35,057 nt of DNA from Parapedobacter tibetensis (GTDB taxonomy: Bacteria; Bacteroidota; Bacteroidia; Sphingobacteriales; Sphingobacteriaceae). The notes under the pieces were generated by a model that saw only the letters and a list, made by a program, of their open reading frames with translations, was not told the origin of the DNA and made no database searches. Positions within the stretch are counted from its first letter, which is position 1, and each line of letters starts with the position of its first letter. The stretch spans positions 776 through 35,832 of the forward strand of contig NZ_JAMXBE010000026.1 in the NCBI RefSeq assembly GCF_024704835.1, read 5' to 3'. Below, piece by piece: positions 1 to 35,057 of this stretch. The position numbers and the translations under genes are program-made.

Positions 1-145
1 CCGCCGCTTATCAGGCATATATCTCGTTATGGCTATCGGATGCAATATCCAAAAATAATCGTGAATTTTCATCCATAATTTAACCGTCATGCGCAGTATT
101 TTTTTATTTGGAAAATTATGGGGACACCTGTAAGATAATGCAAAA

Positions 146-165
146 GCCCGGCACAGTGGCCGGGC
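146..165 (-). terminator. Probable intrinsic terminator for the vapBC-type operon
   Basis: A perfect 7-bp stem (GCCCGGC / GCCGGGC) with a 6-base loop is followed, reading the minus strand, by TTTTGCATT. The T tract is short and the stem lies about 195 bases beyond the toxin stop codon. Its link to that operon is inferred only from orientation. The rest of 1-360 shows no gene I can support. Confidence 0.5.
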
Positions 166-360
166 ATAGATAGAAAGAACTACTAAAACCTAAAACAGTC
201 AATTTAATATACGTACTCATCGTGATTGAACTCAAAACCTATACCCGCGGCTCAAATATCCGGAGCGTTTGATTATTGGCACAAATAAGTATGTGTTAAA
301 GGAGAACTACAAGCGTAGGGAGGTACGAGATGTAAGAAACGGTGGTTTTACCCACCCAAT

Positions 361-745
361 TTACCAAATTATATTCACCGGATATTTCGCAACATGCTCG
401 TCTAGTGTAATCACCGTCATATCGTTGTCAATAGCGGTAGCAGCAATCAGACGATCGAAAGGATCCTTATGATGAAAAGTAATTCTTCAAGTTGGCTCAA
501 TTGGTGAGCTCAATGGGAATAATGATAATATCGCTCATTATACAAGCATGGTAAAGCTGCGTAAGGGAATAGCCCAGGACCAATTTACCCAACGACCTTT
601 TTATTGTAATTTCCCAAAAGGATACTATACTGACATGGAGCTCATTATTGCGGTTAAGGATAATGGATTTTGCCCGTTCTGAGAGTTTCGGGTTATCATC
701 TTGAAGCCAAAGCAACGTATGCGTGTCTAAAAGGTATTGACCCAT
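361..745 (-). pseudogene. VapC-type PIN-domain toxin, broken by two frameshifts
   Basis: The minus strand begins MGQYLLDTHTLLWL, a classic VapC/PIN start with the first metal-binding Asp in LLDTH, followed by the conserved SFWEI glutamate region. It stops early after IPIELTN. The rest of the family sequence is present in other frames: a short SQLEELL segment in one frame, then HHKDPFDRLIAATAI and DNDMTVITLDEHVAKYP in the next, ending in VNIIW and a TAA at 361-363. Two missing bases, one near 489-497 and one near 468-475, would restore a protein of about 128 residues, the normal size for the family. VapC proteins are Mg2+-dependent RNases held inactive by a VapB-type partner. The gene starts 2 bases after its antitoxin stop, the usual operon layout. 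As written it would not yield a full PIN fold. Sequencing indels are an alternative explanation. Confidence 0.8.
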
Positions 746-747
746 AC

Positions 748-960
748 CTACATATAATCTTTGAAATCATCCAAAGGGTCATCAAAGTCATTACTCATCT
801 GGAGTTTGCCTTTTAAAAGGCCTATCTTTCTTTGCGAGCTACGTGTAGCAGAGGCCGTTGACTTTTTTTTACTCAAGACAAAATCAATAAAATCTTCAAC
901 CTCCTGCTGATAGGCAGGTGGGATTTTCTTCACTTTTTCTAATAACTGAATCTGTCCCAT
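748..960 (-). CDS. VapB-type antitoxin, DUF2281 family
   Basis: This 70-residue protein opens with MGQIQLLEKVKKIPPAYQQEVEDFIDFVL, the helical pattern of DUF2281 antitoxins that pair with PIN toxins. The middle is basic and Ser-rich (KKKSTASATRSSQRK). The acidic C terminus with GLLKGKLQMSNDFDDPLDDFKDYM resembles the tail such antitoxins insert into the toxin's active site. It is the first gene of a two-gene operon with the broken toxin at 361-745, 2 bases apart. Antitoxins of this type usually repress their own promoter, but I could not pick out a convincing operator upstream. With the toxin disrupted it may be an orphan that only autoregulates. Confidence 0.75.
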   Translation of the reverse strand: MGQIQLLEKVKKIPPAYQQEVEDFIDFVLSKKKSTASATRSSQRKIGLLKGKLQMSNDFDDPLDDFKDYM

Positions 961-1216
961 AATAAACCGAAGTGTATTAATTCATAAGGTAGCAAAAAAA
1001 TAACACTTTTCTAATCCCATTTCATCTGGTCGCAACAGTTTTCCAATAAGAAATTACATATCCACTAGCATGAGCGATGCCTCCAACCGCTATATTTCCT
1101 CTATAAAAGCTGTTTTTTCACTTGCATGTTTTCTTCAAAGGTGTTCAAGAAGGCTTCACCGTTCTTAGCGGCAGAGGAGAGATTGATAAATTTGCTTTTT
1201 TATGCAACCAATTCTA

Positions 1217-1247
1217 TTTGCAAAGAAAGCAAATTTATCTAAGTTTG
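1217..1247 (+). promoter_or_regulatory. Bacteroidota promoter of the YceI-like gene
   Basis: TTTG at 1217-1220 is followed by 19 bases and TAAGTTTG at 1240-1247, an exact match to the Bacteroidota consensus TTTG-N19-21-TAnnTTTG. The start codon at 1294 lies 46 bases downstream. ATTTGC / GCAAAT arms at 1216-1221 and 1229-1234 form a small inverted repeat over the -33 element. Nothing else was recognised in 961-1293. Confidence 0.7.
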
Positions 1248-1293
1248 ATGTGGACAAATAACAACAAGTAATTCACCCTTTAGCAAACATTTT

Positions 1294-1893
1294 ATGATTA
1301 AAACGGTAACACAAACATCGCTTTTTATGATGTTATTATTGGCAAGCTACGCGTTCACATTCCCGATGGCCGATGTATTCGAGGTTGATGCCAGCAAATC
1401 CAAGATAGCTTGGATGGGGCAAAATGTAGCTGGAGGCAAGCATACCGGCGAGATTGCCATAAGCAAAGGCGATTTGACTATGGAGGATGACCAGCTTGTC
1501 GCTGCCCATTTTACCGCAGACATCAATGCCATTACCGTTACGGATTTGACGGGAGACCGTGCGACAAGACTCACCGATCATTTAAAGAGTGAGGATTTTT
1601 TCGATGCACCTAAATTTCCGGAAGCCACATTCAAAATCACCAAGGTTTCCGGTTCAGGCAACAATTTGTCGATCACTGGCGATTTGACCATCAAGAAAAT
1701 CACCAAATCCGTCACCTTTCCTGCAGCAGCACATAAATCGGATAACTCAGTACATGCTACGGTTAAAGGTATCAAAATAGACCGCACCCAATTTGATGTC
1801 AAATACCGTTCGGAAAATTTCTTCAGCGGGTTGGGTGATCGGGCGATCTCAGATGAGTTTGAGCTAGATATCGAGATTTTTGCAACGAAATAG
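1294..1893 (+). CDS. YceI-like secreted lipocalin-fold protein
   Basis: The 199-residue product has an N-terminal signal peptide (hydrophobic LFMMLLLASYAFTFPMA) and then the YceI pattern: FEVDASKSKIAWMGQNVAGGKHTGEIAISKG at the start, LTDHLKSEDFFDAPKFPEATF in the middle, and VKGIKIDRTQFDVKYRS near the end. The sequence segments named here are typical of YceI proteins, which form a hydrophobic-ligand-binding barrel in the periplasm and often bind polyisoprenoids. The ligand here is unknown. Length is normal for the family. It has its own well-matched promoter at 1217-1247 and appears to be a single-gene unit. No cytochrome b561 partner, which sometimes sits next to yceI, is present. Confidence 0.9.
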   Translation: MIKTVTQTSLFMMLLLASYAFTFPMADVFEVDASKSKIAWMGQNVAGGKHTGEIAISKGDLTMEDDQLVAAHFTADINAITVTDLTGDRATRLTDHLKSEDFFDAPKFPEATFKITKVSGSGNNLSITGDLTIKKITKSVTFPAAAHKSDNSVHATVKGIKIDRTQFDVKYRSENFFSGLGDRAISDEFELDIEIFATK

Positions 1894-1977
1894 CATTGAT
1901 TTGAGCCTATCAGGTTTCCAAAGCCTGTTAGGTTTTTGAAACGGAAAAAGTTTCGGTACATTAGCCTAATACCAACT

Positions 1978-2271
1978 ATGAAGATGATGACAGAATCAAC
2001 GGTTACCATAATAGGATGGCTTGGATTTATTTTTTGTACAGTGGCCTATTTATTGTTAAACATCAGAGCAATACGTTTTGACGGTGTATTATTCCAATCG
2101 CTTAATGTGATAGGAGGGTTAGGTTTGGTCATTAGCGCCATTTATTTCGATGATAATCCCAATATCGCGGCCAATTCTGTATGGATGCTCATAGCCGTGT
2201 TTGGCATTATCCGCTATGCGAAGAAACGCTCAACGCTGCATAAAAAGGACGGGGTCGCTGATACCCAATAA
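1978..2271 (+). CDS. Small three-helix membrane protein, CBU_0592-like
   Basis: I chose the ATG at 1978 (MKMMTESTVTIIGWLG). The frame extends 42 bases further upstream, but that part is basic and non-hydrophobic. The 97-residue product has three hydrophobic segments: VTIIGWLGFIFCTVAYLLL, FQSLNVIGGLGLVISAIYF and NSVWMLIAVFGIIRYA. A short polar loop carries the RAIRFDG sequence. This layout is typical of the CBU_0592 family of bacterial membrane proteins, whose function is unknown to me. The last 42 bases overlap the end of the convergent TetR gene on the other strand, so the two transcripts are antisense to each other at their 3' ends. Membrane location is clear and the role is not. Confidence 0.7.
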   Translation: MKMMTESTVTIIGWLGFIFCTVAYLLLNIRAIRFDGVLFQSLNVIGGLGLVISAIYFDDNPNIAANSVWMLIAVFGIIRYAKKRSTLHKKDGVADTQ

Positions 2272-2850
2272 TCTGAATGCTTCTTCTTTGTATTCAGCAA
2301 TTTTAAGGTTGAATTCCTCTTTGTTTGCCGCCAGGCTCAAGTAAAAATAGGCGCCATCTATTAATGCAAAGATCAAGTCGGCTGTGCGCCTCGGATCTGC
2401 CACTCTGAGTACTTTTTCCTGTTTACAACGCTGGATAAGAAGGGTTAGTCTTTCCCTTAGTGAATCGGTTAGGGCCTTGTACATCAGCTTTACCTTCTTA
2501 TCACGGAAGGCCAAGGCATAGCAGCTGTAAAAAAGACCGTCATCAAAGAGGTTATTCCATTTTTTCGAAAATAAATTGTCGATAATGGCAACCAAGGCTT
2601 CAGGCAAAGCCACGTCGCTATCCCTGCTCACCTTGTAGATGAGTAAGTATTTATCCAATATGTAATCAATCAATGCGTAGGTCAGTTCTTCCTTCGTCTG
2701 GAAATAATGGATAATCAGGCTGGGGTTGATGTCCATCACTTTAGCAATCTTGGCAATGGAAGTGTTCTCGAGCCCTTCTTTCTTGGCAACCTTGTAAAAC
2801 ACCTTAATGATTTCCTGCCGCCTGGTTTCTTTTAAACTCTTCCTTCCCAT
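2230..2850 (-). CDS. TetR/AcrR-family transcriptional regulator
   Basis: The 206-residue protein has a standard TetR N-terminal DNA-binding domain at about residues 8-58, including NTSIAKIAKVMDINPSLIIHYFQTKEELTYAL, with the HYFQTKEEL recognition-helix motif. The C-terminal helical domain would bind an unidentified ligand. TetR proteins generally repress neighbouring or divergent genes and release DNA when ligand binds. It is divergent from the SusC gene across about 360 bases that hold two near-identical 10-bp palindromes 22 bases apart, the expected geometry for TetR dimers. This makes it a likely regulator of itself and possibly of the SusCD-phosphoesterase locus. No FecI/FecR-type sigma and anti-sigma pair is present, which increases the interest of this gene as the local control. 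Confidence 0.9.
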   Translation of the reverse strand: MGRKSLKETRRQEIIKVFYKVAKKEGLENTSIAKIAKVMDINPSLIIHYFQTKEELTYALIDYILDKYLLIYKVSRDSDVALPEALVAIIDNLFSKKWNNLFDDGLFYSCYALAFRDKKVKLMYKALTDSLRERLTLLIQRCKQEKVLRVADPRRTADLIFALIDGAYFYLSLAANKEEFNLKIAEYKEEAFRLLGISDPVLFMQR

Positions 2851-2938
2851 AATTGAGCTTCAAAAAATTGATTTGACGAAAGTAATTAATTGTTTTGAAA
2901 TGGTAAAATCCATATTATATATTAATTGTATGTTTATT

Positions 2939-2999
2939 CAATATATTGTTACAATATGCTAGTTAGTCAATCGATTGTGTTAGTTTAATCAATCGGTTG
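2939..2999. promoter_or_regulatory. Candidate tandem TetR operators in the tetR-susC divergent region
   Basis: CAATCGATTG (2968-2977) is a perfect palindrome and CAATCGGTTG (2990-2999) differs from it by one base. Their starts are 22 bases apart, two helical turns, so dimers would bind the same face. Nearby are a third palindrome, CAATATATTG (2939-2948), and an ATATTG-TTA-CAATAT repeat (2943-2957). TetR-family proteins commonly bind such sites. The pairing with this regulator is inferred from position. Confidence 0.5.
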
Positions 3000-3148
3000 C
3001 GTTCAGATTATTCTTGGAAAAGGAAAATAAAGACGTTAATATTGTTAATGGGCCAATGCGTAATGATATATACCTTACTAACCGTAAAGACCATTCACGA
3101 TTAACGAATATATAACATTGTAGTAAACTTAGCTTCAATGTATATCTT

Positions 3149-3156
3149 TACTTTTG
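3149..3156 (+). promoter_or_regulatory. Probable -7 promoter element for the SusC operon
   Basis: TACTTTTG matches TAnnTTTG. No good TTTG -33 element lies 19-21 bases upstream, which would suit a promoter that needs activation or is weak. Transcription would start near 3160, giving a leader of about 55 bases before the ATG at 3215. Confidence 0.4.
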
Positions 3157-3214
3157 TTTATTGACTAAATGTTCAATTAATATATAATGAAACCTTAAAA
3201 TGTAAAATTTAATT

Positions 3215-6200
3215 ATGAAAGAACAACGACAACAAAGTAGAATCCAACAATGGGTTACCCAAGGTTGCATTGGTGTTATACTGACGTTGATGCAAATCAT
3301 GCCGTTCGATGCCATGGCGCAGGGCCGACTGGTGGGGAAGGTAGCGGACCAATCGGGGCAGGTGCTGGCCGGCGCGAGTGTGGTGGTACAAGGAACGTCA
3401 TTGGGTACAGCAACCGATGATGGCGGACAGTATGTGTTCGAAAATTTGGAAACCGGGGCCATGCTGGTGTTTCGCATGGTTGGCTACAAGACGCAAGAGG
3501 TGCAGTTCACTGGGCAATCGCAATTGGATGTGGTAATGGAAACCGATGCCGGCAACCTGGATGAAGTGATCGTGGTAGGGTACGGCACGCAGCGGAAAGT
3601 AAATGTCACAGGTGCCATTGACCAGATTTCGGGCAAGCAACTGGAATCCCGTCCGGTGGCCAATATCATGCAGGGCCTGCAGGGGGTGAGCCCCGGCCTG
3701 AACATCACCTATGGCAACGGTAGCCCAGGTAGCATACCCAATATCAATATTAGAGGGACTACGTCGATCAACGGGGGATCTCCACTTATCGTGATTGATG
3801 GCATCCCCGTATCCGACACCTACGATATGATTCGGATCAGTCCTAGTGATATTGAGTCCTATACCGTATTGCGCGATGCGGCTTCGGCCGCCATTTATGG
3901 TGCCAGGGCAGCTTACGGCGTGATTCTGATCACCACCAAGCGGGGAAGTCAGGGCACACAGCGTATCAGCTACAACCTGACCACGGCCTTCGGGCGGCCT
4001 ACAGAATTGCCCGATCCGGTGACAGACCCGTATATTTTCTCGCGGTTACTTGAAACTTCTACCCTTAATACCCCGTGGAACGGACCAAGTTACGTGCAGT
4101 TCAGTGATGAGTATTACCAATGGGCCAAAGAACGGTCGGACGACCCATCGCTGCCCGATGTCCGGGTTAGTCCTACGGATGCGAATCGGTGGGAATATAT
4201 GGGTAACAATAACTGGAACGACTATTTTTTTAATAAGGCAACAGTTTCTCAGGTCCATAGCCTGGCGCTCTCCGGTGGCGCAACCGTCAATGATAAGCCG
4301 CTTTCGTATTACCTGTCTGCTGATTACACCAAGGACAACGGATTGAATAAGCTGGCAGACGACTACTGGCAACGCAAGGGTATCCGGGGCAGGTTGTCAT
4401 TTACGCCATTGAGTTGGCTAAAACTGGACAATAATATGAATGTTTACCAGACTGATCGGACTCAACCTTTCGCAGGGATAACGAGTCTTTACGATCTCCA
4501 ACCCACGAATGTTGTCAAGAATCCCGATGGCACGTGGGCGAATAACGCTGCGGGTCGTTTGGCGGCACAATTGGTCGATGGTGGGAATTGGAACGAACAG
4601 ATGTTCGGCTTCCAGAACATTTTCAATGCAGTGGGAACATTCCTCAACGGCGATCTGACCTTCACCGGCGACGCAAGCTTTAAACGGGAGTATTGGCGCT
4701 ATCCACGGCACAACAAAAAATATAAGATTGGTTACGGGCCAAATGATATCCGCGAGGAAGGCGGAAATGGATATGTGTATGACCGGCGCGGCGAGATCCA
4801 GAACAATGTATTTAACCTATATGGCAACTATAACAAACAGTTTGGTATCCACGCGTTCAGCCTGACTGCTGGTTACAACCAGGAAGATTATGTGTGGGAG
4901 ACCACCATTGCACAAAGGGACCAACTGATTTCCTCCACGCTTCCCTACCTAGGGCTTACCACCGGGGAAGCGCGTCTTGATGCGACCTACAGTTCGTATG
5001 CTACACAAAGCTTCTTCGGGCGGTTCAATTACACGCTTAATGAACGTTATATCCTCGAAGCTACGGGAAGGTACGATGGGTCTTCACGCTTTCCATCCAC
5101 CGATCGCTGGGGTTTCTTCCCTTCGGTATCTGGTGCTTGGATCGTGAGCAATGAACCGTTTTTCGAACAGCTGAAACCGGCGTTTTCGAACTGGAAGCTC
5201 CGCGCTTCATACGGAAGTTTGGGAAATCAGGCGGTGGGTGATTTCTCCTATATCCAAACCATGGGTACGGCGCTTTCAGGGGGGCTTATCGACGGGGCGC
5301 AGCGCGCAATTGTTACCGGGGCACCTTCGTTAACCATAGACCCGTATAACTACACGTGGGAGAATGTGGCTACCTTAAACTTCGGTACGGATATCGGATT
5401 AATGCGTGACCGGATTTTTGCGGGGTTTGATTACTACATCCGCGAAACCACGGGCATGCTTACCGCCGGGGAACAACTCCCCGCGGTATTGGGTACGGGT
5501 GTCCCAAGCCAAAATGCGGCAGATTTGAGGACCAAAGGTTGGGAACTTTCCCTGACCTACCGCGACAATTATACGGTAGCCTCCAAGCCTTTCGGATTGG
5601 AAGCAAAACTGGTGCTTTCCGATTCCCGGGCACACATTACCAAATTCAAGAATGACCAACGTTTACTGTCCAACTATTTTGAGGGGTACGAGTTTGGCAC
5701 GCTGTACGGCCTGGTCGGCGATGGGTTCTTCCAGTCGACCGACGAGATAGCGGCCTTGGACCAGACTGCCCTCATTCCTTGGGGCGCGCTGGATATTGTA
5801 CCGGGATGGCCGAAGTTTAAAGATTTGGACGGCGATGGAAAAATCGAACTTGGACAAACGGCCGATGATATGAAGGACCGCACCATCATCGGCAACACCT
5901 TAGATCGGTATCGGATTGGGTTTAACCTTAATCTAGACTGGAATGGGTTCGATGCTCAGGTGTTTTTACAAGGTGTACTGAAACGAGATTTTTATCCGCA
6001 GCGTTACCTGTTCTGGGGGCCGTACCAGCAACCCTATGCCAATGTCTACCCCTGGCACCTGGATCATTACAGAGCAATGGACGACACGCCGGAACAGATG
6101 GCCAAACACTCAGCAGCCTACATTGCCGCCGGGCTTGCAAACGCCAATCTCGACGCCTCATACCCTGTACTGCAGTCTTGGCTGGCCGATGCAAATTACT

Positions 6201-6487
6201 CTGACGGAAACGGCAATCCCGCGGGGCTGTCCATACCGAACACAAGCTACTTGCTCAATGGTGCATATCTACGGATAAAAAATGTCACACTTGGCTATTC
6301 GCTCCCCCATTCGCTCATCCAACGTTGGGGTATGGGTCGGCTACGATTTTTCGTCACGGCTGAAAACATCTTCGAGTTTTCCGAGGTGAAGCGATTTGTC
6401 GATCCCGAGTCAATCAACAACAACAGCGAAGCGAGGGCTTATCCATTTCAGCGAAGGATGGCATTTGGTTTAAACATAGCTTTTTAA
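3215..6487 (+). CDS. SusC/RagA-family TonB-dependent outer-membrane transporter
   Basis: This 1090-residue protein has a signal peptide ending at about residue 36 (DAMAQ), a CarboxypepD-regulatory-like beta-sandwich at about 37-110 (GRLVGKVADQSGQVLAGASV), the TonB box and start of the plug at about 115-127 (LDEVIVVGYGTQRKV), the plug to about residue 240, and a long beta-barrel ending in aromatic FGLNIAF. There is no N-terminal STN domain, so it probably does not signal to an anti-sigma factor. SusC proteins import bulky substrates across the outer membrane using TonB energy, with a SusD lipoprotein as lid. The SusD partner follows after 6 bases. The genes downstream are phosphoesterases, not glycosidases, so the cargo is inferred to be an organophosphate or its breakdown product. 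Length is normal. Confidence 0.95.
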   Translation: MKEQRQQSRIQQWVTQGCIGVILTLMQIMPFDAMAQGRLVGKVADQSGQVLAGASVVVQGTSLGTATDDGGQYVFENLETGAMLVFRMVGYKTQEVQFTGQSQLDVVMETDAGNLDEVIVVGYGTQRKVNVTGAIDQISGKQLESRPVANIMQGLQGVSPGLNITYGNGSPGSIPNINIRGTTSINGGSPLIVIDGIPVSDTYDMIRISPSDIESYTVLRDAASAAIYGARAAYGVILITTKRGSQGTQRISYNLTTAFGRPTELPDPVTDPYIFSRLLETSTLNTPWNGPSYVQFSDEYYQWAKERSDDPSLPDVRVSPTDANRWEYMGNNNWNDYFFNKATVSQVHSLALSGGATVNDKPLSYYLSADYTKDNGLNKLADDYWQRKGIRGRLSFTPLSWLKLDNNMNVYQTDRTQPFAGITSLYDLQPTNVVKNPDGTWANNAAGRLAAQLVDGGNWNEQMFGFQNIFNAVGTFLNGDLTFTGDASFKREYWRYPRHNKKYKIGYGPNDIREEGGNGYVYDRRGEIQNNVFNLYGNYNKQFGIHAFSLTAGYNQEDYVWETTIAQRDQLISSTLPYLGLTTGEARLDATYSSYATQSFFGRFNYTLNERYILEATGRYDGSSRFPSTDRWGFFPSVSGAWIVSNEPFFEQLKPAFSNWKLRASYGSLGNQAVGDFSYIQTMGTALSGGLIDGAQRAIVTGAPSLTIDPYNYTWENVATLNFGTDIGLMRDRIFAGFDYYIRETTGMLTAGEQLPAVLGTGVPSQNAADLRTKGWELSLTYRDNYTVASKPFGLEAKLVLSDSRAHITKFKNDQRLLSNYFEGYEFGTLYGLVGDGFFQSTDEIAALDQTALIPWGALDIVPGWPKFKDLDGDGKIELGQTADDMKDRTIIGNTLDRYRIGFNLNLDWNGFDAQVFLQGVLKRDFYPQRYLFWGPYQQPYANVYPWHLDHYRAMDDTPEQMAKHSAAYIAAGLANANLDASYPVLQSWLADANYSDGNGNPAGLSIPNTSYLLNGAYLRIKNVTLGYSLPHSLIQRWGMGRLRFFVTAENIFEFSEVKRFVDPESINNNSEARAYPFQRRMAFGLNIAF

Positions 6488-6493
6488 TTACAG

Positions 6494-8296
6494 ATGAATC
6501 AAATCATGAAAAAATATAAAATCTTAATTTTGATTGGCATCGCAGCGACTGCGCTTTCTTGCCAGAAGGATTTCCTCGACCGTTATCCTCAAACATCTAT
6601 CACGCCCGATGTATTCTTCAATACGGAGGAGGATCTGGCGCTTTACATCAACGGAATGTTAAGCATGTCCAACCACGGCATGTACCTCACCGATCAAAGC
6701 ACGGATAACCTGGCGACAACGGCGGCGGTTGAGATGAAAAACATCATGACGGGGTCGCCCTCGTCGCAGACAATTACGGGCGGTTGGGATTGGGGGCGTC
6801 TCCGTACGATCAACTATTTCCTCGAAAACTACCGGCGGGCCGACGTAACCGCCGATGTGGCGAACCATTATGCGGGCTTGGCGCGCTATTACCGGGCAAT
6901 TTTCTATCACAATATGGTTAAACGCTTTTCGGACGTGCCTTGGTACTCCGGGACACTCAACCCCGGTGACGAAGAGCTCTACAAAGCGCAGGATCCGCGT
7001 GCGCTGGTCATGGATAGCGTAACGGCTGACCTCGATTTTGCCCTTGAAAACGTGCGGGAGAGCGTGCCAAGCGGTACGCCGAACAAATGGGCCGTGGCGG
7101 TAATGGATGCCAAGATCGCGCTATACGAAGGTACCTATCGGAAATACCATCCGGAACTGGAATTGCAAAGCACAGCGGATGCTTTTCTACAAAGGGCGGT
7201 CGCGACAGCCGAACACATTATGGCGGAGGGCGGGTTCAGTATTCACAATACGGGCAACCCTACTTCGGACTATGCCGCACTGTTTGACAGCCAAGATTTG
7301 ACAAGTAATAGCGAGATGATTTTGGTGAATAGCTATGACCAGACCGAGAACGTGAGCGGGAACCAAAACACGGGTATATTTGGTAACTACGAGCAGTCGC
7401 CCTCGCGCGATTTGGTGCAGACCTACCTCATGGCCGATGGATCGCGTCTTACCGAGCAAACGGACTATGCAACATTCGGATTTGTCAAGGAATTTGAAAA
7501 CCGTGATCCCCGGCTAGCTCAGACCCTCGCTTATCCCGGTTGGCAACGAGCACAGGACGATGCCCCGTATGTGCAGTTTCTGGCCAAAAATTTCTCCGGC
7601 TATCACCAATTGAAGGGTTACATAAACAGTACCGACCAAGTGATACTCAATAGTTCGGATGTTCCTGTGCATCGTTATGCCGAGGTGTTGTTGTTACTGG
7701 CTGAGGCTAAAGCCGAATTAGGTACGCTTGCCCAAGGTGATTTGGATAATACCGTAAACTTATTACGTGACCGTGTGGCTTTGCCGCATCTGAATTTGAG
7801 TTGGGCAAACGCCAATCCTGACCCTGTGCAAGCCGCTAACTTCCCGAATGTCGATGGATCGAACAGTGGCGTAATTCTCGAAATCCGCCGGGAGCGCCGC
7901 GTGGAACTTGCTTTCGAAAATACACGGTACGATGATTTGATGCGTTGGCATGCGGGCAAACTATTGGAAGAAATCCCGGATGGGATGTATTTTCCCGGCG
8001 TAGGTGATTACGATATGACAGGAGACGGTATTCCCGATATCCGTCTGATTCCCGAAGGGCAAACTATACCGAGCGAGCGTGAACGGAATGAGCTTGGGGT
8101 ACCACTGGTCTATTACACCATAGGAACATTTGGTGGCGGTGCCACGGTTTTTCTTGAAAACGGCGTCAGTGGCGGTACTATGGTCACGGATAACCGGGAG
8201 CGTACATTCCTAGAGCCGAAATATTACTACCGGCCAATACCGAATACACAGGTGGTATTGAACCCTAATCTAAAACAGTTGTTTGATTGGGAATAG
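6494..8296 (+). CDS. SusD/RagB-family surface lipoprotein
   Basis: The 600-residue product starts with a lipoprotein signal ending in TALSC, with Cys23 as the likely lipidated residue. CQKDFLDRYPQTSITPDVFFNTEEDLALYINGM is the standard SusD opening. Tetratricopeptide-like helices follow, including YAEVLLLLAEAKAELG. The C-terminal region contains EIRRERRVELAFENTRYDDLMRW, another SusD hallmark. SusD proteins sit on the cell surface over the SusC barrel and capture the substrate. The gene lies 6 bases after SusC and is surely co-transcribed. A second possible start at 6506 (MKKYK) gives a more compact signal peptide. The substrate cannot be read from the sequence, and the neighbouring phosphoesterases are the only hint. 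Confidence 0.95.
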   Translation: MNQIMKKYKILILIGIAATALSCQKDFLDRYPQTSITPDVFFNTEEDLALYINGMLSMSNHGMYLTDQSTDNLATTAAVEMKNIMTGSPSSQTITGGWDWGRLRTINYFLENYRRADVTADVANHYAGLARYYRAIFYHNMVKRFSDVPWYSGTLNPGDEELYKAQDPRALVMDSVTADLDFALENVRESVPSGTPNKWAVAVMDAKIALYEGTYRKYHPELELQSTADAFLQRAVATAEHIMAEGGFSIHNTGNPTSDYAALFDSQDLTSNSEMILVNSYDQTENVSGNQNTGIFGNYEQSPSRDLVQTYLMADGSRLTEQTDYATFGFVKEFENRDPRLAQTLAYPGWQRAQDDAPYVQFLAKNFSGYHQLKGYINSTDQVILNSSDVPVHRYAEVLLLLAEAKAELGTLAQGDLDNTVNLLRDRVALPHLNLSWANANPDPVQAANFPNVDGSNSGVILEIRRERRVELAFENTRYDDLMRWHAGKLLEEIPDGMYFPGVGDYDMTGDGIPDIRLIPEGQTIPSERERNELGVPLVYYTIGTFGGGATVFLENGVSGGTMVTDNRERTFLEPKYYYRPIPNTQVVLNPNLKQLFDWE

Positions 8297-8340
8297 TTTT
8301 TGGAATAATTATTTTTTATATACTTAAAATCTAGTGGATT

Positions 8341-8730
8341 ATGAAAAGGAATCAGTTTATTTTTGCCTGTTTGTCAGTTCTTTCCGTCTGTGCTATTTCC
8401 TTTACTGGAAAAGACGAGGCTGTTCATGTTAAATCAAATGTGGTCACCAACATTTACTTTTATGCAGGAAGTGGTCCATCTGGAGCATCAGACCCAGGAT
8501 CTTGGTCACAGATTTATTCTCCGCCAACATACGAGATGTGCGCACCGGGGAGTGGAGATTATTGCATGATCAGTTTCTCCTCCACATCGTATAGTCTGGT
8601 TGAGGCAGTTTCGTTATTGACGAGCTATGTTAACGGATCTGGGGGGTTGATGAATAAACCACCGTCTTTTGCAGTTTTGGACACTTTTGGTCAGCCTACA
8701 GGAATTAATGCTTCTCAAAGGAGCAATTGA
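8341..8730 (+). CDS. Small secreted protein of unknown function in the SusCD operon
   Basis: The 129-residue product has an N-terminal signal-like segment (MKRNQFIFACLSVLSVCAISF) and then a polar, Gly/Ser/Pro-rich mature part. Two cysteines flank a short loop (MCAPGSGDYC), suggesting a disulfide after export. I do not recognise a definite family. Its size and the cysteine pair are loosely reminiscent of small secreted Bacteroidota proteins such as DUF6520, but I cannot confirm that. It sits 44 bases after SusD and 40 bases before the metallophosphoesterase on the same strand, so it probably belongs to the operon. Local base composition looks more AT-rich than SusD. It also carries IYFY and ASDP strings that recur in the peptide precursor at 17853. 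Confidence 0.6.
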   Translation: MKRNQFIFACLSVLSVCAISFTGKDEAVHVKSNVVTNIYFYAGSGPSGASDPGSWSQIYSPPTYEMCAPGSGDYCMISFSSTSYSLVEAVSLLTSYVNGSGGLMNKPPSFAVLDTFGQPTGINASQRSN

Positions 8731-8770
8731 CCAATAAGCTAATTAGATAATTTTCGTTATACTTTTTTTG

Positions 8771-9631
8771 ATGAAACCATTCAGTTTATCATTGTTTATA
8801 CTATTGTTGGGTTTTTCCGCCGGCCAAGCCCAGGAAAAATTCTCGTTCGCATTTCTTACCGACATGCACGTCAACGCTAACCCCAAGAGCAGAAGTTTGG
8901 ACGGGTTGAAACAGGCCGTCAGGACCGCCGAGGCTTCGGGTGCCGACTTCATCATCTCCGGCGGTGACAATGTGGATGTGGATGGGATGAAAGCAGACCG
9001 CAAAGCGGATGCGGTCAAACTGTACCAAGACTACAAGCAGGTGGTCGAAGCTTCAACGCTGAAATGGCACCTCACCATAGGCAACCACGATCGGTATTGG
9101 CATAATGAGCAGCCCGGTGCGCCACATGGAGCAGGTCTGTTCACTTCCTTTTTTGGGGATACGTATTACTCCTTCGAGCATAAAGGATGGCTGTTTATCG
9201 TGCTGAATTCCGCCCAGGTATGCGCGGGGAAATACTGTGTGGATGAAGTACAGCAGCAATGGCTGGCCGAGTTATTGAATAGGACACCCAAGGACCAACC
9301 CATTGTGGTGTCAGCCCATGTGCCGTTTCTTTCCCTGTATTATCCCGTATTGGAAGGCCGTTATACGGATACCGACACGTTTGCGAACCAAAAAGAAATT
9401 TTTGATATGTTTGGTAGCCACAACCTGAAGCTCGTGCTCCAGGGCCACCAGCACCTCTACGAGGAGATCAAAGTCAAAGGCGTGCAATTCATCACGGCGG
9501 GGGCGGTATCTGCCAATTGGTGGGGCGGGGCTTTCCACGGTACGGAAGAGGGATTCCTGAAAGTCAATGTGGATGGGGATGGTTTCAGTTGGGAGTATGT
9601 GGACTATGGATGGGAAGTAAACAAATATTGA
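8771..9631 (+). CDS. Secreted calcineurin-like metallophosphoesterase
   Basis: The ATG at 8771 was chosen over the TTG one codon upstream. The 286-residue product has a signal peptide ending near SAGQAQ (about residue 21) and all the dimetal phosphoesterase motifs in order: DxH at Asp31-His33 (LTDMH), GGDN at 64-67, GNHD at 104-107, the SAHVP histidine at 183, and GHQH at 225-228. Two cysteines, 151 and 156, may form a disulfide. This superfamily hydrolyses phosphomonoesters or diesters with two metal ions, and the substrate here is not readable. The gene lies between the SusD-side genes and two EEP phosphodiesterases, so it probably acts in the periplasm or on the surface on material handled by SusCD. 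Length is normal for compact members. Confidence 0.9.
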   Translation: MKPFSLSLFILLLGFSAGQAQEKFSFAFLTDMHVNANPKSRSLDGLKQAVRTAEASGADFIISGGDNVDVDGMKADRKADAVKLYQDYKQVVEASTLKWHLTIGNHDRYWHNEQPGAPHGAGLFTSFFGDTYYSFEHKGWLFIVLNSAQVCAGKYCVDEVQQQWLAELLNRTPKDQPIVVSAHVPFLSLYYPVLEGRYTDTDTFANQKEIFDMFGSHNLKLVLQGHQHLYEEIKVKGVQFITAGAVSANWWGGAFHGTEEGFLKVNVDGDGFSWEYVDYGWEVNKY

Positions 9632-9636
9632 CGGCG

Positions 9637-10512
9637 ATGGTTTCATTGATGCGCAAACGCTTGCTAACGGTAATGCTGCTCATGGCATGCCATGGGGTGA
9701 TGGCCCAACAGCTGAAGGTAATGACCTTCAACATCTGGCACGGCGGCAGGGAGACCGGCGAAGAGGAAGGGCCCCAGCGTGTAGTGGATGTCATCCGCGA
9801 CTCGGGTGCCGATATCGTGGCCATGCAGGAAACCTATGGGTCGGGCGAGCGGATCGCCGAAGCGTTGGGTTTTCACTTTTACCTGCGTAGCACGAACCTA
9901 TCCATCATGAGCCGCTACCCCATCGTAGACACGCTGGATGCGTATGAACCTTTTTACAGTGGCGCTGTCCGGATCAATGTTGACGGCCAGGAAATTGTCG
10001 TTGCCAGCAACTGGCTCAATTACCCCATCGATTATTGGGACATATTCGAAAAAGGGCAATCGATCGACTCGGCAGAGTGGCATCGTCTGCAAGAGGAAAA
10101 GAATGCAGGTACCCTGCGTGAGTTGCTGAGGGCCTTGAGTCCTGCCGTCGAAAATTCGAAAGATATACCCGTTATCATCTGCGGAGATTTCAATACCGGT
10201 TCCCATTTGGACTGGATACCGGAAACCCGACATCTCAACGAGGGGTATATCATGCCGTTTCCGGCTACGCTATTGATGGAACGGTCAGGTTTTATCGATT
10301 CTTTCCGTGAAATACATCCCGATCCATTGACCGTGCGGGGGATTACCTGGAGTCCTGCATTACCAGACGCTTTCAAAGATCGTATCGACTATATCTTTTA
10401 CCAAGGGAGTATCCTTAAAGCCATCGATTCAGAAACCATTGACACACACCCTGTCAAATACCCTTCTGACCACGCAGCTGTACTGACCACTTTTGAAATC
10501 CAAAAACTATGA
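9637..10512 (+). CDS. Secreted endonuclease/exonuclease/phosphatase (EEP) family protein 1
   Basis: I start at the ATG at 9637. The ATG at 9649 (MRKRLLTVMLLMACHG) is equally good, while earlier in-frame starts lie inside the metallophosphoesterase gene. The product of about 291 residues has a signal peptide ending in GVMAQQ and the EEP catalytic set: MTFNIWHGG with the first metal-binding Asn, the MQET glutamate, GDFNTGSH, DRIDYIF and the terminal SDHAAV. The EEP fold includes DNase I-like nucleases, sphingomyelinases and inositol-phosphate phosphatases, all Mg2+-dependent phosphodiesterases or phosphatases. The substrate cannot be assigned. It follows the metallophosphoesterase by 5 bases and overlaps the next gene by 4, so it is clearly in one operon. 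It is a paralogue of the next gene. Confidence 0.88.
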   Translation: MVSLMRKRLLTVMLLMACHGVMAQQLKVMTFNIWHGGRETGEEEGPQRVVDVIRDSGADIVAMQETYGSGERIAEALGFHFYLRSTNLSIMSRYPIVDTLDAYEPFYSGAVRINVDGQEIVVASNWLNYPIDYWDIFEKGQSIDSAEWHRLQEEKNAGTLRELLRALSPAVENSKDIPVIICGDFNTGSHLDWIPETRHLNEGYIMPFPATLLMERSGFIDSFREIHPDPLTVRGITWSPALPDAFKDRIDYIFYQGSILKAIDSETIDTHPVKYPSDHAAVLTTFEIQKL

Positions 10513-11477
10513 AAATGAAAGTTACTTCAACACTGATCAAACCCGTCATCGTCATACAAGCCCTGGTGATGGCTTTATTTGGTATTTCATGCCAATCCGC
10601 CGACAAAAGACAAGCCAGTGAACCCGCCGCCCTACGCGTGATGACCTTTAACCTCTGGCATGGTGGCGATGCCGTGAAACTTCCGCGCGATACCACCATC
10701 AGGTACCAACTGGAAGCCATCCGCAGGGCCGAGGCCGATGTGGTAGGTTTCCAAGAGCAAACCACCAATCAGAGCGACAACCAGTCGCGTGCGCAAATAC
10801 TCGCAGATAGCTTGGATTGGAGCTGTTATATCATAGACGGAAGCCGGGCCATCATCTCGCGGTTTGATATCCAACCTTTGGATACGGCAGGGATATCCCA
10901 AGCCGTCTTGCTGCAACTGCAAGACGGGGAGGAAGTGGTCTTCGGGGTGATGCACCTGATGTATACCCCTTACGAGCCATACGACATTGCGGATAGGAAA
11001 CTAACCGATGCAGAAGCTGCCGAGACCTCCGCCCGTGAGACAAGGCTGCATCAAGTCCAAGGCATGTTGGATGAAATTGCGGTCTATAGCGACTATCCCG
11101 CCATATTGGTGGGTGATTTCAATGAGCCGAGTTGCCTAGATTGGACCGAGAAAGCCATCAACGAGCGAGCCGATACCTTACTGCCCTTTGCGGTCAACTG
11201 GCCAGCCACGGATCTGCTCATCAAAAATGGTTTCCAAGATGCCTACCGTGAAATACATTCCGATGTCAAGCAAAAGCCCGGCTATACTTGGACCTCCGTG
11301 CCTGGGCTATGGCGTACACCAGAGATTCATGACCGGATTGATTTGATTTACATCAGTAAGGATAAGTTTCTTACCAAAGGGGCTTGGATCGTAGGCGAAC
11401 CTTCATCGCTGACAGATATCCTGGTCGAACCTTGGCCTTCGGATCACCGGGCCGTGGTGGTGGAGCTGGTGTTTTAA
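10509..11477 (+). CDS. EEP-family phosphodiesterase 2, lipoprotein
   Basis: The 322-residue product begins with a lipoprotein signal ending FGISC (Cys28), so this copy is membrane-anchored, while the upstream paralogue is predicted to be soluble. The catalytic motifs are complete: MTFNLWHGG, FQEQT, GDFNEPSCLDWT, DRIDLIY and SDHRAV. The region YREIHSD...GYTWTS parallels FREIHPD...GITWSP in the first copy, which indicates an old tandem duplication. The ATG overlaps the previous stop (ATGA), the tightest kind of translational coupling. Its partners are SusC, SusD and a metallophosphoesterase, suggesting sequential hydrolysis of a phosphodiester at the cell envelope. It ends the operon, with the next gene convergent 20 bases away. 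Confidence 0.88.
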   Translation: MKMKVTSTLIKPVIVIQALVMALFGISCQSADKRQASEPAALRVMTFNLWHGGDAVKLPRDTTIRYQLEAIRRAEADVVGFQEQTTNQSDNQSRAQILADSLDWSCYIIDGSRAIISRFDIQPLDTAGISQAVLLQLQDGEEVVFGVMHLMYTPYEPYDIADRKLTDAEAAETSARETRLHQVQGMLDEIAVYSDYPAILVGDFNEPSCLDWTEKAINERADTLLPFAVNWPATDLLIKNGFQDAYREIHSDVKQKPGYTWTSVPGLWRTPEIHDRIDLIYISKDKFLTKGAWIVGEPSSLTDILVEPWPSDHRAVVVELVF

Positions 11478-11497
11478 CCATCCGATACGTTAGGTCA

Positions 11498-12241
11498 TCA
11501 TTTTTCATCCCGGGGCTGTATTTTTATGGTGCCGGATTTTCCATGCTTGTTACGCTCGGTGAAATCATGGAGTGCTTCATCCAGTATTTTCACCCGTTCG
11601 GAAAGGTCGTTGGTGATGTCTATCAAGTCGGCATAATCATTAAACGCACTTAATGCGCGATCAAAGTACTCGCGTTCGGCGTGGATTACGGGGCTCCACG
11701 TCTCCAGGAACGCCTGGTGATCGCGATCCAGGGAAACCGTATCCACGCTGATTTCCTCGTATCGCTGGTAGATTTCATGCATCGGCCCGTCCGCAAACGC
11801 CTCGAACCAGTTGTCAAACGCCTCGAATTCTCTCAGAAATGCGTTGTGTTCTTCCGTGCAGCGGGTTATTTCGTGGTAGAGTTCGGCCAGGTCATCGCTA
11901 AGCTGATTGCTGGCCTTGCGGAAATGGTGCAGGTCTATGCTGAATGATTTCTCGTCTTCCGGCTGGGGCCCATCCACAGCCTCGCGGAGCCCCACGACGG
12001 CCTCAAGCACGCCTACTTCCTGTATAAAAGTAGGCAAGGCCCTGTGTAGCTCGGTAATTTGCGCGATGGCCCTATCCAATCGCGGTTCGCATTCTTCACG
12101 CATCGTTTTCAGCCGCCACACCTCGTCATGCATATGGAAATAATTATCCAAGGTCTCCTTCTCCCAATCGGGTTGCGGCTTCTCCCGGTCATATTCCAGC
12201 TCAATGGTACGGAAGGGGTGATGGGTGACGATTTTTTCCAT
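11498..12241 (-). CDS. Coiled-coil-rich cytoplasmic protein of unknown function
   Basis: The start is the ATG at 12241 (MEKIVTHHPFRTIELEYD). A TTG four codons earlier is less likely. The 247-residue product is highly charged, has no signal peptide or membrane segment, and is predominantly helical with long stretches suited to coiled coils, such as CEPRLDRAIAQITELHRALP and the run from HHFRKASNQLSDDLAELYHE on. I do not recognise a family. It is transcribed from its own well-matched promoter at 12266-12297, divergent from the AraC gene, and converges on the EEP gene. Nothing in its neighbours fixes a role. It is acidic overall, with a basic C-terminal tail (RNKHGKSGTIKIQPRDEK). Confidence 0.65.
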   Translation of the reverse strand: MEKIVTHHPFRTIELEYDREKPQPDWEKETLDNYFHMHDEVWRLKTMREECEPRLDRAIAQITELHRALPTFIQEVGVLEAVVGLREAVDGPQPEDEKSFSIDLHHFRKASNQLSDDLAELYHEITRCTEEHNAFLREFEAFDNWFEAFADGPMHEIYQRYEEISVDTVSLDRDHQAFLETWSPVIHAEREYFDRALSAFNDYADLIDITNDLSERVKILDEALHDFTERNKHGKSGTIKIQPRDEK

Positions 12242-12265
12242 GGGAATCCTCAATTGCTACGGAAA

Positions 12266-12297
12266 CAAACTTAGAAAAGTTTGCCAAAGAAAGCAAA
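12266..12297 (-). promoter_or_regulatory. Bacteroidota promoter of the coiled-coil gene
   Basis: On the minus strand TTTG (12297-12294), 20 bases, then TAAGTTTG (12273-12266) matches the consensus exactly. The start codon at 12241 is 24 bases downstream of the -7 element. Confidence 0.65.
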
Positions 12298-12379
12298 GTT
12301 ATTCGCAGTTACGTTGCTTTTTTCCCTCGGGATCACTATTTTTATCCTGTGAACACTAAGCAATCTGCCACCGAAGACC

Positions 12380-13267
12380 ATGGAACATCATATATATTTG
12401 TATATCGACGGCAAACCGTGCGTGCCCGAGCGCGCTTTCGCCGGAACGACCTTTTTTTATTTTGTGGCGAAGGCGCCAGGTAGCACGGCGGCTACCGTCA
12501 CGTTGCAGTTATCCAACCGTGCGCTGCTGTTTGTGCTGAATGGGCCGAGCGGAAGCCAATGGGTGTTTGCCGGCGGACAGGAGCCACTTGATATCCCTCC
12601 TTTTGCTTTTTTTGCAGCCATGGCCCCGGCCGGAGCGATCGAAGCACGGCTGGAGACGGGGCCGTCGGGAGTCCATTGTATCGGTTTTTCCGAGCGGGCT
12701 ATACCGCTGCTCGCGGAGGAGTTTGAGCTGTTTGCCGATCTGGTGGATATGGCCGTCGATGCGGATCGGCCCGGAACATATAGCCTACCCCACCGGTTCC
12801 TGCCGTATACGATTTACAAATACTTAGACAAGCTCGATAAAACCGATAAACGGGGTTTTGCCCTCAATGTGCACCGCAAGGAGGCGTTGTACCAGACCGC
12901 TAAACTATATCATGCCAGTTTGATGGCGGCGGCCCCCAAGCCAAGCACAACGCAGGATGAAGACCTGATGTGCCGGGCCGTGGAGCTGATCCAATTGCAT
13001 TTCGCCGACCCCACGTTCAATATAGACCGCCTCGCGGGGCAGGTAGGTTTATCACGCCGCAACCTCTACCGGTTGTTTGAAAACCAGAGGCAGCCTACAC
13101 CGCAAAGGCTCATACTGAATACCCGGATGGAAAAGGCGCGCGAACTGCTGCAAGATAGCCACCACCCCGTCAGCGAAATCGCGGGCATGGTAGGGTTTAA
13201 CCACCTTTCCTACTTCTCGGCACAATATAAAGCCGCGTTCGGCCACCTTCCCAACGAAAACAGGTGA
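12380..13267 (+). CDS. AraC-family transcriptional regulator
   Basis: The 295-residue protein carries a C-terminal AraC double helix-turn-helix at about residues 195-292: the first helix pair around FNIDRLAGQVGLSRRNLYRLFENQ and the second around HHPVSEIAGMVGFNHLSYFSAQYKAAFG, ending in the usual HLPNENR. The N-terminal 170 residues form a putative sensor domain that I cannot assign to a ligand class. AraC proteins bind paired sites and usually activate. A perfect 17-bp inverted repeat starts 31 bases after the stop codon, its right arm touching the -33 position of a promoter at 13380-13387, which is where an AraC activator would be expected to bind. That makes the downstream repeat array and the Fn3-like gene its most likely target. 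This is inference. Confidence 0.88.
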   Translation: MEHHIYLYIDGKPCVPERAFAGTTFFYFVAKAPGSTAATVTLQLSNRALLFVLNGPSGSQWVFAGGQEPLDIPPFAFFAAMAPAGAIEARLETGPSGVHCIGFSERAIPLLAEEFELFADLVDMAVDADRPGTYSLPHRFLPYTIYKYLDKLDKTDKRGFALNVHRKEALYQTAKLYHASLMAAAPKPSTTQDEDLMCRAVELIQLHFADPTFNIDRLAGQVGLSRRNLYRLFENQRQPTPQRLILNTRMEKARELLQDSHHPVSEIAGMVGFNHLSYFSAQYKAAFGHLPNENR

Positions 13268-13298
13268 TGCCACGTCGCATGCCGCCTTTCCCGGACGA

Positions 13299-13359
13299 TT
13301 AACAGTATCGTGCCAAAAAAAGTACCCGTCGGTTTTGTAAAATGGCACGATACTGTTAA
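13299..13359. promoter_or_regulatory. Perfect 17-bp inverted repeat, candidate AraC operator
   Basis: TTAACAGTATCGTGCCA (13299-13315) is repeated as an exact reverse complement at 13343-13359, with a 27-base spacer that begins A-rich. There is no T tract after either arm, so a terminator is unlikely. The arms are 44 bases apart centre to centre, about four helical turns. The right arm ends 20 bases before a TAnnTTTG element, placing it at the -33/-45 position of that promoter. Confidence 0.6.
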
Positions 13360-13379
13360 CCCCCTGCTCCTATTCTCCC

Positions 13380-13387
13380 TACTTTTG
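13380..13387 (+). promoter_or_regulatory. -7 promoter element reading into the repeat array
   Basis: TACTTTTG matches TAnnTTTG. GTTAA of the upstream inverted repeat occupies the -33 position with 20 bases between. The -33 is therefore not a consensus TTTG, consistent with activator dependence. Transcription would run through the 21-bp repeats toward the gene at 14066, giving a leader of over 650 bases. Small hairpins are possible in the leader (GCATC...GATGC near 13450-13465, CCCCG...CGGGG near 13471-13490). Confidence 0.5.
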
Positions 13388-13510
13388 TAATACCGCCCGT
13401 TGCCAGAAACGGATAACGGAACCCGTTCTTTGACGTACGTTATTACCCGGCGCATCGCAGAAGATGCATGCCCCGCCAACCGTGTCGGGGCGCCATTGAA
13501 AAGGATGCCT

Positions 13511-13909
13511 TTGTTGATTGACAAGGCAACGTTGCCCATGAGCAAGGCATCCTGGTTAATCAGCAACGCTCCTTAGCTAATGAACAACGTCTTTTAGTTA
13601 ATGAGCTGAGCTTTCCAACTCATGAGCTAGGCCCTCCGGCTAATGAGCAACGCCTTTTAGTTAATGAGCCGAGCTTTCCAGGTCATGAGCTAGGCCCTCC
13701 GGCTAATGAGCAAAGACTTTTAGCTCATGGGCAAACCTTTCCAGCTCATGAGTTAAGCCCTCCGGCTGATGAGCAAAGACTTCTAGCTCATGGGCAAACC
13801 TTTCCAGCTCATGAGCTAGGCCCTCCAACTAATGAGCAACGTCTTTTAGCTCATGAGCTAAACCCACTGGCTCATAAGCAAAACCCTCCAGCTCATGGGC
13901 TAAAAGGCA
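13511..13909 (+). repeat. Array of nineteen exact 21-bp repeats
   Basis: Cut from 13511 in steps of 21, every block aligns without a gap for 19 units. The shared core is CTmATGAGC (CTCATGAGC or CTAATGAGC), often extended to the palindrome AGCTCATGAGCT. Units cycle in threes, giving a higher-order period of 63: GGCTAATGAGC-type blocks begin at 13638, 13701 and 13764, with related blocks at 13575 and 13827. The first three units and the last two or three are more diverged, as expected at the edges of an expanding array. Exactly two helical turns per unit would place all cores on one DNA face. The period is also seven codons. One plus-strand frame is open from the TGA at 13519-13521 to the TGA at 13918-13920, but it has no ATG, GTG or TTG start that I can find. 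Confidence 0.9.
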
Positions 13910-14065
13910 TCACTTGCTGAAAAACACAGCTATCCCTCCGGAACCGCCCGTTCCTCCACCGTCAACCCCTAACCGCCGGATCCCCGGCCGATCACCCGCC
14001 ATCGGGCGGATACAACCTAAACCAGGGATTAATTAATAAATGTTTACTTTTTAAATTTTCAAACA

Positions 14066-14683
14066 ATGTATTACAAAGCAAAAGTCAATTTCAAGAAAAT
14101 GGGCGTAGAAATGCTCGACCAAGTGGCCGAGAATGTGCTCACCAAGATGACGGGGAATGGGCTGTTCCCCAACCCGGTACCGGAGTTATCGGTACTTGAC
14201 ACCGACCTGTCTGATTACCGCGTCGCGGTGGTCGAGGCGGTGCGTGGCGGCAAACACGCCACCACGGTGCGCGACCGGGTGCGGGGCCGGCTGGAAAACA
14301 CCCTCCATTCGCTGGCCTTTTCCGTACAGCAGGTGGCCATGGGCGACCCTGCCGTCATCCTGGCCGCCGGTTTCGACCACAACAAGGCCCGCGAGCCGAA
14401 AGGCCGGTGTCCGCAGCCCGCTGATTTCGTGGCCATAAGCGGTCCGCTGGGTTCGCGCAGCATCACACTGAAGGTGAAACCCCACCGCACGGCCCGCTCT
14501 TACCGCTTTGCATACCGCATCGCAGACGGTGAAACCCCATGGATTGAGGTAAGCTCCCACGGATCCAGGCGTACGGTAGCAGGTTTGCAGCAATTTTCGG
14601 AATACGAATTCCGGTGTGCTTACATCGGCAATGACCCCGAAGTGCTCAATTACAGTGACAGCGTAATGGCCACCGTGATTTAA
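14066..14683 (+). CDS. Fibronectin type III-like small protein of a Bacteroidota family
   Basis: The 205-residue protein has two parts. Residues 1-120 are helical (MYYKAKVNFKKMGVEMLDQVAENVLTKMTGNGLF...), the N-terminal pattern I associate with a Bacteroidota family of about 200 residues with unknown function. Residues 125-205 look like one Fn3 beta-sandwich, with the typical YRFAYRIADGETPWIEVSS strand pattern, a GLQQFSEYEFRCAYIGND strand and a closing YSDSVMATVI. There is no signal peptide. It lies about 155 bases downstream of the 21-bp array and is followed by a strong terminator. The only good promoter I found upstream is the one before the array at 13380. Its role is unknown. The family may have a structural or binding function, but I have no direct evidence for one. 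Confidence 0.75.
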   Translation: MYYKAKVNFKKMGVEMLDQVAENVLTKMTGNGLFPNPVPELSVLDTDLSDYRVAVVEAVRGGKHATTVRDRVRGRLENTLHSLAFSVQQVAMGDPAVILAAGFDHNKAREPKGRCPQPADFVAISGPLGSRSITLKVKPHRTARSYRFAYRIADGETPWIEVSSHGSRRTVAGLQQFSEYEFRCAYIGNDPEVLNYSDSVMATVI

Positions 14684-14729
14684 GACTTGCGCCGTATCGC
14701 TACTGCCTGCCTACCGGCAGACGACAGCC

Positions 14730-14764
14730 AGCGGCATCTCCGAAAGGGGGTGCCGCTTTTTTTT
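14730..14764 (+). terminator. Intrinsic terminator of the Fn3-like gene
   Basis: AGCGGCA (14730-14736) pairs with TGCCGCT (14751-14757), with a loop of 14 bases that can add a few pairs, followed by eight T residues (14757-14764). It starts 46 bases after the stop codon. The rest of 14684-15133 contains no gene I can support. Confidence 0.85.
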
Positions 14765-15096
14765 GCGGTTGCCCTGTGGGCAAGCGTGGGTTCAAACCCC
14801 GGATTAGCCCCATTGAGGTTATCCGGGCGATATTCTACCGATTGAAGACGGGTTGCCAGTGGCGGGATCCACCGGAGGGGTATTTTGTCCGGGGACGTCA
14901 ACCTAGTTCCATCGGTCCCGTTATATCACCTAAATTGGGGTAGTATTTCCCACAATTATGGTGTGAAGAAACGATAAGATTTTTATTTTCCTTTGTCTTG
15001 TTAATTGCTTCGTTCAAGATTTTGATACTTCGACAAGTTAACAGCGTACTATTCCTGGGGAGGATTAACAGCAAGAAAAAAGTTCAAATAAGTCTG

Positions 15097-15112
15097 ATAA
15101 AAGTACTTTTAT
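15097..15112. promoter_or_regulatory. 16-bp palindrome, candidate autoregulatory operator
   Basis: ATAAAAGTACTTTTAT is a perfect palindrome whose end is 21 bases before the TetR start codon at 15134. The position and dyad symmetry fit self-repression by that regulator. AT-richness means it could also arise by chance. Confidence 0.45.
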
Positions 15113-15133
15113 TATGCAAATACGGTTGCTGCT

Positions 15134-15802
15134 ATGGGCAAAAACAAGAAAACCACCATGCGCCGATTAGTATTGGCGGTGGGGGAACTCTATGATGAGC
15201 AGGGCGTCAAAGGTATCGGGGTTAATAAAGTAGCAAGGAAAGCGGGGGTAGACAAGAACCTGATATACCGATATTTCGGTAGTTTGGAGAACCTGTTGGA
15301 ACAGTATGTGCTGATGAAGCAAAATTGGGACAACACGATCCATAGGATGCTCCAAACCCTGGATAGCAAGAGTAAATTGAACTCCGAAGACCTTACCGGT
15401 TTCTTCTTGGAAAAACAATTCGCCACACTTTGCCAAGACGATGCCCTAAGGAAGATACTGTTTTCGAAATACACGGATCACGAGAATGTTTTTTTCGAGC
15501 GCATCTACGGCAATCGGGAAGCCATGATAGTCGGGTTATGCGATAAGGCCGGTGTGCACCTTGAGGATGCTGACATTGGCTACCGGTCGGTTTTCGCGGT
15601 GTTGCTAGCCGCCACTTATTTCCTGTCATTGGAAGCACATAGCGGATCAGGCGTTTTCTGTGCGATAGACCTCAAATGCGAGCTGGGCAAGGAAGAAATC
15701 AAGAAAGCCATCCGTGCCATCAATGGCTGGGCTTTCGAAATGGGAAGAGTGCAAGGGCAGGATACCCAGGAGGACAGTTCTGCGGAAAGCCTGAAGAAAT
15801 AA
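15134..15802 (+). CDS. TetR-family transcriptional regulator upstream of the peptide cluster
   Basis: The 222-residue product has a TetR helix-turn-helix in its first 60 residues (KGIGVNKVARKAGVDKNLIYRYFGSLENLLEQYV), with the IYRYFG recognition-helix signature. The C-terminal ligand domain is long and includes the hydrophobic run SVFAVLLAATYFLSLEAHSG. The tail is polar (QGQDTQEDSSAESLKK). It lies 256 bases before the VKOR-thioredoxin fusion on the same strand, with a 20-bp perfect palindrome between them, and may control the peptide export cluster. This link rests on position only. A 16-bp palindrome just before its own start suggests autoregulation. Confidence 0.88.
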   Translation: MGKNKKTTMRRLVLAVGELYDEQGVKGIGVNKVARKAGVDKNLIYRYFGSLENLLEQYVLMKQNWDNTIHRMLQTLDSKSKLNSEDLTGFFLEKQFATLCQDDALRKILFSKYTDHENVFFERIYGNREAMIVGLCDKAGVHLEDADIGYRSVFAVLLAATYFLSLEAHSGSGVFCAIDLKCELGKEEIKKAIRAINGWAFEMGRVQGQDTQEDSSAESLKK

Positions 15803-15820
15803 GACCCGGATGGTTCGTTA

Positions 15821-15840
15821 CAGAAGGCCCGGGCCTTCTG
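15821..15840. promoter_or_regulatory. 20-bp perfect palindrome between tetR and the VKOR fusion
   Basis: CAGAAGGCCCGGGCCTTCTG is fully palindromic and lies 18 bases after the TetR stop codon. In RNA it could form an 8-bp stem with a CCGG loop. No T tract follows on either strand, so it may be an operator or a weak Rho-independent stop. Confidence 0.45.
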
Positions 15841-16058
15841 GCAAGTAATCCAAAAAAGGCTAATCGGTGACACTATACCCCAAAAACGGCGATCCGGCAA
15901 TACAGTCTGTAGACATACCGGCGACATCGGGGAGCGGGTGGGCAAGTATTATGTTTTTTTTGGAAAAAAAACCTACCAATTGTTTGGATAACACGGGGAT
16001 GCTGATTAAACTCGTGGAGGAAAACCATGGGATACACCCAGTTGAAACCAAGATATAA

Positions 16059-17696
16059 ATGATGATCCGAATGCTGGAAAAATTACTGTTCCCGACCGAT
16101 AGTGATACCGAAACGGTGCGTGCGTATCTTCGCCTGCTCGGCGTACCCGTTACCAAAACGGCGGTAAAAGCCGCCTTAGGGGAGCATCCGGATTCGCCGA
16201 GTCTACTTTCGGTCAGCGATGCGCTTAGCGGTTTCGGTGTGGAAAATGTCGCCGCGAAGGTCAATGTAGAACAGCTTGGCCAGATCGAGGTTCCGTTCAT
16301 GGCCCGGATGAAATCCGGCGACGGACTATCGCTGACCATAGTGAAACGATTTGATGGTGATACAGTTATTCACCTGCCGCCGGGGCAACACCGGTGGGTA
16401 ACTTCCAGTACCGAGACATTCCAGAAAACAATCGAAGGCATCGTGTTGGTGGGCGAAGCTGGTGAGGGAGCTGGGCAACGGGACTACGCAGCTGCTCTTG
16501 CTACGGAAAAGCGGCAACAGACCCATATCATTTTAGGACTGCTGACGCTTCCCGCATTGGCTGCGATAGCCATCGTACTGGCTTTGTTCCAAGACGGGTG
16601 GGCAGTCCTTGTCGCATCGTTGTACATACTACTCGCCCTCGTGGGTTCTGCTGTTTGTGTTTTGTTGCTTTGGTACGAGGTGGATCGTCATAATCCAGCT
16701 TTGAAACAAGTATGTTCAGGTAAAAAAAACGTGGATTGCGCCGCCATCCTCCAATCCGGGGCGTCTAGCCTATTCGGTGTCAGCTGGAGCCTCATCGGGT
16801 TCAGTTATTTTACAGGTGCCTCGCTGGCCCTATTGGCCGGAGGCATTGCCAATCCACAGATATACTTGCCATTGTCTGCCTTGAGTTTGTCCGCAATCCC
16901 TTATATCATATTTTCCCTGTACTACCAATGGCGCGTGGCCAAACAATGGTGCGTGCTTTGCCTTTTGGTACAGGGTATCCTCGTTGTACAAGCGATGCTA
17001 GTGATGGCTGACGGGCGGCTGTTCACTACCGATATTGGATTTTCAACTGCGGCCGCACTAACATTAGCCACATGCTTTGCCCTTCCATTCCTTGCGGGCT
17101 TGCTGATTGTTCCCGCCTTTAAAAAAGCGAAAGAGGGTGAGAACCACCGAATGGGTTTGGCCAGACTGAAACATAGTCCACAGATTTTCCAAGCGCTGTT
17201 GGGGAAGCAACGGGCAGTCACCGAATCCACCGACGGGCTGGGTATCAGGCTCGGGAACCCGAATGCCAAACACCGAATTATCAAGGTGTGCAACCCGTAT
17301 TGCGGCCCGTGTGCCAAGGCCCATCCCGCCATTGAGGAGATATTGTGTCATAATCCGAATGTGCAGGTACAAATTATTTTTACCGCTTCAGACGATGTAC
17401 AGGATGGAAAAGCCTCACCAGTAAAGCATCTGCTGGCCATAGCCGAAAAGGGTGATGAGCAGTTCACAAAGCAGGCTTTAGGGGATTGGTACAATGCACC
17501 CAAAAAAGAAAATGGAGACTTTGTTTCCAAATACCCGATGAATGGAGAAATTGAAAAGCAAGGACATAAATTGACAGCCATGCGGGAGTGGTGCAACGGA
17601 ATGGAAATTTCCTTTACGCCTACTTTCTTTGTGAATGGGTATCAGCTGCCAGATATGTATAACTTAAATGACTTAAAATATTTTTTGAGATCATAA
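16059..17696 (+). CDS. C39-like / VKOR / thioredoxin fusion membrane oxidase
   Basis: The 545-residue protein has three parts. Residues 1-135 resemble a C39 peptidase fold (VRAYLRLLGVPVTKTAVKAALGEHPDSPSLLSVSDALSGFGVENVAAKV), but no cysteine stands where the catalytic one should be. Residues 155-352 form a VKOR membrane domain with several transmembrane segments, the loop pair Cys219/Cys227 and the active-site CxxC at Cys298-Cys301 (QWCVLC). Residues 390-545 form a DsbA-like thioredoxin domain with CGPC at 415-418 and a TPTFFVNG cis-proline region. VKOR passes electrons to quinone and its thioredoxin partner oxidises substrate thiols in the periplasm. It precedes a four-cysteine GG-leader peptide by 156 bases, so it is probably that peptide's disulfide oxidase. 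The dead C39 domain may bind leaders or be a fold relic. Confidence 0.88.
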   Translation: MMIRMLEKLLFPTDSDTETVRAYLRLLGVPVTKTAVKAALGEHPDSPSLLSVSDALSGFGVENVAAKVNVEQLGQIEVPFMARMKSGDGLSLTIVKRFDGDTVIHLPPGQHRWVTSSTETFQKTIEGIVLVGEAGEGAGQRDYAAALATEKRQQTHIILGLLTLPALAAIAIVLALFQDGWAVLVASLYILLALVGSAVCVLLLWYEVDRHNPALKQVCSGKKNVDCAAILQSGASSLFGVSWSLIGFSYFTGASLALLAGGIANPQIYLPLSALSLSAIPYIIFSLYYQWRVAKQWCVLCLLVQGILVVQAMLVMADGRLFTTDIGFSTAAALTLATCFALPFLAGLLIVPAFKKAKEGENHRMGLARLKHSPQIFQALLGKQRAVTESTDGLGIRLGNPNAKHRIIKVCNPYCGPCAKAHPAIEEILCHNPNVQVQIIFTASDDVQDGKASPVKHLLAIAEKGDEQFTKQALGDWYNAPKKENGDFVSKYPMNGEIEKQGHKLTAMREWCNGMEISFTPTFFVNGYQLPDMYNLNDLKYFLRS

Positions 17697-17779
17697 TAAA
17701 GAAAGGAGGGCAAGCAATTGACAAAGTAAACAAACTATAAAAATATAACCTGCTGCACAGAGTAGAAGGCTGTAGTGAT

Positions 17780-17808
17780 AATTTGTCCATTAAAATGGAC
17801 TACAAATT
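17780..17808 (+). promoter_or_regulatory. Extended hairpin upstream of the peptide precursor
   Basis: GTCCATT (17785-17791) pairs perfectly with AATGGAC (17794-17800) around AA. The stem extends outward as AATTT / AAATT with a three-base bulge. It lies 45 bases before the precursor ATG and has no T tract directly after it. It could be an operator or an mRNA 5' stabilising stem. No clear TAnnTTTG promoter was found between it and the ATG. Confidence 0.45.
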
Positions 17809-17852
17809 AATAGAATTTCAATTCTAAATTGTTTTACGAAAAAATCAAAATA

Positions 17853-18161
17853 ATGAAAAAATTAAAATTAGATTTAAAGAATGTACAGGAAATCCTAACA
17901 AGGGAGCAGATGAAACATATCGTTGGAGGGGCTGGGAGTTGTGCAATTTATTTTTACTCTAGCCACGCGAGTGACCCCTGGTATTCAACTGGGCCGTGGA
18001 GTTATACTGGTGCGCAGTCTACACACATTAACACGGTAACTGGCTCGATGAAAGTTATTGGGATTTCATTCGTCGAGGTAAATAATATGTTGGAAAACAC
18101 TGCAGGAGGTACAAGACGATGGTGCTGTGACAACTGTGGATCAGCTTCTTGGTTGGAGTGA
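17853..18161 (+). CDS. Double-glycine leader peptide precursor (bacteriocin or signal)
   Basis: The start is the ATG at 17853 (MKKLKLDLKNV); a TTG at 17829 in the same frame is unlikely. The first 26 residues match the Bacteroidota GG-leader type: basic-hydrophobic MKKLKLDL, then EILTREQMKHIVGG. Cleavage after Gly26 by a C39 peptidase would free a 76-residue core starting AGSC. The core has cysteines at position 4 and three near the end (WCCDNC), an even number suited to disulfides, and is rich in Tyr, Trp, Ser, Thr and Gly. I know no family for the core. It sits between a disulfide oxidase and a C39 exporter, and a strong hairpin follows its stop at once. It could be an antibacterial peptide, a signal, or a modified peptide; no modification enzyme is present apart from thiol oxidases. 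Confidence 0.85.
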   Translation: MKKLKLDLKNVQEILTREQMKHIVGGAGSCAIYFYSSHASDPWYSTGPWSYTGAQSTHINTVTGSMKVIGISFVEVNNMLENTAGGTRRWCCDNCGSASWLE

Positions 18162-18164
18162 AGA

Positions 18165-18197
18165 AAGGGTGTCCGCGCGTTTAATGTGGGCACCCTT
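18165..18197 (+). terminator. Stem-loop directly after the precursor, probable (partial) terminator
   Basis: AAGGGTGTCC (18165-18174) pairs with GGGCACCCTT (18188-18197) over ten positions with one G-U pair and a 13-base loop. It begins 4 bases after the precursor stop. The following ATCTAACTTATTATTC is U-rich but broken. A partial terminator or RNase barrier here would let the precursor be expressed above the downstream genes. A smaller TCCGG / CCGGA hairpin lies at 18405-18422 before the next gene. The 285 bases between the two genes hold no other ORF I trust. Confidence 0.6.
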
Positions 18198-18446
18198 ATC
18201 TAACTTATTATTCAATACTTCGGTAAATTTTTTCTTGCTTCAAATGCGTTCTATGGCTGATCTTGATTTCCGCATTATATTTTTTTCAATGTCAGCAAAA
18301 CATCTGAGTTTGATTAAATTATCTGACTACATCACGATAGTTAATTTGTTTTTGAATATCAGTAACTTAAGAAAATTTTCACTACACCACATTTTTAAAA
18401 TTCATCCGGAAAACTTACCGGAGTATTGATTATTAAATTTCCAATA

Positions 18447-19970
18447 ATGAAAATTTCAAAGTATTTTCAACAATTTTGTGTCTTCGTGTCTTTATTCGCC
18501 ACAACTAGTATTTGCTGTTGCACGAATGCGTTAAGCGACTCTGTACAGGCCCAAGGGCAGGTTACATTAATTTTTAATAGTTCTCCGACGTTTTCTGACA
18601 CCATCTTTATAAGTGAGAAAGCAAGTATGTCTGGGGAGGCCTCGATAGCCTTATGGGAAAATTTATCGGCCACGCCTATTAAACCAGTTGCGGGTAAAAT
18701 AGATACCATTTCAATTCCGATAAACAGTTCCAAGGTAAAATTGCGGCACAGGTACCGCGAGTTATTTTATTCCGATATCGTATTATATCCCCATGATACG
18801 CTTGAAGTCACCTATTTGGATGCCAACCCCGTATTCCACATCAGAAACCGGAAAGTAAAAGCGTACGATTTGAAAGTGGACTCTCTATTATATGAGTCGC
18901 GTTATGCGAAGCAAAAATTTCCCGCCCTATTATTCTATCAGACTTATCCCATTCTTAAGTATCTGAACCTTAAAGAGGATAGAATGGTAATCGACCAGCA
19001 AGAGAAAGAGCATTGGGGGCAACGGGCACTGGAGGAGATGGAGGATGAGATGGCTTTTATAGATAGCCTCAGGAATAGTAAACTGGTCTCACAGGATGTG
19101 TATGAAATGAGGAGGGACCGGCTCGTCTTTATGCGGTATGTGATGGACTATGGCCGTCGTCGAATCACTGATAACGATGTCCGGCTTATCATTGACTCTA
19201 CGAGAAACAGCGGTATAGACATGCCTTATTCCTATTTTCTGGATTTAAGCGAGTTATTTGCGTCCAGGCAGCTGTCTGCTGAAACACCGCTACTTTACGA
19301 GACGGTTAAACCGGTTTCAAAAGATAGCGGAAGTTATGCAATGCTGGAGGGATCTGATGTTTTCCCGGCGCGGGTTAAGGAATTGCTCCTGTATAAACAA
19401 GTGCGAGGAGCTGCGGAACACTTACCCTTGGAAGATTTTAGAGCTATCTTTCAAAAATTCAGAAATTATACGGCAGACACCATGCTACTCCATTCAATAC
19501 AGCGTGAGTATTTGCTTGATTTCGATTCGCTTCGTTCGGCCTCAAATTCAGTGATTTTATTACTAGCTGATAAGAAGCAAATAACTTTAGATCAACTTTT
19601 GAAGAATAATAAAGGAAAAGTGTTGTATATCGATTTTTGGGCCAGTTGGTGTGTGCCATGTCGACAGGCGATGCCAGCATCTCACAAGTTGAAAAAAACA
19701 TATAAAGACAAGCCTATTCATTTTATTTATATATCCATTGACGGGAAATTTGATGACTGGGTGCAAGCGTCGAAAGAAGAAGGACTATCGGATGACACGA
19801 GTAGTTACCTTTACCTTAATGTAAGAGCCTCCAAGTGGGCCAAACAACTAAATCTTCAAACCATCCCCCGTTATGTCATTTTCAATAAAGAGGGAGAAAT
19901 ATCATATCATAACGCACTTGGACCAAATGAGGCAGGAATAAAAAACATATTGAATAAACATTTTGACTAA
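18447..19970 (+). CDS. TlpA-like thioredoxin lipoprotein
   Basis: I start at the ATG at 18447 (MKISKYFQQF). The 507-residue product has a signal segment ending in TTSICCCT, so one of the three cysteines is probably lipidated. A long N-terminal region of about 350 residues, beta-rich then helical, resembles the extensions found on Bacteroidota TlpA proteins, but I cannot name it. The C-terminal thioredoxin domain starts with LYIDFWASWCVPCRQAMP (CVPC near residue 402) and has TIPRYVIFNKEGEI with its cis-proline. TlpA-type proteins reduce or isomerise disulfides on the periplasmic side, which fits quality control of a cysteine-rich secreted peptide. Its base composition looks AT-rich like the precursor and unlike the exporter genes. 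Confidence 0.85.
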   Translation: MKISKYFQQFCVFVSLFATTSICCCTNALSDSVQAQGQVTLIFNSSPTFSDTIFISEKASMSGEASIALWENLSATPIKPVAGKIDTISIPINSSKVKLRHRYRELFYSDIVLYPHDTLEVTYLDANPVFHIRNRKVKAYDLKVDSLLYESRYAKQKFPALLFYQTYPILKYLNLKEDRMVIDQQEKEHWGQRALEEMEDEMAFIDSLRNSKLVSQDVYEMRRDRLVFMRYVMDYGRRRITDNDVRLIIDSTRNSGIDMPYSYFLDLSELFASRQLSAETPLLYETVKPVSKDSGSYAMLEGSDVFPARVKELLLYKQVRGAAEHLPLEDFRAIFQKFRNYTADTMLLHSIQREYLLDFDSLRSASNSVILLLADKKQITLDQLLKNNKGKVLYIDFWASWCVPCRQAMPASHKLKKTYKDKPIHFIYISIDGKFDDWVQASKEEGLSDDTSSYLYLNVRASKWAKQLNLQTIPRYVIFNKEGEISYHNALGPNEAGIKNILNKHFD

Positions 19971-19980
19971 AGCAGCATTT

Positions 19981-20385
19981 ATGAGGATTTTTGTTGTTGT
20001 GAGAACAATCCGTTTATTCTGCCCTGTAGCATTGGTGTTAGCGGCATGCCTATCCAATGAAAGTAAAAAACATACTATTGCTGCCGAAGGGGAGGTGGCC
20101 GGTATCGAAAAAAAACGGGATAGTATTTATGTAAAATTTGACACAACAAGTGCGCCCGAAAACAGGGGAGGCATTTCGTTGTTTCATGCCCACAACAACC
20201 AGCGAATCATTGGACAGTTGACAGGTTATAAAGTGTATCCATTTGAATCGAGGAGCGCGTTTATGCTTCTTGCATTCCCGAATGAGGCGATTTACCTTGT
20301 TATGTCGGGTGACAGTGTGATTGTAAGTTATGATGATGATTACTATCCAAGGGTTCGTGTATTGGAGGCAGGGCTATTTAAATAA
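19981..20385 (+). CDS. Small lipoprotein of unknown function, possibly frameshifted
   Basis: The start is the ATG at 19981. The 134-residue product has a lipoprotein signal ending VLAAC (Cys23) and a mature part with strand-like stretches (KKRDSIYVKFD, IYLVMSGDSVIVSYDDDYYP). I recognise no family. It follows the TlpA-like gene by 10 bases and precedes the exporter. Roles as immunity protein or folding partner are both possible and unproven. After the TAA at 20383-20385 the next frame continues for 22 codons as NKNAIYHPDSIYERLKQKYL and so on to a TAG at 20447-20449. That tail looks like a natural C terminus and could be restored by removing one A from the TTTAAATAAAAA run near 20378. The stop may therefore be a frameshift or sequencing error. 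Confidence 0.65.
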   Translation: MRIFVVVRTIRLFCPVALVLAACLSNESKKHTIAAEGEVAGIEKKRDSIYVKFDTTSAPENRGGISLFHAHNNQRIIGQLTGYKVYPFESRSAFMLLAFPNEAIYLVMSGDSVIVSYDDDYYPRVRVLEAGLFK

Positions 20386-20473
20386 AAATGCTATATACCA
20401 TCCAGATAGTATATACGAACGACTGAAGCAGAAATATCTTACTCAATAGCTTGACTTTATAGACCGCTTAATA

Positions 20474-22660
20474 TTGAAACTTTTCCCCCACTACCGCCAA
20501 CAGGACCAGATGGACTGCGGGGCCACCTGCCTACGAATGGTGTGCAAACACTATGGCCGCAATATTGACATCCATCGTCTGCGCAAGCTCTGCCAGATTA
20601 CCAAAACCGGAGTGAACCTGTTGGGTATCAGTGAAGCGTCCGAGAAAATTGGCCTCCGAACACAGGGGGTGAAGCTCACACTGGAACAGTTGGGTGAGAT
20701 CCTGCTGCCCTGCATCCTGCACTGGCGGCAGGACCATTTCGTTGTGCTGTACAAGGTGAAAAAGGGGTGCTATTACATCGCCGACCCCGCCAGCGGTAGG
20801 CGGAAACTTACCGAAAAGGAATTCACCGATAACTGGTTTGCCCATAAGGAGCTCTACAACGGTGTTTCCTTGGCGCTAAGTCCAACCCCCCAGTTTTATG
20901 AAAATGACGAGGGCGACGGGGACAATACCGTGCTGCGTTGGGGCACTGTGCTGCGCTACTTTTACGCCTACCGTAGGCTGTTCGTGCAGCTGGTGCTGGG
21001 ACTGTTAGTCGGAACCATCCTGCAGCTCATCACCCCCTTCCTCACCCAGTCGGTGGTGGACATCGGAATCAGTACGCGCAACCTCAACTTCATCCACCTC
21101 ATCCTCATCGCCCAGATCGCCCTGTTCATCGGGCAGACGGGCGTGGAGTTCATCCGTTCGTGGATACTGCTGCACATCAGCACCCGGGTGAATATCTCCA
21201 TCCTCACCGACCTCCTCATAAAGCTGATGAAGCTGCCGATGAAGTTCTTCGAGACCAAGACCACGGGTGACATCATGCAGCGCATGGCCGACCAGCAGCG
21301 CATCGAGGCCTTCCTCACCGGCTCCACGCTCGGAACGATGTTCTCCTTCGTGAACCTGGTCGTCTTCGGCTTCGTGCTGGCGTTCTACCATGCGGGCGTC
21401 TTTTTCGTGTTCATGGGAAGCACCGTGCTGTACACCGGCTGGATACTGCTGTTCCTCAGACGCAGGCGCGAGCTGGACCACAAACGCTTCGCGATCTCAT
21501 CGGACAACCAGACCAACATCGTCGAACTGGTGGGCGCCATGCAGGAGATCAAGCTGAACAACAGCGAAAGGCAGAAGCGCTGGATATGGGAAGGGATACA
21601 GGCACGGCTGTTCAAATTCAAGGTCAGGAGCCTGGCACTGTCACAGTACCAGCAGGCCGGTTCCATGGCGGTGAACCAGCTCAAGAACATCTTCATCACG
21701 TTCATGAGCGCCAAGGCGGTGATCGATGGCGACCTCACCCTCGGGGGCATGGTGGCCATCCAGTATATCGTGGGCATGGTGAGCAGCCCCATCGAGCAGC
21801 TGTTGGGCTTCATCCAGTCCTACCAGGACGCGAAGATCAGCCTCGAACGCATCAACGAGATCTACCGGGAGGAAGATGAGGAGCCGGTGGAACGGGAATG
21901 GCTCAGGGAACTCCCACTGGATAAAAGCATATCGCTCCGTGACGTCACCTTCCGGTATCCCGGCGCGGGCAACGATCCCGTGCTCACGGACATCGATTTG
22001 GTTTTCCCCAAGGGGAAGACCACCGCCATCGTGGGCATGAGCGGCAGCGGCAAGACGACCATACTGAAACTTATCCTCCGGTTCTATGAACCCGAGGCTG
22101 GGGAAATCCGCATCGGCCAGACCAAGCTCAACCAAATCGGTTTCCCTACCTGGCGGGACGCCTGCGGGGTGGTGATGCAGGACGGGTTCATTTTCGCTGA
22201 CACGATCGAGAACAACATCGCCGTGGGGGATGAGTTCCCCGACCGCAAGAAAGTGGAACAAGCCATCCGCATGGCCAACCTCGGTGAGTTCATCGAGGAA
22301 CAACCCTTCGGGCTGAAAACGAAAATTGGCACAGCCGGCAAAGGCATCAGCCAGGGGCAACGGCAACGCCTGCTTATCGCTCGGGCGGTGTACAAGGATC
22401 CCCATTACATCCTCTTCGACGAGGCCACCAACGCCTTGGACGCCAACAACGAGCGGGTTATCATCGATAACCTGAGGGATTTCCTGAAAAACCGGACAGC
22501 CATCATCGTGGCCCACCGGCTGAGCACGGTGAGCCATTCGGACAACATCGTGGTGCTGGACAGGGGGCGTGTGGTGGAACAGGGCACCCACCGGGAACTG
22601 ACGGCGAAGCGGGGCGATTATTACCATTTGGTCAAAAACCAGCTGGAATTGGGGAATTGA
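20474..22660 (+). CDS. C39-peptidase ABC exporter for GG-leader peptides
   Basis: The product is 728 residues starting at a TTG (MKLFPHYRQQDQMDCGATCL). This start is chosen because that opening is the normal N terminus of the family and no ATG lies nearby. Residues 1-135 are a C39 cysteine peptidase, with catalytic Cys15 in DQMDCGATC, the histidine in WRQDHFVVLY and the aspartate in YIADPASG. Residues 160-460 are the six-helix transmembrane domain. The ATPase has Walker A GMSGSGKTT near 520, the signature ISQGQRQR near 626, Walker B ILFDEATNALD near 647 and the H-loop VAHRLST. Such proteins cut the precursor after GG and export the core. It is co-oriented with the precursor and an HlyD adaptor, forming a type I-like channel. 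The gene is visibly GC-rich compared with the two genes before it. Confidence 0.95.
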   Translation: MKLFPHYRQQDQMDCGATCLRMVCKHYGRNIDIHRLRKLCQITKTGVNLLGISEASEKIGLRTQGVKLTLEQLGEILLPCILHWRQDHFVVLYKVKKGCYYIADPASGRRKLTEKEFTDNWFAHKELYNGVSLALSPTPQFYENDEGDGDNTVLRWGTVLRYFYAYRRLFVQLVLGLLVGTILQLITPFLTQSVVDIGISTRNLNFIHLILIAQIALFIGQTGVEFIRSWILLHISTRVNISILTDLLIKLMKLPMKFFETKTTGDIMQRMADQQRIEAFLTGSTLGTMFSFVNLVVFGFVLAFYHAGVFFVFMGSTVLYTGWILLFLRRRRELDHKRFAISSDNQTNIVELVGAMQEIKLNNSERQKRWIWEGIQARLFKFKVRSLALSQYQQAGSMAVNQLKNIFITFMSAKAVIDGDLTLGGMVAIQYIVGMVSSPIEQLLGFIQSYQDAKISLERINEIYREEDEEPVEREWLRELPLDKSISLRDVTFRYPGAGNDPVLTDIDLVFPKGKTTAIVGMSGSGKTTILKLILRFYEPEAGEIRIGQTKLNQIGFPTWRDACGVVMQDGFIFADTIENNIAVGDEFPDRKKVEQAIRMANLGEFIEEQPFGLKTKIGTAGKGISQGQRQRLLIARAVYKDPHYILFDEATNALDANNERVIIDNLRDFLKNRTAIIVAHRLSTVSHSDNIVVLDRGRVVEQGTHRELTAKRGDYYHLVKNQLELGN

Positions 22661-22698
22661 TAGATAGATATGAGACGTGAGATTTGAGACATTAGACC

Positions 22699-24006
22699 AT
22701 GGACGTGAAAGATAAAGAACCGGATACCTTACCCGCCGATCGGCGGGAAGTCCACACGGAGGACATCCAAGACATCATCGGCACGCCGCCGCATGGGTTG
22801 CTCCGCTGGGGCATCACATGGGTGCTGGTGGTACTGTTGGGCATCGTGGCGCTGGCGGCATTCATCCGCTATCCCGATATCGTGCGGGCACCGGTACGCA
22901 TCAACGCAGCGAATGCACCCAAGGCCGTCATCAGCAGGATTTCCGGCAACATCGTGGACATCTTGGTGGAAGAGAACGCTGCCGTGGAGGCAGGCCAGCC
23001 GTTGGCATGGATGGAGAGCACGGCCGACCATGGGGAAGTGCTGGAACTATTGGAGAGGCTCCATGGGCTGAGGGACCGGCAGTTCGGGGATGGCTATGGA
23101 GAATCCACGGCGGTGGCCCCTCCCATCAACCTGCAACTGGGGGAATTGCAGAATAGCTACCAGGCCTTCTACCAATCCTACCTCACCTACCGGGCGGCGA
23201 TAGGCGACGGCATCTACCTGAAAAGGCGGGCTTACATCCAGAGGGACATGCAAAACGTCGAACAGCAACGCAAGCAACTGGAATTGCAGCGGGAATTGCA
23301 GGAACGTGAGTACACATTGGCCGAAACGGAATTCGAACGGTACAGGGAACTGGCCGAACGGAAGGTCATTTCCCCTTCGGAATACCAGCAGCAGCAGGCC
23401 ACTTTGCTGGCCAAGCAACACCCCATGCAGCAGACGCAGTCGGCCTTATTGGCCAACGAGGCCAGCCACACGGCCAAGGCAAAGGAGCTGGCCGACCTGG
23501 ACAACCAGATCGCCGAGGAGAAGTCGAAATTCATGCAGGCGTTGAACAGCCTCATCAGCGAGGCGGAACAGTGGAAAAGCCAGCACGTGCTCACCGCCCG
23601 GCAGGCGGGCACGGTGGTGTATGCGGGCATCATCCAGCGGAACCAGCATATCGAAGTGGGACAGGAGGTATTCCATATCAACCCGGGTAGCACCGATTTC
23701 TTCGGGGAGGTGAATATCCCCCAATACAACATGGGCAAGGTGGAGGAGGGGCAGGAAGTGTTGGTGAAGCTTAATAGCTTCCCGTTCGAGGAGTACGGGG
23801 TACTGAAGGGATCGGTGGGCCGGCTGAGCGGCGTGCCATACCAAGACAGCATCTTCCTTTCGCGGGTGGACCTGCAGCCGATTGCCCCGCATCGGCATAT
23901 CCGGCTCACTACCGGCATGGTTGGCACGGCCGAGATTGTCACCGAGGATGCCTCCCTGCTGCAGCGGTTGGTGAGGAACATTCGGTTGGTGTTGGGTAGG
24001 GATTAA
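22699..24006 (+). CDS. HlyD-family periplasmic adaptor of the peptide exporter
   Basis: The 435-residue protein has a cytoplasmic N terminus, one transmembrane helix at about 35-60 (LLRWGITWVLVVLLGIVALAAFIRY), a lipoyl-like half (ISRISGNIVDILVEENAAVEAGQPLAWME), a long coiled-coil hairpin from about 100 to 295 (QQRKQLELQRELQEREYTLAETEFERY and onward) and a second half-motif plus beta-barrel (ARQAGTVVYAGIIQRNQHIEVGQEVF...). HlyD adaptors link an inner-membrane ABC exporter to an outer-membrane TolC-like channel. No TolC gene is in the window, so the cell's general one is probably used. It lies 38 bases after the exporter and ends the cluster. Composition is GC-rich like the exporter. Confidence 0.92.
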   Translation: MDVKDKEPDTLPADRREVHTEDIQDIIGTPPHGLLRWGITWVLVVLLGIVALAAFIRYPDIVRAPVRINAANAPKAVISRISGNIVDILVEENAAVEAGQPLAWMESTADHGEVLELLERLHGLRDRQFGDGYGESTAVAPPINLQLGELQNSYQAFYQSYLTYRAAIGDGIYLKRRAYIQRDMQNVEQQRKQLELQRELQEREYTLAETEFERYRELAERKVISPSEYQQQQATLLAKQHPMQQTQSALLANEASHTAKAKELADLDNQIAEEKSKFMQALNSLISEAEQWKSQHVLTARQAGTVVYAGIIQRNQHIEVGQEVFHINPGSTDFFGEVNIPQYNMGKVEEGQEVLVKLNSFPFEEYGVLKGSVGRLSGVPYQDSIFLSRVDLQPIAPHRHIRLTTGMVGTAEIVTEDASLLQRLVRNIRLVLGRD

Positions 24007-24051
24007 GGTAGGGATAAGCCACGGTTCATCCACCTTTTCCAATTGTGTTGT

Positions 24052-24156
24052 ATGTTTGACACGAACATTTGCATTTACTTCCTGAAAGGAATGTACAATT
24101 TGGATCGTAAGATTGCCAAGGCTGGCCTACACGTCCAAGGTGATGTGCGGCTTTGA
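24052..24156 (+). pseudogene. 5' fragment of a VapC-type PIN toxin gene
   Basis: The 34-codon frame begins MFDTNICIYFLKGMYNLDRK, a very typical VapC N terminus with the first catalytic Asp in FDTN. It then diverges (AKAGLHVQGDVRL) and stops at TGA (24154-24156), one base before the end of the convergent gene. The rest of the PIN domain and its antitoxin are missing, so this is a remnant of a second toxin-antitoxin pair. Its place at the junction between the peptide cluster and the helicase block suggests a past rearrangement there. Confidence 0.65.
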
Positions 24157-24840
24157 CTAGGTGAACAACAATCCGGATTCTTGGAATACCGGATGGTCCA
24201 AGTGAGGCTCTTGGAACCGCAGATAGTCATTTTTCATTTTCAGTGTGAGGCTGCCTGCGTTGATTAGACGATAAAGGCCTTCTTTCACGTATAGCGGCCT
24301 AAGTATGGGTGAAAACCGGCAGCGTTCTTCCGCGGTGCGGTATATGTCGAGCGCTGTCCTCCCACAGCGGAAATACCCCAATTTGAACAGCCTATCCAAA
24401 GTCTGCTGGATCCGCAGTCGAATTTCAGCCATTTCCGCAATGTTAATGCGTCTTTTCTGCTCATGGAATTTTATGCTTTTTTGGCCTTTTTTTATGGTCC
24501 AGGGGATGGTTATGGCAAAGCAGATCTGTTTGGGTTCCTCCACTCGCCTTACGCGGACAATCCGCTTCTCAAAAAGCCCAAAGTCGTCTTCATTCAGTTC
24601 GAGTTGCTTCGGCATTGAGCCACTAAAAATACCGGATAATACCCCTAAATCGTCGGCAGTCAATCGAGATGCGCTGGATATGACTTCGTAGTCAGAAAAA
24701 TAAAAAGGAGGTTTACTCATCAAAAAAGAAACTTCTTCCGAGGTGTACTGATAGGCTATCCGGAAATCCACATACTTGTACCATTGTTTAAAATCGCTTT
24801 GGTCAAGCATTCCGGCGTAGGATGTGATTTTAGGTTCCAT
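24157..24840 (-). CDS. Unknown protein downstream of the SNF2 helicase
   Basis: The 227-residue product (MEPKITSYAGMLDQSDFKQWYKYVDFRIAYQYT...) has no signal peptide or membrane segment. It begins with a short helix, has a central basic region (IPWTIKKGQKSIKFHEQKRRINIAEMAEIRLRIQQTLDRLF) and a C-terminal part with paired strands and helices. I do not recognise a family. It starts 23 bases after the helicase stop on the same strand, so the two are almost certainly co-transcribed, and it may be a partner of the helicase. Its stop codon touches the VapC fragment. Confidence 0.7.
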   Translation of the reverse strand: MEPKITSYAGMLDQSDFKQWYKYVDFRIAYQYTSEEVSFLMSKPPFYFSDYEVISSASRLTADDLGVLSGIFSGSMPKQLELNEDDFGLFEKRIVRVRRVEEPKQICFAITIPWTIKKGQKSIKFHEQKRRINIAEMAEIRLRIQQTLDRLFKLGYFRCGRTALDIYRTAEERCRFSPILRPLYVKEGLYRLINAGSLTLKMKNDYLRFQEPHLDHPVFQESGLLFT

Positions 24841-24863
24841 AACATCGGTTAGTTAGCTTATTT

Positions 24864-27800
24864 TTAATCAAATAATCGCAGCAAATCGTCTTTGTTCAAG
24901 GCTTTCAATACACTGCCATCCGTTTGGATGAGCGAATCCGCGAGTTCTTTCTTGCTGGCTTGCATATTGAGGATTTTCTCTTCGATGCTGTCTTTGCAAA
25001 TCATCCGATACGCCATTACATGCTTATCCTGCCCGATACGGTAGCATCGATCGATGGCTTGCGCCTCGGCAGCGGGATTCCACCAAGGGTCGAGGATGTA
25101 CACATAATCTGCTGCCGTAAGGTTTAGGCCTGTGCCACCGGCTTTGAGGCTTATCAGGAATACCCGGCAGGTTTCGTCGTTTTGGAACCTTGCCACCTCC
25201 GCTTGGCGTTGATCGCCCGGCACTTTCCCATCCAGATAAGCGTAGGAGATACCTAATCCTTCCAGTTCGGTTTTCATCAGCGCTAACATGGCGGTGAACG
25301 ATGAAAACACCAACAGTTTATGCCCCTGTGTCTTTTCGAGAATATGCTCCTTCATCTCGTCCAACTTTGCAGACACATTGGGTAAATTTTCACTTTTTAT
25401 AAGCGAAGGGGAATTGCACACCTGGCGCAGTTTCATCAACCCCTCCAATACAAAAAACTTTGCCTTATCCATCCCTTCACTTACTTTGCCTTCCAGCTCC
25501 CCTCGGAAATACCGGCGATAACGTTCATATATTTTCCGTTGCTCCGGCAGCATGTCACAGTAAAGGATCATCTCCGTTTTCTCCGGAAGGTCTTTGGCAA
25601 CCTGTGCCTTGGTACGCCTTAGCATAAAAGGCGCAATGATCCGTTGCAGGGACTCCTTAGTTTCACTGCTGGCTGTGCCATCGGCTATGCCGGGAAAGTT
25701 TTTCTTGAACTGTCCGTATGTGCCCAAGAAGCCCGGGTTAACAAAATCCAGCTGGGCAAAGAGGTCAGCGATACCGTTTTCGATGGGTGTACCAGTCAAC
25801 GCCAATCGGTAGTCCGATTGGATTGCCTGTGCACATTCAAAGCGCTTGGATAATGGATTCTTGATCGCTTGGGATTCATCCAAGACAAGGTAGCTGAATC
25901 GTTGGGTCTGGAGCATTTCGATATCCCAGATTAATGTGCCGTAGGTAGTAAGCACCAGTTGACCCGCCTCGCAATCAAGCTGAGCATCACGATTGGTACC
26001 ATGATGCACAAGTACCTGTCGATGCGGCGTAAACTTTTGGACTTCCTGCTGCCAATTGAACAAAAGCGAGTTGGGAACAACAATCAACGACGCGGGGGCT
26101 TCGGGTGTTTGCTGGTAGTGGTAGTCGAGCAACGTGAGTACCTGTAGCGTCTTACCTAACCCCATATCGTCAGCTAAGATACCTCCCCAACCAAATTCAC
26201 GCAGAAAGCCCATCCAGCTGAACCCCATTTCCTGGTACGGACGCAGTACCGCCTGTACGGTTTCGGGCTTTGGCAAGGGCTGGATTTTGTCGAGGGACTG
26301 GAGTTTCTGACGCTGCTGCTTAATCCGTTCCTTGATCTTAGGCTCGCTGATTTTGCCGGCGAAAGTTCGAATGGTTGTAAAGTGTTTGCTTGAAAGCCTT
26401 AACCCTCTTTCTGTAGCCTCCCCAAGTTGAAAAAGTGGAATCCATTTTTTCTGTATGGCTGAAGGTATCTGGCCGACCGATCCGTCCGGAAGATATACGT
26501 ACCCCCCGGGATTCTTGACCATCGATTTGAGGTGGGCAGGGCTCAGCTGTTGATCCCCGAATTTGATATCGAAGGCGATATCAAACCAGTCGCAATCCCC
26601 CTTTATTTGCATATTCCATTCTAGCTGATTCGGATTGAATTCAAACCCTTCCAGCTTGTCAACGCCCGAAACTTCAATACCTTTTTCCTTTAGGGTTTCT
26701 ATCGCTTCAATGAGCCATTTCCCCTTCTGTACTAACGGGAATGGGATGCGATACTGTCCGCAATCGGTTTGTACAGCAAGTTGGGCATGGAGCGACTGCA
26801 TCATAGTTTTGAACTTCAGTTCCTTGTCAGCATGCCGGAGATAGACTTTCTCTCGCTTTCCTGCTGACCTGAATATCGGGTTTCCATGCGAAATCAGGTT
26901 CACATGGTGGTTGTCGCCATACACAATCGTTGGTTTCAACGTGATGTCATCGCCCTGACGGCTTATGTGCACACAGCTTCGTGATACCGCTAGCGGCTCC
27001 TCTACCAGAAAAAAAGATGCATCGCCATCAGTACGTTCCACCGTAATGGGATAATGCTCAACAATTGAATTTAATATTTCTTCCTTAAACTTCTGAAAAT
27101 CCTCGGGCAAAACGGAAATGCAATAATTAGCACGTGCGAACTGCCTGATAATTTCGGCGTCACGGAGCGAGCGGACAATGGTATAATCATTACCGTTGCC
27201 CGTGGAAATGAAAAAGCCTGAAGAATGGGGGAATGAGGTAGGTTTATCCAATACCTCATTGTCGACCTGGATTTTCAAACGAAATTCGACATGCGTTTCT
27301 TTATCTGTAAGTACACATGAAATAGCAGGATTTTGGTCTGTCAGTCTGATCTTAAAAGATAGACGGTTTTGAGGACGGGTGATTGCAGGGTTTCTATAAG
27401 TCGATTCATAGGCCAGTATATATTCATCCTTCAATAACGGTAATAAAGCGTTCCAATACTTGAAGAGTAAATGATTTTTGTACTCGTGTTCGGATGGTTC
27501 ATGCCGGGGCTTCTTTTCGCTGACCTCAAACCGGGTCTCCAACACCGATTGCCACGCCATCGATACGTTCACCATTTCCTGGCAAAGGGTATTGATAAGG
27601 GTTTGGTTGAACGTGTGCCCGTCCCTCATCTGCCCATTTCCATTAAAAATGAAACTCTTGTCGAATGCGATGAAAGGTCGTTTGATCGAACGCTTTGGGT
27701 TTTCGATTGCATAGAACGGGATCAATATGGGTTCCGGGAAACTTATACCATCATCCGGAATACCGTATACCAGTGTTTTTTCGTGTTGGATAGCCTTTTC

Positions 27801-28370
27801 TTGAAGCACAATTGGATGATGGTTCTCATAAAATCGCTCATTCCCGTTGTAAAACCCAAATAGCCGCCCGAAATTTTCGTGGGCACGAAATCTTATACCA
27901 TCACGGTTGACGCTGACAAGTAAGATATCTCGTTGTGCTAAAGACAGTTTTTCGATAGCTGGATTGCGGAAGCGCTTAAAATACTGGCTGCCATACCTAC
28001 TGGTCAACGTATATAACGACACCCAAGCGTGACTGCATATCCCGTCATTTCTCGACTTGCAAGTGCATTTGACGGATAGGTTTTCGCCTCCGATATGACA
28101 ACTGATGATATGCCAACCTTTAGATGTGGAGGCATTAAAAGACAACGTTTCCGTGCCTACATCGTATCGATCGTTATAGGAATAAAAGTATTCCTTTTTG
28201 TATTTGGCAAGTTCATCAGCGGTGACAAAGGTGGCCAAGTATTCGGTCGTCAGCTTAAAAGCCTCCCCATCTTCCCAAGGGATGATAAAAGGATCGGATG
28301 CTTTTCGTGTCTTCTTCTGTCCTTGTTGTTCCAGGGATGTGGCTAAAATGGTAGTTTTTTGTTCACTCAT
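24864..28370 (-). CDS. SWIM-domain SNF2 family DNA-dependent ATPase
   Basis: The 1168-residue protein has an N-terminal SWIM zinc finger at Cys102, Cys104, Cys112 and His114 (CTC...CSH). A long middle region of about 550 residues follows that I cannot assign in detail. The SNF2 motor runs from about residue 700: motif I GGILADDMGLGKT near 730, motif II DESQ near 828, motif III LTGTPIEN, then the second lobe with KLLVFSSFT, GGTGLNLTAADYVYILDPWWNP and motif VI QAIDRCYRIGQ. These translocases use ATP to move along DNA and remodel bound proteins. DESQ differs from the commoner DEAH/DEGH motif but occurs in this SWIM-SNF2 branch. The next gene on the strand is an unknown partner, and a regulator lies divergent upstream. 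No nuclease or methylase that would suggest a defence island is present. Confidence 0.93.
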   Translation of the reverse strand: MSEQKTTILATSLEQQGQKKTRKASDPFIIPWEDGEAFKLTTEYLATFVTADELAKYKKEYFYSYNDRYDVGTETLSFNASTSKGWHIISCHIGGENLSVKCTCKSRNDGICSHAWVSLYTLTSRYGSQYFKRFRNPAIEKLSLAQRDILLVSVNRDGIRFRAHENFGRLFGFYNGNERFYENHHPIVLQEKAIQHEKTLVYGIPDDGISFPEPILIPFYAIENPKRSIKRPFIAFDKSFIFNGNGQMRDGHTFNQTLINTLCQEMVNVSMAWQSVLETRFEVSEKKPRHEPSEHEYKNHLLFKYWNALLPLLKDEYILAYESTYRNPAITRPQNRLSFKIRLTDQNPAISCVLTDKETHVEFRLKIQVDNEVLDKPTSFPHSSGFFISTGNGNDYTIVRSLRDAEIIRQFARANYCISVLPEDFQKFKEEILNSIVEHYPITVERTDGDASFFLVEEPLAVSRSCVHISRQGDDITLKPTIVYGDNHHVNLISHGNPIFRSAGKREKVYLRHADKELKFKTMMQSLHAQLAVQTDCGQYRIPFPLVQKGKWLIEAIETLKEKGIEVSGVDKLEGFEFNPNQLEWNMQIKGDCDWFDIAFDIKFGDQQLSPAHLKSMVKNPGGYVYLPDGSVGQIPSAIQKKWIPLFQLGEATERGLRLSSKHFTTIRTFAGKISEPKIKERIKQQRQKLQSLDKIQPLPKPETVQAVLRPYQEMGFSWMGFLREFGWGGILADDMGLGKTLQVLTLLDYHYQQTPEAPASLIVVPNSLLFNWQQEVQKFTPHRQVLVHHGTNRDAQLDCEAGQLVLTTYGTLIWDIEMLQTQRFSYLVLDESQAIKNPLSKRFECAQAIQSDYRLALTGTPIENGIADLFAQLDFVNPGFLGTYGQFKKNFPGIADGTASSETKESLQRIIAPFMLRRTKAQVAKDLPEKTEMILYCDMLPEQRKIYERYRRYFRGELEGKVSEGMDKAKFFVLEGLMKLRQVCNSPSLIKSENLPNVSAKLDEMKEHILEKTQGHKLLVFSSFTAMLALMKTELEGLGISYAYLDGKVPGDQRQAEVARFQNDETCRVFLISLKAGGTGLNLTAADYVYILDPWWNPAAEAQAIDRCYRIGQDKHVMAYRMICKDSIEEKILNMQASKKELADSLIQTDGSVLKALNKDDLLRLFD

Positions 28371-28509
28371 AGTAGATAATTAGGTCAGTTTAATGAATAT
28401 CCTGTCTCTTTACAGTACATTTCCGCTTATCAAGCCTTTCTGTGGCAGCGGAGAGATCGGTTAATTCCTTTTATTAGGAGGAATTTGCCTAAGTTTGTTC
28501 ATACTACCA

Positions 28510-28550
28510 CAAAGATAGTATTAATATTTTATACTTTAAAGCGTAAAGTA
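28510..28550. promoter_or_regulatory. SNF2 promoter overlapped by a 7-bp-arm inverted repeat
   Basis: On the minus strand TATCTTTG (28517-28510) matches TAnnTTTG. TTTA (28540-28537) stands 19 bases upstream as a near-consensus -33. TACTTTA (28532-28538) and TAAAGTA (28544-28550) form an inverted repeat with a 5-base spacer that covers this -33, and the repeat ends 17 bases before the ATG of the divergent regulator at 28568. A dimer bound here could block both genes. Confidence 0.5.
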
Positions 28551-28567
28551 AAATAATTTCATATTTT

Positions 28568-28960
28568 ATGAGCTTATCACACAACGAGCGACTGTTTCAG
28601 GTGTTCGAATATCTGAAAGAATCAGGTAAATTAAAGACCTATGTGCAGTTTGGTGAGCTTATTTCGGAAAATAAAGCTGGTGTTAACGATTTGAAGACCG
28701 GCCGGAAGAAAGCGACCATTGAGCACTTCTTTAGGCTGAAAAAATCATACCATGAATTGAGCAGTGATTACCTTATTGGGGTTTCCGACGGACTTTTATG
28801 CGATGCCGTTGGGGATAAACACGCCGTTTCACCAATAAAAAACAGCCCGAACCCAGACCAACAAGCAGTTATCGACGCGCTTAGGGAAACCGTCGCTTCC
28901 AAAAACGAAACTATCCAAGCATTGCGGGCTCTTATCGATAAGCCACGGCCCGCTGGCTAA
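28568..28960 (+). CDS. Small helix-turn-helix (XRE-like) regulator
   Basis: The 130-residue protein has an N-terminal helical DNA-binding region at about 5-70 (RLFQVFEYLKESGKLKTYVQFGELISENKAGVNDLKTGRKKATIEHFFRL), whose pattern of helix, turn, recognition helix and GRKKAT loop resembles Bacteroidota XRE-type regulators. A linker follows, then a C-terminal heptad-like stretch (VIDALRETVASKNETIQALRALID) suitable for dimerisation. It is divergent from the SNF2 helicase, with a symmetric operator candidate in between, so it probably represses both itself and the helicase operon. The HTH call rests on pattern only. It has no signal peptide. Confidence 0.7.
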   Translation: MSLSHNERLFQVFEYLKESGKLKTYVQFGELISENKAGVNDLKTGRKKATIEHFFRLKKSYHELSSDYLIGVSDGLLCDAVGDKHAVSPIKNSPNPDQQAVIDALRETVASKNETIQALRALIDKPRPAG

Positions 28961-29109
28961 ATCCGTGCTTTATGGGTTATGCAGGCAACGTATCTCGCGT
29001 TTTATCGCTGCTTCTTACCCATTGGATTTTTTCCCACGCGGTGTGAGGTCTCACTCCAGTTCCGTTCGCTTTTGATAACCATGGGTCAAGTTTGGATCGA
29101 AATCCCTTT

Positions 29110-29123
29110 TTGCCATATGGCAA
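29110..29123. promoter_or_regulatory. 14-bp palindrome upstream of the epimerase gene
   Basis: TTGCCATATGGCAA is perfectly symmetric and lies 57 bases before the ATG at 29181, a usual place for an operator. No cognate regulator can be named. GACTTTTG near 29147 is a one-mismatch -7 candidate downstream of it. Confidence 0.35.
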
Positions 29124-29180
29124 GTGCTTTCATTTTGAAGTTCCTGACTTTTGCATAGTTATTCATCAAAAGAGAAAGAA

Positions 29181-30143
29181 ATGAAAATATTTGTTACTGG
29201 GGGTTCTGGTTTTGTAGGAGAAAACATCATTCCTGATTTAATTAACGAAGGACATGAAGTTTATGCCCTGGCGAGGAGTTCAGGTTCAGCCGAAAAAGTA
29301 ACGGGTTTAGGTGCCATCCCGGTAAGGGATGATCTGACTTCTTTATCCAAGAATACGGAGCAGGCTCTTCGCAATTGTGAGCTTGTATTTCATTCGGCAG
29401 TTTTTATGAATTTCTCGTACAATCCTAAACCGTTTTATAGCATTAATGTAGATGCCACAAAGCAATTACTGTCAATGGCACAAAAGGTAGGGGTTAGGAA
29501 ATTTATTTTTTTAAGCGCTGCACCCGTAGTACCGGGTTCGCCATTAGTTAACCTTACAGAAGATCAGGCGGAAAAAGGACTCCCCAGGGATTTATACCCC
29601 AAAACCAAGGCTATTGCGGAAAAAGCTGTTCTAGAAGCGAATTCTGATAATTTCCAAACGATTGCTCTGAGACCTCCGTTGATTTGGGGGCCTTATAACC
29701 ACCACTATGAGCAGGTATTTAAAAGAATTAAAGATGGAAAATGGAGATGGGTAGGCGGAGGTCATCAAATATTGTCAACCATACACATTAAAAATCTTTC
29801 GCAGGCTCTGTTTGCGGCAATACGTTCAGATATAGGCGGGGAAGCCTTTTTTATCACAGATGGTGATAGAAGGTCTTGGCGTAAAACATTAACTGAAATC
29901 GCACAAGCCTATGGCTTGGATCCTGGAGAAAAAGAAATGCCGCGTTGGGTTGCAGTCATTATGGCGCGTATATTTGGAAGCATTTGGAAGACTTTCAGAT
30001 TGAGTACAATTCCACCCGTTTCACCCCCATTGATTCGATTGATGGCCACGGAGTTTTCAGTTTCAGATCAAAAAGCAAGAAGAGAACTCGGCTACAAAAA
30101 CGTAATTACATTTGAGGAAGGAATTAGCGCGCTTAAAAAATAA
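29181..30143 (+). CDS. NAD(P)-dependent epimerase/dehydratase, extended SDR
   Basis: I start at the ATG at 29181 (MKIFVTGGSGFVGENIIPDL), which puts the Rossmann TGGSGFVG motif at the very N terminus as is normal; the frame extends 30 bases further upstream without family sequence. The 320-residue product continues with LVFHSAVFMNF, the conserved FIFLSAAPVV strand, and a YPKTKAIAEKAVL segment that supplies the catalytic Tyr-x-x-x-Lys. Later ALRPPLIWGP and the substrate-binding RIFGSIWKTFRL region follow. Extended SDRs of this kind oxidise, reduce or epimerise sugars, sterols or polyketide-like alcohols, and the substrate is not clear here. It stands alone between two gaps, so context does not help. 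Confidence 0.9.
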   Translation: MKIFVTGGSGFVGENIIPDLINEGHEVYALARSSGSAEKVTGLGAIPVRDDLTSLSKNTEQALRNCELVFHSAVFMNFSYNPKPFYSINVDATKQLLSMAQKVGVRKFIFLSAAPVVPGSPLVNLTEDQAEKGLPRDLYPKTKAIAEKAVLEANSDNFQTIALRPPLIWGPYNHHYEQVFKRIKDGKWRWVGGGHQILSTIHIKNLSQALFAAIRSDIGGEAFFITDGDRRSWRKTLTEIAQAYGLDPGEKEMPRWVAVIMARIFGSIWKTFRLSTIPPVSPPLIRLMATEFSVSDQKARRELGYKNVITFEEGISALKK

Positions 30144-30386
30144 AAGTAGTCTAGTCTTTTATGTTTAACTAAAAGCTTCTGTACATGGTAGGCTTAAGGA
30201 CGCTTTTTAATGACTACCCCTGTTCTATGCTAAATCAATCTCCTGTACCAGATATACATCCTGAATCGCTTGTAGAAGATAGGCACAATGGTTATTTCAG
30301 TTTTCACCGATGCCCGCAATGTCGGCACTGATTGATCTTCAGTGGGCCATCCCTGTTTAGGGTACGCCAGTTCAGAGGTGAAAGCA

Positions 30387-31181
30387 CTAATTACCAAGAT
30401 CAAGAAAATTCGGAATCATAGCCATCAGCAAATCTGTTTTTTGTGTTAATGCCGTATGCATGACTCCTGGCAATATGGCAAGCTGTGAGGCAGGCATTGA
30501 TAGCTCACCTAAGCTGCCGCCACCGAGTAATTTATACAACGCAAGGGTATGCTCAGGCAGCACGATATCCGCATCGCCAGCGATAATCAACGCGGGAACC
30601 TTAATCATTCTGATTTCATCCTCCGACCAATCCTGCACTTCCTGTTCAAATGCCCTTACTTTTGCCAGTTGCTTCGACCAGTCTTCGGGCCTTGGGGCTG
30701 TGCTCAGGTATTCAGCCTCATATGGAGATCCTTTCAAGGCTTGTTCCATGAATTCCGGACTGAAGAGGGTCTTGAGATCTGGGTGCCGCCCGCTGCTCCT
30801 GTAGCTAACGGATGCCAGTATCAGTTTTCTGACCATGGCGGGTCTACGGATAGCTACTTGCAACGCGACTCCAGCACCCGTACTATACCCGAAAATATCT
30901 GTTTGCGGTATATGTAAAACACGGAGTAATTCAATAACATCATCTGCAAGTTGCTCATAAGAGAGTGGGCGCTCGGGGATATCCGCTGTGTGGCCATATC
31001 CCTGAAATTCGGCTGCGATAACCTGTCTTTCCGTTGCGAGCAGTGGGATTAACTTCCCGAATGCCGTGCCGATTCCCGAAAGCGCTCCGGGCAGGAGGAG
31101 CAGTGGTTTCCCGGTACCATATACTTCATAATACATTTTCAGTCCATTGACATCGGCATAGTTTCCATTTGTTTTCATCAT
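30387..31181 (-). CDS. Alpha/beta-hydrolase
   Basis: The 264-residue protein begins NYADVNGLKMYYEVYGTGKPLLLLPG, the usual alpha/beta-hydrolase opening with the oxyanion strand. The nucleophile elbow is GYSTG (serine at about residue 100), the acid is in IIAGDADIVLPEHT and the histidine in LPGVMHTAL near the C terminus, so the triad is complete. Length is typical. The substrate is unknown; esterase, lactonase or haloperoxidase-like activities all occur in this group. It follows the Crp-type regulator on the same strand after about 70 bases, so the two may share a transcript. The start may be either of two adjacent ATGs at 31181 and 31178. Confidence 0.88.
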   Translation of the reverse strand: MMKTNGNYADVNGLKMYYEVYGTGKPLLLLPGALSGIGTAFGKLIPLLATERQVIAAEFQGYGHTADIPERPLSYEQLADDVIELLRVLHIPQTDIFGYSTGAGVALQVAIRRPAMVRKLILASVSYRSSGRHPDLKTLFSPEFMEQALKGSPYEAEYLSTAPRPEDWSKQLAKVRAFEQEVQDWSEDEIRMIKVPALIIAGDADIVLPEHTLALYKLLGGGSLGELSMPASQLAILPGVMHTALTQKTDLLMAMIPNFLDLGN

Positions 31182-31253
31182 CGTTTTCTTTTGTGTTTAT
31201 GTAATCACAAAGGTCGAAACGACCGGGCAAACAAATCTTGGTCTACGCCAACA

Positions 31254-31820
31254 TCAAAATTTAACGTTGTTGAACAGCTTACTGAAGTTAGTGGGATCTA
31301 TGCCTAAATAAGAGGCGATGTATTTATGGGGTACAAGCTGAAGCAGATGCGGACTTTTCCGGCAAAACTTTTTGTACCGTTCTTCAATGGTCATTGCACG
31401 CAGTTCGATATGCAGATCAATCATGCCGGCAAACATGGCTTCGGTCATCCGTCTGAAGAGCCTTTCCATTTGCTGTGATTGGTCGACCAGGTTTTGCAAA
31501 TCGTCATGCGTGATGTATTCCAATTCGCTATCTGTCAAACAAACCAAATGGTATTTCGAAGGTACCTGAAATGAAAACGATTCTGCGATGGCACACAGAT
31601 AGGGGAAATAGGTAAAGGCAAGCGTATAGATTTTGTCGCCGGTCTCAAAGTAAGCCATCTGGACACCGCTTTTTACAAAGTAAAGTTTCCGTTGGATCTG
31701 TCCGGGCACGGTAATGAACTCTCCTTTCTTGAACGACCTGGCTTTAAGGCAATCAGTCAATAAATGATAGTCCGTTAGGCTGATGTTGTGGAATTGTTTG
31801 AAAAATTGATAGCGCTCCAT
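31254..31820 (-). CDS. Crp/Fnr-family transcriptional regulator
   Basis: I prefer the ATG at 31820 (MERYQFFKQF). An earlier in-frame ATG at 31865 would leave almost no promoter space before the divergent reductase gene. The 188-residue product has a cyclic-nucleotide-binding-like beta-barrel (FKKGEFITVPGQIQRKLYFVKSG), a linker helix, and a C-terminal winged helix around LLQLVPHKYIASYLGIDPTNFSKLFNNV. The barrel lacks a clear phosphate-binding cassette, so it may not bind cAMP, as is common in Bacteroidota members. It is divergent from the RibD-type reductase and upstream of the hydrolase on its own strand. Either could be its target. Confidence 0.85.
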   Translation of the reverse strand: MERYQFFKQFHNISLTDYHLLTDCLKARSFKKGEFITVPGQIQRKLYFVKSGVQMAYFETGDKIYTLAFTYFPYLCAIAESFSFQVPSKYHLVCLTDSELEYITHDDLQNLVDQSQQMERLFRRMTEAMFAGMIDLHIELRAMTIEERYKKFCRKSPHLLQLVPHKYIASYLGIDPTNFSKLFNNVKF

Positions 31821-31883
31821 AAAATCAAACTCAGTTTTCTCCAATATATAAAACTTTGCTGACATGGGTGAGTGATCAGCAAT

Positions 31884-32450
31884 ATGAGAAAGCTAATTGT
31901 CACAGTGCATATGTCACTCGATGGCTACATCGCAGGGCCAAACGGCGAAGGGGACTGGCTCACGGCAGGGGAGGAAGTCTGGAAACACATGTTCAACCAT
32001 CTTGAAGACGTAGATACCGTGGTGGTAGGGCGCAATATGTACCCCGAATATGCCGACTACTGGCGGTCGGTACTGACCGATCCGAATGCCGATCCAAATG
32101 AACGGAAATACGCACAATGGGCGGAACGCACCCCTCACATCGTGTTCTCGAAGACCTTGCAATCGGCCGACTGGGCGAATACGCGCATCGCACGCGAGCC
32201 CAGCACGGAAGTGGCCTCACTGAAGCAGCAGCCCGGCAAACACATGGTCGTGTGGGGCGCTGGCGAGTTTGCATCGGCGTTATTGCGGATGGGGCTTGTA
32301 GACGAACTCCGCATTACCGTTGCCCCGGTGCTGCTAGGCGGCGGATTGTCGTTATTCCAAAAGATTGAAAGGACGAAACTGGTACCCATTGATGTACGTC
32401 CTTTGGCAAACGGCGCGGTCATTCTTCGCTACGTGGTGAACGCCACCTAG
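31884..32450 (+). CDS. Dihydrofolate reductase / RibD C-terminal domain family protein
   Basis: I start at the ATG at 31884 (MRKLIVTVHMSLDGYIAGPNGEGDWL); a GTG at 31872 in frame is less likely. The 188-residue product carries the RibD_C pattern: the SLDGYIAGP opening, VVVGRNMYPEYADYW, HIVFSKTLQSADWANTRI, MVVWGAGEFASALLRMGLVDELRI and VAPVLLGGGLSLF. These proteins use NADPH to reduce pterin- or pyrimidine-like substrates, though many members have no assigned role. It is divergent from the Crp-type regulator, with about 60 bases between the preferred start codons, so that regulator may control it. There is no thymidylate synthase or riboflavin gene nearby, which argues against a core folate or riboflavin role. 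Confidence 0.88.
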   Translation: MRKLIVTVHMSLDGYIAGPNGEGDWLTAGEEVWKHMFNHLEDVDTVVVGRNMYPEYADYWRSVLTDPNADPNERKYAQWAERTPHIVFSKTLQSADWANTRIAREPSTEVASLKQQPGKHMVVWGAGEFASALLRMGLVDELRITVAPVLLGGGLSLFQKIERTKLVPIDVRPLANGAVILRYVVNAT

Positions 32451-32508
32451 TCTGCTATGCTAATCGTTGACGACCTTATCCGGAATTGTGCTTAGCTGTT
32501 CTTGTCTT

Positions 32509-33399
32509 TTACTTCGCAAATTTCTTGGTGCCTGCTACGCATAGGATTACGCCAACCGTAACGGCTAGCATACCCATGCTTACTTCTTCGTGAAGTAATG
32601 AAGCGGCTAATGCCAAACCGAAAAACGGTTGTAACAACTGTAATTGCCCTACGGTTGCAGTACCACCCTGTGCCAACCCGCGATACCAAAAAATGAAACC
32701 AACAAACATACTGAACAGCGATACATAAGCCAAGCTAATCCAAGCCCCGTTGCTGATGCCCTCAAACGATAATGGCATATAGATCAAGGTAAGCGGCAAC
32801 ATTACGGGTAGAGAAAGTATCAATGCCCAAGAGATGACCTGCCAACCGCCCATTGTTTTTGAAAGTTTTGCGCCCTCTGCATAACCCAATCCGCAAAGAA
32901 TGATTGCCGCAAGCATCAGGATATCGCCAATGGGCGAGGTCGTAAGCCCTTGTGCTGCTGCATAACCTACCACCAAAAGACTACCTAAAATTGAGAAAAG
33001 CCAAAATATAGGTCGTGGACGCTCGCCTCCGCGAATGATACCAAAGACAGCCGTAGCAACAGGCAATATGCCCACGAAGACAATGGAATGAGCCGAAGTA
33101 ACATACTGCAACGCCAACGCACTTAATAACGGAAAGCCTACCACCACCCCAAGAGCAACAATAGCCAAGGGTGAAAGCTGTTTTCGCGTGGGGCGTTTTT
33201 CCTTAAAAACCAATAAAGCAACAAGGGCTAGTAGTCCGGCAATGGAAGCGCGTGCAACGGTTAGGAACACCGGGTCGAATTCTAAAACCGCTATCCTTGT
33301 AGCAGGTAACGACCCGCTAAACAATACCACACCGATAAAGCCATTGAACCAACCCTGTGCTGTGCTTTCTTTTACGTTTCTGATGATGATTTCTGCCAT
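32509..33399 (-). CDS. EamA/DMT-family permease
   Basis: The 296-residue protein has about ten hydrophobic segments in two repeated halves, the drug/metabolite transporter layout. Recognisable pieces are GVVLFSGSLPATRIAVLEFDPVFLTVARASIAGLLALVALLVFKEKRP in the first half and SLFSMFVGFIFWYRGLAQGGTATVGQLQLLQPFFGLALAASLLHEEVS in the second. DMT carriers export amino acids, metabolites or drugs across the inner membrane. It is divergent from a MocR regulator across 93 bases, a very common pairing in which the MocR protein controls the permease. The substrate may therefore relate to an amino acid or to vitamin B6. This is inference from context. Confidence 0.92.
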   Translation of the reverse strand: MAEIIIRNVKESTAQGWFNGFIGVVLFSGSLPATRIAVLEFDPVFLTVARASIAGLLALVALLVFKEKRPTRKQLSPLAIVALGVVVGFPLLSALALQYVTSAHSIVFVGILPVATAVFGIIRGGERPRPIFWLFSILGSLLVVGYAAAQGLTTSPIGDILMLAAIILCGLGYAEGAKLSKTMGGWQVISWALILSLPVMLPLTLIYMPLSFEGISNGAWISLAYVSLFSMFVGFIFWYRGLAQGGTATVGQLQLLQPFFGLALAASLLHEEVSMGMLAVTVGVILCVAGTKKFAK

Positions 33400-33443
33400 T
33401 ATATCCTATTGTGGGAGCAAAATTCGGCAACTGGAATGGATAA

Positions 33444-33488
33444 ACACAGTCACAGTTTTTGGTAATTTGATGGACACAGTTAACTTTG
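33444..33488 (+). promoter_or_regulatory. MocR promoter with paired ACACAGT repeats, near-leaderless
   Basis: TTTG (33458-33461), 19 bases and TAACTTTG (33481-33488) form an exact Bacteroidota promoter. The ATG at 33493 is only 4 bases after the -7 element, so the transcript would start at or next to the ATG. ACACAGT occurs at 33444-33450 and 33474-33480, 30 bases apart, flanking the -33 element, a direct-repeat geometry known from MocR/PdxR sites. Confidence 0.6.
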
Positions 33489-33492
33489 CACG

Positions 33493-34911
33493 ATGAAGAA
33501 CGGTTTTCTATACCAGGAGATAGCGGGCAACATTGCCAATAAAATCAAAACCGGTGTTTTGAAAGCAGGGCAACGTCTGCCCTCCGTGAGAATGTTGAGC
33601 AAAGAACACGGAACAAGTGTAAATACGGCAAAAAGGGTTTACCTGGAATTGGAAGCCCAATCACTTGTGCAATCAAAACCCCAGTCGGGTTACTTTGTAA
33701 GCCCTCTAAATTACCTGAAACTTCCTTTGCCCGAAGCGAGCCAGCCGCTACCTGTTGCCAAAAATACCGAGCCGAATGAGTTGATAAGCGGCGTTTATTC
33801 CACTTTGGGGCGTAATGATTTGACGCTTTTTTCAATCGGTGTCCCTTCCGGTAAACTGTTGCCATTGGCAAAGCTAAAAAAAGAAATTATGCTTGCGACT
33901 CGGGAACTGAAAGAGGGCGGAACGGAATATGAACCCCTACAGGGTAATATGAAGCTCCGGAGAATGATAGCCGCCCGTTCATTGTCTTGGGAGGGGCATT
34001 TAAAGGAAAGCGATGTGATAACGACCAACGGCTGCATGAACGCTTTGGCACTATGCCTGATGGCATTAACCAAACCTGGAGACACCCTAGCGTTAGAAAG
34101 CCCCGGATACCCGGGTATTTTACAGCTTGCCGTAAGTTTGGGCCTGAACGTATTGGAAGTGGCTACACACCCCGTCAGCGGAATCGATATCGACGCGCTG
34201 AGAAAACTACTGCCTAACGTAAATGCCTGTCTTTTAGTGCCCAATTTCAATACACCTTTGGGCTATTGTATGCCCGATGAGCACAAAAAAGAGCTAGTAG
34301 CCCTGTTAGCAAAATACAATATTCCGCTCATTGAAGATGATACTTACGGGGATATTCACTTTGGCTCGGAACGTCCGAAATGCTGTAAGTCTTTTGATAC
34401 GGACGGTAACGTTCTGTGGTGCAGCTCGGTGTCGAAAACACTTGCACCCGGTTATCGCGTGGGTTGGGTTGCACCCGGTAAGTACAAAGACCTGATCTTA
34501 AAACTAAAATTGGTCCATGCCTTATCTGCTACCACTGTAATCCACGAAGCTGTTGGAAATTTCTTGATGACAGGCAGATATGAAAATCATCTTCGTCATC
34601 TTCGTAAAACATTACAGGAAAATTATCAGCGCTATGCGCTTGCCATAGCAGAACATTTTCCCTATGGAACTAAAATAAGTCGACCACAGGGCGGGCTCGC
34701 GCTGTGGGTCGAATTTCCGAAAGAAATTGATGCAGCAGAACTGTATAATTATGCCCTTAAAAGACAAATAAGTATTGCTCCGGGCAGGATGTTCAGCCTA
34801 CAAAACCAATTTCAAAACTGTATGCGACTGTGTATCGGCTTGCAATGGTCTGATGATGTGAGGCTCAAATTAAAACAACTCGGAAATCTGGCTAAGATGC
34901 TTCAAAGCTAA
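33493..34911 (+). CDS. MocR-type GntR regulator with aminotransferase domain
   Basis: The 472-residue protein joins an N-terminal GntR winged helix (residues 1-75: YQEIAGNIANKIKTGVLKAGQRLPSVRMLSKEHGTSVNTAKRVYLELEAQ) to a class I aminotransferase-like domain from about residue 100. The latter has the expected pieces: YEPLQGNMKLRRMIAARS, the VPNFNTPLGYCMPDEHK stretch, EDDTYGDIHF and the PLP-lysine region SSVSKTLAPGYRVGW. MocR proteins bind PLP and usually regulate amino-acid or B6 metabolism genes and themselves. The divergent EamA permease is the obvious target. A promoter with ACACAGT direct repeats lies directly before the ATG. Confidence 0.93.
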   Translation: MKNGFLYQEIAGNIANKIKTGVLKAGQRLPSVRMLSKEHGTSVNTAKRVYLELEAQSLVQSKPQSGYFVSPLNYLKLPLPEASQPLPVAKNTEPNELISGVYSTLGRNDLTLFSIGVPSGKLLPLAKLKKEIMLATRELKEGGTEYEPLQGNMKLRRMIAARSLSWEGHLKESDVITTNGCMNALALCLMALTKPGDTLALESPGYPGILQLAVSLGLNVLEVATHPVSGIDIDALRKLLPNVNACLLVPNFNTPLGYCMPDEHKKELVALLAKYNIPLIEDDTYGDIHFGSERPKCCKSFDTDGNVLWCSSVSKTLAPGYRVGWVAPGKYKDLILKLKLVHALSATTVIHEAVGNFLMTGRYENHLRHLRKTLQENYQRYALAIAEHFPYGTKISRPQGGLALWVEFPKEIDAAELYNYALKRQISIAPGRMFSLQNQFQNCMRLCIGLQWSDDVRLKLKQLGNLAKMLQS

Positions 34912-34977
34912 TGCCCGGTGCGGGCGGCGCGATACGAATATAGCCATAAACGCCAAATACCTCGACATTTAAATCGT

Positions 34978-34985
34978 TATCTTTG
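34978..34985 (+). promoter_or_regulatory. Possible -7 element for a gene beginning at the window edge
   Basis: TATCTTTG matches TAnnTTTG, but no TTTG lies 19-21 bases upstream. An ATG at 35052-35054, preceded by AAAAGAGGATTT, may be the start of the next gene, of which only two codons are visible. No other feature was seen in 34912-35057. Confidence 0.3.
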
Positions 34986-35057
34986 TAAATGTTATTTTAC
35001 TACGGTTTATCGTCAATAATGCATAAAACGTAGTTACCCAAAAGAGGATTTATGAAG

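Follow-up and report, generated by a model that had tools for sequence, protein, structure and literature searches.

Close precedents for the kind of system described here exist in the bacteroidetocins and in sublancin. Bacteroidetocins (class IIf) likewise come from Bacteroidota and have a GG leader, four cysteines (in bacteroidetocins A and B) and a C39-type ABC exporter, and a four-gene region is described that also encodes a five-transmembrane protein of unknown kind and a thiol oxidoreductase, loss of which lowers activity (Coyne et al. 2019, PMC6671954). The sublancin cluster has the order sunA-sunT-bdbA-sunS-bdbB, with SunT removing the leader, BdbB oxidising two disulfides, and BdbA acting as a second, dispensable thiol protein (PMC6391423). 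Sublancin shares with the present locus a leader-bearing precursor, a leader-removing exporter, an oxidase and a second thiol protein, and differs in having the glycosyltransferase SunS and a Gram-positive host. BdbB is DsbB-like and not a VKOR, and we know of no C39-like domain in the sublancin oxidase. The cyanobacterial VKOR-thioredoxin fusion (4nv5, 4nv6, 3kp9) similarly joins a VKOR to a thioredoxin domain, and to our knowledge has neither a C39-like domain nor a tie to an exporter. The C39-like domain of HlyB (3zua) is not known to have peptidase activity and serves as a docking domain; it shares the C39 fold discussed below, but is part of the exporter itself and not of an oxidase.

Here, we analyse a 35,057-nucleotide stretch of Parapedobacter tibetensis DNA (the window; contig NZ_JAMXBE010000026.1, positions 776 to 35,832), in which six co-oriented genes on the forward strand are all present at 16059-24006, as the original prediction had placed them. 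They encode, in order, a VKOR fusion oxidase, a GG-leader precursor, a TlpA-like protein, a small lipoprotein, a C39 peptidase-ABC exporter, and an HlyD-type periplasmic adaptor (22699-24006; Pfam). Judged from sequence, the cluster probably makes and exports a disulfide-bonded peptide, with a dead peptidase domain linking a membrane oxidase either to GG-leader peptides or to the exporter. A gene for a TetR-type regulator (15134-15802, forward strand; Pfam) lies upstream, and is possibly just a neighbour. The earlier description of the cluster as self-contained needs some qualification, as no outer-membrane channel gene follows the HlyD gene here and the next open reading frames are on the opposite strand. 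The order VKOR, peptide, TlpA and C39 exporter is also found on an Emticicia plasmid and in Hoylesella oralis, which has a related core and an outer-membrane efflux protein gene behind HlyD. Because the arrangement recurs across loci and genomes, we take it to be beyond chance, and a chance reading was judged less likely.

The locus departs from the described systems in several respects. Its leader and core are 26 and 76 residues long, versus 15 and 42 in bacteroidetocins A and B (15-16 and about 42 for bacteroidetocins in general), its oxidase is fused to a VKOR, and it has an HlyD adaptor, which the bacteroidetocin passages of PMC6671954 do not mention. We also considered whether the bacteroidetocin five-transmembrane protein is an unrecognised VKOR, and found no support for this in Hoylesella oralis: the PF07884 matches in Hoylesella oralis (E <= 1) are two VKOR fusions only, both on a contig other than that of L245, a locus termed bacteroidetocin-like by its layout only, whose transmembrane open reading frame matches no Pfam family at E <= 0.01. 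A peptide glycosyltransferase, as expected of a glycocin of the sublancin type, is absent from the six genes.

The oxidase (545 residues; 16059-17696, forward strand) matches Pfam VKOR (E 5.4e-16) and Thioredoxin_4 (E 2.8e-7), with a structure model at pLDDT 93.2. Its VKOR domain (PF07884, residues 188-315; 16620-17003) is followed by a DsbA/BdbD/ScsC-like thioredoxin domain with a CGPC motif (PF13462, residues 395-540; 17241-17693; Foldseek matches to ScsC, BdbD and alpha-DsbA2), and of Cys 219, 227, 298 and 301 and the CxxC pair 415/418 none is missing from more than one of 50 homologues. The CxxC, a second cysteine pair, a conserved serine and a modelled helix bundle argue for a VKOR family oxidase. 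The fusion matches the 4nv6 profile at E 1.4e-4, and no NCBIfam model spans it as a whole. VKOR is a general disulfide oxidase in other bacteria, and some general oxidase might be expected in a genome where no DsbB was found, although this search could overlook a divergent gene because the PF07884 whole-genome search missed a divergent copy in the same genome. Even so, it is most improbable that the fusion is the host's general oxidase lying beside an exporter by accident. A fusion match (E 1e-10, partial VKOR matches left out) is present in 40 of 151 genomes of the family and missing from the other 111, a C39 exporter lies in the fetched stretch at 39 of 50 family VKOR loci, the VKOR is itself fused to a C39-like domain, and the fusion stands beside C39 exporters on all three plasmids examined (of eight records). 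Across the phylum, matches were found in 40 of 395 genomes; outside the family 33 genomes have one, of which 20 were fetched.

The first 135 residues of the oxidase (16059-16463), whose nature the original prediction had missed, have the fold of a C39 peptidase with the catalytic Cys replaced by Ser. This domain aligns with exporter C39 domains (hhalign, 98.6%), matches PDB profiles of PCAT1, ComA and LahT-type domains (E 2e-8 to 1e-6), and has Foldseek matches to 6mpz, 3zua and 3k8u. It lacks the catalytic Cys and His of a peptidase: the catalytic column holds Cys in 0 of 50 homologues and Asn in 37, with a Cys near but never at the column in six, and in a 41-row domain alignment, which leaves out nine VKOR loci (a companion alignment leaves out a few), His occupies its catalytic column in two rows and Asp in 19. 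Among its best-kept parts is the SLLSISD helix, common to exporters, which we take to line the leader groove of C39 domains.

The exporter (20474-22660, forward strand; Peptidase_C39 E 2.1e-37) has Cys15, His88 and Asp104 in place, and these residues and Gln9 are present in 20 of 20 aligned exporters; with its ABC membrane and ATPase domains it classes as a C39 peptidase-ABC exporter. On the exporter tree, 37 of 39 VKOR-linked rows (38 genes, one counted twice) fall on the 46-row side of one branch (SH-aLRT 97), and the VKOR label changes 10 times, compared with 26.6 in shuffles, none of 500 being as low. Nine loci in this exporter group lack a VKOR: three (L122, L123 and L128) have Cys-free GG cores, four have Cys-bearing GG peptides (L120 with 6, 6 and 8 cysteines and a VKOR remnant, L124 with 5, L130 with 13, and L150 with 4 and 4), and two (L121 and L133) have no convincing GG open reading frame. 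The genomes of L121, L122 and L133 have a VKOR fusion elsewhere. That VKOR presence tracks exporter lineage, and that the HlyB docking domain is a structural match, would suit a dead C39 domain that docks on the exporter and not on the leader. We rate this possibility, which falls inside our main reading, below even, as the conservation of the SLLSISD helix would point to the leader.

The precursor (17853-18161, forward strand; 102 residues) consists of a 26-residue leader without Cys that ends in GG (17853-17930) and a 76-residue core (17931-18161, with the stop) with cysteines at precursor positions 30, 91, 92 and 95, in agreement with the four core cysteines first reported. The GG end, the usual hydrophobic positions and the adjoining C39 exporter suggest a GG-leader exported peptide. 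The four cysteines and a WCCDxCxSASW tail recur in relatives from Parapedobacter defluvii and Hoylesella oralis. From one locus to the next the core changes, as had been foreseen. The prediction was to be abandoned if the VKOR fusion and exporter never co-occurred with a GG-leader gene, and it passed this check: a same-strand GG-leader open reading frame lies within 1.5 kb downstream of the VKOR at 36 of 50 family loci by score, with five more by eye (the leader of one, L049, being doubtful). Against the reading, 14 of the 50 family loci and 35 of the 79 named loci lack such a frame by score, L040 and L063 have no convincing one, and just 6 of 20 distant loci have one by score, with Cys-free GG peptides on the opposite strand at L269, L270, L273 and L274. 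Only leader positions enter the score of the leader scan, which has no core term; at 7.5 it gave 142 matches against 39 in reversed DNA, and because of this background counts were taken at 9.0 (and also at 8.5 for the 20 distant loci).

Cysteine counts are even in 102 of 109 non-redundant GG cores downstream of VKOR and odd in seven, as disulfide pairing predicts (p about 5e-23 against 1:1, the cores being not fully independent, since related ones under the 0.6 likeness limit remain). A baseline from 55-residue pieces of long open reading frames (49 even and 207 odd at three or more cysteines) was dropped; it leans odd because few pieces have more than three, and the 1:1 null was used for this reason. 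GG open reading frames upstream of or opposite to VKOR, which were kept out of the 109, show a smaller share of even counts (35 in both sets: 23 even, seven odd and five without Cys). In other families (20 loci), 15 of 16 non-redundant same-strand downstream cores are even, as are all six GG peptides on the three plasmids. Cystine-knot-like spacing, defined by a regular expression, is found in 24 of the 109 cores; shuffling gives 3.3 on average. The cysteines might instead serve thioether or radical-SAM chemistry in a RiPP of the TIGR04149 kind, since leaders resemble TIGR04149 (and fewer resemble class I lanthipeptide leaders) and genes for lantibiotic dehydratase, LanC or glycosyltransferase occur at some VKOR loci. 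The even counts and knot-like spacing make this quite improbable, as does a scan of 17 proteins of the window, those of the six genes included, which showed no radical SAM, LanB or LanM domain; the precursor leader itself scores 14.8 bits against TIGR04149, below the 25-bit cut-off. Among the 63 of 109 cluster peptides scanned, the NCBIfam models leader_Chryseo, TIGR04149 and CCPGW bacteriocin-like matched 46, 39 and 12 at E <= 0.1; these models are named for a leader or for one core type.

The TlpA/ResA-like thioredoxin (18447-19970, forward strand; WCVPC, Thioredoxin_8 E 1.9e-14), a probable lipoprotein by eye, has a relative at the corresponding position of the Hoylesella oralis cluster (28%, 492 aligned columns). 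The proposed disulfide-peptide pathway is supported, with the qualification that the second thioredoxin is an optional part: TlpA lies between VKOR and exporter at 15 of 50 loci and was not found there in 35. Of 39 VKOR-linked exporters, 16 have a TlpA-like gene no more than 8 kb away, as do 2 of 41 others (p 1e-4; of 95 exporter places, 41 are near VKOR and 54 away, 41 of the latter taken as controls). TlpA/ResA proteins are usually reductants, and together with the optional nature of the gene this could mean that it shields the producing cell or maintains reduced thiols for export, instead of correcting disulfides. We regard that as somewhat unlikely, since the gene follows that of the peptide and is associated with VKOR-linked exporters, both of which favour maturation. 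The small lipoprotein (about 19981-20385, forward strand; LAAC lipobox by eye) has no Pfam or NCBIfam match and no relative by tblastn in 51 loci; as a candidate immunity protein it is a guess only.

We propose that these parts would act in the following order. The precursor with its GG leader would stay in the cytosol, and the C39 ABC exporter would cleave after GG and move the core out, served by HlyD and an outer-membrane channel from elsewhere. The dead C39 domain would be cytosolic, and the VKOR and DsbA-like active sites periplasmic; the former would hold the fusion beside the exporter or leader, and the fusion would oxidise the emerging core, passing electrons to quinone. Where present, the TlpA-like protein may reduce or reshuffle wrong pairs. 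One point against this scheme concerns the place of oxidation, since a type I channel, if sealed, would carry the core past the periplasm. By analogy, a bacteriocin role is the likeliest one for the peptide.

If this reading is correct, a bacterium whose genome yielded no DsbB would fold a disulfide-rich secreted peptide by means of an oxidase directed to a single export route, and a large number of cores so far unstudied would lie behind one shared leader. The combination of a C39-like domain, a VKOR and a DsbA-like domain in one protein would be a clear key for genome mining, and the system a possible tool for making disulfide-rich peptides. RRE domains are leader readers in RiPP enzymes, and a dead peptidase domain in such a role would become a testable idea. 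We tentatively suggest, at slightly less than even likelihood, a secretion-coupled oxidative folding machine found across the Bacteroidota, in which an inactive C39 peptidase now serves to read the address on GG-leader cargo and delivers a VKOR-DsbA oxidase to it, whichever core is exported and folded. Cores would then be free to vary, and many disulfide-rich scaffolds of bacterial origin would have arisen naturally, about one in five of them (24 of 109) with cystine-knot-like spacing. With its recurrence in related bacteria, each time with a different Cys-rich cargo, the system would be a promising, so far untapped source of stable secreted peptides.

The six co-oriented genes at 16059-24006 of the window, which lies on contig C19 of the 5.98-Mb genome, are those of the original prediction: a VKOR fusion (16059-17696), a double-glycine (GG) precursor (17853-18161), a TlpA-like protein (18447-19970), a small lipoprotein (19981-20385), a C39 ABC exporter (20474-22660) and an HlyD adaptor (22699-24006). 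The precursor is 102 residues long, with a 26-residue Cys-free leader and a 76-residue core containing all four cysteines. A short ORF at 14776-14943 resembles a transposase fragment by eye. The first gene had been described as a VKOR-thioredoxin fusion; both of those domains are present, and a C39-like domain at its N-terminus (residues 1-135) had been overlooked.

Residues 1-135 match exporter C39 domains in a profile comparison (98.6%, E 1e-15) and, by sequence profile, the solved C39 domains of PCAT1, ComA and a double-glycine protease (E 2e-8 to 1e-6). AlphaFold models of the whole fusion (pLDDT 93.2) and of the C39-like domain alone (pLDDT 91.8) have structural matches to PCAT1, ComA, the leader-bound domain 6mpz and the HlyB C39-like domain 3zua. 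All four catalytic residues – Gln, Cys, His and Asp – are kept by 20/20 exporter C39 domains. In a 41-row alignment of the C39-like domain the Gln is kept in none (20 gaps, 21 other letters), the His in two and the Asp in 19. The domain should not act as a peptidase, judging from its sequence, because the aligned catalytic Cys is absent in all 50 fusion homologues and replaced by Asn in 37; six have a Cys within the 17 residues around that column. The genome encodes another C39-like-VKOR fusion on contig C4 (L040:4732-10852). This copy is divergent (25% identical) and passes the Peptidase_C39 Pfam cut-off (31.5 vs 22 bits), with its PF03412 match starting at profile position 34. Its neighbours – a Lant_dehydr_C protein, a glycosyltransferase and a C39 exporter – form a lanthipeptide-like cluster.

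The VKOR residues Cys 219, 227, 298 and 301 and Ser 233, and the CxxC at 415/418, are each kept in at least 49 of 50 fusion homologues. An extra Trp-Cys at residues 511-512 of the DsbA-like domain is also common (Trp 50/50, Cys 41/50). Read with the membrane topology of VKOR, the modelled helices suggest that the fusion crosses the membrane five times, with its N-terminus in and its C-terminus out. Apart from the two fusions, no quinone-linked oxidase was found in the genome; DsbB too was not found, by a search of a kind that missed a divergent VKOR copy.

The fusion is matched in 40/151 Sphingobacteriaceae genomes (E 1e-10) and in 40/395 Bacteroidota genomes, family members included (E 1e-30). 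In a pattern scan of species genomes 269 stretches proved to be relatives, from which 79 named loci were retained, in genera including Pedobacter, Mucilaginibacter, Chitinophaga, Sphingobacterium, Niastella, Anditalea and Hoylesella. A C39 exporter lies within the fetched stretch at 39 of 50 family VKOR loci, 30 of these downstream on the same strand. The pairing of fusion and GG-leader gene, which the original prediction proposed to seek in other genomes, recurs: a same-strand GG-leader ORF (score at least 9) starts within 1.5 kb downstream of VKOR at 36/50 family and 44/79 named loci, the two sets having some genomes in common. Among the 49 loci missed by score, inspection by eye showed a Cys-rich core behind a GG-, AG- or GS-type leader at 5/14 family and 25/35 named loci, a few of them doubtful. 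The peptide begins a median of 165 nt after the VKOR match ends. In Parapedobacter luteus (L041:800-8943) five tandem six-Cys GG peptides, two of them alike, follow one fusion.

Cores downstream of VKOR nearly always have an even number of cysteines. After pooling both sets and removing cores more than 0.6 alike, 102 of 109 cores are even, seven odd and none Cys-free (p about 5e-23 against 1:1); this count omits GG ORFs that lie upstream of VKOR or on the other strand, of which 23 are even, seven odd and five Cys-free (n=35, both sets). A later test took in further families and a second class (20 loci): same-strand downstream non-redundant cores were even in 15/16 cases at score 8.5 and 12/13 at 9.0, and over all positions at 8.5 (n=26) 16 were even, three odd and seven Cys-free. 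A C39 exporter is matched at 18 of these distant loci; a GG ORF lies within 1.5 kb of VKOR by score at only six, and at seven of 14 others (L257, L258, L260, L262, L269, L273 and L274) inspection by eye showed a four- or six-Cys leader peptide 100-220 nt after VKOR. Cys-free GG-leader peptides lie upstream of VKOR on the opposite strand at L269, L270, L273 and L274, in tandem at the last two.

VKOR fusions and C39 exporters are also present on plasmids of Emticicia, Parabacteroides distasonis and Spirosoma (L275-L277), with peptides annotated as hypothetical or unlisted. Six plasmid GG peptides have 4 or 6 Cys each, and serve more as illustration than as test because three lie inside or overlap gaps that had been scanned for ORFs of three or more Cys. 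The annotated Emticicia order is VKOR, 64-aa ORF, TlpA, ORF, VKOR, small ORF, TlpA, ORF, TlpA and a peptidase-ABC gene.

As controls we used 41 exporters without an adjoining VKOR (L120-L159 and L089). Few GG ORFs reach score 9 there; of 12 outside L120, six are Cys-free, three even (2, 4 and 2 Cys) and three odd (5 each). L120 is a control by distance, yet a remnant of VKOR lies there together with three peptides of even Cys number (6, 6 and 8). An exporter tree of 79 rows was built by a quick method and has long branches and open forks; in it, 37 of 39 VKOR-linked rows (36 of 38 genes, as overlapping loci L047 and L090 enter one gene twice) fall on the 46-row side of one branch (SH-aLRT 97). 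The VKOR label needs 10 changes vs a shuffled mean of 26.6 (0/500 shuffles as low), a kind of clustering that near-copies favour.

Nine VKOR-less rows fall inside the VKOR-linked group. Three have Cys-free GG cores (L122, L123 and L128), four have GG peptides with Cys (L120; L124, 5; L130, 13; L150, 4 and 4), and no convincing GG ORF was found at L121 or L133. Cys loss thus accompanies VKOR loss at some loci and not all, a mixed picture that slightly lowers confidence in the proposed pathway. The peptides of L124, L128 and L150 lie opposite to the exporter, and the genomes of L121, L122 and L133 have a VKOR fusion elsewhere.

Of the VKOR-linked exporters, 16/39 have a TlpA-like gene (E 1e-5) no more than 8 kb away, vs 2/41 controls, L120 being one of the two. 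At 15/50 loci the gene is found on the same strand in the interval from VKOR to exporter, always with a GG peptide there too (15/15). The TlpA-like protein is thus a common yet optional partner.

Outside the family, Hoylesella oralis ATCC 33269 has a closely similar cluster, made up of a VKOR fusion, a GG peptide, a TlpA-like protein (28% over 492 columns), two ORFs, C39 exporter (split in two ORFs) and HlyD, followed there by an outer-membrane efflux protein gene. The two cores align over 75 columns (27%, pairwise E 2e-7) and have in common four Cys and a WCCDxCGSASW tail. This cluster appears as two opposite-strand copies about 26 kb apart (L213 and L246), with two VKOR matches and two exporters of equal score, which may reflect a duplication or an effect of assembly. 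Some peptides at L260 and L261, from another class of the phylum, have a CCxSCG motif similar to WCCDxCG in the tail of the window core. Inhibitor-cystine-knot spacing occurs in 24/109 cores (200 shuffles: mean 3.3, maximum 9), a pattern of sequence and not a fold; single cores among 63 scanned weakly match knottin-type Pfam families. The four-Cys window core is outside this type.

Within the open-licence literature searched, no description of a role for the C39-like-VKOR fusion was found. Judged by listing, the sole match linking VKOR with bacteriocin, C39 or double-glycine concerns drugs and gut microbes, and the sole one linking cystine knot, bacteriocin and Bacteroidetes concerns ulcerative colitis. 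VKOR and vitamin K are absent from the text of PMC10352776, vitamin K from PMC13289728, and all looked-for terms from PMC8546649. According to Coyne et al. 2019 (PMC6671954), who cite others for it, Bacteroides are without general disulfide machinery. They also report attenuated activity when the thiol oxidoreductase encoded in the bacteroidetocin region is deleted; that system is the nearest precedent within the phylum. H. oralis also has, in addition to its VKOR cluster, a region (L245:4774-9207) that is bacteroidetocin-like by layout only: a TM protein, another ORF, a two-Cys peptide with a 15-aa leader, a thioredoxin-like protein and a C39 ABC. Sublancin, in excerpts of PMC6391423, follows the same logic as the window cluster via BdbB and BdbA. 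The inactive C39-like domain of the fusion may recognise either the leader or the exporter. We consider it probable that the fusion oxidises a disulfide-bonded GG-leader peptide at its export.
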